DNA from: Bacteroidales bacterium
Lineage (GTDB): Bacteria; Bacteroidota; Bacteroidia; Bacteroidales; P3
Length of the DNA stretch: 64,000 nt
NCBI GenBank assembly: GCA_017522255.1
Contig: JAFWZP010000120.1
Coordinates: 1-64,000 of the forward strand
Direction of reading: 5' to 3'
Position 1 is the first letter of the stretch; each line of letters starts with the position of its first letter. Of the stretch, positions 1 to 64,000 are shown piece after piece. A program made the translations under genes and the position numbers. The notes under the pieces are model-generated. The model saw nothing but the letters and a program-made list of their open reading frames with translations. It had not been told where the DNA came from and did no database searches.

Positions 1-63
1 TAATTTTGTAAACCGAAAACAAGTAATTATTATGCCACAAAACCACTTGAAATATAATCAAGA

Positions 64-204
64 TTGTTCTCCGCTTTTGCACTATCGCTTTGCTTACCGT
101 GCAAATTCCTGCGGAAACGCTATCACAAAGCCACCGGCTTTTTCTTGTTCTCCGCTTTTGTGCTATCGCAAAGCTTACCGCACAAATTCCTGCGGAAACG
201 CTAT
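64..204. repeat. Two 60-bp direct repeats, 81-bp period, with compensated hairpin stems
   Basis: Positions 64-123 and 145-204 are near-identical copies. Each contains a short hairpin. In copy 1 the stem is TTTGCAC (76-82) with GTGCAAA (99-105). In copy 2 it is TTTGTGC (157-163) with GCACAAA (180-186). Both arms differ between copies, yet pairing is kept. The loop also swaps GCTTTGC for its reverse complement GCAAAGC. Between the copies AAAGCC-ACC-GGCTTT (about 128-142) forms a further small hairpin. No gene is seen from 1 to 670; an open frame across the repeats only reflects the repeat. Confidence 0.8.
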
Positions 205-495
205 AAGATATGATTAATTCAACCAACGGGTTAAATATCACGAATACTTAGATTTTTTCTACTCTACCATGTAAAATGTAAAGTCCAATTTCGGCGGACA
301 GCCGATTAGATACTCAATATAGGGGGCTTATCCAAGACGAAACATTCTTTAATCTTTATAACTCAATATATTACAAAGATTGATTTTTGTTTAGCGGATA
401 GTAATAATATTTTTTAGAATTATTATATGATAAAATGATAGCTTTTCTTTGTCAAAAAAAGACCTGTGGAGGGGCATTTTGAGAAGATTGGAGTG

Positions 496-545
496 TCAAG
501 GTCTTGACATTCGAATGTCAAGACCTTGAGAATAGACCCTCAAGA
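496..545. repeat. 22-bp phased palindrome array (34-bp perfect palindrome)
   Basis: Positions 496-529 are a perfect palindrome with no loop, arms CAAGGTCTTGACATTC and its complement plus one outer T/A pair. The word TCAAG(G/A) recurs at 496, 518 and 540, exactly 22 bp apart; a degenerate TCAAAA lies at 452, two periods upstream. The array lies downstream of the PNGase F-like gene, so it could be in its 3' untranslated region. The rest of 205-670 shows only a small hairpin (606-624). Confidence 0.75.
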
Positions 546-670
546 AGCAAAGAATAGAAGATTGAAAATCAAACCATTCGAATTTAGCAAAAAATGGCTC
601 GAAACTTCATTCTTTAGGAATGAATGTTTTAAATATTATTAACCTTTCAATTCTTTGAAATTATGGCTTT

Positions 671-2404
671 CTATTTTCTTTTTGTCCCTATCAATACACC
701 CGACACACTCCATGCACTAAAGCTACCGCCTTCGGCTTTGCCTTGCGGAATTGCAATAGTGAGAGTATGTTTTCCCGGTGCAAGATGGGAAAGGTCGAAG
801 TATGTGGGCTGAGTGGCAGTGCCGGGACACCAACCCGAACGCGAATAGTCGGACGACGACACTCCGTTCCAAAAATTTCCGGATACGGGGTTCAGCTCGC
901 GAAAGGTGCCGCAGTCGGAACGCCAGGGAGTGTATACAAATTCTTTTCGACCATCTATTATAATTGTATTGGCTTTGGGGTTAAATTCGTCGCCACCACC
1001 CCAACCGCCATGACCTGTGGTTATGTATCGCAGTTCGATGTTTTCTACCCCTTCGGGTATTTCGAATGTTACGGTAAGGCTGTCGGTATCAAAAAATCGA
1101 GGATAGTTTTGTCCTGCCATTTCCATCACATTGCAAGTGTTGAATATAGGCAATATCCACTGTGTGGTTGTTTCTTCTTCTGTGTTCCACTCATAGGCAC
1201 CTGGATATGCCTTTATGTCCATACTCAGTTTGTGTCCACCACCATCGTAGTTGCCTATGAAAGCACCTATTATAACATCACCTGCCAAAGCCGCAGCCAA
1301 ATCGGTAATATCTTGTTTGTAATACACTTCGTCGTCCCATTCCAATCCGTCAATTTGCACACGGTCGTTGAAATGTCTTACGCCGAAAGGAGTAAAAAAT
1401 CGTATCAACTCTATCACCGGTAGGTAGTTGTCTTCTATTTTCATACCACGATATTCTTCACCTGTTTTTGAGTAAAAGCCCGGCACCTGCGATATACCTT
1501 TTGAGAGAGCATCGTATAGGCTTAGTTCACGCCAAGTGGGTATTACAAATATAGAGCCTGTTCGGTCGTAGGCATCGCCTTCGGAGTGGGCATAAACCTC
1601 GGCATAGACTTGATAGTGAGATGGCAACTGAGGCATGGTCAATCGTTTAAGAATAAGAGTTCCACCGGCAAAGTGTATTACTGTATCCATAGGCATTGCA
1701 TTGGTCCAACGCGAAGTGTCGCCCCAGTGTATTCGATCGTTGTCGAACACGTTGGTGGTTATTATCATCTTATTTCGACGAATATTATCAAGCTCGCGAG
1801 GAATCATTTCCACTCCCAAATTATCGGGTATCAAATACTTGTATATCTTTGGATTCTTCACTTTTTGAGAGGTAATGGATGTTGGTATTATTTCGGTGGT
1901 TGAACTACCATTTCTTACAAACTTCACCATCACACCTTCGAGGTCGGCAAACTGAGCCATAGGAGTGGCACTGTAGTCCAATGCTGTTGTCATCCATATC
2001 TCTATACGATTGGAATTGATGCTGGTGGTATATTTTGTGCACTCAAAGCCTAATATTGTTTCGGTTCCTTCGGCAGTGTACTTAACATGTTTGCTACCTA
2101 TTTTTGATTTGGTATAGTAGCTTTCATTTTCAGGATAAATGAGTTGCGAAAAAGCAGTCATACTATCATAGTCTACGTATGTAACGGCTTTGGGCAATCC
2201 GGGAATAGATTTATCAATGTTTGCCGGCTTATCGGCTATTGCTATCTGATTGTTGTAGTTTTGCACTATGGTGTATGAGGTATCTTGTTTTTCGACTCCT
2301 TGTCGGTAGGATTGGTATATAAGCAGGTTTATTTTGCTATTTTGAGCAAACGACGATAGCGACACAGCTATCAGCATCGCACAAATTATGTATCTATGTT
2401 TCAT
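671..2404 (-). CDS. PNGase F-like peptide:N-glycosidase (glycoamidase), secreted
   Basis: Predicted to cleave the amide bond between asparagine and the innermost GlcNAc of N-glycoproteins, acting outside the cytoplasm. A signal peptide spans about residues 1-20 (ending SSFAQ). Residues about 20-210 resemble a GLPGLI/DUF4412-like module (ILGFECTKY...EIWMTTAL), a common N-terminal extension in Bacteroidetes PNGases. Residues about 235-575 carry the two jelly-roll PNGase F domains, with the hallmark segments TGHGGWGGGDEF (about 462-473), PWRSDCGTFRELNP and SSSDYSRSGWCPG, then HTLTIAIPQG. At 577 residues it is complete. It follows dxs by 31 bp and is probably co-transcribed with it, although the functions are unrelated. 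The family assignment is strong; substrate range and activity are inferred. Confidence 0.9.
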   Translation of the reverse strand: MKHRYIICAMLIAVSLSSFAQNSKINLLIYQSYRQGVEKQDTSYTIVQNYNNQIAIADKPANIDKSIPGLPKAVTYVDYDSMTAFSQLIYPENESYYTKSKIGSKHVKYTAEGTETILGFECTKYTTSINSNRIEIWMTTALDYSATPMAQFADLEGVMVKFVRNGSSTTEIIPTSITSQKVKNPKIYKYLIPDNLGVEMIPRELDNIRRNKMIITTNVFDNDRIHWGDTSRWTNAMPMDTVIHFAGGTLILKRLTMPQLPSHYQVYAEVYAHSEGDAYDRTGSIFVIPTWRELSLYDALSKGISQVPGFYSKTGEEYRGMKIEDNYLPVIELIRFFTPFGVRHFNDRVQIDGLEWDDEVYYKQDITDLAAALAGDVIIGAFIGNYDGGGHKLSMDIKAYPGAYEWNTEEETTTQWILPIFNTCNVMEMAGQNYPRFFDTDSLTVTFEIPEGVENIELRYITTGHGGWGGGDEFNPKANTIIIDGRKEFVYTPWRSDCGTFRELNPVSGNFWNGVSSSDYSRSGWCPGTATQPTYFDLSHLAPGKHTLTIAIPQGKAEGGSFSAWSVSGVLIGTKRK

Positions 2405-2435
2405 TATCTCTATTTTTTACGTTGATTGAATATGT

Positions 2436-4334
2436 TTATTGCTTGGTTGCTATTTTCATAATCATGCTTACCATTGCATCGGTATCTATTTGGCATTCCT
2501 TGTGCAATTCTTTGAGACTGCCGTGAGCCACAAAATAATCGGGTATTCCCATTCGGTGTACATTTACCTTAAGGTTGCTGTCTGCCACCACTTCAGCTAC
2601 TGCCGAACCCAGTCCACCTTTTAGTGCACCGTTTTCAATGGTAATGATATCGGTATATTTCGACGCTACTTGTTGTATCAAATCCTCGTCTAATGGTTTA
2701 AGGAAACGCATATCGTATACTGCTACGTTTATTCCCTTGGTTTCGGCAATAGAGGCGGCTTCCAAGGCTGCATTACCAATATGACCTATTGACAATATAG
2801 CTATACTATCACCTTCCTTTAAGCAACGACCTTTTCCTATTGCTATTTCCTGCATAGGGTTCTTCCAGTCGAGGTTGACACATCCCCCCCTTGGATAACG
2901 GATAACAAAAGCACCTTTACCTCCCAGCTGTGCAGTGTACATCATGTTTCGCAGTTCGTGTTCATCGAGTGGAGATGCTATTGTAATGTTGGGTATTGGA
3001 CGGAAGTATGCATAGTCGAACACACCATGATGGGTAGCACCGTCTTCGCCAACAAGTCCTCCCCTATCTAAACAAAATACCACATCGAGGTTTTGCAATG
3101 CCACATCGTGTATCACTTGATCGTAGGCACGTTGCATAAACGAAGAATATATGTTGCAAAACGGCACCATACCCTGAGCTGCCATACCTGCGGCAAGAGT
3201 AACAGCGTGTTGCTCGGCAATACCCACATCAAAAGCACGGTGAGGCATCTTGTCCATCATTATATTTAGCGAACAACCTGTAGGCATGGCAGGCGTTATG
3301 CCTAATATCTTTTCGTTTTGTTCAGCCAATTCCACTATGGTGTAGCCAAATACATCTTGGTATCGCAAAGGTTTGTTACCACTATCGTTCACCACCTGCT
3401 TACCCGTATTGGCATCAAACAATCCAGGAGCGTGGTAGGCTATAGGATTTTTTTCGGCTTCTTCCAAACCTTTCCCCTTGCGGGTAACTATATGCAACAG
3501 CTTAGGGCCTTGTATGTCTTTCAGCTTTCCCAATATCTTTATCAGGTTTTCCACGTCGTGACCATCTATAGGGCCAAAGTAACGGAAATTCAATGCTTCA
3601 AAAAGGTTGCTTTGCTTCACCAATGCCGATTTAGTGATGAGCCCTATCTTTCTGAAGAAATTTTTGTGTTTCTTGCCCTTACCTTCGCCATAAAAGTCCC
3701 ATATCTTATTCTTTAGCCTATTGTATGCCGATGAAGTGGTGATGGTGGTAAGGTAATGACTCAAAGCACCTACACTTTTGTCGATAGCAATTCCGTTGTC
3801 GTTTAGTATCACTAATATATTGGCTTTAGAATCGCCTGCATGGTTCAACCCTTCGAAGGCCATACCTCCAGTCATAGAGCCATCGCCTATAACAGCAATA
3901 TGTTGTCGAGTGTTGTTGCCCTGCAATCGCGAAGCCATAGCCATACCCAATGCTGCCGATATAGATGTAGATGAATGTCCTGTTCCAAAAGAATCGTATT
4001 CGCTCTCCTCCATTTTTGGAAATCCACTTATCCCCTTGTAGGTACGTATGGTATGGAAAAGGTTTTTGCGACCTGTAAGAATCTTGTGAGGATAGGCTTG
4101 ATGCCCCACATCCCACACCAATTTATCGTCAGGAGTGTTGAACACATAATGCAAAGCTACCGAAAGTTCCACGGTACCTAACCCCGATGCCAAATGACCT
4201 GGATTGTTTGCCAATACATCTATTATATATGCACGAATCTCTTCGCATAGCGTTTTTAATTCGTCACACGATAGTTTCTTCAAATCGTCAGGTGTATTAA
4301 CCTTCTCTAAAACATCATATTGTATCTTTTCCAT
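2436..4334 (-). CDS. dxs: 1-deoxy-D-xylulose-5-phosphate synthase
   Basis: Condenses pyruvate and glyceraldehyde 3-phosphate to DXP, the first step of the non-mevalonate isoprenoid pathway and a precursor for thiamine and pyridoxal; thiamine-diphosphate dependent, cytoplasmic. The ThDP motif GDGSMTGG starts at residue 150, followed by NHAGD and NDNGIAIDKSVGALS. The transketolase pyrimidine-binding segment (about 320-480) includes DVGIAEQHAVTLAAGMA and the C-terminal domain is complete. The frame can be opened at a TTG at 4364, but that codon lies inside a TAnnTTTG promoter box, so ATG 4334 (MEKIQYDV...) is preferred; ATG 4343 is an alternative. About 632 residues, normal for Dxs. Confidence 0.96.
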   Translation of the reverse strand: MEKIQYDVLEKVNTPDDLKKLSCDELKTLCEEIRAYIIDVLANNPGHLASGLGTVELSVALHYVFNTPDDKLVWDVGHQAYPHKILTGRKNLFHTIRTYKGISGFPKMEESEYDSFGTGHSSTSISAALGMAMASRLQGNNTRQHIAVIGDGSMTGGMAFEGLNHAGDSKANILVILNDNGIAIDKSVGALSHYLTTITTSSAYNRLKNKIWDFYGEGKGKKHKNFFRKIGLITKSALVKQSNLFEALNFRYFGPIDGHDVENLIKILGKLKDIQGPKLLHIVTRKGKGLEEAEKNPIAYHAPGLFDANTGKQVVNDSGNKPLRYQDVFGYTIVELAEQNEKILGITPAMPTGCSLNIMMDKMPHRAFDVGIAEQHAVTLAAGMAAQGMVPFCNIYSSFMQRAYDQVIHDVALQNLDVVFCLDRGGLVGEDGATHHGVFDYAYFRPIPNITIASPLDEHELRNMMYTAQLGGKGAFVIRYPRGGCVNLDWKNPMQEIAIGKGRCLKEGDSIAILSIGHIGNAALEAASIAETKGINVAVYDMRFLKPLDEDLIQQVASKYTDIITIENGALKGGLGSAVAEVVADSNLKVNVHRMGIPDYFVAHGSLKELHKECQIDTDAMVSMIMKIATKQ

Positions 4335-4352
4335 ATTTGTCATACTAGTTTG

Positions 4353-4360
4353 CAAAGGTA
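4353..4360 (-). promoter_or_regulatory. -7 box of the dxs promoter
   Basis: Minus-strand TACCTTTG fits the Bacteroidetes -7 consensus TAnnTTTG. Transcription would begin about 4345, leaving a leader of only a few to about twelve bases before ATG 4343 or 4334. This settles against the upstream TTG start. Confidence 0.6.
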
Positions 4361-4403
4361 GCAATTATTTTTCAATCTGTAGCAACAATTCAGTTTTATT
4401 ATG

Positions 4404-5969
4404 TTATTTCAACATTAGAGTTACTGCTTTCTTTATATTTTGTACATAGCCGGAATTATCAAAAACTTCTATTTTCAGTACATAGTTTCCTATCCTGCAC
4501 CGTGTACCATCATCGGCACTTCCGTCCCACACCATCATACCATTGGTACCTAACAAAGCATTTTGTTGCAAAGTTTTTACCAATCGTCCTCGTTGGTCGA
4601 ATACATAAATGTTAGCAAGCAAATTACCATCATGGATAGTGTAGCTTATGTTCAACAAATCGTTGTATCCATCATTATCAGGCGAAAACACAAGGGGTTC
4701 TACCACAAAAACATCGTCCGAAACAAATATATCAGTAGCTTGCGAATTGCGATAGGTAGGTGTAGCCCATCCAACTACCTTGGCAGCCGAATGCCAATTA
4801 CCCACCATATTGGTGGAATGTTGTACCGAACGCCTTTCGAGAGATACTCCTTCCACATCGTCGAGCCAACGGTAATGCATATCCTCGTTATAGTCAAACC
4901 GATCGATAATGGTGCTATCGGTCAAAGCCAACACTACTATTCCCGAAGCATTGGTATACGAAGGCATCTTGCTTATAGCATACATCTTATTAGGATACTT
5001 AACATTATAGTTGGTCCTCAAAAAGTCGGTATTCGACGACAACACCACATAATCGTGAGGATAAACAACCGCATTGATAGGCAATGGCACCATTGTTTTT
5101 ACACAGCCTTGCAATTCGTCCCATGTGGCAAGGCACAATTTATTCAAGGCCATCACCGAATCGGTATTATTGTATATCTCCACAAAGTCGTCGCCACCCA
5201 CATAGGGGTTAAACAGCACCTCGTTAATAAGCAAATCATTTGGCATAATGGTAGCCGTTACCACACTATCACCTACATTGCCCTGCGAGTAGGCCGATAT
5301 AGTGGCCTCGATATCGTCAATAAAAAATTTATTCTTGTCGGCTGAAGTATACTTGCACCATAGCGACAAGTAGCACTCACTGCCAAGCACCTCATCATCC
5401 AAATCCACAAACGACAATATATTTCGAAAGGCTACACCACCCAAGGTATCTACTTCTACCTGCCACCGCCCATCGGGATAACGCAAAGTTTTAAATCTCA
5501 TTTGCCCGGCATTGGTAGCATTTAGCTTGTATGGCTGCTCTACAAGAGAAACAATCTCTTCATCGGCATATTTTCTATATATAGCAATCTGGGCTACGCT
5601 ACGTGGCTTTATCTCTACATACAATGCCTTGGTAGAATGTTCGGGATTGATACTATCGGCATAAAAATAAAAACGAAAATAACTATTATTAGAAGTAAGG
5701 CTATTGTGTTTTAACCAAAAACTATACATTAAAGTATCAGTAGATACAAGTTTCAAAGGAGTAGAAAGATAAGAGGTGTCGGCTTTGCTACCATTGAGTC
5801 GCAGTTGCAAATCGTATACCAAAAAGTCGGCAGTATCACCATCCCAAGGTGGCGACAATACAAAATCACCATCCGTAAAACTATCCCTTACCTCTATGGT
5901 CTGTGCCAATACTTCATTAACAGTACTACACATAAACACCATTATCAATATTATATATATTTTCATCAT
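4404..5969 (-). CDS. Secreted lamin-tail domain protein with C-terminal FlgD-like Ig domain
   Basis: Exported protein of unknown role, probably cell-surface. From ATG 5969 (MMKIYIILIMVFM) there is a signal peptide ending near EVLAQ; the longer frame to 6017 adds an unlikely cysteine-rich leader. Residues about 25-230 are a beta-rich N-terminal region. A lamin-tail domain (LTD) follows, beginning at NDLLINEVLFNP and including DFVEIYNNTDS, VVLSSN and GVSLERRS. The last ~90 residues (FSPDNDGYNDLLNISY ... GNYVLKIEVFDNSG) are a FlgD-Ig/gliding-motility-type C-terminal module often found on T9SS substrates in this phylum. It lies upstream of dxs, but dxs has its own promoter. Function not known. 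Confidence 0.85.
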   Translation of the reverse strand: MMKIYIILIMVFMCSTVNEVLAQTIEVRDSFTDGDFVLSPPWDGDTADFLVYDLQLRLNGSKADTSYLSTPLKLVSTDTLMYSFWLKHNSLTSNNSYFRFYFYADSINPEHSTKALYVEIKPRSVAQIAIYRKYADEEIVSLVEQPYKLNATNAGQMRFKTLRYPDGRWQVEVDTLGGVAFRNILSFVDLDDEVLGSECYLSLWCKYTSADKNKFFIDDIEATISAYSQGNVGDSVVTATIMPNDLLINEVLFNPYVGGDDFVEIYNNTDSVMALNKLCLATWDELQGCVKTMVPLPINAVVYPHDYVVLSSNTDFLRTNYNVKYPNKMYAISKMPSYTNASGIVVLALTDSTIIDRFDYNEDMHYRWLDDVEGVSLERRSVQHSTNMVGNWHSAAKVVGWATPTYRNSQATDIFVSDDVFVVEPLVFSPDNDGYNDLLNISYTIHDGNLLANIYVFDQRGRLVKTLQQNALLGTNGMMVWDGSADDGTRCRIGNYVLKIEVFDNSGYVQNIKKAVTLMLK

Positions 5970-6276
5970 TTTATTGTATTTACATATATTATTGCAAAAC
6001 ATACAGACAATAAACAATTGAATTCATTGCATCAACAATAACTTTAGCATCAACTACAATTATATTTCACAACAGATAGATTTTGGATAAATAACGTAAT
6101 GTAGCGAAATTTCTTTTTCAAGGGTCAATATTTTTTTCACCAACTTTCTATTTATAGTTCAATAACATATAAAATATTTTGAGAAAAAGAGTGCAAAATG
6201 GCAACAAAATTTGATTATTTTCGTAATATGTAAGGTTAAAAAATATGTTTAAGTACAGATACGAAAACAAAGAAAA
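5970..6276. other. Divergent intergenic region between the LTD gene and lon
   Basis: About 307 bp, A+T-rich, no open frame worth calling. Near-consensus promoter boxes are present for both directions: on the minus strand TATGTTTTG (5995-6003, one base too long) ahead of the LTD gene, and on the plus strand TATTTTCG (6216-6223) ahead of lon. No palindrome array is seen here. Confidence 0.4.
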
Positions 6277-8703
6277 ATGAAAGAAAGATTTTGCGAATTG
6301 AACGAACTATTTGATGATATGATTAGTGCCAAAGCCAAAGTAATCCCCATCATATCGGATATCGATGAGGATGATTTGCTTGACGAGAATGATATACCTA
6401 ACGAAATGCCTATATTAGCATTGCGTGGCAATGTGCTTTTCCCTGGAGTGATACTACCTGTAACAGCAGGTCGAAAGAAGTCGATAAAACTATTAAAAGA
6501 AGCATACAAAAAGAACTTTTTGATAGGGGCAGTAGCTCAATGTAACGATGCCGAAGAACCTGACTACGAAGATTTATATGGTTTAGGCACTGTTGCTAAG
6601 GTACTTAAAATACTGGAAATGCCCGATGGAAACGTATTAGGCATATTACAAGGCACACGACGCATAAAACTCACATCTATCACAAGCACCACTCCATACC
6701 TAAAAGGCGAAGTAAAAGATTCTCCCGAAAAGGAGGAATTTAACAAAACCACTGCTTCACCTGAAGATATTGCAGCCATCGAAAGCGTTAGAGATATGTA
6801 TGAGCAGTTTGTAAAAAACTCGCCAAACTTACCTTCAGAAGCTACTATAGCAATAAAAAACTTAGAAAGTCCTAAGCTACTGGTAAACTTTGTAGCCTCA
6901 CACCTCGAAATATCGACAGGCGAAAAACAATACCTTTTGGAAATAGAATCGTTTAGAAAACGTATCGAAAAGGTAATGACACACCTTACCAAAGAGCTAG
7001 ACTTCTTGGAAGTAAAAAACCAAATACAAAAGAAGGTGAAAATAGATATGGACAAGCAGCAGAGAGAATACTTTCTGACTCAGCAACTAAAAACCATACA
7101 AGAAGAACTCGGTGGAAATCCAGGCGACCAAGATTTAGAGGAACTTAACTACAAAGCTTCCCATAAGAAATGGAGCAAAAATGTGGCAGAAATATTCGAT
7201 AAAGAATTGGATAAGTTAATGCGTTTGCACCCACAATCGCCAGACTACTCTACACAACTAAACTATCTAAACACAATGCTCGACCTACCATGGGACGAAT
7301 GTACCAAAGATAACTTGGATTTAAAACACGCTCAAAAAACTTTGGACAAAGACCACTATGGTATCGAGAAAGTGAAAGAACGCATATTGGAATATCTTGC
7401 CGTGCTTAAACTAAAAGGCGATATGAAGTCGCCGATATTGTGTTTGGTAGGTCCTCCGGGTGTGGGAAAAACCTCGTTAGGCAAATCGATAGCTACAGCA
7501 CTAAACCGCAAATATGTGCGTATGGCATTGGGCGGACTTAGAGACGAAGCCGAAATACGCGGACACCGCAAAACATATATCGGTGCCATGCCCGGTCGAG
7601 TAATACAAAACATAAAGAAAGCTAAATCGTCGAACCCTGTATTTGTTCTCGACGAAATAGACAAAGTGCTTGGTATGAGTGTAAACGGCGACCCTGCTTC
7701 GGCACTGCTTGAAGTATTGGATCCCGAACAAAATACTGCATTCCACGACAACTACCTTGATGTAGACTACGATCTATCGAAAGTACTATTTATAGCCACT
7801 GCCAATACATTAAGCACCATACACCCAGCATTGCTCGATCGTATGGAAATAATCGATATATCGGGCTACATAATAGAAGAAAAGATAGAAATAGCACGTA
7901 AACACTTGGTACCTCGACAAATAAAAGAACACGGATTGGAGAAAAACAGATTTACATTCTCCAACGCCGTATTAGCACAAATTATAACCGAATACACACG
8001 CGAATCGGGTGTACGCCAATTAGAAAAAGCAATAGCCAAAATAATACGACACTATGCTGTAGAAATAGTAAAAGAGGGCTTCCCCGAAAAAGCTATAAAG
8101 AAAGACTGCCTCAAAGACATATTAGGCTTACCCATACATAGCAACGAAAAACGTTCGAAAAACGACATTGGCGTAGTAACCGGTTTGGCATGGACCAGTG
8201 TAGGTGGCGAAATACTATTCATTGAATCAATTTTAAGCAAGGGAAAAGGCAACCTATCAATGACCGGCAACTTGGGCGATGTGATGAAAGAATCGGCCAC
8301 ATTGGCATACGAATATCTCAAAGCCAACGCCGAAAAGTTTGGCATAAACGAAGAACTATTCGAAACCAAAAATGTACATATCCATGTTCCCGAAGGTGCC
8401 ACACCAAAAGATGGTCCATCGGCAGGAATCACCATCTTTAGCGCATTACTTTCGATATTCACACAACGCAAGGTACGTGCCGATTTTGCCATGACAGGCG
8501 AAATAACACTTCGCGGGCAGGTGCTGCCGGTAGGAGGAATAAAAGAAAAGATATTGGCAGCAAAACGTGCCAATATATCCAACATCATCCTTTCTGAAAA
8601 GAACAGAAAAGATGTAGAAGACATAAACGAAGAGTACCTTGAAGGAGTTGCATTTCACTACATAACTGAGATGAGCGAAGTGATTCCATTGGTTTTCGAA
8701 TAA
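6277..8703 (+). CDS. lon: ATP-dependent protease Lon
   Basis: Degrades misfolded and regulatory proteins in the cytoplasm using ATP. The N-terminal LON substrate-binding domain spans about residues 45-245 ([14 protein letters not shown]...). The AAA+ domain follows, with Walker A GPPGVGKT at 392-399 and Walker B VFVLDEID with D459/E460. The C-terminal serine-lysine protease domain has PKDGPSAG with catalytic S715 and GGIKEK with K758, the 43-residue spacing known for Lon. At 808 residues it is full length. The start has a 44-residue acidic extension ([12 protein letters not shown]) usual in Bacteroidetes Lon. No heat-shock operator is evident. A PorE-like gene follows by 12 bp. Confidence 0.97.
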
Positions 8704-8715
8704 GAAAAAAAAGTA

Positions 8716-10656
8716 ATGAACATAAAAGATACACATAACCCGATTGTACAATACTGCGTATGCTTGGCAGTACTGATATGTATATGCATGCCCATCAGCG
8801 CCCAAAAAGAAATGAGCGAGGGATACAAGCTTATGAAAAAGAAAGAATATCATAAAGCCTTGCTTGCATACAAAAAAGCCGAAACAAAAATAGACGATAA
8901 CAAATCGCATTCTAAAGCACAATGTCTATCCAAAATAGGAGAGTGCTATTTAAAGATGAATTACTATTCATTGGCACTACCCTATTTCGAAAAAGCAACC
9001 AAGTACGATTCGGCTTATGTGTATTCTCTAAACTCATACGCCGAAGCCTTAAAAACCAACGGCAGATACCACGAATTACTGAAGGTGTTTGAACAACGTC
9101 TTTCGAACCAAGAATATAACAACGAAAGCACCAACAATGTACTACAAGATATGTCGTATTACTCATTTCCAATCCTCAATTTGGCCGAAAACAAACTATT
9201 TGACATACGTGTGCAAAACAATATACACACTTTAGGTAAAAAACGAGGACTGTCAATTATTAACGACAAACTACACTTTTCTACTACAAGCTACGCCATA
9301 ATACCCGAACAAAAAGACTATGGCGAAAAGATAATGAACTACACTCCTTTCGTAGCCGAAATAAGCGACAAATCACTTGTAAAACCCACTATAGCAAACA
9401 CATTGATAGACATTGAAGACAATATCACATACTCTATAGTACACCCTGTAAGCCAAAATTTGTTTTACACAGTACTAACCTCTGATAATGAAGAGATACT
9501 ATATGAAAGCAAGAAAAAAAACGGCAAATGGCAAAGTGGTAGCAAAGTAAAGGTGGGTAAAAAAGCCATAACTGTGTCACACCCTGTGTTTACACCCGAC
9601 GGTACCATAATGATATTTTCGGCAAAACGCACCAATGGCAACGGAGGCTACGACTTGTGGTACTCAAAACAAACCGAAAAAGGATGGAGCAACCCCATCA
9701 ATTTAGGCGATAGTGTAAATACCAAAGGCGACGAAATAACACCTTTCATATACAACGACTACCTATTCTTTGCCTCCAACGGACAAAGAGAAAGCTATGG
9801 AGGATTCGACATCTACGGCACGCCTTGGAACAATGGCTCAATCACGATTGCAGTAGAAAACCTAAGATTGCCATACAATTCCTATGCCGACGACTTCGAT
9901 TTCGTGATAGACAGTCTCTCAAATACAGGATTTATTGTAAGTACTCGAAACCAAAAAACGCTCGACGACAGAATATATTCCTTTACCGAAATACCTTACT
10001 TTACAATAGTAAAAGGCGAGGTATCTGATAAATTCGGTTACTTTTTATCAAAAGCCGACATAACGGTTTACGAAGATAATATACCATTATTCGCAACCAA
10101 AAGCGATGAAAATGGTTCATTTCAAGTGTATTTGAAAAACAACCGCAACTACAGAATAGAAATAACAAAAGAAAACTACCTATCCACTCAAAGAACATAT
10201 ACGACAACAAGTACCAAAAAGATAGGCAACACCATCGTATACGAAGATGTGCGACTCAGTGGTTTTGAAATAGGCAAGACATATAAATTGGACAGTTTGT
10301 TTCACCAAACAGCAAGCATAGAACTGCAGCCAAACAACACCCGACTAACCACAATAGAAACTTTTTTGAAAGAAAATCCACAACTCGATATGCACATATT
10401 CATATTTGGCTACCTTACGGACAACGACAAGTTTAATCAACTTTTAAACGAAAATCGCATACAAACAATCACAAATCATTTTGCAGAGCAAAGCGTAAAC
10501 GTAAACCGAATACACTTTATGAGCTATTCCAACGAGATACCAACCGAGTTTGAGAATGCCGACACCGAAAAAGATACTTCATACATGGTATACTTCCTGT
10601 TTGCTCCCAAAAGCACAAAGATTTCATCGCCGGCAACCACCTCGATAACACATTAA
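8716..10656 (+). CDS. PorE-like TPR / PD40 / OmpA-type envelope protein
   Basis: A 646-residue exported protein (signal sequence about 1-30, ending PISAQ). Order of parts: TPR helices about 35-140 (YHKALLAYKKAE, YYSLALPYFEKA); beta-propeller PD40/WD40-like repeats about 165-420 (GGYDLWYSKQTEKGWSNPINLGDSVN); a carboxypeptidase-regulatory-like domain about 430-510; and a C-terminal OmpA-like domain about 530-640. The OmpA domain is degenerate: the usual peptidoglycan-binding motif GHTDN...LSxxRA is replaced by GYLTDNDKFNQLLNENR. The architecture matches PorE, a T9SS-associated periplasmic protein, and the window shows T9SS use, but this order is shared by many Bacteroidetes OmpA proteins. A better-preserved relative is at 28121-30049. 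Probably translated from the lon transcript (12-bp gap). Confidence 0.8.
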   Translation: MNIKDTHNPIVQYCVCLAVLICICMPISAQKEMSEGYKLMKKKEYHKALLAYKKAETKIDDNKSHSKAQCLSKIGECYLKMNYYSLALPYFEKATKYDSAYVYSLNSYAEALKTNGRYHELLKVFEQRLSNQEYNNESTNNVLQDMSYYSFPILNLAENKLFDIRVQNNIHTLGKKRGLSIINDKLHFSTTSYAIIPEQKDYGEKIMNYTPFVAEISDKSLVKPTIANTLIDIEDNITYSIVHPVSQNLFYTVLTSDNEEILYESKKKNGKWQSGSKVKVGKKAITVSHPVFTPDGTIMIFSAKRTNGNGGYDLWYSKQTEKGWSNPINLGDSVNTKGDEITPFIYNDYLFFASNGQRESYGGFDIYGTPWNNGSITIAVENLRLPYNSYADDFDFVIDSLSNTGFIVSTRNQKTLDDRIYSFTEIPYFTIVKGEVSDKFGYFLSKADITVYEDNIPLFATKSDENGSFQVYLKNNRNYRIEITKENYLSTQRTYTTTSTKKIGNTIVYEDVRLSGFEIGKTYKLDSLFHQTASIELQPNNTRLTTIETFLKENPQLDMHIFIFGYLTDNDKFNQLLNENRIQTITNHFAEQSVNVNRIHFMSYSNEIPTEFENADTEKDTSYMVYFLFAPKSTKISSPATTSITH

Positions 10657-10696
10657 CACATAATATTAAATACAAAAAATGTCTTGTACTAAAAAA

Positions 10697-10805
10697 GTTG
10701 ACACAAAAGTCAACGAAATGATTTAAGGCAACTTCTAAAAATTCCACGTTCCAAGCCACCCTCTTATCCCTCCTAAAGGAGGTAAAATAGTTACTCACCG
10801 GGTGG
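10697..10805. repeat. Nested inverted repeats in the 10.7-10.86 kb intergenic region
   Basis: Between convergent genes. GTTGAC (10697-10702) pairs with GTCAAC (10709-10714). CCACCC (10756-10761) pairs with GGGTGG (10800-10805) and encloses CTCC-TAAA-GGAG. Either could end transcription, but there is no clear T-run. The 17-mer AAGGCAACTTCTAAAAA (about 10725-10741) occurs again, on the minus strand, at the broken end of the BspA-like gene near 49580-49600. Confidence 0.5.
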
Positions 10806-10857
10806 TAAGGATTTTTGCGTGCTTTACGTTTTTTGTCGAAATCTTTCTATTTCCTTT

Positions 10858-11502
10858 TCAATCGCATACTCGATTTGTGGGACCATTTATTGAATAATCA
10901 ATTACTTTGTCTTTGGTTAGGTTAATAGCCATTTTCCAATAGCAGTCGCCACCGTCTAGTACTTTGCAAAATACTCGAGAAAACAGCCAATCGTATTTTT
11001 CGCAACTGCAGTTTATCAGTACGCATTCGTCGCCATCCTTATTGTAGAAAAACAGATATTGGCGACCATAATCTTTGAACCTTTTTCTGACATCTTTGAA
11101 TAGCCAATGCTTCTCTTCGTTTGAGATAAGTTTAGCCAAAGTAGTTTCAGCTCGCTGTACATCACTGATGGTTACACGAGGTTTAAACTGTGCAAAACTG
11201 TTGTGAGGTTCTTTTATTTTCTTTGATCCTATTGGCACAAGCACATATCCTATCATTGTTGTGTCGGACACACAGCGGTGAAAGAGGCAAAGAGTGTCTA
11301 TCGGTATTAAACCATCATAGTAATAGGAAATGCTGTCAAAATAGTCTTTCGCCGGTGGCAACTGTGGTATTTTTCCTTCCTCCATAGCAGTTATCTGTAG
11401 TGGCTCTACTATTTTTATAGTCCAAGATTCAATATCTTGGGCCAACACAGCACCAATTCCTATAGCACAAAGTGTTGTACATATCAGTACTCTCTTATTC
11501 AT
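10858..11502 (-). CDS. Secreted protein of unknown function (paralogue of next gene)
   Basis: A 214-residue protein with a signal peptide (MNKRVLICTTLCAIGIGAVLAQ). No family recognised. It shares with the neighbouring 11512-12171 product the leader LICTTLC.IGI..VLAQ, the segment RQYLFF....GD.CV.(I/V)NC, and the end (I)NLTK..(I).YS(I/V)NGP, so the two arose by duplication. Four cysteines (CVLINCSCEK and others) may form disulfides outside the cytoplasm. Last gene of a three-gene minus-strand unit, 9 bp after its paralogue. Complete; no frame damage seen. Confidence 0.75.
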   Translation of the reverse strand: MNKRVLICTTLCAIGIGAVLAQDIESWTIKIVEPLQITAMEEGKIPQLPPAKDYFDSISYYYDGLIPIDTLCLFHRCVSDTTMIGYVLVPIGSKKIKEPHNSFAQFKPRVTISDVQRAETTLAKLISNEEKHWLFKDVRKRFKDYGRQYLFFYNKDGDECVLINCSCEKYDWLFSRVFCKVLDGGDCYWKMAINLTKDKVIDYSINGPTNRVCD

Positions 11503-11511
11503 ATTTTTATA

Positions 11512-12171
11512 TTATTTACGTTTTCTTTTTTTATTATATCCTTTTACATAGTGTATTCTTGGACCATTTACACTGTATTCAATTATTTCTTTTTTTGTTA
11601 GGTTTATGGTAGCGTGCCAACGACTGTCGTCGCCGTCATACCATACTATAAATGAGCGGTCGGGTGTGTCTGCTATCAGATTTTCAGGGCTCGTGCAATT
11701 GACAAAAACACAAGTATCGCCTTTCTGAGATATGAAGAATAGGTATTGCCTTTTAAATTGGTAAAACCATGGAGCGGTAAATACTCTAGGAAATTCTTTT
11801 TGCGAGTAGGCTAACTCTTCGAAAACATAGGCAAGTACATCTTCTGCTTGTTGAACCAAAGCCAAACTCGTATCGGTTAGCATAGTGCCGTTGTATTCGG
11901 CTGACATTCTGACGATTTGTACTGAATCGCTAGGAATCATTACCCAACCAATGGTATTGTCTGAACTATAGCACTCAAAGAAACGGATATATTTTGATAC
12001 CTTTGGTTTTAATATTTTGAAGCCAAATATAGAATCGTCGCATACAGTCATAGTATCTTTTAGTACTTCCGATATTCTTGTTAAGTTATGAGCTTGCAGG
12101 TTCTTTTGTGCCAATACTGTTTTTATTCCTATAACACAAAGTGTTGTACATATCAGTAATATTTTCTTCAT
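11512..12171 (-). CDS. Secreted protein of unknown function (paralogue of preceding entry)
   Basis: A 219-residue exported protein (signal peptide MKKILLICTTLCVIGIKTVLAQ). It shares conserved blocks RQYLFFISQKGDTCVFVNC and INLTKKEIIEYSVNGPR with the product of 10858-11502. The C-terminus is strongly basic (YNKKRKRK). Its start overlaps the stop of the lipoprotein gene by 4 bp, so translation is probably coupled. No known domain recognised; a periplasmic or surface location is inferred from the signal peptide only. Confidence 0.75.
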   Translation of the reverse strand: MKKILLICTTLCVIGIKTVLAQKNLQAHNLTRISEVLKDTMTVCDDSIFGFKILKPKVSKYIRFFECYSSDNTIGWVMIPSDSVQIVRMSAEYNGTMLTDTSLALVQQAEDVLAYVFEELAYSQKEFPRVFTAPWFYQFKRQYLFFISQKGDTCVFVNCTSPENLIADTPDRSFIVWYDGDDSRWHATINLTKKEIIEYSVNGPRIHYVKGYNKKRKRK

Positions 12172-12662
12172 GGCTGTGTTTCCAATCTGTTTTTAATCTG
12201 CTCTTCGGTAATGGTGTAGGTGTGGCAGGTGCTATATGAGTTGTCTTGAGGTTCGGTATAGGAGTATTGGGATTGTTTTGCCTTGAAGTTGTAGGGGCTG
12301 TCGTTTGAAAGTGAGTCGTGGGCGTAATAAGTAATACGATGTGTGCTGTCTATCACAAAAGTTATGCTGTCACCGTATAGTTGGTAAACTATTCGCCATT
12401 CCGATTCCTCTTTCCCACTACAACCTATACCACCATCGGTAAACACAAGTGTCTTTTTCTTGTTTGGAACGGGATAAGTGCCATCGTGTCCACGTTCATA
12501 TTCGCTTGGATAGTACCTATAATTGCCCGAATATTCAAATAATATATCGTACCCGCTTTGGTTGTCGAAATACAATTCGTCAAAATACCCAGGGTCGCAC
12601 GAACTAAATAGCATTGCTGCACAAACAAGTGCTAATGTTCGTTTTAAATTTTTATGTTTCAT
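12168..12662 (-). CDS. Small lipoprotein of unknown function
   Basis: 164 residues with a lipoprotein signal: hydrophobic stretch then lipobox LFSSC, lipidated Cys22. The rest is rich in tyrosine, serine and acidic residues (DNQSGYDILFEYSGNYRYYP), resembling small Bacteroidales surface lipoproteins, but no family is recognised. First gene of the unit containing the two related secreted proteins, overlapping the next gene by 4 bp. The three probably act together at the envelope; that is inferred from gene order only. Confidence 0.75.
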   Translation of the reverse strand: MKHKNLKRTLALVCAAMLFSSCDPGYFDELYFDNQSGYDILFEYSGNYRYYPSEYERGHDGTYPVPNKKKTLVFTDGGIGCSGKEESEWRIVYQLYGDSITFVIDSTHRITYYAHDSLSNDSPYNFKAKQSQYSYTEPQDNSYSTCHTYTITEEQIKNRLETQP

Positions 12663-12915
12663 TGTTCTGTATTATTTTTTTGCTATTAACGTAGCATAAA
12701 TGAAAATATTGCTTTTGGCACGTTGATGTATATGAAAGATAATGTTTTTATGGGAAAGATTTTCTATTTAACTAAGATGTTAAATCTTCAATATATTAAC
12801 AACCCCTATTTTAACGTGCCGAAAAGGATTTTTTTGTATCAAAGTGCGTTTATCGCAGTATAGGAGAGTTGTTGTGATAATTACTTGATAATCAATAGTA
12901 GTTATTTTCTTTTCG

Positions 12916-13047
12916 GAGCGAAATATATTGCTTTTGCGAGTACACCCTGGTTTCATCGCGATGAAACCAGGGTGTACTCGTGATGAAACCCGGGTTTCAT
13001 CGCGAGCCAACTATACCATCCAGGCGATGGAAGTGCAACGGTTAGGC
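12916..13047. repeat. 22-bp phased palindrome array with a 44-bp perfect palindrome
   Basis: Units start at 12916, 12938, 12960, 12982, 13004 and 13026, all 22 bp apart. Each begins GA(G/T) and most end with the linker GC. Positions 12937-12980 form a perfect 44-bp palindrome centred between 12958 and 12959. Positions 12982-13001 are a second perfect 20-bp palindrome (GATGAAACCCGGGTTTCATC). The halves are exchanged between units: GAGTACACCC plus TGGTTTCATC, then their reverse complements in swapped order. It lies in the 726-bp gap between the lipoprotein gene and the PagL-like gene. Outside the array, 12663-12915 shows no feature. Confidence 0.85.
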
Positions 13048-13323
13048 GATAAAAACATGCAATTTTGGGCTTCTATGTGTGTCGTAGACAGAAGCGAATT
13101 AACATTTGTAGATTTTGTTTAACATTTGACAACCCTTCTAACTACCCAAAAAACGGATGGCAAACAGATAAAATATGGCGACGTTTTAAATAAAATGTGT
13201 TATATCAACGATGGTGATACAATATTTATGGACAATTGTTGTTTTTTGCAACGTGTGGAAAACAAACTGCCGTGTGTGATTGTATATTTAGCCGGAGAGT
13301 GGCAGTGGTTGTCTTCCCGATAA
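13048..13323 (+). pseudogene. Possible degraded coding fragment with an in-frame stop
   Basis: One reading frame continues from about 13048 (DKNMQFWASMCVVDRSELTF) to the stop at 13321-13323, broken only by TAA at 13120-13122. After that stop the frame reads TTLLTTQKTDGKQIKYGDVL and ends LPCVIVYLAGEWQWLSSR. The composition looks protein-like, but there is no good start codon or recognised family, and it abuts the palindrome array. It could be the tail of a lost gene or chance. Confidence 0.3.
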
Positions 13324-13388
13324 AACAATTGAATGATATTATGAATTGTATTTTACAAACAAAATAACCAAAGAGTCGAAATCATAAG

Positions 13389-14486
13389 ATGAATAGTATG
13401 AATTATCTGTTGCGAAATTGTAGAAGAGCGTTTTTTGTGTTTGCACTTAGCCTTTTTGTGGTGAATGGTGTTGTGTGTCAAAATATTTTTGTTGGTGGCG
13501 ATATGCGCTATGGCCATATATTGTGCAACGACGATCAATCGCGTGCCCACATAAACTCTTCTACCTATGGCTTTTCGTTTTATATAGGTAACAATTTTGC
13601 TGAAAACGAGTATTGGCATAGCTATTGGAATTTTCCTTCGTTTGGATTGGAACTTTCTTACGATTATATTGATAATGCTGTTACCGGCAATAAATTAGGT
13701 GCATTGTTTTTTATACGTCCATCGTTTTACAAAACCGAACGCTTATCGCTTAATGCTTATTTGGGTTTGGGATTGTCGTATTTTTCCAAGGTATATCACA
13801 AAACCGACAATCCACATAATACTTACATCGGTTCTCATACCAATGCTTTGATAAACTTGGGAGTGCAGTCTAATTATTTTGTTTCGGAACGTTTGGCACT
13901 TACTGCAGCCGTTAAGTTTAGTCATTCGTCGAATGGGCAAATGTTTCGTCCCAATTTTGGTTTAAATTTTGCTCAGTTCGAGTTTGGGTGCGAATACTAT
14001 TTTGATAGATACAAATATACTGTGCCTATTGTGGAAAAAGATAAAGTCAAGGACAATTCTGTCAATATTTCTTTTTCGCCGGGCATCACAGAGTCGAAGC
14101 ATACAGGAGAGCGTTATTTTGCGTCATCGCTTTCTATAGCTTATTCACGTAGATTTCATCCTTGTTTTGCCTATGGTATAGGCTACGATTTTATGTATAA
14201 TGGAACAATAGCTGCCACTCCTTGGTATACCGATGCTTCGGAGTCGGATTGTTTTTCGCAAGGCATTGTAGCCAACTTTGAATGCCTATGGGGTAGGGTG
14301 GCTTTGCGTGTAGGATTGGGTGGATATGTGATTAATGGCGAGCATCAAAAGTTGCCATACTACGAGCGTGCCGGACTCTTCTACTATTTGGATCGTGATA
14401 TGAGTCAATATATAGGAATTTCGATAAAAGCACATGCTGCCAATGCCGAATTTATAGAGTGGACATACGGCATCAGCTTGGGTTAG
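13389..14486 (+). CDS. Acyloxyacyl hydrolase / lipid A 3-O-deacylase, PagL family
   Basis: Outer-membrane beta-barrel enzyme predicted to remove an ester-linked acyl chain from lipid A, altering endotoxin structure. A signal sequence covers about residues 1-31 (ending VVCQN). Alternating beta strands fill residues 40-220. The PagL-type catalytic pair is visible in KFSHSSNGQMFRPNFGLNF: His179 and Ser181 (H-x-S), with downstream strand E(F)GCEYYF typical of the family. At 365 residues it is longer than enterobacterial PagL because of a C-terminal ~150-residue region that looks like additional barrel strands, as in Bacteroidetes members. Family assignment is good; substrate specificity is inferred. 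ATG 13398 is an alternative start. Confidence 0.8.
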   Translation: MNSMNYLLRNCRRAFFVFALSLFVVNGVVCQNIFVGGDMRYGHILCNDDQSRAHINSSTYGFSFYIGNNFAENEYWHSYWNFPSFGLELSYDYIDNAVTGNKLGALFFIRPSFYKTERLSLNAYLGLGLSYFSKVYHKTDNPHNTYIGSHTNALINLGVQSNYFVSERLALTAAVKFSHSSNGQMFRPNFGLNFAQFEFGCEYYFDRYKYTVPIVEKDKVKDNSVNISFSPGITESKHTGERYFASSLSIAYSRRFHPCFAYGIGYDFMYNGTIAATPWYTDASESDCFSQGIVANFECLWGRVALRVGLGGYVINGEHQKLPYYERAGLFYYLDRDMSQYIGISIKAHAANAEFIEWTYGISLG

Positions 14487-14654
14487 TTTCATAATTTTCA
14501 ATTGTTGACTTTTTGCTTTTAGCATCGGTCTATTTTCAAAAACTACCGACTTTTCTTTACAAAAAAACAGAACGTATAGACTGTATTAGTGTGTAAGATG
14601 GACGTTATAGATGCATTCGCTAAAAAAATATTTTACATTACAAAATAAAATTCG

Positions 14655-14662
14655 TATCTTTG
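14655..14662 (+). promoter_or_regulatory. -7 box of the secA promoter
   Basis: TATCTTTG matches TAnnTTTG. A T-rich TTTTAC stretch about 20 bp upstream (14631-14636) could serve as the -33 element. The leader before the secA ATG at 14741 would be about 70 bases, A+T-rich. Confidence 0.55.
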
Positions 14663-14740
14663 TACGTTTTTATATGCAAATCTCATAGCATTAAAACAAG
14701 TATAACTAACAATAAATTAATAAGATAATAATATAGATAG

Positions 14741-17700
14741 ATGGCTAATTTTTTGTCGAAAATATTTGGGAATAAGTCTCAACGCGATTTAAAAGAGGTA
14801 ATGCCCTTCGTTAACGAGGCAAAAGTTGTGTACGAGACAATAAAAACCTTGTCGAACGACGACCTTAGAGGTAAAACAATAGAATTTAGAGCCGAGATAC
14901 GCAGTGCTATAGAAAAAGAGGAAGCAGAATTGCAAGAATTGCGTAGCCGTATAGAAAATGAATACGACATGCCTGTAGAAGAAAAAGAAAATATCTACAA
15001 GCGTATCGAAATATTGGAAAAAACATCATACGATAAAACTCAAGCAGTACTTAACAAGATACTTCCTGAGGCTTTTGCAGTGGTGAAAGAAACGGCACGT
15101 CGTTTTGCCGAGAACGACGAAGTGGAGGTTACGGCTACCGACCACGACCGCAATCTGTCGGCTGTACGTGATAGTGTAACCATACGTGGAGATAAGGCTT
15201 ACTACAAAAATACATGGTCGGCAGGTGGCAATACCATTAAATGGGATATGGTGCATTATGATGTGCAGCTTATAGGTGGTATAGTGTTGCACAATGGTAA
15301 GATAGCCGAAATGGCTACAGGTGAAGGTAAAACTCTTGTGGGCACATTGCCGGTATACCTCAACGCTTTGCCGGGAAAAGGTGTGCACGTGGTAACAGTG
15401 AACGACTATTTGGCAAAACGTGACTCTGAATGGATGGGAATGCTGTTTGAGTTCCATGGATTGAAAGTCGATTGTATAGACAAATACGAACCACATTCCG
15501 AAGGTCGTAAAAATGCTTACTTGGCTGATATTACATACGGTACTAACAATGAGTTTGGTTTCGATTATTTGCGTGACAATATGTCGCGCAACCCCGATGA
15601 ACTTGTGCAACGTCCGCACAACTATGCTATAGTGGACGAGGTTGACTCGGTGCTTATCGATGATGCTCGTACACCGCTTATTATTTCGGGTCCTACTCCA
15701 AAAGGTGATGTGCAAGAGTTTGATCGTTTTAAACCTATAATAGAAAAAATATATAATGCTCAACGTATGTTGGTAACTCAGATATTGGCCGAAGCCAAAA
15801 CTCTTCTTACGTCGGGTAAGCCCGAAGACGAAAAAAGAGGAGGTGAGTTATTACTTAGAGCTCATCGAGGATTGCCAAAAAACAAAGCTTTAATTAAATT
15901 TTTGAGCGAACAAGGTATGAAGGCAATCCTGATGAAGACAGAAAACTTCTACATGCAAGAGCAAAACAAGAATATGCATATCATCGACGACGAACTTTAT
16001 TTTGTTATCGATGAAAAGCAACATACCATTGATTTGACCGACAAGGGTATCAACTTCTTAAGTTCGCTTGGCGAAAATCCGAAGTTTTATCAATTGCCCG
16101 ATGTAGGTTCGCAGATTGCCGAATTGGAAAAAGAAAATCTTTCGCAAGAAGAAAAGTTGCAACGCAAAGATGAGATATTAAAAGATTTTTCGATACAATC
16201 AGATCGTGTACATACTGTAAACCAATTGCTAAAGGCATATACGTTGTTTGAAAAAGACGTTGAATACGTTGTTATGGACAACAAAGTGAAGATAGTGGAC
16301 GAACAAACCGGTCGTATAATGGAAGGTCGTCGTTATTCTGACGGACTTCACCAAGCTATCGAAGCCAAAGAAGCCGTAAAAGTTGAAGCAGCTACTCAAA
16401 CATACGCTACCATTACTTTGCAAAACTACTTCCGTATGTATAAAAAGTTGGCCGGTATGACAGGTACTGCCGAAACCGAAGCCGGCGAATTTTGGAATAT
16501 ATATAAATTAGACGTAGTGGTTATTCCGACCAACCGTCCTGTAGTGCGTAAGGATTTGGAAGATATGGTATACAAAACCAAACGCGAAAAATATCAGGCT
16601 ATTATCAACGAGATAGAACGTTTGCGTTCCGAAGGTCGTCCGGTATTAGTGGGTACAACCTCGGTTGAGGTGTCGGAGTTGCTAAGCAAGATGCTTACCA
16701 TGCGTAAGATAAAACACAACGTGCTTAATGCAAAATTGCACAAAAAAGAAGCTGATATTGTGGCCGAAGCCGGATATTCAGGCACTGTTACCATTGCTAC
16801 CAATATGGCAGGTCGTGGTACCGATATCAAGCTCAAAGAAGGTGTAAAAGAAGCCGGTGGTTTAGCTATTATAGGTACCGAACGCCACGAGTCTCGTCGT
16901 GTCGACCGCCAGTTGCGTGGTCGTGCAGGTCGTCAAGGCGATCCGGGTAGTTCCTTGTTCTTTATATCGCTCGAAGATAATCTTATGCGTTTGTTTGGCT
17001 CCGAACGTATCGCCAAGGTGATGGACCGCATGGGATTGCAAGAAGGAGAAGTGATACAACACTCTATGATTACAAAATCTATAGAACGTGCTCAAAAGAA
17101 AGTAGAAGAAAACAACTTTGGTATTCGTAAACGTTTGCTTGAATACGACGACGTGATGAACAACCAACGTACCGTTATCTACAACAAGCGTCGCAATGCT
17201 TTGTACGGCGACCGCCTATCGATAGATATTTCCAATATGTTTTACGATACTTGTGAGGGTATATACGAACAAGCATACGCTGAAAAGGATTACGAATATT
17301 TTAATATGGAAATATTGCGTGTGTTTGGTATGGAAATGCCGTTCACCGAAAAAGAATTGTTTGATGGACGTAAAAATGGTATAGTGGATAAAATATACGA
17401 AATAGTATATAATTCCTACAAAGAACGCATGGCACGTTTGGCCGAAATGGCATTCCCATTTATCAAAAACATATACGAAAACACTCGCTATGAAAATGTG
17501 GCCTTCCCTATTACCGATGGAAAAAAGACCATGAACATAGTTACTCCCGTAAAAAAATCGTACGAAAACAAAGGTCGCGAAATAGGTCTTTCTATCGAAA
17601 AGAATATCACCCTTGCTATTATAGATAACGAATGGAAAGAACATTTGCGTGAATTGGACGACCTTAAACAGTCTGTACAAAATGCCACTTACGAACAAAA

Positions 17701-18031
17701 AGACCCATTGTTGATTTACAAATTCGAATCGTTCAACTTGTTTGAAAAGATGCTTTTGACCATCAATCGCGAAATATCGTCGTTCTTGAGCCGTGCGTCG
17801 TTGCCGGTAAACCAAGACGAGAATGTGCGTGAGGCCAAGATGCCTACCAGCGACAACCGCAATCTTAAAACTTCGCGCGAAGAACGTGTGTCGGCACAAC
17901 GTACCGGAGAACGCGAAAAGCCACAACCCATACACGTAGAAAAGAAAGTGGGACGAAACGACCCATGTCCTTGCGGTAGCGGTAAGAAATACAAAAACTG
18001 TCACGGAAAATTAGATAATCAATCAGAATAA
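14741..18031 (+). CDS. secA: Protein translocase subunit SecA
   Basis: ATPase motor that drives preproteins through SecYEG. Walker A-type MATGEGKT is at residues 191-198, Walker B VDEVDS at 298-303, followed by [12 protein letters not shown]. The helicase-like NBD2 contains [11 protein letters not shown] and [22 protein letters not shown]. The C-terminal zinc-binding tail [14 protein letters not shown] has Cys1076, 1078, 1087 and His1088. At 1096 residues it has the length usual for Bacteroidetes SecA, which carry insertions relative to E. coli. An N-terminal coiled region (about 45-90, [30 protein letters not shown] in pieces) is one such insertion. The C69 peptidase gene follows after 23 bp. 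Confidence 0.98.
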
Positions 18032-18054
18032 TATATTTAAATAAAGATTATATC

Positions 18055-19821
18055 ATGAAAAAAATAAGCAAATCATTAGCAGTAGGACTGCTAACAGTTT
18101 CGATGGCTTTGGCAAGCACTGCCGAAGCGTGTACCAATTTTTTGGTAACAAAAGGTGCCAGCAAAGACGGCTCTACATTTATTACATACGCTGCTGATTC
18201 GCACACATTGTATGGCGAATTGTATTACCGCAAAGCTGCCACATTCCCAAAAGGAACAATGTTTACCGTTATCGATTGGGATTCGGGTCGCCCTCTTGGA
18301 CAGATAGAACAAGTGGAACACACCTACTCGGTAGTAGGAAACATGAACGAACACCAATTGGCTATAAGCGAAACCACTTACGGTGGCCGTCCTGAATTGG
18401 AAGGGCAAGGCGTTATAGACTATGGTAGCCTTATCTACATCACCCTTCAACGTGCCAAAAATGCACGCGAAGCCATAAAAGTGATGTCAGACCTTATAGA
18501 ACGCTACGGCTATGCCAGCTCGGGCGAATCGTTCTCTATTGCCGACCCCAACGAAGTGTGGGTTATGGACCTTATAGGAAAAGGTAAACCTGAATACGAT
18601 ACCATAAAAGGCAAAGCCAAGATTAAAAAGGCCTACAAAAACTGGAATCCCGGTGCTGTATGGGTAGCAATGCGTGTGCCTGATGGATACGTTTGCGGTC
18701 ATGCCAACCATGCTCGCATCACTGATTTCCCAATGGAAAAAGATTCCAAAAACAGTATAAGCAGCAAAAACTTGTCTCGCATTTATGAACCAAACGTTGA
18801 CGTAGTGTATGCCTACGATGTTATAGACTTTGCTAAACTAAAAGGTATCTACACCGAACGTGATGGCAAATTCAGCTTCTCCGATACTTACGCTCCACTT
18901 GATTTCAGCGCTGCCAGAGGTTGCGAAGCTCGCGTATATGCTTTCTTCAACAGAGTTAACTCCAATATGAAACAATACGAAAAATATGCTATGGGACACG
19001 ACTTTAGCACTCGTATGCCTCTATGGATTAAACCCGACAAAAAACTTAGCCTACAAGATGTGATGGCTATGATGCGCGACCATTATGAAGGTACTGCTAT
19101 GGATATGACTCAAGACTTGGGTGCAGGTCCTTACCAATGCCCTTACCGTTGGAGACCTATGGGTTGGACTGTTGACGGTGTCGACTATGTTCACGAACGT
19201 GCTACTTCTACCCAACAAACCGGTTTCTCCTTCGTGGCTCAATGTCGCTCATGGTTGCCAAACGTTATAGGTGGTATACTTTGGTTTGGTGTAGACGATA
19301 CATACAGCACTGTGTACACTCCTATGTATTGCGGTATAAACAGAATACCTTTGTGCTTCCGCGAAGGCAACGGCAGCATGGTGGAATATTCCGAAACTTC
19401 GGCTTTCTGGTTGTTCAACCGTGTAACCAACTTTGCTTACTCTCGCTACAACGATATGATAAAAGACATCATCAAAGTACAAAATCGTTTGGAAAGCGGA
19501 TTTATAAAAGATGTAGCAATGTTTGACAAAGAAGCCGTTAAGCAACTTAATGCTACAAAGGATACTGCTGCCATCATCGAAATGGCTACAAAATTCTCTA
19601 ACGACCAAGCCGAACGCATGTTTACCGAATGGAAGAAACTTGACAACTTCTTATTGATAAAATACATTGATGGTAACATTAAGAAAGAAAAAGATGGCAA
19701 ATTCCTCGAAAGCGAATATCGCGACGGACAATGTGTGTTCCCCGAACAACCTGCATATCCCGAATGGTGGTATCGTGCCATTATTAAAGATCATGGCGAA
19801 ACAATAAAAGTGGTGAAATAA
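18055..19821 (+). CDS. Secreted C69-family dipeptidase
   Basis: N-terminal-nucleophile hydrolase of the PepD/C69 type, predicted to cleave dipeptides outside the inner membrane. A signal peptide (MKKISKSLAVGLLTVSMALA...) ends at AEA, immediately before Cys26, which would become the N-terminal catalytic residue after cleavage (CTNFLVTKGASKDGS). Family segments include NMNEHQLAISETTYGG, IDYGSLIYITLQRAKNAREAI, SFSIADPNEVWVMDLIGKG and GHANHARI. 588 residues, full length. It starts 23 bp after secA and ends before a strong terminator at 19851, so it could be read from the secA promoter. Confidence 0.92.
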   Translation: MKKISKSLAVGLLTVSMALASTAEACTNFLVTKGASKDGSTFITYAADSHTLYGELYYRKAATFPKGTMFTVIDWDSGRPLGQIEQVEHTYSVVGNMNEHQLAISETTYGGRPELEGQGVIDYGSLIYITLQRAKNAREAIKVMSDLIERYGYASSGESFSIADPNEVWVMDLIGKGKPEYDTIKGKAKIKKAYKNWNPGAVWVAMRVPDGYVCGHANHARITDFPMEKDSKNSISSKNLSRIYEPNVDVVYAYDVIDFAKLKGIYTERDGKFSFSDTYAPLDFSAARGCEARVYAFFNRVNSNMKQYEKYAMGHDFSTRMPLWIKPDKKLSLQDVMAMMRDHYEGTAMDMTQDLGAGPYQCPYRWRPMGWTVDGVDYVHERATSTQQTGFSFVAQCRSWLPNVIGGILWFGVDDTYSTVYTPMYCGINRIPLCFREGNGSMVEYSETSAFWLFNRVTNFAYSRYNDMIKDIIKVQNRLESGFIKDVAMFDKEAVKQLNATKDTAAIIEMATKFSNDQAERMFTEWKKLDNFLLIKYIDGNIKKEKDGKFLESEYRDGQCVFPEQPAYPEWWYRAIIKDHGETIKVVK

Positions 19822-19850
19822 TACACATCTTACATAAATTCCATAAATGG

Positions 19851-19884
19851 GGGTAACGGCTCATCGAGCTGTTGCCCTTTTTTT
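19851..19884 (+). terminator. Rho-independent terminator after the C69 peptidase gene
   Basis: Stem GGGTAACGGCTC / GAGCTGTTGCCC with loop ATC and two G-U pairs, followed by a run of T. Located 30 bp after the stop codon. Confidence 0.85.
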
Positions 19885-19985
19885 AGGACGGTAGACAACC
19901 AATGGTTTAGTCAAATTGTAGTGAAACTGCTGAACTTCTCTCTCCATAATTTGTTTATCTGTAGTAAAACTTAAAAATAAGAACT

Positions 19986-21065
19986 ATGAAAAAGAAATTT
20001 TTGTTGCTTGCAGTGCTCTTTACCACACATTATTTTTCGTCCGAAGCCTGTACAGGAATATCATTAACGTCGGCTGATGGTAGTTATTTCCAAGCTCGAA
20101 CTATCGAATGGGGTGGTACTAATTTGAATAGCATGTACGTAGTTGTTCCACGTCATTTCACACAAACATCGCTTACTCCCACCGGCGAGAATGGACTTAC
20201 ATTCAAGTCTAAATACGGCTATGTTGGTATGGCTGTATCGCAAAAAGAGTTTATTGCCGAGGGAATTAACGAGGCCGGCCTATCAGCGGGATTGTTTTAT
20301 TACCCTCATTATGGCAGTTATGTCGATTATAATGCGGCCTACAACAATATTACGCTTGCCGACTTGCAGTTTGTGGCATGGATATTGTCGCAGTTTTCGT
20401 CGGTCGACGAGGTGAAACAGGCCGTCAACGACGTAAGGATAGTATCTATACAGCCCGGTCCAAGTTCCGATAATGCCATACATTGGCGTGTGGGCGACAA
20501 AAGCGGCAAGCAGATTGTGATAGAGATAGAAGATGGTGTTGTGCATATATACGACAACGTTATAGGCGTGCTTACCAACTCTCCAAACTACCGTTGGCAC
20601 ATTACCAATCTGAACAATTACGTAAACCTTACTTCGCAAAACCCCAAGCGTCACCCAATGGGACCTATCGAAGTATTCCCATTCAGTTATGGTTCGGGCT
20701 ATCTTGGATTGCCTGGCGACTTTACAGCACCCTCACGCTTTGTGCGTGCAGCTTTCTTCAAAACCACAGCACCAACGCTGAAAACTGCTCGCGAAACTAT
20801 GCTACAATGCTTCACTATTCTCAACAATTTCGACATCCCCATAGGCATGGAGTATTTGAAGGATGAACTTCCGGACCTGCCAAGTGCAACGCAGTGGACT
20901 TCGGTTATTGACCTTACCCACCGAGAGATATATTACAAGACTTTTTACAACAACACTATCCGCCGTATAGCATTGGATGATATCGACTTTGAGAAGGTAA
21001 AGTACCAATATCATCCTTTGGATAAAAAGGACTCGCAACCTGTGGAGACTATCAAAATCAAATAG
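19986..21065 (+). CDS. Choloylglycine hydrolase / penicillin V acylase family amidase (C59), secreted
   Basis: Ntn hydrolase acting on a linear amide bond; members hydrolyse conjugated bile salts, penicillin V or acyl-homoserine lactones. A signal peptide ends at SSEA, leaving Cys22 as the mature N-terminal nucleophile (CTGISLTSADGSYFQARTIEWG). Other family positions: Arg in ARTIEW, the Asn-containing GINEAGLSAG segment, NSPNYRWH (active-site Asn), and Arg in TAPSRFVRAAFF. 359 residues. The ARTIEWG segment differs from the GRNxD form of typical bile salt hydrolases, so substrate is not settled from sequence. Own transcription unit: a terminator lies upstream at 19851 and an inverted repeat follows at 21093. 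Confidence 0.88.
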   Translation: MKKKFLLLAVLFTTHYFSSEACTGISLTSADGSYFQARTIEWGGTNLNSMYVVVPRHFTQTSLTPTGENGLTFKSKYGYVGMAVSQKEFIAEGINEAGLSAGLFYYPHYGSYVDYNAAYNNITLADLQFVAWILSQFSSVDEVKQAVNDVRIVSIQPGPSSDNAIHWRVGDKSGKQIVIEIEDGVVHIYDNVIGVLTNSPNYRWHITNLNNYVNLTSQNPKRHPMGPIEVFPFSYGSGYLGLPGDFTAPSRFVRAAFFKTTAPTLKTARETMLQCFTILNNFDIPIGMEYLKDELPDLPSATQWTSVIDLTHREIYYKTFYNNTIRRIALDDIDFEKVKYQYHPLDKKDSQPVETIKIK

Positions 21066-21092
21066 ATTCCTAACAATCGATTGACGGACTGT

Positions 21093-21132
21093 TTTGCGGA
21101 AAGCCGGCGTTGCAATGCAGGCTTTCCGCAAA
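21093..21132. repeat. Perfect 13-bp inverted repeat after the C59 amidase gene
   Basis: TTTGCGGAAAGCC (21093-21105) and GGCTTTCCGCAAA (21120-21132) form a long stem with a 14-base loop, 27 bp after the stop codon. There is no downstream T-run on the plus strand, so it may be a weak terminator or an mRNA 3'-end stabiliser. Confidence 0.6.
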
Positions 21133-21240
21133 GTGTACCGCCCCTCTTATAGTGATGGAGAACTGCAACCCGACCATGGATTTTTTTAAGAAATATTCGT
21201 TCATCAAAAATGCCCCTTGAACAGGTTTTTGAGGGACATT

Positions 21241-21345
21241 GCACTCTCAATTTCTTGAGAGTGCATTCTCAATCTCTTGACAACGCACTCTCAACTTCTT
21301 GACAACGCACTCTCAAGATGTTGAGGATGCACTCTCAATAATGCG
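21241..21345. repeat. Array of 22-bp units (4 full, 1 partial), word ACTCTCAA
   Basis: Units start at 21241, 21263, 21285, 21307 and 21329. Each begins with linker GC followed by ACTCTCAA (ATTCTCAA in unit 2); the second half is an inverted version such as TTGAGAGT or TTGACAAC. Unit 1 is a near-perfect palindrome with 10-bp arms GCACTCTCAA / TTGAGAGTGC. There are no unique spacers, so this is not a CRISPR array. It lies between the convergent C59 amidase and prmC genes, a 392-bp gap otherwise without a gene. Confidence 0.85.
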
Positions 21346-21457
21346 ACTATAGAATGTTTGAAAATCAAGTATTTATAACTAACAAAAGATTACTCCCGAG
21401 TTTCCCCCTTGGGTGTCTATAGTTTTAAGTGTTATTAACCAATCGGGAGTTCTGAAT

Positions 21458-22321
21458 TTAAGATTTTGCAGCCTCTATCATTCGGTCTTTGCCGAAAGAA
21501 TCCTTGTGAACAATGCAGCGGTAGCCTTGCTTTTGGAGCATGGTTGCCGTTTCGTTGCCCAACGCCTCGTTAATCTCAAGGTATAGTTTGCCTCCTGTTC
21601 TCAAATGCTTGGATGCGAACTCAGCAATGTGGCGGTAAAACAACAGCGGGTCATCGTCCGGCACAAACAGGGCAAGATACGGTTCGTAGTCCAATACGTT
21701 GCGGTGCATCATCGCCTTCTCCATTTCCCTTACGTAGGGCGGATTGCTCACAATAATGTCGTAGCTTTCGCCCGCCGGATTTTCTTTCTTCAATATATCG
21801 GCAACGAAGAACGACACATTGGCATGGTTGCATTCGGCATTCTTTTTGGCAACAGCCACTGCCTCGGCCGATATATCGGTGGCAAACACTTTGGCCGAAG
21901 GGAATGCCTTGGCCAATGCTATGGCTATACAGCCGCTGCCGGTGCAGAGGTCGAGGATATGTTGTGGCGAATGCTCTTTCGCGTTGTTGGCTATAAGATA
22001 CACAAGTTCCGCCGTTTCGGGGCGGGGAATAAGAGTATCTTTCGATACTGACAGCTTGGTATCGCAAAACTCCACATTGCCTATTACATATTGTATGGGT
22101 TTGCCCTTGCGTAGGTCTTTGATGGCAAAGTTCAATTTAAGTAGGTCTGATTGGTTTATCGTTTTGTTTTTGGAAATAAGAAAATGAGCCATGCTCCAAC
22201 CCAAAAAGTGTTCAAACAGCATTTGAAGCAGTGTTCTAATTTCGTTTCTATTATATATCTCTTCCAATTCCGAATAAGCAAAACGCTCAATATCGCAAAC
22301 TTTATTTGAAGGTATCCGCAT
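21458..22321 (-). CDS. prmC: Peptide chain release factor N5-glutamine methyltransferase
   Basis: Methylates the glutamine of the GGQ loop of release factors RF1 and RF2 using SAM, needed for efficient termination. An N-terminal helical domain covers about residues 1-90. The Rossmann-fold domain has SAM motif LDLCTGSGCIAIALA (about 124-138) and the catalytic SNPPYV (about 190-195) that holds the substrate glutamine. C-terminal DSFGKDRMIEA is typical of PrmC. 287 residues, full length. A TAATTTTG box lies upstream on the minus strand. Confidence 0.95.
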   Translation of the reverse strand: MRIPSNKVCDIERFAYSELEEIYNRNEIRTLLQMLFEHFLGWSMAHFLISKNKTINQSDLLKLNFAIKDLRKGKPIQYVIGNVEFCDTKLSVSKDTLIPRPETAELVYLIANNAKEHSPQHILDLCTGSGCIAIALAKAFPSAKVFATDISAEAVAVAKKNAECNHANVSFFVADILKKENPAGESYDIIVSNPPYVREMEKAMMHRNVLDYEPYLALFVPDDDPLLFYRHIAEFASKHLRTGGKLYLEINEALGNETATMLQKQGYRCIVHKDSFGKDRMIEAAKS

Positions 22322-22390
22322 AACTATATTTCATTTAATGTTGTTGTATTATAATCAATTATATATTTATCGGTTTGTTAAAATCAAATG

Positions 22391-22398
22391 CAAAATTA
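22391..22398 (-). promoter_or_regulatory. -7 box of the prmC promoter
   Basis: Minus-strand TAATTTTG fits TAnnTTTG, about 70 bp upstream of the prmC ATG. Confidence 0.45.
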
Positions 22399-22461
22399 CA
22401 ACTTTATTGATATAGGTCGAAGTTTTAAGAATAAATATTTTACCAAGTCAAATAAAAAGCG

Positions 22462-22469
22462 TAACTTTG
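22462..22469 (+). promoter_or_regulatory. -7 box of the glmS promoter
   Basis: TAACTTTG fits TAnnTTTG and stands 54 bp before the glmS ATG. The leader is too short for a glmS ribozyme, and none is expected in this phylum. Confidence 0.55.
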
Positions 22470-22523
22470 CAAACCAAAACAAAATAATTAAAAAAACACA
22501 ATGTTTAATTAAATTAACTGATT

Positions 22524-24368
22524 ATGTGTGGAATAGTTGGATATATAGGTCCTAGGGAAGCGTGTCCTATTTTACTAAAAGGTCTTCATAGATTGGAATA
22601 TAGAGGATACGACAGTGCCGGTGTGGCATTGATAAACAATAATGGTAACCTTTCGGTATATAAAAGTAAAGGCAAGGTAGCCGATTTGGAAAATCATATC
22701 AATGACAAAGATATAAGTGGCACCATAGGAGTAGCACATACACGTTGGGCTACCCATGGCGAACCCAATACTACCAATGCACACCCCCACTATTCGCAAT
22801 CGGGTGATTTGGCATTGATACACAATGGTATCATCGAAAACTATAAGCCATTGAAGCAAGAAATGATGAACCAGGGTCGCACGTTTCAAAGCGAAACCGA
22901 CACCGAAGTGCTTATCCAATTTATCGAATACATAAAGGAAGAGCAAGGTTGCGACTTATTTACTGCCGTGCAGCTTGCTCTTAAGAATGTGATAGGTGCA
23001 TACGCCATAGTGGTTATAGACAAAAGCAACCCCGACCGCCTTATAGCAGCCCGCAAAGGCAGCCCGCTGGTAATAGGCATAGGCGAAAACGAATTTTACA
23101 TTGGCTCCGATGCCACCCCTCTTATCGAGTATACAAACAAAGTGATATATCTTGGCGAAGAAGAGATAGCCATGATGACTCGCAAGGGCGACTTGCAAGT
23201 TGTAAACCTTGAGAACGTAGCCCAAACACCGCTTGTAAAAACATTGGAAATGAACCTTAGCGATATCGAAAAAGGCGGATTTCCTCATTATATGCTTAAA
23301 GAAATATTCGAACAGCCCGACGCATTGCTCAACAGCATGAAAGGCCGCTTGAATACAGAAGAAAAAGATGTATTGCTATCGGCCATCATCAATCACCGCG
23401 ACCGCATAATGAAAGCCGAACGCGTGATAATATGTGCTTGCGGCACCTCGTGGCACGCCGGACTTATAGGCAAATATATCATCGAAGAACTTACGAGAAT
23501 ACCGGTAGAGGTAGAATACTCGTCGGAGTTCCGCTATCGCAACCCCGTTATTACGGATAAGGACCTTGTAATAGCCATATCGCAATCGGGCGAGACCGCC
23601 GACACACTTGCCGCCATACAGCTGGCAAAGGACAAGGGTGCCTTCCTTTATGGTATATGCAACGTGGTGGGCTCGTCCATACCCCGTGCTACAGACACAG
23701 GCTCGTACCTCCACATTGGTCCCGAAATAGGCGTGGCATCAACCAAGGCATTCACAGCTCAGGTTACCACTCTTATGCTTATAGCGATGGCCATCGCCAA
23801 AGAAAAACAAACCATCAGCAAGGAATACTTCCACCAACTTGTTGACGAACTTCAATCCATTCCCGAAAAGATAAGACGTATTTTGGAACTCAACGACAAG
23901 GTGGCCAAGTACTCGAAGATATTCACATATGCACGAAACTTTATCTACCTTGGTCGCGGATATAACTATCCCATTGCCTTGGAAGGAGCGTTGAAGCTGA
24001 AAGAGATTTCATACATACATGCCGAAGGCTATCCGTCGGCCGAAATGAAACACGGCCCTATTGCCCTTATCGACGAAGAAATGCCGGTGGTGGTGATAGC
24101 TCCCGCTCATTCGAAATACGAAAAAATACTTAGCAACGTACAAGAAATAAAGGCACGCAAGGGTAAGATTATTTCCATAATCACCGAAGGCGACACCGCC
24201 ATAAAGGAGCTTTCGGACATTTATTTCGAAATACCAAGCACCATAGATTGCTTCACTCCGCTGCTTACCATTGTGCCGTTGCAACTTATTTCGTACTACA
24301 TAGCCATTGCCAAAGGTCGCGATGTGGACCAACCTCGCAACCTTGCCAAATCGGTAACTGTTGAATAA
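22524..24368 (+). CDS. glmS: Glutamine--fructose-6-phosphate aminotransferase (isomerizing)
   Basis: Makes glucosamine 6-phosphate from fructose 6-phosphate and glutamine, the entry to UDP-GlcNAc, peptidoglycan and lipid A. Class II glutaminase domain about residues 1-225 with catalytic Cys2 (MCGIVGYIG) and HTRWATHGEPN. Two SIS sugar-isomerase domains follow (about 290-420 and 460-600): CGTSWHAG, AISQSGETADTLAA, GRGYNYPIALEGALKLKEISYIHAEGYPSAEMKHGP. The C-terminal LAKSVTVE is the invariant end of GlmS. 614 residues, full length. A terminator follows at 24399. Confidence 0.98.
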   Translation: MCGIVGYIGPREACPILLKGLHRLEYRGYDSAGVALINNNGNLSVYKSKGKVADLENHINDKDISGTIGVAHTRWATHGEPNTTNAHPHYSQSGDLALIHNGIIENYKPLKQEMMNQGRTFQSETDTEVLIQFIEYIKEEQGCDLFTAVQLALKNVIGAYAIVVIDKSNPDRLIAARKGSPLVIGIGENEFYIGSDATPLIEYTNKVIYLGEEEIAMMTRKGDLQVVNLENVAQTPLVKTLEMNLSDIEKGGFPHYMLKEIFEQPDALLNSMKGRLNTEEKDVLLSAIINHRDRIMKAERVIICACGTSWHAGLIGKYIIEELTRIPVEVEYSSEFRYRNPVITDKDLVIAISQSGETADTLAAIQLAKDKGAFLYGICNVVGSSIPRATDTGSYLHIGPEIGVASTKAFTAQVTTLMLIAMAIAKEKQTISKEYFHQLVDELQSIPEKIRRILELNDKVAKYSKIFTYARNFIYLGRGYNYPIALEGALKLKEISYIHAEGYPSAEMKHGPIALIDEEMPVVVIAPAHSKYEKILSNVQEIKARKGKIISIITEGDTAIKELSDIYFEIPSTIDCFTPLLTIVPLQLISYYIAIAKGRDVDQPRNLAKSVTVE

Positions 24369-24398
24369 GGAGTTTTTTTATTCATTTTCTAAATATGG

Positions 24399-24431
24399 AA
24401 AGGCGATGTGTTTTTGCATCGTCTTTTTTTT
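24399..24431 (+). terminator. Rho-independent terminator after glmS
   Basis: Stem AGGCGATG / CATCGTCT with loop TGTTTTTG and one G-T pair, followed by eight T. Confidence 0.8.
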
Positions 24432-24453
24432 GTTGCAGTAAGTTGCGTTGTTT

Positions 24454-24609
24454 GCCATAACAGGTACGTTGCTCGAAGTAGGTCGTGGCAAACTATCGCT
24501 CGACGACTTCCGCAAGGTAATAGAAAGCAAAAACCGTTGCAACGCCGGTACTTCGCTACCGTCCAAAGCGTTGTTCCTTACCAAAGTGGAATACGAAGGG
24601 GTATTGTAG
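24454..24609 (+). pseudogene. truA: 3' fragment of truA (tRNA pseudouridine synthase A)
   Basis: Too short for a normal gene: the open frame [19 protein letters not shown]... through [19 protein letters not shown] ends at TAG 24607-24609. This is the conserved C-terminal end of TruA (consensus [14 protein letters not shown] ... AG.S.P..GL.L..V.Y), about 52 residues. The frame is closed by a TAA a few codons upstream and the sequence there is the T-run of the glmS terminator, so roughly the first 200 residues are gone. No start codon. An intact truA should exist elsewhere in the genome. Confidence 0.8.
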
Positions 24610-24640
24610 AAACTTTTAAAATCATATATGGGTAATAATG

Positions 24641-25594
24641 TTAGTTTTGTTGCAAAACAAGTTCGGGGGATTGTCTGCTTCTATGATATTTCGCATTCTT
24701 ATCAATATAGAAGCCTCTACCTTTCTTCTTTACATGTGCCAATCCATCTATAAATTCTTCTGCAAGGTCGTATTCCGGAGCTATAACCATTTCCCCCTCC
24801 ATGTTGATATATCCCCATATCTCATCACCGAAATATTTTCCATTTTCATCTTGTATGGAAACCAGTGCCAAACCTTCGGAAAACCATCCCGTATCTCTGT
24901 ATCTGAAAGGTATGACCACTTCTCCTTTTGTGTTGATAAAGCCATATACACGAATTCCCAAATCATTATTATAATATCCCACAGCGGCCATCCCATCGTG
25001 AAACCATCTAGAATATTCATATATTGCAGGTATTACCATATTTCCTTTGGTATCAACAAATCCCCATCTATTACCAACAGATTCATTATAAACCACAACT
25101 TCTGCTAAGCCATTACTGAAGAAACCAACAATGTGATTTTCTTTTTCTAATTCAAAAACACAATCTCCTTTTGTGTTTATGCAGTAGTATATACTTTTGT
25201 CTTTGTTCCATATAAAGCACAACCCTTCACGGAATCCTTCCACACGGCCCGACAATTGAGGCTCAATAACTATTTCGCCTTTCATATTTATAAAGCCATT
25301 CAATCCATTGACCATAATTTGAGCAAGACCATCATCGTTAAAACATCCAACCCATTCATAGTTTGCATCAAACATTTTCTCGCCTTGTTCGTTGATAAAA
25401 AAACTTTCGTTGTTTTTGTTTACCCATGTCAATCCTTGTCTAAAGCCATAGGGGTTCTTGCTGTATTGTGCCGGAATAACAATATTTCCTTTATGGTCTT
25501 TAAAACCATATTTGTGGTTGTCGCGATATGGACGCCATAAATCCGACAAGCGACGTTTGCTTTTATCTGTGGTGAAATCCCAGTAATTACTCAT
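24641..25594 (-). CDS. WG-repeat protein
   Basis: 317 residues made mostly of about six WG/KWG beta repeats, each of the form YGF.(D/N)..G..VIP..Y......F..GLA.V (examples: YGFKDHKGNIVIPAQY, GFINMKGEIVIEPQ, WGFVDTKGNMVIPAIY, YGFINTKGEVVIPFRY, WGYINMEGEMVIAPEY). No signal peptide, so probably cytoplasmic; the N-terminus MSNYWDFTTDKSKRR is charged. Function of WG-repeat proteins is unknown. It starts upstream of no obvious operon partner and ends 32 bp from the truA fragment, which lies in the opposite direction. Confidence 0.88.
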   Translation of the reverse strand: MSNYWDFTTDKSKRRLSDLWRPYRDNHKYGFKDHKGNIVIPAQYSKNPYGFRQGLTWVNKNNESFFINEQGEKMFDANYEWVGCFNDDGLAQIMVNGLNGFINMKGEIVIEPQLSGRVEGFREGLCFIWNKDKSIYYCINTKGDCVFELEKENHIVGFFSNGLAEVVVYNESVGNRWGFVDTKGNMVIPAIYEYSRWFHDGMAAVGYYNNDLGIRVYGFINTKGEVVIPFRYRDTGWFSEGLALVSIQDENGKYFGDEIWGYINMEGEMVIAPEYDLAEEFIDGLAHVKKKGRGFYIDKNAKYHRSRQSPELVLQQN

Positions 25595-25670
25595 GATTTT
25601 TAATTTATATTTTTTCGCATAACGGTATTATCTACAAAATATTATATAGCTATTCCTGTTAAACATTTGG

Positions 25671-25886
25671 CTAGATATCATAAAAGACAAATATATGCAA
25701 CAATGTTAGTGTAACAACGCTTACTAGCCATAGCAAGCAGATAAAAACGCCCTTTGTGATGGACATTTCTTTTTTTATAATAGCAGGAACTATAAAGGTA
25801 AAACGGAAGAACATTACCGCTATCAACATGAAGTTTAGCACTCCGATTAGTATTATTATTCCTAACGCTCCGGCTGTTTCATTCAT
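25671..25886 (-). CDS. Small two-helix membrane protein, unknown function
   Basis: 71 residues with two predicted transmembrane helices (about 8-34, GIIILIGVLNFMLIAVMFF; and about 45-69, GVFICLLWLVSVVTLTLLHI). No family recognised. It follows the membrane gene at 25898-26356 by 11 bp in the same direction, so the two are probably one transcription unit. The absence of stop codons and the strong hydrophobic pattern support a real gene, but its length makes this less than certain. Confidence 0.6.
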   Translation of the reverse strand: MNETAGALGIIILIGVLNFMLIAVMFFRFTFIVPAIIKKEMSITKGVFICLLWLVSVVTLTLLHIFVFYDI

Positions 25887-25897
25887 ATCATAAATAT

Positions 25898-26356
25898 TTA
25901 AAACAACCTCCCTGTACCTTTTTCTATTTCTTTTTTACTAGGAGGTGCACCAAGTTTCTTTGCTATAAATATACCAAGTGCATAAACTATTACCAATGGA
26001 ATAAAAAAGATAAAAGTATCTATTATATCATTAAAATTCAACGAGATAATTATTATGCATGTCAAAAGTAGAAGAGGACAGATATAAACTATGTTTTTGT
26101 TTGAAAAATCTTCATACACTCCATAAGTAATAAGTGTAAGCAAACCCTCAAGCAAAATAGGTGTAATAAACAAAAATAGAACAAGCTTAAACCAGTTTAC
26201 ATTAAAGTAATTTATATCTTCATCTACAGCAATCCATTCATCAAAATTGCATAGGGTATAAATGAACCATACCGTATGGCAAAACATGAAGAAAGTCATG
26301 AGAATAGCGAAGAAAGAAAAGTTTCGTCGTTTTATTGTTTGGATTATCTTTTTCAT
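25898..26356 (-). CDS. Four-helix membrane protein, unknown function
   Basis: 152 residues: a basic start (MKKIIQTIKRRN) followed by about four transmembrane helices (about 13-34, 52-75, 88-107, 112-131) and a soluble tail GAPPSKKEIEKGTGRLF. No domain recognised. Upstream of the small membrane protein gene with an 11-bp gap. The first helix may be an uncleaved signal. Nothing in the sequence indicates a substrate or partner. Confidence 0.65.
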   Translation of the reverse strand: MKKIIQTIKRRNFSFFAILMTFFMFCHTVWFIYTLCNFDEWIAVDEDINYFNVNWFKLVLFLFITPILLEGLLTLITYGVYEDFSNKNIVYICPLLLLTCIIIISLNFNDIIDTFIFFIPLVIVYALGIFIAKKLGAPPSKKEIEKGTGRLF

Positions 26357-26444
26357 CGGTTTTTGCTCTTTAATTTATTATCAAACGTTTGTCTACGGCT
26401 TTTATTGCCAATATTCAGTTATTTAACTAATTCCCTAACTTCTA

Positions 26445-26576
26445 TTTTTCAAGTGCTGTACTTGCGTGCCGTAAGCCTGCGGTTTACGACCCGTAAGTGC
26501 CATAGTTTTGACCCGTAACCATGGCAGTTACGAGTGCTAACCCGCATGGTTACGAAGGACAAGTGTAGGGGTTGCA
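26445..26576. repeat. 22-bp phased array, word (A)CCCGTAA ... GTTACG
   Basis: Words TGCCGTAA (26467), ACCCGTAA (26489), ACCCGTAA (26511) and AGTGCTAA (26533) are exactly 22 bp apart, with a weaker unit at 26445. Each unit ends in an inverted partner such as GTTTACG or GTTACG. The 19-mer TTTTGACCCGTAACCATGG (26506-26524) occurs as its reverse complement in another array at 52850-52868. The 321-bp gap between the membrane gene (26356) and the DUF368 gene contains nothing else. Confidence 0.8.
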
Positions 26577-26677
26577 TATAGCGTATACTATGGTAAGCAA
26601 TAGACAAACAAAAAAAGGGCAAAAGTATAACGCATATACTTTTGCCTTTCATTTACTTATATCGTGGGGGTGATGCC

Positions 26678-27598
26678 TTATGCCTTGGCATCTTGGCTTT
26701 TCATCTTTTCGGATATAAATTCTATTACAAATATCAGTGCGAAGCCTAATATCATCAATGCTATGGCGCCCCAAAACTGTCCGTCTAACTGTGTTGGTAA
26801 TATGTTTTCTTGTATCAGTTGTGTTTCGCCATCGGCATATACTATGGTGTCGATAGTGTTTTTCCAAGGCCATATCTTGTTTAGTGAACCCAGCATGAAA
26901 CCGGTAAGGGCTGCTTTGGTTATCATCTCGAAGTTTTTGAACAGCCAGTCAAGCACGTGCGAGAACGATACTATTCCTATAAGTGCACCTACCGCAAATA
27001 TGGCAAGAATATCTATCCGGAACTCTACCAGCGACTCCAATATAAAGGCATATTGCCCCAAAAGCACAAGGATAAAGCTACCCGATATGCCCGGCAATAT
27101 CATGGCACAAATAGCTATAGCACCACAAAGGAATATATACCAATAAGCTCCGTTTTGTCCCAACGGGGCATTTTCGGGCGAGGTTATAAAGAACGATGCT
27201 ATGGCAAACACTACAAGTGTAACTGCTGTTTTCCAGTTCCATTTAACGGTCTTGCCTACAAATACCACCGAGGCTACTATAAGTCCGCAGAAGAACGACC
27301 ATACAAGTACGGGGTGTGTTTCCAACAGATAGGTGATAAGTTTGGCCAACGAAAGGAAGCTGGTGGCTATACCTGCCACAAGACATACAAGGAAGTTGCC
27401 ATCAATGTTCTTCCAAAATTCGCGGAAATGTCCGGTAAAGAATAGTTTGATGTTGGCAAGGTTTATGCTTTTGATGGCGTGTATTAAGCGTTCGTATATT
27501 CCTGATATAAATGCTATAGTGCCACCCGACACACCGGGAACCACGTCGGAGGCTCCCATGGCCACGCCTTTAAGAAATAGTAATATCCATTTTTTCAT
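26678..27598 (-). CDS. DUF368 (PopT-type) undecaprenyl-phosphate transporter family protein
   Basis: Polytopic membrane protein of the DUF368 family, members of which have been implicated in recycling undecaprenyl phosphate across the cytoplasmic membrane. The N-terminal signature KGVAMGASDVVPGVSGGTIAFISGIYERLI and the internal repeat CAMILPGISGSFILVLLGQYAFIL (here quoted in parts: GVSGGTIAF and GISGSFILV) are the two inverted family motifs. About eight transmembrane helices over 306 residues; a charged tail EFISEKMKSQDAKA. Downstream of the NUDIX gene (50-bp gap) and the OmpA gene, probably one unit. The transport role is from the family, not shown here. Confidence 0.85.
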   Translation of the reverse strand: MKKWILLFLKGVAMGASDVVPGVSGGTIAFISGIYERLIHAIKSINLANIKLFFTGHFREFWKNIDGNFLVCLVAGIATSFLSLAKLITYLLETHPVLVWSFFCGLIVASVVFVGKTVKWNWKTAVTLVVFAIASFFITSPENAPLGQNGAYWYIFLCGAIAICAMILPGISGSFILVLLGQYAFILESLVEFRIDILAIFAVGALIGIVSFSHVLDWLFKNFEMITKAALTGFMLGSLNKIWPWKNTIDTIVYADGETQLIQENILPTQLDGQFWGAIALMILGFALIFVIEFISEKMKSQDAKA

Positions 27599-27648
27599 AT
27601 CGTATATTTTTATGTTATCAAAGTATGTATTACGTCAATAGTCGTCTT

Positions 27649-28107
27649 TTATTTTGAATTGACTGTTAAGTTTTTGTTACATTTGGCTTTTTCCAATGCT
27701 TTTTCCAACACTTCATGATGGTCGAAGGCCAAAGGAGGCAGCTCACTTAGTTTGTGCCAAGCTATGTCTGCGGCATCGTCGAGGGCTTTGATGCTTGTGG
27801 CTCTGTCGGCAAAACCATAGTAGGCCACGGTTATTGTCCTACCCCTTGGGTCGCGGTCCACTTTGGAGAATGCCCCCACTTCCCATAGGCAGTCGGCTGC
27901 AATGTTGGTTTCTTCTTTCAGCTCCCTTATGGCACATTGCTCCAATGTTTCGTCCATATCCATAAATCCACCGGGCAGAGCCCAACAGTCTTTATATGGC
28001 TCGTTGCCCCGACGTATAAGCAGCACCTCGCTCATGTCGGGGGTGAATATGGCAATATCGGCTGTTACCGCCGGACGGGGATATTCGTATGTGTAAGTAC
28101 CTTTCAT
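27649..28107 (-). CDS. NUDIX hydrolase
   Basis: Predicted to hydrolyse a nucleoside diphosphate linked to another group. The Nudix box runs G-x5-E-x7-REUxEE: GFMDMDE, then seven residues, then RELKEET; the usual Gly of the final GU is Asn here (ETNI). The lead-in RPAVTADIAIF and GNEPYKDCWALPGGFMD resemble the ADP-ribose pyrophosphatase-like NUDIX group often seen as stand-alone proteins in Bacteroidetes. 152 residues, complete. It begins 13 bp after the OmpA-type gene. Substrate unknown. Confidence 0.9.
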   Translation of the reverse strand: MKGTYTYEYPRPAVTADIAIFTPDMSEVLLIRRGNEPYKDCWALPGGFMDMDETLEQCAIRELKEETNIAADCLWEVGAFSKVDRDPRGRTITVAYYGFADRATSIKALDDAADIAWHKLSELPPLAFDHHEVLEKALEKAKCNKNLTVNSK

Positions 28108-28120
28108 TATATTTATGTTT

Positions 28121-30049
28121 TTAGTTTGCTATCTCTTTAATCTTAAACTCCGAGCGACGGTTGTTGGCGCGTCCTTCTTCGGTGTCGTTGGTGTCAATAG
28201 GTAGGGTTTCGCCATAGCCTTTATACGATAGTCTGTCGGCTTCTATACCGTTTTCGACAAGGAAATTGTAGATGGCTTGTGCTCGATGTTCGGATAGTGT
28301 TTGATTGTCGTTGTCGTTGCCCACATTATCCGTATGCCCACTTATCTCGATAATTACTGCCGGGTTGTTTTGCATAAAGTCGCGAAGTTTCAGCAATTCC
28401 ACCCTCGATTCGTCTTTGAGGTCGTATTTGTTTGTTTCGAAGAATACGTTTTTGAGCACCACACTTTCGCCAACCAATAGTTTCTTCATAGGTACATTTT
28501 TCAAGAAAGGTTGCTCCGGTGTGCCCGACAATAATTCTATGTTTTCGGAATAAAAGAGGTATCCTTCCATGCTTACGTTGAGGGCATAGTTCTTGTTTGC
28601 CGGCAGGCTTATCAAGAATGAGCCTGTAACCGCATCGGCAAACGCCGACACTACTTCTTTTCCGTTTTCGAGGTCTATTATTCTAAAGTCGGCAGCCAAT
28701 GGTTGTTTGCTCTTTTCGTCAAACACTATCCCTTTCATATAAGTAGTCGGTATAGGTTGAGCCTCTTTGTACAATTCAAACGAATATAAGTCCTGACCGC
28801 CATAGCCTTCGAGTTTGTCGCTCGAAAACACTGCCATACTACCACTTGCTCCCACTATAAGGTTCATTTCGTCTCCGGCTGTATTAATGGGATAACCTAT
28901 ATTGGCAGGCATGGTCCATAAGCTATCGTTCAGTTTTCGGCAATAGAATATATCAAAACCACCCATACCCACATGACCATTGGAGGAGAAGTAAAGCGTT
29001 TGGTCGTCGTAGTGAATAAACGGACAAACCTCGTCTTTATCGGTGTTTATACGTTCTCCCATATTCACCGCCTTGGTCCACCTACCACTTTCGTCGAGTG
29101 TGGTTTTCCAAATGTCTTTTCCTCCTTTTCCACCCGGGCGATTGCTGGTAAAGTACAGTGTTTTGCCATCGATGGAGAACGATGGTTGCGAATCCCAGTA
29201 GCGTGAGTTTACCGCAGAGCCAAGGTTTTTTGGTTTCGACCATCGGTTGCCAACCTTTTTTGACCAATAAAGGTCGCAGCTTCCCATGCCGCCTTCGCTG
29301 AAAATGGTAAACACTATAAAGCGTCCGTCTTGCGATATGCATTGTGCTCCTTCGTTGTTGGTTGAATTGAGAGGTTCTTCCACACGTTGAGCCATAGTCC
29401 AATTGTGGTCAACATCTTTTGTGGATATATAGAAATCTTCTTCTTCCGGAGTATTGGCAGTAGTGGTAGGCTTGCTTGGTTCTTTACGGGTTATAATAAG
29501 GGTTTGTTCGTCGGCGGTGAGTGCAGGCAAATACTCGTCGTATTGTGTATTTATCATTCTGCCCATATTTTGAGGATTGAAAGGCACCGGGTTGGTTATG
29601 GCATATTTTCTAAAATCGGCTTCTTGTATCCCCTTCTGTGCCAACTTCTGCAAATCGTTGTTTTCGGTATCCAAACCAAGGAACACATTATAATACTGCT
29701 TAGCCATATCATAGTTGCCATCACCCATTTCGAAGGTGGCTAACCAATACCAACCTTTGGTATAGTAGGCACTATCGGTAAGCACACCGTTTAAATAATA
29801 TTTCTTTGCGTTGTTCGCATCATTCATATCGGCATAAATATCGCCAAGCATAAAGTTTGCTTCAATAAAATCGGGTGCTATCTCCAATGTCTTTTCAAAC
29901 CCTTTTATGGCTTGCGAAGTCTTACCCTGAAGCCATTGTTGCATAGTTTTTTCGTACTGCGATATGGCTTTTTTGTTTGAGGAATAATACCTTTGAGCAT
30001 TAGTGGCAGTGGTGCCAAACATTATCAATATTATAATCAGTTTTTTCAT
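28121..30049 (-). CDS. TPR / PD40 / OmpA-family outer-membrane-associated protein
   Basis: 642 residues with signal peptide (ending TATNAQ). TPR helices about 25-150 (AIKGFEKTLEIAPDFIEANFMLGDIY). PD40 beta-propeller repeats about 175-420 (FSIDGKTLYFTSNRPGGKGGKDIWKTTL and GMGGFDIFYC motifs in parts). A carboxypeptidase-regulatory-like domain about 430-510 (MKGIVFDEKSKQPLAADF). The OmpA domain is intact: FETNKYDLKDES, ISGHTDNVGNDNDN, LSEHRAQAIYNFLVENGI, NRRSEFKI; it should bind peptidoglycan. Same domain order as the 8716-10656 product and as T9SS PorE; which, if either, is the PorE orthologue cannot be decided here. First gene of the unit with NUDIX and DUF368. Confidence 0.88.
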   Translation of the reverse strand: MKKLIIILIMFGTTATNAQRYYSSNKKAISQYEKTMQQWLQGKTSQAIKGFEKTLEIAPDFIEANFMLGDIYADMNDANNAKKYYLNGVLTDSAYYTKGWYWLATFEMGDGNYDMAKQYYNVFLGLDTENNDLQKLAQKGIQEADFRKYAITNPVPFNPQNMGRMINTQYDEYLPALTADEQTLIITRKEPSKPTTTANTPEEEDFYISTKDVDHNWTMAQRVEEPLNSTNNEGAQCISQDGRFIVFTIFSEGGMGSCDLYWSKKVGNRWSKPKNLGSAVNSRYWDSQPSFSIDGKTLYFTSNRPGGKGGKDIWKTTLDESGRWTKAVNMGERINTDKDEVCPFIHYDDQTLYFSSNGHVGMGGFDIFYCRKLNDSLWTMPANIGYPINTAGDEMNLIVGASGSMAVFSSDKLEGYGGQDLYSFELYKEAQPIPTTYMKGIVFDEKSKQPLAADFRIIDLENGKEVVSAFADAVTGSFLISLPANKNYALNVSMEGYLFYSENIELLSGTPEQPFLKNVPMKKLLVGESVVLKNVFFETNKYDLKDESRVELLKLRDFMQNNPAVIIEISGHTDNVGNDNDNQTLSEHRAQAIYNFLVENGIEADRLSYKGYGETLPIDTNDTEEGRANNRRSEFKIKEIAN

Positions 30050-30093
30050 GCTGTAGTTAACGCAACTATTACGAATTTATTGTTTGCAACCAT

Positions 30094-30141
30094 GCCGTGC
30101 CACAAGAGACGTGCCGCAAGAGACGTGCCACGGCGCGTCTC
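30094..30141. repeat. Short direct and inverted repeat, 14-bp unit
   Basis: GTGCC(A/G)CAAGAGAC occurs at 30097-30110 and 30111-30124, followed by a third start GTGCC at 30125. GAGACGTGCC (30119-30128) pairs with GGCGCGTCTC (30132-30141) with one mismatch, and GCCGTG (30094) pairs with CACGGC (30129). It sits upstream of the OmpA-type gene. Its period differs from the 22-bp arrays. Confidence 0.6.
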
Positions 30142-30224
30142 CCAAAAACAACTTATCCCATATATGCTACGCCGGTAACATATACAGGATAAGCCGATAA
30201 GATATATATCTATTCTATGTCTCT

Positions 30225-30883
30225 TTAGTTTGACACAGGACGAACCCTATGCCCATAGTAACGAAAGTTCCAATGCGTTCCATGGTAGCCACTACTAAAG
30301 CCGAGTGTGCAGGCATCGTCGGTATTGCGTTCGTAGGGCGTGGAACTCCAATAGCTGCCGTACTCACCAACATCGTAACGCAACGACCCGTAGCAGTAAC
30401 CCGCAACAGGAAGAAAGATACTATTTCCGTTTAATCCCGTTACTTTATAGCCGTTTACAGCATTTTGCGTAGTCCAAGTTCAAGTGCAATTGTTTAGCAA
30501 TTCTTCCATCTCCCGTTTGGTTGGTAGTCGCCAGCTACCCTCCCAATTGGCACGGGCAGCGTCGTAATTAACTTTACCACTTATATCACCCATATTTCTT
30601 CCATAAGTCAGGCTATTTCTGCGGTATATAACGATTTGGTAGTAGTTTCGCCCCAAGCATAGTAGTTGCCATAGTCTTCCGGACTGTTAGCAACCACATT
30701 GCAGGTTGCCCATTTCAATCCACTTGGCAGACCAGGGTCTACATACTCATGTCCGTTGATAGTACCGGTAGCAACTCCGCCGCTGCTTCCTCCATTATCA
30801 CCTCTATCTTGTTCCTGACCTAAATCATCTTCGCAACCTGCGAAGCCCAACAGCAATACCAATTTTCTAAATACTTTCTTCAT
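30225..30883 (-). pseudogene. FISUMP-domain lipoprotein, broken by a frameshift and a stop
   Basis: The start is intact: lipoprotein signal with lipobox GFAGC (Cys17), a Gly/Asp-rich linker, then the Fibrobacter succinogenes major paralogous domain (HEYVDPGLPSGLKWATCNV, YGNYYAWGETT). The frame then stops at 30608. Reading one frame over recovers the rest: MGDISGKVNYDAARANW, GSWRLPTKREMEELLNNCT, NGYKVTGLNGNSIFLP, YWSSTPYERNTDDA, to TAA at 30225-30227. The frameshift is a lost base in an A-run (plus-strand T-run 30616-30618). A second lesion is TGA at 30480-30482 where the family has Trp, a single C-to-T change on the plus strand. The surface function is unknown. Confidence 0.85.
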
Positions 30884-31158
30884 CTATCTATTTTATTTAT
30901 TAACAGTCTATTTATTTCTATTCACCCAAAAACCAAAGTAGAAGGCAAAGCATGGCTTGCCTTTCCACTTCCGAATATTATCTTCGTTAATTATCTTTTC
31001 CTTTATCCTGCGAAGCCACCGTCGTCGTTGCCGCCGGTGTTAGCCTCTTTCACTTCGCCTTTGTGGTTTAGTTTTTGCTTCTTTCTTATGTATCCTATTG
31101 CCATAGCCCGTTGTTTTGTTTGTTTTATTGTTGTTTTTCAATCCTTTATTACTCCCAT

Positions 31159-31405
31159 ACCGAAAGGGTGGTTGCCGTTGTTCGGAAAACCTGGTTGACG
31201 CTGTGCTGAGAACCTGGTTAACGGCGTGCTGAAATGGTGGTTTCCTCATGCCATGAGGAGGTGTTCCTCATGCCATGAGCGGTATCTCCTCATGCCATGA
31301 GGAATATTCGCTCATGGCATTTGCAGACCACCCTTTCAGCACAACGGCAACCACCCTTTCAGCACGTCGACCACCACCATTTCGGCACGTCGGCAACCAT
31401 GCTTG
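31159..31405. repeat. Large nested palindrome array, 22-23-bp units, about 245 bp
   Basis: Core units CCTCATG-C-CATGAGG at 31244, 31266 and 31288, with a fourth related word at 31310, all 22 bp apart. Flanks carry GTGGTT-type words on the left at 31168, 31191, 31214 and 31237 and ACCACCC/ACCACCA words on the right at 31327, 31350 and 31373, spaced 23 bp. Left 31162-31181 is the exact reverse complement of right 31341-31360 (20 bp). The whole element is thus one imperfect inverted repeat with a repetitive centre. Small open frames here merely translate the repeats. The gap 30884-31627 (744 bp) contains nothing else recognised. Confidence 0.85.
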
Positions 31406-31627
31406 CCGAAGACGGCATATTTTGTTACAGAAAACCGCTCTTGGCAGGCTGCCACCCTTTCAGTATTTCAATAGAACATTGCTGTTCAAACTCGCGAAAA
31501 CTTTTCTTTCGCAGTTCGAAAGTAAAGATGGTTGTATTTCGTTGGAAATATTGGTTAGCGAGAGGCTCTTCCCTACAATAGTTCCTCATTTTGTTGGTTG
31601 CCTGCCGAGCATAATCCGAATGGTACC

Positions 31628-33082
31628 TTACCTCTTCCAAAACTTTGGAAGGAAAAGCATATACACCGTTATGCACTCCAGTCGCCCTGCCAGCATACAA
31701 AAAGCCAACACCCATTTCGAGAATATGGGGAAGTGAGCGTAATTACCAAAGCCACCGCATTCGGCCAATCCCGGACCATAACCCGTAATAGCACCCACCA
31801 CGGCACCAAGGGCTTCGGTGGTGGACACACCGTCCAAGATAAGCAAAAACAAGGCTATCACTATAGTGAAACAGTATACAAAAAACAATGTCATCACATT
31901 ATATATAATAGTATCCGACACCGGTTTGCTATTCAGTCGCACAGGATTTACGGCATTGGGGTGCAAACGATTTCGCATCACATTGCGTACATTTTTTTCC
32001 AATATCAACACACGCATCACCTTAAGTCCACCCGATGTAGACCCTGCCATGCCTCCCCTCAAACAAAAGATAAGAAACAAGAAGTTGATAGGCAACACCC
32101 ACTGCGTAGTGTCGTCGACCACAAAGCCACAAGTGGACACCACACTTGCCGTTTGCACAAAAGCCAACCTGAAGGCTTTAGGCAAATCATATTCCATAGT
32201 TTGGTTCAGCACCACAGTAGTAATCAAAGCCAAAAGCAAAAACACGCAAGTGTAGGAAAAAAACTGCTCCAAACTCGACCGTAACTTTGAAAACTTAACC
32301 CTGACAAACAAATAAAACAGCGTAAGATTGATACCCGAAAGCCACATTGCCACTGCCAACACATACTGCGAATATGCCGACAACTGCGATATACTGGAAT
32401 TATAAATAGAAAATCCACCGCTCGAAATACCCGAAAAGGTATGAGTGATGGCCGAAAAGAAATCCATATCGCCCCCCCAAAGGAAAGCAAACACAAGCAC
32501 TGTAAGAACAAGATAGGTAATCCACAAATTGCGTACTGTGGCAGATACACGATTGTGAGTCTTGTCTTTGAGCGGTCCTGCCAACTCGGCCGAATAGAGG
32601 CTATAGCTGTTGATACCCAACGAGGGCACTATTGCCAACACCAGCATCACAATACCCACACCGCCTATCCATTGCGACAAACTACGCCAAAACAGCAACG
32701 ATTTGGGCAACACCTCTATATCCTCAAACACTGTAGCTCCGGTAGTGGTAAACCCCGACATCATTTCGAAAAAGGCATCGGTAAAGTTATCTATAGTTCC
32801 GGTTGCCAGGAACGGCAAGGTGCCGAAAAGCGACATTGCCACCCACACCAAAGTAACTATAAGATACGCCATACGCTTATCGATATAACCACTTTTGTGT
32901 GGCGAAAAGAAAACACATATCACCCCCACAGCCAAAGTAATCAATGCTGAAAAAAGAAAAGGCATAATGTCGGCTTCGGCATAATATAAACCTATGCCAA
33001 CACACAACATCATCAATAATCCTTCACCTACCAATAGGATACCCATTATCCTAAGCAATATCTTCCAATTCTTCCTAAGCAT
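31628..33082 (-). CDS. trkH: Potassium uptake protein TrkH (copy 1)
   Basis: Membrane subunit of a Trk/Ktr K+ uptake system. Starting at ATG 33082 (MLRKNWKILLRIMG) the protein is 484 residues; the frame is open 72 codons further upstream, but that stretch overlaps the other trkH in another frame and is hydrophilic nonsense. Four M1-P-M2 repeats with selectivity-filter loops: SGFTTTGATVFED, GISSGGFSIY, VVSTCGFVV, ITGYGPGL. WRSLSQWIGGVGIV and GGMAGSTSGGLKVMR are TrkH signatures. It lies 5 bp after the other trkH in a trkA-trkH-trkH operon. Confidence 0.93.
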   Translation of the reverse strand: MLRKNWKILLRIMGILLVGEGLLMMLCVGIGLYYAEADIMPFLFSALITLAVGVICVFFSPHKSGYIDKRMAYLIVTLVWVAMSLFGTLPFLATGTIDNFTDAFFEMMSGFTTTGATVFEDIEVLPKSLLFWRSLSQWIGGVGIVMLVLAIVPSLGINSYSLYSAELAGPLKDKTHNRVSATVRNLWITYLVLTVLVFAFLWGGDMDFFSAITHTFSGISSGGFSIYNSSISQLSAYSQYVLAVAMWLSGINLTLFYLFVRVKFSKLRSSLEQFFSYTCVFLLLALITTVVLNQTMEYDLPKAFRLAFVQTASVVSTCGFVVDDTTQWVLPINFLFLIFCLRGGMAGSTSGGLKVMRVLILEKNVRNVMRNRLHPNAVNPVRLNSKPVSDTIIYNVMTLFFVYCFTIVIALFLLILDGVSTTEALGAVVGAITGYGPGLAECGGFGNYAHFPIFSKWVLAFCMLAGRLECITVYMLFLPKFWKR

Positions 33083-33087
33083 AAACC

Positions 33088-34554
33088 CTACCTCCTCCAA
33101 TACGATGGTGAAAAAATAGCTATTATGGCAAATATCTCCAACCTCCCGATAAGCATCTCCACTATTATCACTATCTTGGCCACAGCCGGCAAGTCGGCAT
33201 AGCTCCATGCCGCACCCAAAGTGTCGATAACCGGACCTATGTTGGCAATATTGGCAGTGATTACGCCCATCGAATCGGAGAGATTGAGGCCGCAACACAT
33301 AAGCACAAAAGCACCAGCCACCATAAATACAAAATACATAAATATAAACGCAAATATCTTGTTGATGTAGCTAAGCTGAATCACATTGCCGTCGATTTTA
33401 ACCGGCACCACAGCCCTTGGGTGCATCATAGTCAAAAACTGATTGCGGACATACTTGAACAAAATCATCAGCCTCACCATCTTGATACCACCGCCCGTAG
33501 AGCCCGAACAAGCTCCAAAAAACATAAGCACAAACAAAAACAATGGTATCACCTTCATCCAACCTCCCGGCATGGCAATGTAATAGCCACCGGTAGAAAT
33601 AGTAGACACCACCTGAAACACAGAATATTGCAACGACTGCCACTCTGCAACGCCATTGGTTATAAGCATAATGGTGAGCAACAACACCGCCACTGCTATA
33701 ACCAACAGATAAAAACGAAACTCTTCGCTTCGCCACAACATCTTAGGCTTTCGCCTCAAAAGGTAATAGAGGAGCGACATATTGATGCCCGACAAAAACA
33801 TAAACACCGTTACCACCAACTGAGTAGACCACTCAAACGAAGTGATGCTACCGGCACGAGGCGAAAAACCGCCCGTAGATATGGTGCTGAACGACAAACA
33901 CAACGACTCTACAAAATCGTTGCCTACAAATAGCAACACCAAAAACATCAGAATGGTGAATAGGAGATAGACCAACCACATACGTCGCACCGTATTAGTC
34001 ATACGCGGATGAATTTTGTTTTGCACCGTGCCCGAAAACTCGGCACTATACAAATGCGACGTGCCCGCTTTCAACTTCTTAAAGAAAGCAATAACAAGCA
34101 ATATAAAGCCCATACCTCCTATCCACTGCGTCAGGCTACGCCACACCAACACACTCTTAGGCACACTGTCGAACTCTTGCACCACAGTGGACCCCGTAGA
34201 TGTAAAACCCGAAAAAGACTCGAACACCGCATCAATAAAGTTTGGCAAAACACCTATTAACCAATAGGGTAAAGCACACACTAAGGGCACCACTATCCAT
34301 ATAACTCCGGTTATCCAAAAGCTCTCCTTTTCGTGAAACTCATAACTCGCCGACCGCCCCACAATGCTACGAAAAAACACACCCATAACCACAAGTACAG
34401 CCACCGAAACGAGGAAACCTTTTAAAGCCCCATCGCCATAATAAAGCGATACGCCAATGGGTATAAGCATAAAAACAGCCATAGTCAAAAGCATAAAGCC
34501 AAGCAACCGGGCAACAAGCCTGCCATTGAATATGCGAGTGTAGAAATGTATCAT
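33088..34554 (-). CDS. trkH: Potassium uptake protein TrkH (copy 2)
   Basis: 488-residue paralogue of the next gene in the operon, with the same four-repeat channel fold. Filter loops: SGFTSTGSTVVQEF, TISTGGFSPR, TISTGGYYIA, NIANIGPV. WRSLTQWIGGMGFILL and GACSGSTGGGIKMVR are family signatures. It overlaps the trkA stop by 4 bp, so the two are probably translationally coupled. The third loop (STGGYY) and the fourth (NIGPV) differ from copy 1 (STCGFV, GYGPG), so the copies have diverged and may differ in ion selectivity or affinity. Confidence 0.94.
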   Translation of the reverse strand: MIHFYTRIFNGRLVARLLGFMLLTMAVFMLIPIGVSLYYGDGALKGFLVSVAVLVVMGVFFRSIVGRSASYEFHEKESFWITGVIWIVVPLVCALPYWLIGVLPNFIDAVFESFSGFTSTGSTVVQEFDSVPKSVLVWRSLTQWIGGMGFILLVIAFFKKLKAGTSHLYSAEFSGTVQNKIHPRMTNTVRRMWLVYLLFTILMFLVLLFVGNDFVESLCLSFSTISTGGFSPRAGSITSFEWSTQLVVTVFMFLSGINMSLLYYLLRRKPKMLWRSEEFRFYLLVIAVAVLLLTIMLITNGVAEWQSLQYSVFQVVSTISTGGYYIAMPGGWMKVIPLFLFVLMFFGACSGSTGGGIKMVRLMILFKYVRNQFLTMMHPRAVVPVKIDGNVIQLSYINKIFAFIFMYFVFMVAGAFVLMCCGLNLSDSMGVITANIANIGPVIDTLGAAWSYADLPAVAKIVIIVEMLIGRLEIFAIIAIFSPSYWRR

Positions 34555-35894
34555 TTATCAAACAATTTGCTTATAGCATACATCACCTTAGGCAAAGTGA
34601 AAACCACCACTTTGTCTCCTGCCATAATCTGAGTTTCACGAGTAGGCAATATAGCTTGATTGCCACGTATTATACCCCCTATAGTAGCACCTTGCGGAAT
34701 GTTCAAATCTTTGATAGGCACTTTGGTAGCCTTCGACTTTTCGTGAGCCGTAAGTTCTATAAGCTCGGCATTAGTACCACTAAGCCATTTGCTCGACACC
34801 GCATCGCCTTTCACCGTAAAACGGGCTATATAGCTTGCCGTTATCAGTTTCTTGTTAATAATGGTATCGATACCTATAGCCTGCGAAAGGTTGATGAAAT
34901 CGGTATTCTCGACCAATGCTATAGTCTTCTTTACGCCATATTTGCGAGCATGCAAGCAAGTTAGGATATTGGTTTCGGTAGAGTTGGTAACGGCCACAAA
35001 AGCATCCATTCTGTCTATACCCTCATCTTTCAAAAGATCCACATCGGTGGCATCGCCATTTATCACCAAAGTATTGTTGAGCACCTCACACAAAGTCTCG
35101 CAACGCTTAGGGTTTTCGTCCACAAGAGTAACACGCTTTTTGTTTTCCAAATCCAAAGCAGTAAAACGACCTATACGTCCACCTCCGGCTATCATCACAT
35201 TTTTTATATCCACATCAGCCGAGCCTATCACCTTTTTGATAGGTTCGAGTTGGCGAGGCTTGGAAATTATATAAGCCAAATCGCCTTTCTTGAAGGTTAC
35301 AGTGGAATTGGGTATTATAGTTTCGTTGTTTCGCAATATTGCCACTATGCGAACCTCTATTTCGGGATATTCCAACACTATCTCGCGCATGGTTTTGTTT
35401 ATAACCGAGGCATTCTCGTCTAAACGAATAAGATACATACTAAGCAACCCATTAGAAAAGTCGAAGAACTCAGTGGCTATACTATGATTCAAAAGATTGA
35501 TAATTTCCTTGGTGGCAATACGTTCGGGACACACCATCTCGTCCACGCCCAAAGAGCGAAACATCATCTTATTGTTTGTTTGCAAATACTCCACGTTCGA
35601 CACACGAGCCACCGTGCGTTTGGCACCCATCTTTTTACCTAATATACAAGTAATAATATTTATCGACTCGTCGTGCAACACCGCCAACAACAAATCGCAA
35701 TTATGCACTTCGGCCCTATGCAACACCTCGAAAGAAGTGGAATCGCCATTAACCGCCCCTATCTCCGATTCGTTTACCAATTTTTGCAACAATGCAGAAT
35801 GCGGATGCACCACAATAATGTTATGATTCAATTCCGACAGCGATTTCGCCAAATGGAAGCCCACTTCACCATCACCTGCTATAACTATATTCAT
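34551..35894 (-). CDS. trkA: Trk system potassium uptake protein TrkA
   Basis: Cytoplasmic gating subunit that binds NAD(H) or adenine nucleotides and controls TrkH. Two tandem RCK modules: RCK-N 1 begins MNIVIAGDGEVGFHLAKSL (Rossmann GDGEVG), RCK-C 1 about 140-220, RCK-N 2 begins IAGGGRIGRFTALDLE at about residue 232, RCK-C 2 about 365-447 (GGIIRGNQAILPTRET). 447 residues, the size of full-length two-module TrkA. First gene of the operon; one TrkA would serve two TrkH channels. Confidence 0.96.
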   Translation of the reverse strand: MNIVIAGDGEVGFHLAKSLSELNHNIIVVHPHSALLQKLVNESEIGAVNGDSTSFEVLHRAEVHNCDLLLAVLHDESINIITCILGKKMGAKRTVARVSNVEYLQTNNKMMFRSLGVDEMVCPERIATKEIINLLNHSIATEFFDFSNGLLSMYLIRLDENASVINKTMREIVLEYPEIEVRIVAILRNNETIIPNSTVTFKKGDLAYIISKPRQLEPIKKVIGSADVDIKNVMIAGGGRIGRFTALDLENKKRVTLVDENPKRCETLCEVLNNTLVINGDATDVDLLKDEGIDRMDAFVAVTNSTETNILTCLHARKYGVKKTIALVENTDFINLSQAIGIDTIINKKLITASYIARFTVKGDAVSSKWLSGTNAELIELTAHEKSKATKVPIKDLNIPQGATIGGIIRGNQAILPTRETQIMAGDKVVVFTLPKVMYAISKLFDK

Positions 35895-35966
35895 ATCAAT
35901 ATCATATTATAAACCAAATATTTATATCCACTATTAGTACAAAACATTTCCCTCCTAAGGAGCACG

Positions 35967-35974
35967 CAAAAGTA
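35967..35974 (-). promoter_or_regulatory. -7 box of the trkA-trkH-trkH promoter
   Basis: Minus-strand TACTTTTG fits TAnnTTTG, giving a leader of about 65 bases that contains the palindrome CTCCTAAGGAG (35953-35963). Confidence 0.5.
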
Positions 35975-36175
35975 CAAATAATTTCTTATTAAAACAAATA
36001 AAAAGACAAAGACCTTGCTTTTGAACAGCAAACTATCTTCTTTTCGAAGATTTGATTTTCGGTTAAAGATATTTCGCACTAAACCACACCCTATCATCAA
36101 TCGTTTTATAATAGGGTTTCGATAGCTTGATGATATACCACAAATTTTAGCCTTATAGATGACCCTGAAATTACC

Positions 36176-36247
36176 TCTCGATGGCGATGAAACAACATCA
36201 CGACGTTGCACAAAAAACTACACGAGGAAAATTTCACAACGTCGGGA
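36176..36247. repeat. 22-bp phased array, core TCnCGA
   Basis: Core words TCTCGA (36176), TCACGA (36198), ACACGA (36220) and TCGGGA (36242) are exactly 22 bp apart. CGACGTTG (36201-36208) pairs with CAACGTCG (36237-36244). The right part, CGAGGAAAATTTCACAACG, is nearly the same as part of the array at 42854-42930. It lies in the 585-bp divergent gap between trkA and pckA. The remainder has a small hairpin near 36042-36060 (ATCTTC / GAAGAT) and promoters at both ends. Confidence 0.8.
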
Positions 36248-36414
36248 GGGAAAATCAAGTACTCCAAAAGAGATATAAAAAAGACTTTTGAGGTTAACGA
36301 AAATAATGCAATATCTTTTTGTCTTGTTGTGGTTTAATATATAGGCAATTTCCTAAAAAAATAAAATTAATAATAACTCTTACAATAAAATTTGTTCTAT
36401 CCTAAAATATATAG

Positions 36415-36422
36415 TATTTTTG
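36415..36422 (+). promoter_or_regulatory. Promoter of pckA
   Basis: -7 box TATTTTTG, with a -33 element TTTG at 36391-36394 and a 20-bp spacer. Both fit the Bacteroidetes consensus. ATG follows 58 bp later. Confidence 0.65.
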
Positions 36423-36479
36423 CAACGAAATAAAAATGCTTTGATTTAATCACAAATAATTAATATACAACAAAATAAT

Positions 36480-38087
36480 ATGAGCAAAATAGATTTAGAA
36501 AAATATGGAATTACCGGAGTGAGCGAAGTTTTATACAATCCTTCGTACGAAACTTTGTTTACAGAAGAAACAAAAGCCGAACTTACTGGATTCGATAAAG
36601 GAACTTTAACAGAACTTGATGCCATCAACGTAATGACAGGTATTTATACCGGACGCTCGCCCAAAGATAAATTCTTTGTAATGGACGAAGTAAGCAAAGA
36701 TACAGTATGGTGGACATCTGATGAATATAAAAACGACAATAAACCCGTTTCGGAAAACAGCTGGAAAGCATTGAAAGAATTGGCAGTAAAAGAATTATCG
36801 AACAAACGTTTGTACGTTGTTGATACATTCTGTGGTGCCAACCCTGATACTCGCCTTAAAGTACGCTTTATCATGGAAGTGGCATGGCAAGCACATTTCG
36901 TAAAAAATATGTTTATCCGCCCAACCGAAGAAGAACTTAAAAACTATGGCGAACCCGATTTTGTATCATTTGTAGCTTCTAAGGCAAAAGTTGAAAACTA
37001 CAAAGAACTTGGCTTGAACTCCGAAACAGCTACAGTTTTCAACCTAAAAGCAAACGAACAAGTTATCCTTAACACTTGGTATGGTGGCGAAATGAAGAAA
37101 GGTATGTTCTCGATAATGAACTACTTGTTGCCATTAAAAGGCATCGCTTCTATGCACTGCTCGGCCAACACCGATATGGAAGGCAAAAACACTGCTATCT
37201 TCTTTGGCTTGTCCGGAACAGGCAAAACCACTCTTTCCACCGATCCTAAACGCCTTTTGATTGGCGATGACGAACACGGCTGGGACGACGAAGGAATCTT
37301 CAACTTCGAAGGTGGTTGCTATGCCAAGGTTATCAACCTAAGCAAAGAAGCAGAACCTGACATCTACAACGCTATCCGTCGCAACGCTTTGTTGGAAAAC
37401 GTAACAGTAGATGCTAATGGAAAAATAGACTTTGCCGACAAGAGCGTAACCGAAAACACACGTGTTTCGTATCCTATCGAACACATCAATAATATAGTAC
37501 GCCCTGTTTCTAAAGCACCTGCTGCCGAAAAAGTTATATTCCTATCGGCTGATGCTTTTGGAGTATTGCCTCCCGTATCTATCCTTGACCCCGAACAAAC
37601 AAAATACTACTTCTTGTCGGGCTTTACAGCAAAACTTGCCGGTACCGAACGCGGTATCACCGAACCTACTCCTACTTTCTCGGCTTGCTTTGGCGAAGCT
37701 TTCTTGAGCCTTCACCCAACAAAATATGCCGAAGAATTGGTTAAGAGAATGCAAAAATCCGGTGCTAAAGCCTACTTGGTAAACACAGGATGGAATGGTA
37801 CAGGCAAACGTATCTCTATCAAAGATACTCGCGGAATTATCGACGCTATACTTGATGGCTCTATCGATAAAGCTCCTACAAAAACTATTCCTTACTTCAA
37901 CTTTGTAGTTCCAACAGAATTGCCGGGCGTTGACACCAATATCTTAGACCCACGCGACACTTACGAATGTGCTTGCAAATGGGAAGAAAAAGCTAAAGAT
38001 TTGGCTAGCCGCTTCATCAAAAACTTCAACAAGTTTACCGGTGCCGAAGCCGGCAAAGCATTGGTTGACGCAGGTCCTAAATTGTAA
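36480..38087 (+). CDS. pckA: Phosphoenolpyruvate carboxykinase (ATP)
   Basis: Interconverts oxaloacetate and phosphoenolpyruvate with ATP/ADP. In Bacteroidales it can run in the carboxylating direction during succinate/propionate fermentation. The P-loop GLSGTGKT is at residues 243-250, the metal/substrate segment [21 protein letters not shown] follows, and [10 protein letters not shown] near residue 56 binds oxaloacetate. 535 residues, normal for ATP-type PEPCK. Strong codon bias toward C-ending codons resembles highly expressed genes. Own promoter at 36415 and terminator at 38117. Confidence 0.98.
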
Positions 38088-38116
38088 GAATAAAAAATTT
38101 CTTTAATATATCCAAT

Positions 38117-38152
38117 GAGAGTGCCGAAGATTTCTTCGGTGCTCTTTTTTTA
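38117..38152 (+). terminator. Rho-independent terminator after pckA
   Basis: Stem AGAGTGCCGAAGA / TCTTCGGTGCTCT with a small bulge and loop TT, followed by a run of T. Confidence 0.85.
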
Positions 38153-38160
38153 CCTCATCA

Positions 38161-38226
38161 TTTCAGCACTTTCGATACTATCGTTCCCGAACAAAGAAAA
38201 TTTTGTTCCAAACGGAACGAAAAAAT
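38161..38226. repeat. Short 22-bp phased palindrome element
   Basis: GTTCC at 38183 and 38205 are 22 bp apart; a weaker TTTC-starting unit lies at 38161. GAACAAA (38189-38195) pairs with TTTGTTC (38202-38208), and TCGTTCC (38181-38187) pairs with GGAACGA (38214-38220), giving nested dyads. It sits between the convergent pckA and tex genes (309-bp gap). Confidence 0.6.
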
Positions 38227-38294
38227 AATAGAGTGAAGGTAGTGTTGCTATAGTAAGGGCGACCTTGAAGGCTCGTACACTGCATGGTTTGCCA

Positions 38295-38340
38295 AACAAG
38301 AAAAGGATAGAAACCTCATGGCTTCTACCCTTCTTTTGTT
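38295..38340 (-). terminator. Probable terminator of tex
   Basis: On the minus strand AACAAAAGAAGGGTAGAA pairs (with G-T pairs) with TTTCTATCCTTTTCTTGTT across a short loop, followed by a T-rich tail. It begins about 57 bp after the tex stop codon. Confidence 0.55.
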
Positions 38341-38396
38341 TAACTACCTATTATTTATTCGACTTTGGCACTTAGCCAATGGTCAAAAGCTAAAGT

Positions 38397-40532
38397 CTAT
38401 TTATTTATTCCCTTCATGGAAAATGAGATGCGGTTGCGTTTTACGTCCACTTCGGTTACTTTCACCATTACGTGCTGATGGAGTTTAAGCACCGTGTTGG
38501 GGTCTTTTACAAACTTGTCGGTCATTTGGCTTACGTGAACAAGTCCGTCCTGATGAACGCCCACGTCCACAAAAGCACCGAAGGCAGTGATGTTGGTAAC
38601 TATTCCAGGCAGAATCATTCCCTCGCGAAGGTCGTCGATACGGCTCACATTCTTGTCAAATTCAAATACTTCGAACTTGGTTCGAGGGTCCAAACCGGGC
38701 TTGTCCAGCTCCTTCATAATGTCTTCCAAGGTAGGCAACCCGCAGTCGTCCGACACAAAGTCTGCAATGTTTATCTTCTTGCGCAACTCCTTATCGTCGA
38801 CGAGTTCCGCCACCGAAGCCCCGACCTTCTTAGCCATACGCTCCACAAGCTCGTAACGTTCGGGGTGCACAGCACTGCGGTCCAATGGGTTGGCAGCATT
38901 GCGTATCCTCAGAAAGCCTGCACATTGTTCAAAAGCCTTCTCGCCCAAGCGGTCTACCTGCAGTAGCTCCTGCCTCGAAGCAAAGGGACCTTTCTTGGCA
39001 CGATGGTCTACTATCTTTTTTGCCAACACGGGACCTATTCCCGACACATAGCTGAGCAACTCTTTGCTGGCGGTGTTCAGTTCCACACCCACGTTGTTTA
39101 CACAGCTTACCACCACATCGTTGAGACTTTCGTGCAAAAGAGTTTGGTTTACATCGTGCTGATATTGCCCCACTCCTATCGACTTGGGATCAATCTTTAC
39201 AAGCTCCGACAGCGGGTCCATCAACCGCCGTCCTATCGATACGGCACCACGCACCGTAACGTCGTAGTCCGGAAACTCCTGGCGGGCAACGTCGGAAGCC
39301 GAGTAAACCGATGCACCGTTTTCGCTTACCATAACGGCTATCACTTTGGTTTTGAAACGAGCACGTTTCACTATCTCTTCCGTTTCGCGTCCTGCTGTGC
39401 CGTTGCCTATGGCTATGGCTTCTATCTTAAAGGCTTCCACAAGGTTTTCGAGTTTCTTCACCGAGTCGCGTTCTTCTCTCACCGAAGTGAAAGGATAAAT
39501 GGTTTCGTTGTGTATAAGATTACCTTGAGCGTCGAGGCACACCACCTTGCAACCTGTGCGAAAGCCGGGGTCGATGGCAAGCACACGTTTCTGCCCCAGC
39601 GGCGATGCCAACAGCAGTTGACGAAGGTTTTCGGCAAACACTTTGATGGCTTCCACGTCGGCACGCTCCTTCAATATGTTATAAAACTCTGTTTCCATCG
39701 AAGGGGCAAGCAAACGTTTGTAGCTGTCTTTTACTGCCATTTTAACTTGTTGAGAGCTATCGTTGTTGCCCTTTACAAATTGGCTTTCAAGTTGCTCTAT
39801 GGCTTTGGTGTCGTCGTCGGGCTGTATCTTTACTTTTAGGAAACCTTCGTTTTCGCCTCTAAACATAGCCAGTATTCTGTGCGACGGGGCTTTCATCATG
39901 TTCTCTTCCCAGTCGAACCACGAGCTGTACTTGGCACCTTCTTCCTCTTTGCCTTTGGCTACTTTGGCGGTAAGCATGGCCGAGCGGCGATATAGGTTTC
40001 GCATGCGATTGCGAGCAGCGGTGTTTTCGTTTATTCGTTCGGCTATTATATCTCTGGCACCGGCAAGGGCATCGTCAAGGTCGGCTACGCCCTTTTCAGC
40101 GTTTACATACCTGGCAGCCAATGTCTCTAAATTAATATTTTGCTGTAGCATAATGCTGTTGGCCAAAGGTTCCAATCCTTTTTCTATGGCCATGGAGGCA
40201 CGAGTTTTGCGTTTGGGCTTGTAAGGAAGATACAAGTCTTCGAGTTCGGTCATTGTTTCGGCCGATAGCAGTTGTTTCTTGAGTTCGGGCGTTAGTTTGC
40301 CTTGTTCTTCGATGGATTGGATTATGCTTTCGCGGCGTTTGTCCAACTCCTTGCATTTGATAAGCATGTCGCGAATGGCAGCAATCTGGACCTCGTTGAG
40401 GCTACCGGTGACTTCCTTGCGGTAGCGGGCTATGAATGGAACAGTGGCACCGCCTTCGAGCAGTTCGATGGTCTTCTCCACCTGACGGGGCGAAAGGTTG
40501 AGGGCTTCGGCTATCTTGGTAGAATAATTCAT
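38397..40532 (-). CDS. tex: RNA-binding transcription accessory protein Tex
   Basis: Nucleic-acid-binding protein that affects transcription and stress tolerance. Domains in order: N-terminal Tex helical region with HTH (about 1-190, LSPRQVEKTIELLEGGATVPFIARYRKEVTGSL in parts), YqgF/RNase H-like domain about 325-450 (VLAIDPGFRTGCKVVCLD, AIGNGTAGRETE), helix-hairpin-helix repeats about 500-570 (YVSGIGPVLAKKIVDHR), and an S1 domain at the C-terminus about 635-710 (GMILPGIVTNITAFGAFVDVGVHQDGLVHVSQM). 711 residues, somewhat shorter than E. coli YhgF but complete. Monocistronic. Confidence 0.96.
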   Translation of the reverse strand: MNYSTKIAEALNLSPRQVEKTIELLEGGATVPFIARYRKEVTGSLNEVQIAAIRDMLIKCKELDKRRESIIQSIEEQGKLTPELKKQLLSAETMTELEDLYLPYKPKRKTRASMAIEKGLEPLANSIMLQQNINLETLAARYVNAEKGVADLDDALAGARDIIAERINENTAARNRMRNLYRRSAMLTAKVAKGKEEEGAKYSSWFDWEENMMKAPSHRILAMFRGENEGFLKVKIQPDDDTKAIEQLESQFVKGNNDSSQQVKMAVKDSYKRLLAPSMETEFYNILKERADVEAIKVFAENLRQLLLASPLGQKRVLAIDPGFRTGCKVVCLDAQGNLIHNETIYPFTSVREERDSVKKLENLVEAFKIEAIAIGNGTAGRETEEIVKRARFKTKVIAVMVSENGASVYSASDVARQEFPDYDVTVRGAVSIGRRLMDPLSELVKIDPKSIGVGQYQHDVNQTLLHESLNDVVVSCVNNVGVELNTASKELLSYVSGIGPVLAKKIVDHRAKKGPFASRQELLQVDRLGEKAFEQCAGFLRIRNAANPLDRSAVHPERYELVERMAKKVGASVAELVDDKELRKKINIADFVSDDCGLPTLEDIMKELDKPGLDPRTKFEVFEFDKNVSRIDDLREGMILPGIVTNITAFGAFVDVGVHQDGLVHVSQMTDKFVKDPNTVLKLHQHVMVKVTEVDVKRNRISFSMKGINK

Positions 40533-40868
40533 TTTTGTATGTTTTATTTATGCTGAATATTTGTTGTAAGAAACATTCTTATCAGCGTTTTGCAATATTT
40601 TTTGTTGTTCGAAATATGGTACAAAAATACTTTATTTCCTCAAATAAAAGAACATTTTTTTTCGTTTTTTTCTCTATGTAAGGAAAAAAATAAACATTTA
40701 TGGGTGTTTTGCCAACACAATATAGCTTTGTTTTTCAGCGAATTAGTTATCGATATAGAAATTTTACTTTAAAATATATTTTTTTATTTCCTCTAATTGA
40801 AAAAAAATGTATATCTTTGTGCCTCGAATGAAAGAAAATAATTTATAAATAACTAAAAGAAAATCATT
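40533..40868. other. A+T-rich divergent gap between tex and the Omp28-like gene
   Basis: 336 bp with long A and T runs. The only signal is the TATCTTTG promoter box for the plus-strand gene. No palindrome array and no credible gene. Confidence 0.5.
40812..40819 (+). promoter_or_regulatory. -7 box of the Omp28-like gene promoter
   Basis: TATCTTTG fits TAnnTTTG, with a T-rich -33 region about 20 bp upstream, 50 bp before the ATG at 40869. Confidence 0.6.
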
Positions 40869-42752
40869 ATGAAAAAAACTTTATTATTTGTAATGGCAGC
40901 GATAATATCGGTTGCTGTTAATGCACAAACAATTTTCTCGGAAAATTTTGATGGTGTAGCAGTTTCCAATCGTATTGGAGCTATTCCGGAAGGTTGGACA
41001 ACCTATGGAGACAATTTGACTAACTACTACCAAGGATTCTCTCAAAGTTGGGATGTTTACCAATTTGACGATTTGGGAAAAGTAGGTATTAGTTTATCGT
41101 ATACTGGTGAAGGAACAGCAGTAAACCGTTGGTTAATTACACCTGCTATTGCTATAGCCGATTCGGGTTATTGCTTAACATTTGAAATCTTTGGTATAGA
41201 CAACAGTTATCCTGAAGCATTTGAAATAAAAATATCTACTACAGGAGTTGAAAAAACAGATTTTACAACTTCTGTATTGAATGTTCCTGTTGTACCTGCC
41301 GGCGAAAACAATTATTTAGTTAATTTAGACGCATTTGTAGGACAAAGCATACACATCGCTTTCGTAAATAAAGGTGCTAATGCTTATTATTTGGTACTAG
41401 ACAATATTAGTGTAGGCATTCCTATTGAAAACGAAATAGCATTAATGAGTGCAAAAATTCCCACATACGCAAAATACAACACTGATTTTTCGGTAAAAGG
41501 TGTCGTTAAGAACTTAGGAGTAGTCGCTTTAACTTCATTCGACGTAACTTACAATATTGATGGTGGCGAAAACGTAGATACATTCACAGTAAGCAATATC
41601 AATGTTGCATACAGCGGAACATACGAATTTACACACAATGTACCTGCCAACATAGCTACTACAGGTAATCATACAATAAACGTAACAGTATTGAATCCTA
41701 ATGGAGTAGCAGACGATGCTACTAATAATACCGGCAACGGAAACGTAATCATATACGAAAACGGCACACAACGCACTGTATTGTTCGAACAATTTACTAC
41801 AGGCAAATGTCCCAATTGTCCTCCTGCACACGAATATTTAGCAGAAGTGATAGAACCAAGAGAAGACAATGTAGTATGGCTTGCTCACCATGCAGGATAT
41901 TATACCGACAATTTAACCGTTCCTGAAAACGAAGAATTGCTTGTATTCTACAACAGCAATGGCACATACGCACCTGCAGCAATGGTAGACAGAACCTACT
42001 TCCCCGAATCGGGCGAACCCGGACCGGTAATGAGTGCTTACGTTGAAGAAACATTCCTTGACAACCAAATATCTGTTCCTTCGTTTGTAACCGTAAATAT
42101 ATCTGCTATCACTTACGACACAGTTACTCGTGCTTTATCAGTAACAGTATCGGGCGAAGTAGTTTCTGATATTTCGGGATACAACTCTCCTCGCGTATCG
42201 TTGTACATAAAAGAAGATGGTATAAAAATGAGCCAATCGGGTGCTTCAGCCAACTATATACACAACAACGCTATGCGTGATGCTCTATCGGATGTATGGG
42301 GCGATGCTGATGTAATAACATCTACAACTGTAGGTAGCACTTTCAGCAAAACATATAACTACACTATTCCCGGAACTTGGAAACCCAAAAACTTGGAATT
42401 GGTGGCTTTCGTAACCGAATATAATACAAATGTAAATCAACGTAGTGTATTGAACGCAACAGAAGTTCGTTTGGCCGACTCGGTACAAGTAAACACAGTA
42501 GGCATAGTAGAAGCATCGGATGTAGAATTGGTTGTATATCCAAATCCGGCTACCGACTATGCTATGATAAGCTCTAACGCAGTAATAACCGAAGTGGCTA
42601 TCATCAACACTTTGGGTCAAACAATAGCTACAATTCCTGCCAACGCAGAAAACGTACAAATCAACACTCAAGATTTGGCACAAGGAATTTATATGATTTC
42701 CATCACCACTGCCGAAGGAAAAGCAGTTAAAAAACTTACTGTAACAAAATAA
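40869..42752 (+). CDS. T9SS-exported Omp28-like protein (choice-of-anchor J domain)
   Basis: 627-residue surface or secreted protein. Signal peptide about 1-19 (SVAVNAQ). A cleaved-adhesin/choice-of-anchor-J-type domain about 22-185 (IFSENFDGVAVSNRIGAIPEGWTTYG, VNRWLITPAIAI). An Ig-like region follows, then an Omp28-like thioredoxin-fold segment with the pair CPNCPPAHEYL near residue 317. The C-terminal ~75 residues are a type A T9SS sorting domain: VYPNPATDYAMI, INTLGQTIATI, LAQGIYMISITTAEGKAVKKLTV. This proves the organism uses T9SS. Own promoter and terminator. Ligand unknown. Confidence 0.9.
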   Translation: MKKTLLFVMAAIISVAVNAQTIFSENFDGVAVSNRIGAIPEGWTTYGDNLTNYYQGFSQSWDVYQFDDLGKVGISLSYTGEGTAVNRWLITPAIAIADSGYCLTFEIFGIDNSYPEAFEIKISTTGVEKTDFTTSVLNVPVVPAGENNYLVNLDAFVGQSIHIAFVNKGANAYYLVLDNISVGIPIENEIALMSAKIPTYAKYNTDFSVKGVVKNLGVVALTSFDVTYNIDGGENVDTFTVSNINVAYSGTYEFTHNVPANIATTGNHTINVTVLNPNGVADDATNNTGNGNVIIYENGTQRTVLFEQFTTGKCPNCPPAHEYLAEVIEPREDNVVWLAHHAGYYTDNLTVPENEELLVFYNSNGTYAPAAMVDRTYFPESGEPGPVMSAYVEETFLDNQISVPSFVTVNISAITYDTVTRALSVTVSGEVVSDISGYNSPRVSLYIKEDGIKMSQSGASANYIHNNAMRDALSDVWGDADVITSTTVGSTFSKTYNYTIPGTWKPKNLELVAFVTEYNTNVNQRSVLNATEVRLADSVQVNTVGIVEASDVELVVYPNPATDYAMISSNAVITEVAIINTLGQTIATIPANAENVQINTQDLAQGIYMISITTAEGKAVKKLTVTK

Positions 42753-42783
42753 GAAGTTAGTGCTCGTGATTATATTTTATTTT

Positions 42784-42815
42784 AGGGATTCTCTGAAAAG
42801 AGAGTCCCTTTTTTA
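42784..42815 (+). terminator. Rho-independent terminator after the Omp28-like gene
   Basis: Stem GGGATTCTC / GAGAGTCCC (one G-T pair) followed by six T. Confidence 0.85.
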
Positions 42816-42853
42816 TTGCCCGATAAAGCACCTCTTACACCTACAAAATTACA

Positions 42854-42930
42854 TCACGAGGGAGATAGAAAATCCTCGCGATGTTGCAAAAAAATCCTCG
42901 CGAGGAAAATTCAACAACGTCGCGAGTGAT
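42854..42930. repeat. 22-bp phased array, core TCGCGA
   Basis: TCACGA (42854), TCGCGA (42876), TCGCGA (42898) and TCGCGA (42920) are exactly 22 bp apart. TCCTCGCGAGGA (42895-42906) is a perfect palindrome; CGCGATGTTG pairs with CAACGTCGCG with one mismatch; outer ATCAC pairs with GTGAT. Related in word and phase to the array at 36176-36247. It lies between the terminator of the Omp28-like gene and the pth promoter. Confidence 0.85.
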
Positions 42931-43006
42931 TTTTTAGAAATCCCCTAAAGCATAGCCATCAGTAAAAAAATGTAGTCAAAATATTCCATACTTGCGAAAA
43001 AAGATG

Positions 43007-43014
43007 TAACTTTG
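43007..43014 (+). promoter_or_regulatory. -7 box of the pth-coaX operon promoter
   Basis: TAACTTTG fits TAnnTTTG. The predicted start of transcription near 43020 rules out the TTG at 43020 as the pth start. Confidence 0.55.
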
Positions 43015-43031
43015 CAACTTTGTTTATGTAT

Positions 43032-43655
43032 ATGAAATGGCTTAAAAATATTTTATCGTTCTGTAAAACAGATAAAAAGATTGACAACGAAATGAAGTAT
43101 TTAATAGTAGGATTGGGCAATATAGGCAGCGAATACGAAGACACGCGCCACAATATCGGCTTTATGGTTTTGGACAGGTTGGTAAAAGGCACCGATTGTA
43201 AGTTTGAGTTAAGCCGCCATGCCTACACCACTGAAATGCGATACAAAGGGCGTACACTATTGCTTATAAAACCCACCACATATATGAACCTCAGTGGAAA
43301 GGCATTGAATTATTGGATGAAAACCGAAAAGATACCTATCGAAAACGTGCTGGTTATTGTCGACGACATAGCATTGCCGGTGGGTACAATACGCATAAAG
43401 AAAAAAGGCAGTGCCGGCGGTCATAACGGACTTGGCAATATCGAAGAAACTCTTGGTCATGCCAACTATGCACGCTTACGCTTTGGTATAGGCGACAACT
43501 TCTCGAGAGGACGACAGATAGACTACGTGCTTGGAAAGTTTACAAGCGAAGAACTCATAACTATAGACCCTCAGATAGACAAGGCTTGCGAAGCCATAAA
43601 AAATTTTGCAGCTATGGGAATAGACAAAACAATGAACTTCTTCAACAATAAGTAA
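43032..43655 (+). CDS. pth: Peptidyl-tRNA hydrolase
   Basis: Releases tRNA from peptidyl-tRNA that dropped off ribosomes. The catalytic core starts at MKYLIVGLGNIGSEYEDTRHNIGF, with the catalytic His in TRHN, then KPTTYMNLSGKAL, VIVDDIALPVGTIRIKKKGSAGGHNGL and the lid segment LRFGIGDNFSRGRQIDYVLGKF. The frame extends upstream of that core: ATG 43032 (MKWLKNILSFCK) is chosen, ATG 43026 is equally open, and ATG 43092 would give the bare core of 187 residues. First gene of a run with coaX, an OMP gene, a TPR gene and lptC. Confidence 0.95.
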   Translation: MKWLKNILSFCKTDKKIDNEMKYLIVGLGNIGSEYEDTRHNIGFMVLDRLVKGTDCKFELSRHAYTTEMRYKGRTLLLIKPTTYMNLSGKALNYWMKTEKIPIENVLVIVDDIALPVGTIRIKKKGSAGGHNGLGNIEETLGHANYARLRFGIGDNFSRGRQIDYVLGKFTSEELITIDPQIDKACEAIKNFAAMGIDKTMNFFNNK

Positions 43656-43668
43656 TATACTCGATGTT

Positions 43669-44394
43669 ATGAATTTGATTGTGGATATAGGAAATACTCG
43701 AACAAAAGTCGCAGTGTTTGACAACGATGCCATTGTGGAGCAATGGGTATATAACCATATTACAAAAGAATGTATATCGAGTATAACTCAAATATATCCT
43801 ATAAGCAAAGCCATAGTATCATCGGTGGGCAAAGAAGAGAATTGGCAAAACATACTCTCAGACCTTCCTCGATACATTGAATTATCGTCGCACCTAAAAC
43901 TTCCCATAACCAATATGTACAAAACGCCAAACACTTTAGGAGCCGATAGAATAGCAGGAGTAGTGGGAGCTACTGTGTTGTTTCCCAATAGGCACAATTT
44001 GGTTATCGATATGGGCACATGCATAACATTAGATTTTGTTACCAACACAGGAGAATATAAAGGTGGAGCTATATTGCCGGGAATTTCGATGAAATTTAAA
44101 GCACTACATACTTTTACGAACAAACTTCCGTTATTATCCATCGAGAACTTTGTAGACAATGATTTTTTTATCGGTGATGATACACAGTCGTCGATAGCGA
44201 TGGGAGTGATGAATGCAACATGTTACGAATTGGAAGGTTTTGTGAATAGATATAACGATGTTTTTGGTTCGATAAACATAATATTTACAGGAGGCGACGC
44301 TATTTATTTTGAAAAACGAGTAAAATTTCCGAACTTTGTAAATTCAAACTTATTACTGATAGGTCTTAATAAAATATTGAATTATAATGAATAA
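43669..44394 (+). CDS. coaX: Type III pantothenate kinase
   Basis: First step of coenzyme A synthesis: phosphorylates pantothenate with ATP; type III enzymes need a monovalent cation. ASKHA-fold motifs: phosphate-1 loop MNLIVDIGNTRTKVAVF at the N-terminus, TLGADRIAGVVGA near 85, DMGTCITLDFV near 110, GGAILPGISMKFKAL, and IIFTGGDAIYF near 205. 241 residues, full length. It starts 13 bp after pth and its end overlaps the next gene by 8 bp. Confidence 0.96.
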   Translation: MNLIVDIGNTRTKVAVFDNDAIVEQWVYNHITKECISSITQIYPISKAIVSSVGKEENWQNILSDLPRYIELSSHLKLPITNMYKTPNTLGADRIAGVVGATVLFPNRHNLVIDMGTCITLDFVTNTGEYKGGAILPGISMKFKALHTFTNKLPLLSIENFVDNDFFIGDDTQSSIAMGVMNATCYELEGFVNRYNDVFGSINIIFTGGDAIYFEKRVKFPNFVNSNLLLIGLNKILNYNE

Positions 44395-45715
44395 AAAGAA
44401 AAATAGAGGTATATTATTATTACTATTATTTAGTATAATGATACCTGCAATGGGTCAAAATGGTATAAATTCGCCATTTTCTCAGTTTGGGATAGGCGAA
44501 TTAAAAACACTTTATTCGCATCCCTATACAGGGTCGATGGGTGGATTGGCATATACTGTGCGAAAGAATAATATTATCAACTTTGCCAACCCTGCATCGT
44601 ATACAGCCATAGATAGCAACTCCTTTGTGTTTGATATGGGTTTCGGATTTGATTTTATAACACTTGAAAACAACGACCAGAGTTTTAGCGATGCCGATGC
44701 TGCCCTCACTCATATAATGATGGGTATGCCTCTTACTAAATGGTGGCGTACAAGTGTGGGAATAGTTCCATTGAGCGAAGTAAGTTACATTACCACCAAG
44801 AATTTATACACACTCAGTAACGGTGATTCGCTGTTCTCGCAAAGTGTGTTTGACGGTACGGGAGGAATAACTAAATTATATTGGGGACATGCTTTTAAGA
44901 TAACAAACAATTTATCCGTAGGTTTTAATGCCAACTACCTATTTGGACAAGAAACAAGAGCCATAACATATCTATTCCCTGATTCGGCATACATGCTCAA
45001 CTCTCGTAAATTGAAAGAAACCAATATCCGTAATTTTACTTTTGATTTCGGTTTGCAGTACTATCAAAGTCTTGGCAACGACTACACATTAGGTGTTGGT
45101 ATGACTTATTCGCTACCAATGAATTTGAAAGTAACAGATCAATCGGTATCATATACCTTTGCACGCAAAGGCGAAAACGAATATCCACGCGACACCATAT
45201 TTCCACTTAAAGAATACGAAAGCACATTATCAATGCCTACTATTGTAGGATTTGGATTATCGCTTATTCGTAACGAAAAGTGGATGATCGGCGCAGATGC
45301 AACTTATTCGGAATGGTCGATGCCTAAATATGTAGAAAATGAAGAGGTAAATATTCTTGGCAATTGGGATGCTTTTGAATATACCAATAGTCTACGTTTC
45401 GCCTTAGGAGGCGAAAAAATGGGAGATCTATTTGCAACCAAATATATCGAAAAAATGTCGTTTAGAGCCGGAGTGCATTTCGAGCAAGGCAAGTTGAGTG
45501 TGCTAAACCAAAATACCGGCATGTTTGAAACAATGAACGACTTTGGTATACATGTAGGTCTATCGTTGCCTGTGCGTAAGATGAAGTCGCTCATTAATAT
45601 CTCATTTCAATGGGGTAGCTATGGCATAAAAGACATACTAAAGAAGAACTATGCACAAATAGGCATATCACTATCGACCAGCGACACGTGGTTTAAGAAA
45701 CAAAAATACGATTAG
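44387..45715 (+). CDS. Outer-membrane beta-barrel protein, conserved next to coaX
   Basis: 442 residues with signal peptide (ending MIPAMGQ) and many amphipathic beta strands (SLGNDYTLGVGMTYSLPMNLKV, RFALGGEKMG). The start NGINSPFSQFGIGEL and the region SMGGLAYTVRKNNIINFANPASYTAID resemble FadL/PorV-like barrel proteins common in Bacteroidetes. In many Bacteroidales this gene stands between coaX and a TPR gene followed by lptC, which suggests an envelope role, but none is assigned. Overlaps the coaX stop by 8 bp, so translation is probably coupled. Confidence 0.8.
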   Translation: MNKKKNRGILLLLLFSIMIPAMGQNGINSPFSQFGIGELKTLYSHPYTGSMGGLAYTVRKNNIINFANPASYTAIDSNSFVFDMGFGFDFITLENNDQSFSDADAALTHIMMGMPLTKWWRTSVGIVPLSEVSYITTKNLYTLSNGDSLFSQSVFDGTGGITKLYWGHAFKITNNLSVGFNANYLFGQETRAITYLFPDSAYMLNSRKLKETNIRNFTFDFGLQYYQSLGNDYTLGVGMTYSLPMNLKVTDQSVSYTFARKGENEYPRDTIFPLKEYESTLSMPTIVGFGLSLIRNEKWMIGADATYSEWSMPKYVENEEVNILGNWDAFEYTNSLRFALGGEKMGDLFATKYIEKMSFRAGVHFEQGKLSVLNQNTGMFETMNDFGIHVGLSLPVRKMKSLINISFQWGSYGIKDILKKNYAQIGISLSTSDTWFKKQKYD

Positions 45716-45751
45716 AATAATAATAAAAACATCGAATAATAAATAACAGAA

Positions 45752-47068
45752 ATGAAAAAAATGACGAAAATAGGATTAGCCATAATGCTTGCAGCCATGG
45801 CTTTTTCTGCAAATGCTCAAAAAACAGGTAAAACACCTGAAGACAGTGTAAAATGTATCGAAAACTTGTCTTTGTATCAAGAGGCATACAAAATGAAAAA
45901 CTATGCCGATGCCTACAAACCATGGAAAGAAGTATTGCAATACTGCCCCGGATACAATAAAAACGTATACATCAGAGGTGGCAATATACTTAAAACTATG
46001 ATTGCGAATGCCAAAACAGGTGAAGAACAATCGAAATACATCGACGAACTTATGGCAATGTATGACATGAGAATCCAATATTTTGGCGAAGAAGGTTTAA
46101 ATAAAGCACGCAAAGCTTTGGATTTGGAACAACTTAGAGGCGAAGCCGCTGTAGAACAATACTACAAACTATACGAAGAAGCCGTAAAATTAGATGGCGA
46201 AAAATTAGAACCTTCGTATATATACAAATTCTTCGAAGCTACCATATTTTATGTTCATTCAAAGAAAGTAGACCCCACTTTGATTATCGACAACTATGAT
46301 TTGGCATCTACATTGCTCGACAAAGCATTAAAAGCAAATCCCGGTGATACCGATATTAAAACTGCTATCAATAATGTGGAAGCTGCATTTTCTCCATACG
46401 CTTCGTGCGAACAATTGGTTGATATATTTACAAAGAAATATGAAGCAGCACCGGATGACTTGGAATTGGTAAAGAAAATATCTAATTTGTTGGAAAGCAA
46501 AGGATGCACAAAAACTGAACTTTTCTTTAATACCACAGAAAAGCTACATGCCATGCAACCAAGTCCCGAATCGGCTTATATGATGGGAAACTTGTGCTTG
46601 ACCAAACAACAATATGGAAAAGCTGCAGAGTACTTAAAAGAAGCAGTAGCAGGTTTGGAAGAAGATAAAAAATATCAAGCCAACATACGTTTGGCTTATG
46701 CACTACAAGGCGCTAAAAGTTATTCTGCTGCAAGAAGTGCAGCCTACGAGGCAGCAAAGTTAGATCCTACAAAAGGCGAACCATACATGATTATAGCCTC
46801 TTTATATGCCGAAACAGCAGGAAGCTGTTGCGGTAGCGGTCCTGTTATGAGTCGTGTGGCTTATTGGGCAGCTGTAGACAAAGCTATACGTGCCAAAAAT
46901 GTAGAAGACACTCCCGAAATGGTAGAACGTGCCAATAAGTTTATCAATACTTATTCGCGACACTTTCCAAGCCAAACAGATGCTTTTATGGAAAATATAA
47001 TTGATGGTTCATCGTTTACAGTTGGCGGTTGGATTGGCGAAACAACAACAGTTAGAACAGTAAAATAA
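45752..47068 (+). CDS. Periplasmic TPR protein
   Basis: 438 residues; signal peptide MKKMTKIGLAIMLAAMAFSANAQ. Helical repeats throughout, of TPR type (YADAYKPWKEVLQYCPGYNKN, AYMMGNLCLTKQQYGKAAEYLKEAV, ARSAAYEAAKLDPTKGEPYM in parts). A conserved cysteine cluster SCCGSGPVMSRVAYWAAVDKAIRAK lies near residue 357. Member of the coaX-OMP-TPR-lptC cluster, 36 bp after the OMP gene and 5 bp before lptC, so likely part of envelope or lipopolysaccharide biogenesis; that link is from gene order only. Confidence 0.85.
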   Translation: MKKMTKIGLAIMLAAMAFSANAQKTGKTPEDSVKCIENLSLYQEAYKMKNYADAYKPWKEVLQYCPGYNKNVYIRGGNILKTMIANAKTGEEQSKYIDELMAMYDMRIQYFGEEGLNKARKALDLEQLRGEAAVEQYYKLYEEAVKLDGEKLEPSYIYKFFEATIFYVHSKKVDPTLIIDNYDLASTLLDKALKANPGDTDIKTAINNVEAAFSPYASCEQLVDIFTKKYEAAPDDLELVKKISNLLESKGCTKTELFFNTTEKLHAMQPSPESAYMMGNLCLTKQQYGKAAEYLKEAVAGLEEDKKYQANIRLAYALQGAKSYSAARSAAYEAAKLDPTKGEPYMIIASLYAETAGSCCGSGPVMSRVAYWAAVDKAIRAKNVEDTPEMVERANKFINTYSRHFPSQTDAFMENIIDGSSFTVGGWIGETTTVRTVK

Positions 47069-47073
47069 AAATA

Positions 47074-47652
47074 GTGAATGCTATAAAAAACATAATACGG
47101 CAAACATGCCTATCACTACGAGTGGTGGGTGTGTTTGTCTTTTTATTCTTCGTGTTGGCATGTTCAAATGACATGAAGGAGATACAATTTTTCGACCCAA
47201 GCAACCAGCCGGTTCAGGCAGTAAAAAATGCTGATATAATACAAAGCAAAGGTGGAGATATACAATTAAAACTTGTGGCTCGCACCATAAAAAGCTACGA
47301 CGGCGAAGAGCCCAAAACCGAATATTCCGATGGAGTATTTATCCAATTTTTTAATTCCAAAAATGAAGTGTCAACATCATTGTCGGCCAAATATGCTGTT
47401 TCGTATGATGCACAAAATATTATGGAGGCTCGAAATGATGTGATTGTAATCGATTACGGTACGGGTGACACTACATATATGGAATCAATAGTATGGGACA
47501 AAAACGAAAAAAAAATATATTCCGACAAACCTATCAAGTCGGTAAATGGCTCACGAATAACATACGGTGATGGGTTTGAATCGGACGACAAATTTAAAAA
47601 TCCTCAAATCTTCAACCAACGGGGAAGCATCGAATGGAACGAAGATGAATAG
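47074..47652 (+). CDS. lptC: LPS export ABC transporter periplasmic protein LptC
   Basis: 192 residues. LptC links the LptB2FG extractor in the inner membrane to LptA in the lipopolysaccharide transport bridge. Begins with GTG at 47074. A hydrophobic segment ends in a possible lipobox VLACS (Cys30), so in this phylum the protein may be lipid-anchored. The body is the beta-jelly-roll of the family (LVARTIKSYDGEEPKTEYSDGVFIQFF, AKYAVSYDAQNIMEARNDVIV, SRITYGDGFESDDKF in parts). Directly follows the TPR gene (5 bp). No lptA or lptB in the window. Confidence 0.88.
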   Translation: MNAIKNIIRQTCLSLRVVGVFVFLFFVLACSNDMKEIQFFDPSNQPVQAVKNADIIQSKGGDIQLKLVARTIKSYDGEEPKTEYSDGVFIQFFNSKNEVSTSLSAKYAVSYDAQNIMEARNDVIVIDYGTGDTTYMESIVWDKNEKKIYSDKPIKSVNGSRITYGDGFESDDKFKNPQIFNQRGSIEWNEDE

Positions 47653-47776
47653 TTTTTTTAGCTATCTGTCGTTGGTTATTGGCTATTGTCAATTCTATTA
47701 TTTGTATAAATAATAACACTGATAATAAAGAATCAGTAGTAACAAATAATTTATTTCTTAAAAAAAGAAAAAACTA

Positions 47777-47807
47777 TTTGTTTATTGAAAATTTATTTGT
47801 AAATTTG
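47777..47807 (+). promoter_or_regulatory. Promoter of ackA (-33 and -7)
   Basis: TTTG at 47777-47780, a 19-bp spacer, and TAAATTTG at 47800-47807: the clearest match in the window to the Bacteroidetes promoter consensus. ATG at 47866, leader about 50 bases. Confidence 0.75.
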
Positions 47808-47865
47808 AGGACTTAAAATAAACTACAGAATATTAATAAAGTACAATAAATAAATAAGTTATACG

Positions 47866-49071
47866 ATGAAAATTTTAGTATTAAACTGCGGAAGTTCGTC
47901 TATTAAGTATCAATTGATTGATATGTCGAACAATGCTGAGGTTATGGCAAAGGGATTATTGGAACGTGTTGGATCGGAAATGGGAGAGTTTACTCATCGC
48001 CCTGCCGGAAGAGACAAACACTACGAACAACGCCCCATTGCTAACCACACTGAGGGTATCGATCTTGTGTTGCATACTCTTACCGACCCTAAACTGGGAG
48101 TAATAAAAGATTTGAACGAGATAGGTGCTTGTGGTCATCGTGTTGCACATGGTGGCGAAGTATTTAAAGATAGTGTAATCATTGATGATGCAGTAATAAA
48201 ACATATACAAGACTTGTCGGAATTAGCTCCATTGCATACTCCCGCAATTTTGAAAGGAATATATGCTACCGAGGAGTTGCTCCCTAATATCAAAAAGGTG
48301 GCTGTTTTTGATACTTCATTTCATCAAACTATGCCTGCCGAAGCCTATTTGTATGGTCTTCCTTATGAACTTTACGAAAAATATAAAATCCGTCGCTATG
48401 GTTTCCACGGCACAAGTCACAAATACGTAGCCGAAAAAGCTGCTAAAATGATTGGTAAAGATTGGCACGATTTAAAAATTATCACTTGCCACTTAGGTAG
48501 CGGTGCGTCTATAGCTGCCATCAAAAACGGACAATCGGTAGACACTACTATGGGCTTTACCCCTCTCGAAGGTTTGGTAATGGGTACCCGTTGTGGCGAC
48601 TTAGATCCGGGAGTACTATTATATATTGCCGAAAAAGAAAATATGACTCCCGAACAACTAAACACTATGCTTAACAAGAAATCCGGTCTTGTAGGATTGT
48701 GTGGTCGTTCGGATATGAGAGATGTGCGTGCCGGACGCGACGAAGGTGATCCTCGTTGCACTAACGCTTTCAATGTATTTGCTCATCACGTGAAAAAATA
48801 TATCGGAGCTTATTCCGCTATAATGAATGGTTGCGACATATTGGTAATGACAGGTGGCATTGGCGAAAATGCTTGGTTTATGAGAGAACCTATACTTTCT
48901 AATATGGAATTTTTGGGTATCGAAATAGACACAGCTTTGAACGCTACCATAATGGGTGAAGACAAAATAATATCTACTCCTAATTCGAAAGTAACCACTA
49001 TGGTGGTAACTACCGACGAAGAATTTGTAATAGCAAGCGATACCGACCGATTGGTAAATGGTTGCAAGTAA
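47866..49071 (+). CDS. ackA: Acetate kinase
   Basis: Converts acetyl phosphate and ADP to acetate and ATP, the energy-yielding last step of acetate fermentation. ASKHA-fold motifs: N-terminal LNCGSSSIKYQL, GHRVAHGG, the catalytic region VFDTSFHQTMP, RRYGFHGTSHKYVA, LGSGASIAAI, TMGFTPLEGLVMGTRCGDLDPG, and TGGIGENAWFMRE near residue 325. 401 residues, full length. No pta next to it in this window, unlike the common pta-ackA arrangement. Own promoter and terminator. Confidence 0.98.
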   Translation: MKILVLNCGSSSIKYQLIDMSNNAEVMAKGLLERVGSEMGEFTHRPAGRDKHYEQRPIANHTEGIDLVLHTLTDPKLGVIKDLNEIGACGHRVAHGGEVFKDSVIIDDAVIKHIQDLSELAPLHTPAILKGIYATEELLPNIKKVAVFDTSFHQTMPAEAYLYGLPYELYEKYKIRRYGFHGTSHKYVAEKAAKMIGKDWHDLKIITCHLGSGASIAAIKNGQSVDTTMGFTPLEGLVMGTRCGDLDPGVLLYIAEKENMTPEQLNTMLNKKSGLVGLCGRSDMRDVRAGRDEGDPRCTNAFNVFAHHVKKYIGAYSAIMNGCDILVMTGGIGENAWFMREPILSNMEFLGIEIDTALNATIMGEDKIISTPNSKVTTMVVTTDEEFVIASDTDRLVNGCK

Positions 49072-49148
49072 GCTATTATTCGTTGATGATTATTGTATAT
49101 TGCCAAGAAAATGAATAGCTGATACACGAAAAGAAATAATATGTTTCT

Positions 49149-49192
49149 AAAAGAGAGGGTAGGCTTTACAAATAAAAACCTACTCTCTTTTT
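49149..49192 (+). terminator. Rho-independent terminator after ackA
   Basis: AGAGAGGGTAGG pairs with CCTACTCTCT (two-base bulge), loop of about 16 bases, followed by T5. Confidence 0.75.
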
Positions 49193-49202
49193 ATTTCAAC
49201 CC

Positions 49203-49257
49203 AAATCGGTCATTAGAAATATCATTGAGTTTTTTCCTAATGACTGTCATTAGGAAA
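49203..49257. repeat. Palindrome element with word CATTAG
   Basis: TTTCCTAATGA (49233-49243) pairs with TCATTAGGAAA (49247-49257), three-base loop. The upstream 20-mer AAATCGGTCATTAGAAATAT (49203-49222) differs by one base from 57504-57523. The rest of the gap to 49582 holds no gene; it contains short words such as GTTAGCAACTTCTACG that echo the broken end of the BspA-like gene. Confidence 0.65.
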
Positions 49258-49582
49258 TTATCTTTATACTTTGTTGAAATATAAAATAGTCAGCATATTA
49301 ACAGGTTCAAATAAACAAACAAAATGTTCGATAATATATAATTTGTCAATAAAGACATTATTTGGAGAATTATCTCTAGGCAATTTATGGAATTTTATTT
49401 AGAAGATTTTACTATCTTTTGATTGAGCGTAGTGGGCTATGAAATAGAAAGATTTTGGTAAAGTTTCGATTAAGCGAGCAAAGAGTAATGTTCACATTAA
49501 CTCTTTCGAGCGTTAGCAACTTCTACGAAGTCAACAACGCAAAAGTTCTTTATTATTAGATAACATTCATAGAACATGTTTT

Positions 49583-49786
49583 TTAGAAGTTGCCTTTATT
49601 TATCATATATGCGTTTTTGTACACAGCCATTGTTTTACCCACGTCATACAATACTTCAACCTTTTTAATATCCATGCGATTGAAGGTGATAGTACCACTT
49701 GTGGGATTAGGATAGAATGTATGACTGCTTGATATATCTTTGCTTTCTAAGGCAATACCATCTTCGAAGGTAGGGGTAAATATCAA
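49583..49786 (-). pseudogene. Detached, truncated T9SS sorting domain of the BspA-like protein
   Basis: Reads FTPTFEDGIALESKDISSSHTFYPNPTSGTITF in parts, then IKKVEVLYDVGKTMAVYKNAYMINKGNF. YPNPTSG and the following strand are the start of a type A T9SS domain, but the final strands (usually G.Y...(I/V)....G....K) are missing. It is out of frame with the upstream gene: the larger frame ends FNGRISEN-stop at 49783, and one lost base near 49785-49790 would rejoin the two. No start codon of its own other than TTG. Confidence 0.7.
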
Positions 49787-52059
49787 TTCTCACTTATTCT
49801 GCCATTAAAAAACATATTCCAATAGGAAGTTGGAGAAGAATAGGATTCTATACTGCCGTGTGGAACCGACAGTAATGCAGTATTGGGATATGGAAAAACA
49901 GAACTATCGATATCGGGCGGTGTTTTCGAAAAGCATGTAACACTTTGAAGTGATGAACAAGCACTAAAAGTATTTGCAGGAATGGATGTTAGATTGCTAC
50001 CCAATGTAATCGTAGTTAAATGAGTGTTGTGTTTGATAAGATTATTAGGTATCTGCTGCACACTATCGCCTATGTTTATTGTAGAAATAGGACAATTAAA
50101 AAAAGGATATCCCCCTGAGCTAAAATTATCACAATTAATTGCATTAAAGTTTAATGTGGTTAAACTGCTACAGTATTCAAAAGCATCATCTCCAATAGAT
50201 GTGACACTATTGGGTATAGTAACGGAGGTTAAATCTTTACAACGATTGAAAGCAGAATTTCCAATAGATGTAACACCATTAGGAATATTAATGGAGGTTA
50301 AACCCCTACAATAAGAGAAAGCTCCTCTTCCAATAATAGTAACACTATTAGGGATAGTAACCGAAGTTAAATAGTTACAACCGGCAAAAGTCCAATCACC
50401 AATAGAAGTAACGCTATTAGGAATAGTAATATTTGTATCAGAACCTATATATGCAAGTAATGAAGTCTTTGTATTATCGGAATAAACAAATCCATTTTCA
50501 ACAAACCCATTATGCGACAATGCACCCCACGGACTCCCTATTGCACTACCATTATATATGATATTTTTTACCCAACTGAAAGCTCTTTCTCCAATAGAAG
50601 TAACACTGTTAGGAATAATAACCGAAGTTAAACGGGTACTATTGTAAAAAGCTCCTTTTCCAATAGAAGTAACACTGTTTGGTATAGTAATCGAGGTTAA
50701 ATAGTAACAATTTGAAAAAGCCCTTTTTCCAATAGAAGTAACACCATTAGAAATAGTAACGGAGATTAAACTTAAACAATCACTGAAAGTTCCTTCTCCA
50801 ATAGAAGTAACACTATTGGGAATAGAAACAGAGGTTAAACTACTGCAAAAATAGAAAGCATAATCTCCAATAGAAGTAACACTACTGGGAATGGTAACAG
50901 TGGTTAAACTGCAGTATTCGAAAGCACACTCTCCGATAGTAGTAACACCATTAGGAATAATAACATTTGTATCCGTTCCTATATATCGTTGTAATGTAGT
51001 CTTCGTACTATCATTATATACAAATCCATTTTCAACAAATCCGTTTACACTTCGCGCACCCCATGGGCTACCGGTAGCTGTGCCATTATAAGTAATATGT
51101 TTTACAAAATAAAAAGCATCATCTCCAATAGAAGTAACACTATTCGGAATACTAACGGAGGTTAATTTACTACATCCGGAGAAAGCATAATCTCCAATAG
51201 AAGTAACACTATTCGGAATAATAACGGAGGTTAATTTACTACATCCGGAGAAAGCATCATCTCCAATAGTAGCAACACTATTCGGAATAATAACCGAAGT
51301 TAAATTGAAGCAATCTCTAAAAGCATTACTTTCAATAGCAATAACACCACTAGGAATATTAATGGAGGTTAAACCATAACAATAAGCGAATGCATAATCT
51401 CTAATAGAAGTAACGCCATAAGGAATAGTAACCGAAGTTAAATTGTGGCAATCTATAAAAGTATTACTTTCAATAGCAGTAACACTATTAGGAATAATAA
51501 CATTTGTATCCGTTCCTATATATCGTTGTAATGTAGTCTTCGTACTATCATTATATACAAATCCATTTTCAACAAATCCATTATGCGACAATGCACCCCA
51601 CGGACTCCCTATTGCACTACCATTATATATGATATTTTTTACCCAACTGAAAGCTTCTCGTCCAATAGCAGTAACACTATTAGGAATACTAACAGAGGCT
51701 AAACAGATGCAATAAGCGAAAGCATATTTTCCAATAGCAGTAACACTATTAGGAATACTAACGGAGGTTAATCCATAACAAAAATTGAAAGCATAATCTC
51801 CAATAGAAGTAACATTGTAAGTTCTTTCTTGGTATGTTAGTGTTGATGGTATTACCAAATTTCCTGTTAGTTTTTTGTATCCGATATATGAACTTTTGGA
51901 TTGGGGAAGAATAATTTCCACTGTATATGGTACCGAATTTGAAGTAATAGTAAAATACAATGTTTGTCCCGAAGGTACTACTACACTAAAATCATATGCT
52001 TGCACAGCTGATAATCCTACTACTACAAACAGTAGTAAAGATAATAATCTTTTTTTCAC
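49783..52059 (-). CDS. BspA-like leucine-rich repeat surface protein (frameshifted end)
   Basis: 758 residues with signal peptide ([12 protein letters not shown]). Most of it is BspA/TpLRR-type leucine-rich repeats of 23 residues ([21 protein letters not shown]...), about twenty copies, interrupted three times by a cassette (YNG.A.GSPWGA....[20 protein letters not shown]). Such proteins bind host matrix or other bacteria. Start is GTG at 52059, preceded by a strong AGGAGG at good distance, rare here. The protein ends with the usual VP.GS...Y....W..F, but the T9SS sorting domain is out of frame, so export to the surface is probably lost. No promoter of TAnnTTTG type is evident. Confidence 0.85.
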
Positions 52060-52065
52060 TTTATT

Positions 52066-52072
52066 CCTCCTT
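52066..52072 (-). promoter_or_regulatory. Unusually strong Shine-Dalgarno for the BspA-like gene
   Basis: Minus-strand AAAGGAGG stands about seven bases before the GTG start at 52059. Most genes in this window have no recognisable Shine-Dalgarno sequence, as is normal for Bacteroidetes. It supports the GTG start. Confidence 0.6.
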
Positions 52073-52603
52073 TCTTATTAAGAATTGCTTGTATGTATGC
52101 CTTGTATACATGCCTTTACTTTTACAATAATCAATTAAATGTTCTATGAAATTTAATTTTTATTTGTGAACTTTTAGACCGTTATTCAGCAAATAATGAG
52201 TATAAAGAAAGGTGTGAATCTTTCGATATTCTACCTTATTTTTTAAAGAGAATAATAGCTCAAGTTCTATGTTTTGATTTCTAATTCGGCATACAGTATC
52301 TCACATTAATTTGAGAATGCAAAGTTACAACTATTTTCGGAATAATGGCAATATTTGAGGAAATATTTTTTTACTGAAACATTTCAATATCTTGCAATGG
52401 TTTTGCAACATTATTGCAAGAACTTCATTTTAACATTTGCACCAAATGGTTGAGGATACATATTTTTCGTTTATCGAGGTATGGTATTTGTATGTTTGGA
52501 AAAGGAATTAGAATTTTGTTAAAAGAATAAATGCACTATTATTCAAATACTTAAAAAAGTGGTATGCATCTGTTTTTATTCCCCCACTATATTTTGGATT
52601 ACA

Positions 52604-52709
52604 TAGTACTACATTTTCAGGAAATGGGTACTATTTTTACCCCAAAATGGGTACCCATTTCCGAAAAATATAGTACCCATCAGAAGAAAAATGGGTACCC
52701 ATTTTTTTT
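52604..52709. repeat. 22-bp phased palindrome array, word GGGTACCC
   Basis: Centres (T/G)(A/G)GTAC occur at 52604, 52626, 52649, 52671 and 52693: spacings 22, 23, 22, 22. AAATGGGTACCCATTT (52645-52660) and AAAAATGGGTACCCATTTTT (52687-52706) are perfect palindromes. The alternate centres TAGTAC are half-matching versions. Lies in the 960-bp gap between the BspA-like gene and the superoxide dismutase gene. The rest of 52073-52603 is A+T-rich and shows no gene. Confidence 0.85.
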
Positions 52710-52814
52710 GCGGATAATATGAAGGCGTGAAATTAAGAGGCATTAAGAATAAGGTTTAATATAGTCTTTGTTATTTATAACTATCCTTTCGAAGATGCTT
52801 TATCCTGCAGTTCG

Positions 52815-52903
52815 TGTTATAAAACTATGCGGTTTAGGGCTCAAAACTCCCATGGTTACGGGTCAAAACCATGGGAGTTTTGGGTCGTAAACATAGCTAT
52901 CTT
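52815..52903. repeat. 22-bp phased palindrome array sharing words with the 26.5-kb array
   Basis: AAAAC at 52821, 52843 and 52865 (22 bp apart) and TAAAC at 52888 (23). CAAAACTCCCATGGTT (52842-52857) pairs perfectly with 52867-52882 across a 9-base loop; outer CTATG (52825) pairs with CATAG (52892). The 19-mer at 52850-52868 is the reverse complement of 26506-26524. GGGTCGTAAAC here is also the complement of GTTTACGACCC at 26.48 kb. Confidence 0.85.
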
Positions 52904-53019
52904 AGATTCTTTGTTCAAAGTAAAATTGGCATTGGGTGAGTAAACATTTTTGTTATTGTGTTGTTTTATTACTCAAAATAGAAATAACAATATTATTTAT
53001 CACAAAAATCAAAATAACT

Positions 53020-53637
53020 ATGATGTTTACATTGCCCCCATTGCCATATCCAACTGATGCGTTGGAACCATTTTTGTCAAAAAAGACTATAGAGTATCAT
53101 TACGGCAAACACCATGCTGCTTATATCGAAAATACCAACAAACTTATGCGTGATACACATTTTAAAGATGCTAAAAGTTTGGAAGAGATAGTGCTGCATT
53201 CCGATGGTAGTTTGTACAACAATGCTGCACAGGCATGGAATCACAACTTTTATTGGCATTGCTTTTCGCCTACCGGTGGTGGTATACCACAAGGTGTGTT
53301 GGCTGAAAAGATCGATAAATATTTTGGTTCGTTCGACGAGTTTAAAACCAAGTTTGCCATAGCAGCCACTTCGCTCTTTGGCTCGGGCTGGGTGTGGTTG
53401 GTTGAAAACAGCGATGGCAAATTGGAGATATTCCCCACCACCAATGCCGATAATCCGTTGCGGTTTGGACGAAACCCAATATTGGTATGCGATGTATGGG
53501 AACATGCCTATTATCTTGACAAGCAGAACCGACGTGCCGAATACGTAAACGAGTTTTGGGACAAGATAGATTGGCTTGCGGGAACCAAGCGACTGAAAAA
53601 CGAAAACAAGTGCAGCACCAAATCTTGTTCGAGATAG
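53020..53637 (+). CDS. sodB: Superoxide dismutase [Fe/Mn]
   Basis: Dismutates superoxide; protects this presumably anaerobic cell in air. From ATG 53020 (MMFTLPPLPYPTDALEP) the protein is 205 residues. The frame is open to 52936 but the added stretch is unlike any SOD. Metal ligands: His in YHYGKHHAAYI, His in AWNHNFYWHCFSP, and Asp/His in CDVWEHAYYLD. GSGWVWLV and the YHYGKHHA helix are of the Fe/cambialistic type common in Bacteroides and Porphyromonas. A basic Cys-containing tail (KNENKCSTKSCSR) is unusual. ATG 53023 is an equal start. Confidence 0.96.
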   Translation: MMFTLPPLPYPTDALEPFLSKKTIEYHYGKHHAAYIENTNKLMRDTHFKDAKSLEEIVLHSDGSLYNNAAQAWNHNFYWHCFSPTGGGIPQGVLAEKIDKYFGSFDEFKTKFAIAATSLFGSGWVWLVENSDGKLEIFPTTNADNPLRFGRNPILVCDVWEHAYYLDKQNRRAEYVNEFWDKIDWLAGTKRLKNENKCSTKSCSR

Positions 53638-53670
53638 AAACTAAACTACTTTTTTCATGATATTACCCTT

Positions 53671-53712
53671 GCAACATCGGGCAAACTAAAATGTCCGGTG
53701 TTGTTTTTTTTA
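53671..53712 (+). terminator. Rho-independent terminator after sodB
   Basis: CAACATCGG pairs with CCGGTGTTG (one G-T pair), followed by eight T. Confidence 0.85.
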
Positions 53713-53731
53713 AATATAAAACGGGAATAAA

Positions 53732-53763
53732 TTTGCCATAATTAAAAATAAAGCGTACCTTTG
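53732..53763 (+). promoter_or_regulatory. Promoter upstream of the small secreted-protein gene
   Basis: -33 TTTG at 53732-53735, spacer 20 bp, -7 TACCTTTG at 53756-53763. Good consensus match, supporting transcription of 53830 and possibly the genes after it. Confidence 0.65.
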
Positions 53764-53829
53764 CAAATTCAAAGATTAGATTAAAAAAAACAATTTTATT
53801 ATTTAATTTATTGACAGATAGTATTTATA

Positions 53830-54210
53830 ATGAAAAAACTCTTTTTTATAATAGTCGCTCTTTTTTATGCTTTAGCGTTCAAGCCTACAGCAGAAGGAGC
53901 AGTAGATGCCACAAATAGCAATGTGGTGGAGGGTTATATTATAGATACTACAAGCGAGGAGATGGACGTTATAAGTAGCAGTCGCTCCCTGCTACCACCT
54001 GCAGTACGAACCACATCGGCAATATCTATTGTGAACAATGTGGGTAAAAACAGCACACACAATTGCTACAAACAACTGCAATCAAAACATAATAATGACA
54101 CAACGCTGAGTATTATCCATCGAGGAAGGATAAACGTTGTGATTTCGTATAAGAATATTTCTCAGATAACTGATTATTACGTATTTTTTTTAGAGCGTAT
54201 CAGAGAATAA
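53830..54210 (+). CDS. Small secreted protein, unknown function
   Basis: 126 residues. Signal peptide MKKLFFIIVALFYALAFKPTAEGA. The mature part is short, polar and has no recognised domain (SNVVEGYIIDTTSEEMDVISSS in parts, tail ISQITDYYVFFLERIRE). A good promoter stands 67 bp upstream, which is the main support beyond the signal peptide. Followed by 165 bp before the next gene; relation to it is unknown. Confidence 0.6.
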   Translation: MKKLFFIIVALFYALAFKPTAEGAVDATNSNVVEGYIIDTTSEEMDVISSSRSLLPPAVRTTSAISIVNNVGKNSTHNCYKQLQSKHNNDTTLSIIHRGRINVVISYKNISQITDYYVFFLERIRE

Positions 54211-54375
54211 GTCTTTTCCATATATTTTAGTTCTTTTGTGTTGGCACCCGTGTAATGGATTTGGCCAATGCATTGCTGGTTATACATGTATGACCAATGC
54301 TGATGTTGCACATATCGGCACCAATCAAATTTACAATTTACATTATTAATAAACAAACAAATACATTAAAATAAA

Positions 54376-54867
54376 ATGGAAAAAGACTTGAAGAACATAG
54401 ACAAACACATATACACAGTATCTTCGGACATAACCAAATGCTACAAACACATAACATGGGCATTTATATGCACTGCCATAGGAGCAATAGCACTATGGCT
54501 TTATATGAGCTACGAAACTATTGCCAACCATCCTGCATGGTCGGCAATAGCTTTGGGATTTATATTTATAGGCGTATTCTCGGTTGGAACAATACTTTGC
54601 TACTACACCATTGGCGATTGCCATGCCCCTTATCACAAACCTACACGTCAACGTTTGAGTCGTGAGGAAATGTACTTCTCATCGTCGAACGCCGAAAACA
54701 TAAAGAAACATATCAACGAAAAAGACATCAAGGCATTGGACAAATACCCAAAAGGTATAGTGCCCCAAGTGGTGGTAATCAAATATTCTAATGACGACGA
54801 CAGCATAATGGCTGTGCAAGCATTTGACAATGGTAAACCTATTACCGACATTGTGGTTTGTAGCTAA
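54376..54867 (+). CDS. Two-helix membrane protein, unknown function
   Basis: 163 residues: N-terminal soluble 28 residues (MEKDLKNIDKHIYTVSSDITKCYKH), two transmembrane helices (about 29-48 and 57-80), then a cytoplasmic-looking domain of ~80 residues (YHKPTRQRLSREEMYFSS ... NIKKHINEKDIKALDKYPKGIVPQVVVIKYSNDDDSIMAVQAFDNG in parts). The same layout, with Y..PT.(K/R)(K/R)L and a D-rich second half, occurs in the next gene, so the two may be distant paralogues. Precedes nhaD in the same direction. Confidence 0.7.
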   Translation: MEKDLKNIDKHIYTVSSDITKCYKHITWAFICTAIGAIALWLYMSYETIANHPAWSAIALGFIFIGVFSVGTILCYYTIGDCHAPYHKPTRQRLSREEMYFSSSNAENIKKHINEKDIKALDKYPKGIVPQVVVIKYSNDDDSIMAVQAFDNGKPITDIVVCS

Positions 54868-54971
54868 TTAGCAAAACACAATACCGCAACATAACAAACT
54901 AAATAAATAATCGAGAGGCAAAATAGTTTATACCCTCGATAGTGATTTAATATTTTGATTATTTTATTGAT

Positions 54972-55511
54972 ATGGAAGATTTTGAAAAAATAGAGAATAA
55001 GATAAACACTATGTCGGAATACGACATTGTTTTGAAAAAGAAAAGTCCCGCCGGTGCTTTAGGGTTGACAGTTGCAGGTGTAGCTTTGGCAGTGTTGGGT
55101 TCAACCAAACTGATAGGCAATGATATATTGGGAATGACTATTTTGAGTATAGGTGCAATAGTGGCCATATACGGTCTTATCAAGTTGGTGCTTGTTTGCC
55201 AAAAAGATGCAGTGAATTACATATACGCCCCTACCCAAAAGAAACTGAAACCTCATAAAATATACATCAATGCCACTGACCGCCTGAAGATGGATAAATG
55301 TATTGAAACCAACGATTTTTCGAAGATGAAAACCATGGGCAAGGAAAACAGTAGCAACAATATGCTTCATATTTTTGCCTCCGAAGATGGCGAAATAGCT
55401 GTTCTTCAACTGCTGGAATATGTTCCACACTTCTTCGAACCGGCATCGGCGGTGGTGGTAGTGCGTGGAGGCGAAGCTCGCAACATACTTGAATTTATTA
55501 ATCAAAAATAA
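54972..55511 (+). CDS. Two-helix membrane protein, unknown function (same layout as previous)
   Basis: 179 residues: N-terminal ~30 residues (MEDFEKIENKINTMSEYDIVLKKKSPAGA), two close transmembrane helices (about 30-50 and 55-75), then a soluble domain (YIYAPTQKKLKPHKIYINATDRLKMDKCIE, HIFASEDGEIAVLQLLEYVPHFFEP in parts). No family recognised. It stops 7 bp before nhaD, so the two are very probably co-transcribed; a role in Na+/H+ exchange or its control is possible but unproven. Confidence 0.72.
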   Translation: MEDFEKIENKINTMSEYDIVLKKKSPAGALGLTVAGVALAVLGSTKLIGNDILGMTILSIGAIVAIYGLIKLVLVCQKDAVNYIYAPTQKKLKPHKIYINATDRLKMDKCIETNDFSKMKTMGKENSSNNMLHIFASEDGEIAVLQLLEYVPHFFEPASAVVVVRGGEARNILEFINQK

Positions 55512-55518
55512 TTAAGTT

Positions 55519-56865
55519 ATGTTTTACATCATTCTTACAGTTTTTATCTTAGGATACATCTGCATAGCACTTGAACATCCTTTGAAAGTAAACAAAACAG
55601 CTACCGCCCTTGTACTTGGTGTGGTAGTATGGACGCTCTACCTATTGGGCGGTCCCGATATTTATCAGATTACAGGGGTAGAAGCTTTCAATGCCTTTAA
55701 AGCTGCCAACCCCGATTCGGCTCATCCGTTTGTGGACTTTATCGTAAACCACGAGATGTTCGACCATTTGGCCGAAATTGCCGAAACATTGTTCTTCCTA
55801 CTTGGTGCAATGACCATAGTGGAGGTTATAGACCGCCACCAAGGTTTCCGCATCATTACCGACCTTATCAAAACTCGCAACAGCGTGAAACTATTGTGGA
55901 TGTTGGCTCTTATAACTTTCTTCCTATCGGCAGTGTTGGACAACCTTACTACCACTATTGTGATGATTTCGCTTTTGCGTAAATTGGTTGCCGACAAGAA
56001 AGACCGTTGGTTTTTTGCCGGTATCACTGTGATAGCTGCCAATGCAGGTGGTGTGTGGAGCCCTATTGGCGACGTTACTACCATTATGCTTTGGATAGGC
56101 AACCGCATCTCGGTAAGCCAAATCATATTGCAAACCTTCTTGCCAAGCCTTGTGTCGCTCATAGTTCCGCTTATAGTTACATCATTTGTAATGAAAAAGA
56201 ACGGTGCCACTTTGCCCGAAATAGAAGCTCCAAAAGCATCTAACATACCTTCGTGGCAACGCACCTTGGTGTTCTGTGTAGGTATTGGTGCACTGCTATT
56301 TGTACCTGTATTCAAAACCGTTACACACATGAAACCTTATATGGGCGTATTGCTTGGATTGGGTGTGCTTTGGATTATCACCGAAATTATTCACCGCAAG
56401 GAAACCGAACATAACAAGGATTTGCACATTGCATCGGTTATTTCTCGTATAGACACTCCAAGTATACTCTTCTTCCTTGGTATACTTTTGGCAGTGGCAG
56501 GATTGCAATCGGCAGGACACTTGTCGTTGCTTGCAGGTGGATTGGACACTGCTTTCGAAGGCAACTTCCTGATTATCGATGTCGTTATCGGAGTGCTATC
56601 GTCTATCGTGGACAATATTCCGTTGGTGGCAGGTGCTATGGGTATGTACGACTTCCCGATGGATAACCCTTTCTGGATATTCTTGGCCTACTGTGCGGGT
56701 ACCGGTGGTAGCATACTTATCATTGGCTCGGCAGCAGGCGTTACTGCCATGGGTATGGAAAAGATTGATTTTATTTGGTATCTCAAAAAAATTACTCCCT
56801 ACGCCCTTCTCGGCTACTTTGCAGGTGCAGGAACCTATATGCTAATGGATTTAATTATACACTAA
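55519..56865 (+). CDS. nhaD: Na+/H+ antiporter NhaD
   Basis: Expels Na+ (or Li+) in exchange for protons; in salt and pH homeostasis. Ion-transporter-superfamily fold with about twelve helices. Motifs: FLSAVLDNLTTTIVMISLLRKL (re-entrant Asp-Asn), ANAGGVWSPIGDVTTIMLW, and SSIVDNIPLVAGAMGM (second Asp-Asn), quoted in parts of twenty or fewer residues; GTGGSILIIGSAAGVTAMGM near the end. 448 residues, full length. Follows the small membrane gene by 7 bp; ends at a strong terminator. Confidence 0.94.
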   Translation: MFYIILTVFILGYICIALEHPLKVNKTATALVLGVVVWTLYLLGGPDIYQITGVEAFNAFKAANPDSAHPFVDFIVNHEMFDHLAEIAETLFFLLGAMTIVEVIDRHQGFRIITDLIKTRNSVKLLWMLALITFFLSAVLDNLTTTIVMISLLRKLVADKKDRWFFAGITVIAANAGGVWSPIGDVTTIMLWIGNRISVSQIILQTFLPSLVSLIVPLIVTSFVMKKNGATLPEIEAPKASNIPSWQRTLVFCVGIGALLFVPVFKTVTHMKPYMGVLLGLGVLWIITEIIHRKETEHNKDLHIASVISRIDTPSILFFLGILLAVAGLQSAGHLSLLAGGLDTAFEGNFLIIDVVIGVLSSIVDNIPLVAGAMGMYDFPMDNPFWIFLAYCAGTGGSILIIGSAAGVTAMGMEKIDFIWYLKKITPYALLGYFAGAGTYMLMDLIIH

Positions 56866-56893
56866 TATATACCCTGTACAATTGAATTATCAA

Positions 56894-56932
56894 GAGGATG
56901 TCCTTTCGTGCTATTTGGGACATCCTTTTTTT
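56894..56932 (+). terminator. Rho-independent terminator after nhaD
   Basis: Perfect stem AGGATGTCC / GGACATCCT with a 14-base loop, followed by T7. Confidence 0.9.
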
Positions 56933-57031
56933 GTCCTGTATGTTACAAAGCATTGTTAATGATATTTAAAATCCCTTTCTTTAAAGAATAAAATTCCGAA
57001 GAGTTTTGCTTTGGCTGTAAGGGATTGATTT

Positions 57032-57163
57032 TTAGGTCTTTCAAAATCCTCTCGAGAGCCTCTCAAGAATCATCCGAGAACCTTCCAAGGTTCTCTCGAG
57101 AATCTTCCAAGGTTCATGGCAGAACCTTCCAAGGTTCTCAAACCACCTTTGCAAAGGTAATTT
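57032..57163. repeat. 22-bp phased palindrome array, word GAGAACCTTC
   Basis: Units start at 57032, 57054, 57076, 57098, 57120 and 57142, all 22 bp apart. Each is GAGAACCTTC-like half followed by inverted CAAGGTTCTC-like half and a 2-bp linker. GAGAACCTTCCAAGGTTCTC (57076-57095) has 9-bp arms. The unit at 57142 keeps only the dyad (ACCTTTGCAAAGGT). CTCTCGAGAG (57049-57058) is a perfect small palindrome at a unit boundary. Lies in the 741-bp gap between convergent nhaD and the S46 peptidase gene. Confidence 0.88.
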
Positions 57164-57225
57164 TATGGCAAACGGAAGTCTCATTTTTATATATGTCAAC
57201 TTCTCAAAATATCTTAAAAATCTAA

Positions 57226-57483
57226 GCGATAATTTCCCGATATATTTTCAAATATCCATTCGGAGATATAGCAAGCGATTTCTTAATCTTATATGAAAAA
57301 GAACTTCGCCATTCAGTGCTGACAGTCAAACGTATGGTCAAAGACATCGAAAGAATAAATTTTGTGGGCTGTATTGCTTCAATGATTGAGCGATGTGAAA
57401 ATCCCGAACTGCCCGTATGTTATTTTTGGCAAGGATTGGTGCGATAGGTTTGCTTTATTTGCTTGAGTTGCCGCAAGAATAAG
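57226..57483 (+). pseudogene. Start-less open frame, possible gene remnant
   Basis: 85 codons open from one TAA (57223-57225) to another (57481-57483). It reads protein-like: KYPFGDIASDFLILYEKEL, TVKRMVKDIERINFVGCI, MIERCENPELPVCLFLARIG, LLYLLELPQE. The first ATG is only at codon 37 (57334). No family recognised. It could be the inner part of a decayed gene; the flanking palindromes suggest repeated rearrangement here. Confidence 0.4.
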
Positions 57484-57503
57484 GATTGCGGTGCATTAAA
57501 ACA

Positions 57504-57593
57504 AATCGGTCGTTAGAAATATTCATACATACCATTTCGAAACAGATGTGTGTATGGGTGCAATAGTCTTGCTGCAATTCTAACGACCGATTA
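57504..57593. repeat. Long inverted repeat at the 3' end of the S46 peptidase gene
   Basis: AATCGGTCGTTAGAA (57505-57519) is the exact reverse complement of 57579-57593, enclosing about 59 bp with weaker inner pairs. The first 20 bases from 57504 match 49203-49222 with one change. It begins 14 bp after the S46 gene on the minus strand and may end its transcript. Confidence 0.7.
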
Positions 57594-57606
57594 TGGTTTA
57601 TTCTTT

Positions 57607-59730
57607 TTATCTCTTAATTGTAAGTTCGTCGATTAAGTTTTTGGCACCGGCATACTTGTCTATTATAAATAGGCAGTAGCGGATATCGAGTGTAATGTTT
57701 CGGCAGTAATTGGGGTCGAACAGCAAGTCGCTCATTGTTCCTTCCCAGCAACGGTCGAAGTTAAGACCTATGAGTTCGCCATTGGCGTTAAGCACGGGGC
57801 TGCCCGAATTGCCGCCTGTGGTATGGTTGGTGGCTATGAATCCCACCGGCAGTTCTCCTTTGCTGTTGGCATATTGGCCATAGTTGCGAGTGTTGTACAG
57901 CTCTTTCAGGCGTGGCTCTACCACATAGTCGTATATATCCGGGTTTTCTTTTTCCATTATGCCTTCCAGTGTGGTGTAGGGCTTGTAGTACACGCCATCT
58001 TTGGGGCGGAAGCCTTTCACATGGCCGTAAGCCACACGCAGTGTAAGGTTGGCATCGGGGAAAGACACGTTGTTGGCATCCATTTCCATCATGCCTTTAA
58101 CGTATCGGCGGTATAGGCGGTTTATCTCGTTCTTCAGTTCTTTATACTGTTGGCGGTCGGCAGTGGAGTATAGGTTGTCTACAGCCGAAAGGTATAGTGC
58201 CACTGCAGGGTCTTTAAGTATCTTTTTGGCATCTTTGGCTTTGTAGGTCTTTAGCAGTTTCATTATGTCTTTTTCCGAAGTAAGGATAGACTTGTCGTAT
58301 ATTTTGCCCAACATTTCTTCTATTTTGGCAACGTCCACGTCCTTGTTGGCCACAAAGCCACCGAAGCCGGCTTTGCACATATTGGTGAATGTTTCTACGA
58401 ATATTGCACGGTCCACTATGGTGTGTTTGTCAAAGTCTTTGAAGTAGTTTTCGTTGTTTTTTATAAGAGCTTCCACTCTTTTTGCTATCAGCGAGTCATT
58501 CTCCATCTTGGAAAGGTTATATAGCTGAGCGGCACGGTTCATAAAGTCTGCTGCCATTACGGCTTCGCCAAAATAGGTTGTTTTCAGTTCTATGTCTTTC
58601 AGCTTGGCATAGTTCTGTTCCATGGCCGGTAGCACATCTTTGTACATTGGCTTATCGGCAGCCCATTGTTGGAATTGTTTTTCAAAGGCTTGTTTCTTTT
58701 CTACACCGTTCAGGCGGTTTATACCTAACGATTCGCCTTGCCATTTCTTCCATCCGTTGGCAATTGAAGCCACTCGCGACGAGTATTTCAACCTTTGGGC
58801 AGCGTCTTGGTTCATGGCGTTGTTGTAGTGGTTTAGGCGTATGGTGCGTAGTGCTATTCGTATGGGGTTGGTAACGTTGGCGGCAAGGTCTACGGCTTGC
58901 GAAGTGGCATAGCGGTTGGTGGTGCCGGGGTAGCCGAATACGAAAGTAAAGTCGTTTTCTTCCACACCTTTTAGAGATATGGTTAGGTGTTGCAGTGGTT
59001 TGTAAGGTTGGTTGTCAGCCGAATAGTCTGCCGGTTTGTTATCTTTGCCGGCATAAACTCTGAACACCGAGAAGTCGCCGGTGTGGCGTGGCCACATCCA
59101 GTTGTCGGTGTCGCCACCAAATTTGCCTATGTTTGATGGCGGTGTGCCCACCATACGCACGTCGGTAAACACCTCGTTGACGTACATAAAGTATTGGTTG
59201 CCGTAGTAGAACGGTTTTATTATGGCTTTGTAGTGTGTGCCTTCGGTAGCCTTTTGTGTTATGGTTTTGATGTTTGTGGCTATAACCAATGCACGTTCGC
59301 TTTCGCTCATATTGTCGGTTATACCATCAAGCACTTGGTTGGTAACGTCTTCCATGCGTACCAAACGTGTTACGCTAAGACCCGGGCATGGAATCTCTTC
59401 TTCGAGCGATTTAGCCCAAAAGCCGTTGGCAAGGTAGTTATGTTCCAAGGTGCTGTTGCGTGCTATGTAAGAATAGCCACAGTGGTGGTTGGTAAATAGC
59501 AGCCCTTTGTCCGAAACAAATTCTCCGGTGCATCCGCTACCAAATAAAACTATAGCATCTTTCAGGCAGGCTTTGTTTATGCTATAGATATCGTCGGCCG
59601 AAATTTTCATACCCTTTTGTTGCATGTCGGCTTCGTTGCGTTTCAGCAACATAGGTATCCACATACCTTCGTCGGCTATCGATGGCAACCAAAATAGTGC
59701 TGCCAATAATGCGATGATTACTTTTTTCAT
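57607..59730 (-). CDS. dpp11: S46-family dipeptidyl peptidase, DPP11-like
   Basis: Exopeptidase that removes dipeptides from N-termini in the periplasm, feeding amino acid fermentation. Signal peptide (LLAALFWLPSIAD). Catalytic triad by family motifs: His83 in TNHHCGY, Asp in GGDTDNWMWPRHTGDF, Ser642 in TTGGNSGSPV. The S1-pocket position is Arg660 (LNFDRCWEGTMSD), exactly 18 residues after the Ser, as in Porphyromonas DPP11 (Ser655, Arg673) which prefers Asp/Glu at P1; DPP7 has Gly there. 707 residues. Followed by a long inverted repeat; preceded by the M20 gene with a 29-bp gap. Confidence 0.93.
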   Translation of the reverse strand: MKKVIIALLAALFWLPSIADEGMWIPMLLKRNEADMQQKGMKISADDIYSINKACLKDAIVLFGSGCTGEFVSDKGLLFTNHHCGYSYIARNSTLEHNYLANGFWAKSLEEEIPCPGLSVTRLVRMEDVTNQVLDGITDNMSESERALVIATNIKTITQKATEGTHYKAIIKPFYYGNQYFMYVNEVFTDVRMVGTPPSNIGKFGGDTDNWMWPRHTGDFSVFRVYAGKDNKPADYSADNQPYKPLQHLTISLKGVEENDFTFVFGYPGTTNRYATSQAVDLAANVTNPIRIALRTIRLNHYNNAMNQDAAQRLKYSSRVASIANGWKKWQGESLGINRLNGVEKKQAFEKQFQQWAADKPMYKDVLPAMEQNYAKLKDIELKTTYFGEAVMAADFMNRAAQLYNLSKMENDSLIAKRVEALIKNNENYFKDFDKHTIVDRAIFVETFTNMCKAGFGGFVANKDVDVAKIEEMLGKIYDKSILTSEKDIMKLLKTYKAKDAKKILKDPAVALYLSAVDNLYSTADRQQYKELKNEINRLYRRYVKGMMEMDANNVSFPDANLTLRVAYGHVKGFRPKDGVYYKPYTTLEGIMEKENPDIYDYVVEPRLKELYNTRNYGQYANSKGELPVGFIATNHTTGGNSGSPVLNANGELIGLNFDRCWEGTMSDLLFDPNYCRNITLDIRYCLFIIDKYAGAKNLIDELTIKR

Positions 59731-59759
59731 TATGTTCTCTGTTTTGTGTGTTGTGTTTA

Positions 59760-60959
59760 TTATTTATTTTTCTTTGTTTTTTTATTTAGTGCTTGTATTG
59801 TGTTGTATGCCATAAAGCCCATTGCATGTTCGATTGATGATTCGTCTATCATCAGGTTTGGGCGATGCAGGTTGGTGATGGGCGTATCTTTTATATGGGT
59901 GCCTACACGGAAATAGCATGCCGGTATCTTTTGAGCAAAGAAGGCAAAGTCCTCGGCTGTCATTCTTTGTTCCAACCATTCCACATTGTCATTTCCAAAG
60001 TATTCCACACCGTTGTCGAAGGTGTTTTGTGTGCATTGGTCGTCGTTTACCACGTATGGGTATCCAAAGTCGATAAACACATCGCAACTTCCACCCATGC
60101 TTTCGGCCACGCCTTGTGCTATGGAGGTAATTCGTTTATGAGCGTCCAATCGCCATTCTTCGCTAAAGGTGCGTATGGTACCCTCTATCTTCACTTCGTC
60201 GGGAATAATGTTGGTACGTCCTTCGCCTATCATTTTGCCAAACGAGAGTATGGTGGGCATCATAGGGTCGGCGTTGCGACTCACTATCTGTTGCATAGCC
60301 ACTATTATGTGCGAGGCTATCACTATGGGGTCGATGTTCAAGTTTGGTGTTCCACCGTGTCCGCCACGTCCTTTCACAGTAAGGTATAGCTCGTCGGTGG
60401 AGGCCATGTACTTGCCTTTCTTCATACCTATTTTTCCGCTGTCCATCTCCGGTAGGCAGTGGAAAGCAAATATCTCGTTGGGCATTACATTGTCGAAAAC
60501 TCCGTCTTGCATCATCATATATGCACCGCCGGGATACATCTCTTCCGAAGGTTGAAAAATAAGCATTACCGAACCTTCGAACTTGTGGCTAAGTGTAGTC
60601 AATATCTTGGCACAGCCTAATAGCGATGCGGTGTGCATGTCGTGTCCGCAGGCATGCATTACTCCGTCTACTTCCGAACTGAATGGCAAGCCTGTACACT
60701 CTTTTATGGGCAAAGCGTCGTAGTCGGCACGTAAAGCTATGCAGTAACTTTGGGGATTGTTGCCTTCTATCATGGCCATAACTCCCGTTTTGCCTATGCC
60801 TGTGTGTGGTTGCAAGCCAAACGAACGCAACTTGTCGGCCACGTATTCCATGGTGCCAAATTCTTGTTGCGATAGTTCGGGGTGGCGGTGCAAGTATCTG
60901 CGACATTCTATTATTTCGTCATAAAAGCTTTTTGCCAATACTTTTATTTCTTCTATCAT
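59760..60959 (-). CDS. M20D-family amidohydrolase
   Basis: 399 residues, cytoplasmic (no signal peptide). Metal-dependent hydrolase of N-acyl amino acids, hippurate-like compounds or small peptides. The di-metal motif is HACGHDMH (102-109) with Cys104 as ligand, then QPSEE (E139/E140), and a third His in AFHCLPEMDSG. The dimerisation (lid) domain lies between about 185 and 300 (GGHGGTPNLNIDP). The N-terminal RRYLHRHPELSQQEF is the signature of the amidohydrolase subgroup. It stands directly upstream of the S46 gene (29 bp), so the two may form a peptide-utilisation unit. Confidence 0.92.
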   Translation of the reverse strand: MIEEIKVLAKSFYDEIIECRRYLHRHPELSQQEFGTMEYVADKLRSFGLQPHTGIGKTGVMAMIEGNNPQSYCIALRADYDALPIKECTGLPFSSEVDGVMHACGHDMHTASLLGCAKILTTLSHKFEGSVMLIFQPSEEMYPGGAYMMMQDGVFDNVMPNEIFAFHCLPEMDSGKIGMKKGKYMASTDELYLTVKGRGGHGGTPNLNIDPIVIASHIIVAMQQIVSRNADPMMPTILSFGKMIGEGRTNIIPDEVKIEGTIRTFSEEWRLDAHKRITSIAQGVAESMGGSCDVFIDFGYPYVVNDDQCTQNTFDNGVEYFGNDNVEWLEQRMTAEDFAFFAQKIPACYFRVGTHIKDTPITNLHRPNLMIDESSIEHAMGFMAYNTIQALNKKTKKNK

Positions 60960-61038
60960 TGACTGTGTTATGTTTTTCTAGTTTATATTATATTATTGTG
61001 TTGTTTAGCAAAATAGTTTACCAAAGAATAAAGATGTC

Positions 61039-62241
61039 TTATTTGGAGAACATTATCTTTTCGCTGTTGAACATCTTGGCCAATACGAATGAGAATATTC
61101 CTGCATAAATTATGTTCACCACTATGGTTATGGCTACGTTGGTTATGCTGTAGCCAAACGAAAATATACCCACCATGGCTTGTACACTATTATATATAGG
61201 TATCAAGTACCATGACATTGCCGTTTGTGCCTCGTTGCCTCCCACCATGGATGTTACACCTACCACCATTATCACTATCATGAGAGGCAACACCATGGTG
61301 GCAGCTTCTTTCACCGTTTTGGCGTAGGCCGAGATGACAGAAATCAACGAAATCATTATTAGCACGGTGGATAGTATTATACCAAGTAGCAACGCATAGT
61401 CCGATGTGGTGTATATGTTGGTTGGCAGTCCGTCGATGGCACCACCCATCAGTTTGGGCAACGACAGCATTGTTCCCAAAAAGCTGGACAAACCACTAAG
61501 TAAGGCTATAACGCTTAGGCTTATTATTTTGCCAAAAGCCAAATGGTTACGATTCATAGGCGTTACTAATAGTGTAGCTATGGTGCCACGTTCTTTTTCG
61601 CCGGCTATGGATTCGGGAGCCACTGCCACGCAACCCGAATACAGAAATATAAGCAATAGGAACGGCATCATCATAGAGAATATTTCGCCCATGGCGTCTT
61701 CGTCGGTGGCGAGGTCGAATGTTTCGTTGGCATTCTCTTCGCGGTAGCCGTTTATATCAAACTTATTGGATATACTCTTCTCGTATTCCTCCAGCATATA
61801 ACGCACCTTGCTTTCAGCATTTTCCGACTCTACATTGGTAAAGTTGGAATACATAAGCACATTGGGTGCCACCTGTGTGGTGTCTAACACATTATAAGAG
61901 CTTATCGAACTGTCGAACTGCTGAGGAAATACCACTAACAATTCTATCTTTTTGGTTTCGATAAGTGTCTTAAGACTATCTACGTTCATATCGTCGGCAT
62001 TGGTTATGTCCATATCCAACGAATCGAATATTGGTTGCACCGTCTCAGGCATATTCTGAACATACACTTTGGCACGATAGTCCTCGTCGGGAGCAAAGGT
62101 GTCTTTCAGCCCGTCGCCCATAAACGAGTAGATAAGGTATATAAGAAGTCCGGGCATTATAATGGTAGTGAATACCATACGCTTGTCGCCAAAAAAGCGG
62201 GCAAACTCCTTCTTTATTATAGTTAATATACTATTATTCAT
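61039..62241 (-). CDS. ABC-2 type transporter permease (NatB-like)
   Basis: 400 residues. One N-terminal transmembrane helix (about 22-40), a large extracytoplasmic domain (about 45-190, EDYRAKVYVQNMPETVQPIFDSLD in parts), then five or six helices (about 195-390). FLYSGCVAVAPESIAGEKERGTIATLLVTP is the ABC-2 signature also seen in NatB (here in two parts: APESIAGEKERGT and ATLLVTPM). Overlaps the ATPase gene by 8 bp. Substrate unknown; NatAB relatives export Na+, others export drugs or lipids. Confidence 0.88.
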   Translation of the reverse strand: MNNSILTIIKKEFARFFGDKRMVFTTIIMPGLLIYLIYSFMGDGLKDTFAPDEDYRAKVYVQNMPETVQPIFDSLDMDITNADDMNVDSLKTLIETKKIELLVVFPQQFDSSISSYNVLDTTQVAPNVLMYSNFTNVESENAESKVRYMLEEYEKSISNKFDINGYREENANETFDLATDEDAMGEIFSMMMPFLLLIFLYSGCVAVAPESIAGEKERGTIATLLVTPMNRNHLAFGKIISLSVIALLSGLSSFLGTMLSLPKLMGGAIDGLPTNIYTTSDYALLLGIILSTVLIMISLISVISAYAKTVKEAATMVLPLMIVIMVVGVTSMVGGNEAQTAMSWYLIPIYNSVQAMVGIFSFGYSITNVAITIVVNIIYAGIFSFVLAKMFNSEKIMFSK

Positions 62242-63013
62242 CGCTACCTCCTTTCATTTCGGAATATATATCAAAGAAACGGTCTTCCAACGATTTTCCT
62301 GCTTTTACGTTTTCCAAGGTGTCGCATACCGCCATCTTGCCATCTATTATTACTCCCACCCTGTCGCATAGCTTTTCTACAAGGCTGAATATATGAGTGG
62401 AAAGTATTATGCTTTTGCCTTCGGCACGCAATTCCAATAGGTAGTCGGTAACGGTTTTGGCTGTAAGCACATCAAGGCCATTGGTCGGTTCGTCGAATAT
62501 TATTATATCGGGGTCGTGAACAAGGGATATTACAAGAGATACCTTCTGTTTCATACCTGTGGATAGGTTGGCTACCTTCACTTCGGCAAACTTGTCTATT
62601 CCAAACTTGGAGAACAGTTTGTTTCGGCGTTCGTCGCGAGTGGTTGGATCTATGGCATATAGCTCCGAAAAGAAGTTGAACAGGTAGTTTGGAGTAAAAA
62701 AGTCTTCGAGTTTAAGTTCGCTGGTAAGGAATCCTATACGTTCCCTCACTTGTTGTGGATTATTTGTCACGCTGTAACCGTCCACAGTGGCATCGCCTGC
62801 ATCGGGACGTATAAGAGTGGCTATAATTCGCAGTGTGGTGGTCTTGCCTGCACCGTTGGGGCCAAGCAGTCCAAATATCTCGCCTTTGTAGGCCGAAAAC
62901 GAAAGGTCGTCAACTGCCACCTTTGTTTTGCTGTTTGTTTTTTCTATCTTCTGTTGCTTCTTCGATAGAGTGAAGGTCTTTCTCAATCCCTCTGCAACAA
63001 GTATTTCTTCCAT
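62234..63013 (-). CDS. ABC transporter ATP-binding protein (NatA-like)
   Basis: 259 residues. Walker A GPNGAGKTT (51-59), Q-loop near FLTSELKLEDFFTP, signature LSTGMKQK (150-157), Walker B IIFDEP (171-176), H-loop ILSTHIFS. Couples ATP hydrolysis to the permease encoded next, with which it overlaps by 8 bp. An insertion after the start (SKKQQKIEKTNSKTK) is polar and uncommon. Substrate as uncertain as for the permease. Confidence 0.93.
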   Translation of the reverse strand: MEEILVAEGLRKTFTLSKKQQKIEKTNSKTKVAVDDLSFSAYKGEIFGLLGPNGAGKTTTLRIIATLIRPDAGDATVDGYSVTNNPQQVRERIGFLTSELKLEDFFTPNYLFNFFSELYAIDPTTRDERRNKLFSKFGIDKFAEVKVANLSTGMKQKVSLVISLVHDPDIIIFDEPTNGLDVLTAKTVTDYLLELRAEGKSIILSTHIFSLVEKLCDRVGVIIDGKMAVCDTLENVKAGKSLEDRFFDIYSEMKGGSDE

Positions 63014-63036
63014 ATTAATTTATATTATTCATTATT

Positions 63037-64000
63037 TTATATACAAGTAATTTGTCTGTTTTTTATCAGTATTCTAAAGTATGGACATTTACCATTTATA
63101 GACAAGTCTTTACCATTATCTCCTTTTCGAAACTGAATTATTTCGAATTGATTGGGATTAAATTTATGTAGAAAAGTGATAGGAACGCCCATAAATCCCG
63201 CATAGTCCATAGGTATATCCTGTGTTTTATTGATATTGATACCATCATAATTATCGTATCGTTGATATTCTGATTCGTTTCCTTTGTATCGTTTTGTCAG
63301 TATTATGCCTTCGTTGCGTTTAGCATTGTCCATATTTGTTAACCATAAACAATTATTAGGAGAAACAATTCTATTCCCCATATTGTCTATTCGTGCTTCG
63401 GTTCCATAAAGTTCATAATGTTCAGGAACAAAAAATCCGGATATTCCTCTACCAAGATTTATGCCTAACCATATCTTGTTTTCTTTTATTAAATTGAATA
63501 TCTCTTTATATGTTATTGCATTGATATTACCAATAATCAAAAACGTTTTATTATACTTAATAAGTTGAGCTACATATTCTCGGAACAAAGAAAAAGGAGG
63601 ATTGCTTACCACTATATCGGCTTCTTTCAATAAATTTATGCTTTCAGAACTTCTAAAGTCTCCGTCTTCTTTAAAGTATACAAGGTCCGAATTAGATGGT
63701 ATTACATTTTCTGTTTCAGTTCCTGTGTATATATAATAGTAGCCACCATTAGATGATGTCGAATTAAATAGATCAATATTAGATTCTTTGTAACAAGACG
63801 ATATTAATTTTTTTATACCCAACTCCTTGAAGTTTTCTGCAAAATAACGATAGAAATTACTAGTACAAGGGTCATCACAGTTGCAATATACCACCTTGTT
63901 TTTGAAGTGATTTCTGTAGTGTTGTAATTCGCTTTCGATGTCAGGAAGAAGCGTATAAAATTCATCACTTTTCAGTTTCTTTGCTTTCTGTAATAGTGTA
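63037..64000 (-). CDS. EcoRI-type adenine-specific DNA methyltransferase, 5' end beyond the window
   Basis: Predicted to methylate adenine in a specific DNA sequence. NPPF (catalytic motif IV) is followed by SLFREYVAQLIKY; VYCNCDDPCTSNFYRYF is the N-terminal hallmark of the EcoRI methylase family, and SSNGGYYYIY, GTEARIDNMGNRIV, CPYFRILI also fit. A frame opened at GTG 63894 would give 285 residues, but the same frame stays open to the window edge and reads LLQKAKKLKSDEFYTLLPDI, ELQHYRNHFKNK, which is also typical of the family. So the true start lies beyond 64000. Downstream on the minus strand is the ABC operon, 23 bp away. No restriction endonuclease is seen inside the window. Confidence 0.88.
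   Translation of the reverse strand, partial: TLLQKAKKLKSDEFYTLLPDIESELQHYRNHFKNKVVYCNCDDPCTSNFYRYFAENFKELGIKKLISSCYKESNIDLFNSTSSNGGYYYIYTGTETENVIPSNSDLVYFKEDGDFRSSESINLLKEADIVVSNPPFSLFREYVAQLIKYNKTFLIIGNINAITYKEIFNLIKENKIWLGINLGRGISGFFVPEHYELYGTEARIDNMGNRIVSPNNCLWLTNMDNAKRNEGIILTKRYKGNESEYQRYDNYDGININKTQDIPMDYAGFMGVPITFLHKFNPNQFEIIQFRKGDNGKDLSINGKCPYFRILIKNRQITCI

Follow-up and report, generated by a model that had tools for sequence, protein, structure and literature searches.

A 44-bp perfect palindrome in a dispersed intergenic element of Bacteroidales and its probable origin by template switching

The window is the whole stretch of 64,000 nucleotides that was analysed, positions 1 to 64,000 of contig JAFWZP010000120.1 of a Bacteroidales genome (hereafter G000). 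Adjoining the gene for a PagL-like lipid A deacylase (window 13389-14486) is a discrete intergenic element of about 360 bp with conserved ends. Units 5 and 6 of its core form a 44-bp perfect palindrome at 12937-12980, with 22 of 22 positions paired and zero loop. This palindrome occurs only once in the window. The parts of the element are listed below.

12768-13127, forward strand: complete dispersed intergenic element with left end, core of 22-bp units and right end, delimited by the profile match and the limits of conservation
12768-12816, forward strand: left end, consensus about TTAACxxxAATGCTAAATCTTCGATATATTAACA-N7-ATTTAACA, conserved in 24 copies
12885-12895, no strand assigned: dyad TTGATAATCAA, with CTGATAATCAG instead in several other copies, read by eye from the copy alignment
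12937-12980, no strand assigned: 44-bp perfect palindrome of units 5 and 6, CGAGTACACCCTGGTTTCATCG joined to CGATGAAACCAGGGTGTACTCG
12937-12958, no strand assigned: unit 5, left palindrome arm, putatively rewritten as a reversed complementary copy of unit 6; its six G000-specific changes each pair with unit 6
12959-12980, no strand assigned: unit 6, right palindrome arm, the putative template, identical to unit 6 of the congener G002 at 19 of 22 positions
12981-13002, no strand assigned: unit 7, with one mismatch to the family consensus unit CGATGAAACCCGGGTTTCATCG
13003-13068, no strand assigned: core units 8-10, in the same register in other copies
13098-13127, forward strand: right end ATTAACATTT-N10-TTTAACATTT, with 117 bp between it and unit 7 in 22 of 25 copies

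The sequence-only reading had described a loop-free 44-bp palindrome without mismatch, followed by a self-palindromic unit, in 22-bp units at 12916-13047. Both palindromes are present. The longer one begins one base to the left of the unit frame given there, and directly after it, inside unit 7, is a 20-bp perfect self-palindrome at 12982-13001. The 22-bp units are real as well and make up just one section of the core of the larger element at 12768-13127. The palindrome arm of 22 compares with a maximum of 10 in 20 first-order Markov sequences of the composition of the window. An assembly artefact is unlikely as its source, because the locus is interior to a contig of 78 kb and a short read of the usual, here assumed, length would span the palindrome. 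Another 22-bp array of the window contains, at 496-529, a further perfect palindrome without a loop, of 34 bp (arm 17).

The profile of aligned element copies, drawn from G000 and four congeners, matches the window at 12787-13129 (E 1e-78, the target itself being among the profile copies). Conservation and information drop to background outside 12768 and about 13127. The half-units of the core have the pooled consensus cGAtgAAA and alternate in orientation every 11 bp, which corresponds to 22 bp per dyad. The family consensus of the right end is TTTAACATTT-N4-ATTTTNTTTAACATT. By eye, the left end shares only AATGYTAAA with the right end read as reverse complement, and no target-site duplication was recognised. 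An open frame at 13004-13388 was considered as a pseudogene and dropped; other copies show the same register.

Based on the search for CGATGAAACCCGGGTTTCATCG with at most three mismatches, there are 20 sites in G003, five in G004, two in G002, and one each in G005 and G000, while all 15 genomes of other genera that were searched lack it. The left-end pattern is seen at 27 sites in G003, two in G004, and one each in G002 and G000. It was found in none of 55 genomes from other genera of the family, and its reversed control gave no site at all. Further copies in G000 have similar ends but different words (C120:67756-68104, C76, C116; 3 copies). One scan of viral contigs for the unit 7 palindrome gave no match, and neither did a tRNA search. 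Rfam has no match in the window, and five element copies matched only far below the gathering scores. A helix scan on 16 copies as a sign of RNA structure gave some pairing excess over column permutations, but the centres are irregular and non-local; the scan is not relied on, since the extraction truncated left ends and mixed subtypes. Two near-identical copies in G003 (contigs C44 and C62) have a common left flank and different right flanks, which suggests recombination between copies or strain mixture.

Element length was compared through landmark distances, as the uniform 345 bp is partly an artefact of the extraction window. The exceptions to the 117 bp between unit 7 and the right end are 95, 139 and 116 bp, of which 95 and 139 are exactly 22 bp either way. 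The corresponding left distances are 198 or 199 bp in 14 copies, 221 bp in five (all in G004) and 189 bp in three, including the G000 copy; 186, 201, 209 and 232 bp are seen once each. These distances indicate that lengths shift mostly, though not only, by steps of about 22 bp. The copy L157 contains one additional 22-bp unit. The sequence of the core is far more variable. Among 22 copies, the median ungapped identity of the 183-bp core is 0.52, and 40 random core pairs contain 3415 substitutions and five indels. Intergenic controls with the same aligner gave two indels per 35 and five per 91 substitutions, although these controls are just two, small, and less diverged than the core pairs. Under lenient gap costs, the gapped alignment scored better in 51 of 60 core pairs. 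Of the 12 half-unit positions, most retain the GA and A-rich pattern among 21 copies.

Orthologues of the locus are present in G005 (C92), in G003 (C276, which matches the left gene too), and in G002, where it is split across contigs C15 and C39. The arms of units 5 and 6 pair at 13 of 22 positions in G002, 10 in G005 and 11 in G003, against 22 in G000. The site in all three orthologues is thus an imperfect inverted repeat, the starting state that a template switch calls for, and the recent formation proposed in the sequence-only reading is supported. Relative to G002 and G005, G000 alone carries six changes in unit 5 and two in unit 6. Each of these eight is now paired, and for five of the unit 5 changes the partner is an unchanged base of unit 6; an independent new base is expected to match in about one case in three (a rough value that ignores base composition). 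As a template switch would leave it, unit 5 in G000 is the exact reverse complement of unit 6, and the unit length is unchanged. Unit 7 has two G000-specific changes, both paired, which raise its self-pairing. The reading of unit 5 in G002 spans the apparent insertion that splits the two contigs. The loss of synteny to the left of the array in G002 was considered as an array breakpoint and is better read as this C15/C39 insertion, which has 18-bp inverted ends.

In E. coli, template switching at quasipalindromes turns imperfect inverted repeats into perfect ones (PMC7202029), and such quasipalindrome-associated mutation is also described for hairpins (PMC8794818). The G000 locus is similar in that the repeat is perfected at unchanged unit length, and differs in that the event is deduced from genome comparison alone. 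A replicating strand probably folded back at the quasipalindrome of units 5 and 6 and took unit 6 as the template for unit 5, whose former sequence would thereby have given way to a reversed copy of its neighbour. Because two of the eight changes are within unit 6, a single clean copying event is insufficient, and the simplest history has an earlier change in unit 6 before the copying. The 44-bp palindrome is most likely an ordinary replication accident. Taken together, a palindrome made by template switching in one copy of a genus-specific dispersed element, whose core spacing is kept as a putative binding lattice, is the reading that we consider fairly probable. The locus can be seen as a naturally preserved trace of what looks like a template switch yielding a perfect palindrome in a bacterium, with the imperfect state visible in orthologues.

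The order of the half-words had earlier been attributed to an inversion within the array. Inversion of a single unit, or unequal recombination within the array, could produce swapped half-words, and related changes do occur: the array at L040 4586-4706 in G005 contains inverted and self-palindromic units of the same two half-words, and whole units are lost or gained at L026 8341 (one 23-bp unit fewer in G002) and in L157. At the palindrome, however, unit 6 is in place and matches the G002 unit at 19 of 22 positions, and unit 5 is an inverted copy of it. There is no change of length. Such a rearrangement is very unlikely, because the former unit 5 has disappeared instead of being turned round, while unit 6 has not moved. 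Selection for dyad symmetry is another alternative. If a hairpin or a strictly palindromic site were needed, compensatory changes could have perfected the palindrome, and the pairing of all eight lineage-specific arm changes, the palindromic nature of the family consensus of unit 7 and the slightly higher similarity of facing half-units within elements than between them (z 2.3) are in its favor. If perfect pairing were needed, neighbouring half-units should match more within elements than between. In 21 copies, the back-to-back half-units that correspond to the palindrome arms show no such excess (z -0.4); direct neighbours among right half-units do (z 3.9). Besides, the orthologues tolerate 9-12 mismatches per 22, and the five unit 5 changes that face an unchanged unit 6 base have the look of directional copying. 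Selection of this kind is therefore regarded as unlikely. As the back-to-back half-units are unmatched, the perfect palindrome looks like an isolated event. The active maintenance that had been proposed for it is unlikely, and the palindrome probably has no separate function.

Perfect loop-free palindromes of this size had also been described as normally unstable in bacteria. This carries little weight: a length of 44 bp is modest, the suggested check for SbcCD genes showed that G000 and four of five congeners encode SbcD, and a 50-bp perfect palindrome lies elsewhere in G000 on C116. Special tolerance is therefore not required. That 50-bp palindrome (L032 493-542) and a 40-bp one (L028 13056-13095) are outside the detected arrays.

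As for the element itself, a phased protein-binding lattice is the best guess at its function, as it best accounts for a spacing that is conserved although the sequence changes. The core would be a lattice along one helix face to which a dimeric DNA-binding protein attaches, and the core spacing may be kept because of this binding. Few dispersed repeats hold their spacing in this way as they diverge, which suggests a DNA-binding system. A competing explanation, which concerns the element and not the palindrome, sees a MITE-like repeat in neutral decay, with phasing that is only inherited and with no protein lattice. The sharp ends, the many dispersed copies in unrelated flanks and a layout like that of BrickBuilt (PMC4596501) are in favor of such a repeat, whereas the few indels at about 52% core identity, the length steps of about 22 bp and the position-specific conservation of half-units speak against it. 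We regard neutral decay as possible, at less than even chances.

BrickBuilt is a MITE of Porphyromonas gingivalis, intergenic and dispersed, with 19 copies in ATCC 33277. It consists of a leader, a tandem array of 23-nt units (about two helical turns per unit) and a tail. Its units are copies of one direct repeat and differ widely in number among strains, by whole units, and its ends are transposon-like inverted repeats (PMC4596501). The element described here resembles BrickBuilt in layout, being an intergenic and dispersed Bacteroidales element with an array of units of about two helical turns between a leader and a tail, and in changing length mostly by whole units; the likeness of its conserved, sharp-edged ends to leader and tail is one of layout. 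It has 22-bp units of alternating 11-bp half-units, variable in sequence, instead of 23-nt direct repeats of one sequence. Its length is near-fixed, and a clear terminal inverted repeat is not seen. Periods of 23 bp do occur in other arrays of G000. Membership in BrickBuilt is not claimed, as unit, ends and length behaviour differ.

REP/BIME and REPIN sequences are also short intergenic palindromic units in many copies (PMC2817692, PMC3116915). The units here share these properties, but they follow one another directly, in a 22-bp register, and belong to a larger element. The RAYT domain Y1_Tnp (PF01797) is found in none of six genomes of the genus, against five of 14 control genomes. In the iteron arrays of replication origins, sites of about 22 bp recur on a single face of the helix. 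The core is similar in this respect and differs from iterons in its many dispersed chromosomal copies and in alternating half-units that are not direct repeats.

Arrays with similar periods are frequent in these genomes. In the window, only lags 22, 23 and 44 are prominent between 10 and 60. A strict scan of about 397 kb of G000, which left out two masked contigs, detected six arrays at lag 21, 13 at 22 and four at 23, with little else beyond multiples and a 69-bp period, which is attributed to repeat proteins. The 21-23 bp grid is common to many unrelated sequence families. Intergenic array density, derived from sampled stretches, is 6.1-7.0 per 100 kb across the five genomes of the genus that were sampled; G084, from another genus of the same family, has 6.4. 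The G000 value is possibly biased, since its stretches were partly picked for GCGA arrays; several congener stretches were picked through matches, and those of G084 were not. Nine other Bacteroidales genomes (18-80 kb sampled each) have none, G029 has 1.2 and G042 has 5.0; the G042 matches resemble 7-bp repeats. One small contig of G051 contains two arrays, one of them with a 22 bp period. Grid arrays thus occur at about six per 100 kb in all six sampled genomes of one uncultured Bacteroidales family and are nearly missing from the other families sampled. Gene orientation around the arrays shows no clear preference. We found no literature on such arrays in Bacteroidales, and the element on a 22-bp grid in this uncultured gut bacterial group appears to be undescribed. 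It can be speculated, tentatively and with the odds against it, that there is a family-wide class of undescribed chromosomal elements: phased half-site lattices every 21-23 bp, in which several sequence families keep the grid and replace the words, and which would be bound by lineage-specific proteins organising the chromosome or silencing intergenic DNA.

Several other arrays deserve description. At window 21224-21345, the array of G000 aligns nearly without gaps to that of G005 (L040 4586-4706), with words replaced, in a region that is about 87% identical overall. G002 and G004 are without this array. Composite arrays are seen at window 31155-31412, L040 1099-1418 and L048 3685-3893. Their order is direct 23-bp units, palindromic 22-bp units and inverted 23-bp units; L048 has just a short centre. 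The array at L026 8341-8496 is composed of 23-bp units of AGTCGGGT, and apart from exactly one missing unit the G002 counterpart is nearly identical. Another dispersed element, at L026 10480-10800 (C84 of G000), has four 21-bp palindromic units between arms with ATAAAACT-type cores every 22 bp or so. Its copies are present in L021, L033 and L116-L124, with about a dozen in G000. A choloylglycine hydrolase family gene (window 19986-21065) adjoins another array. A degenerate 22-bp array around GACCCGTAAGTGCCATAG, at window 26470-26556, has further matches within G000 as well as in G001, G002 and G005.
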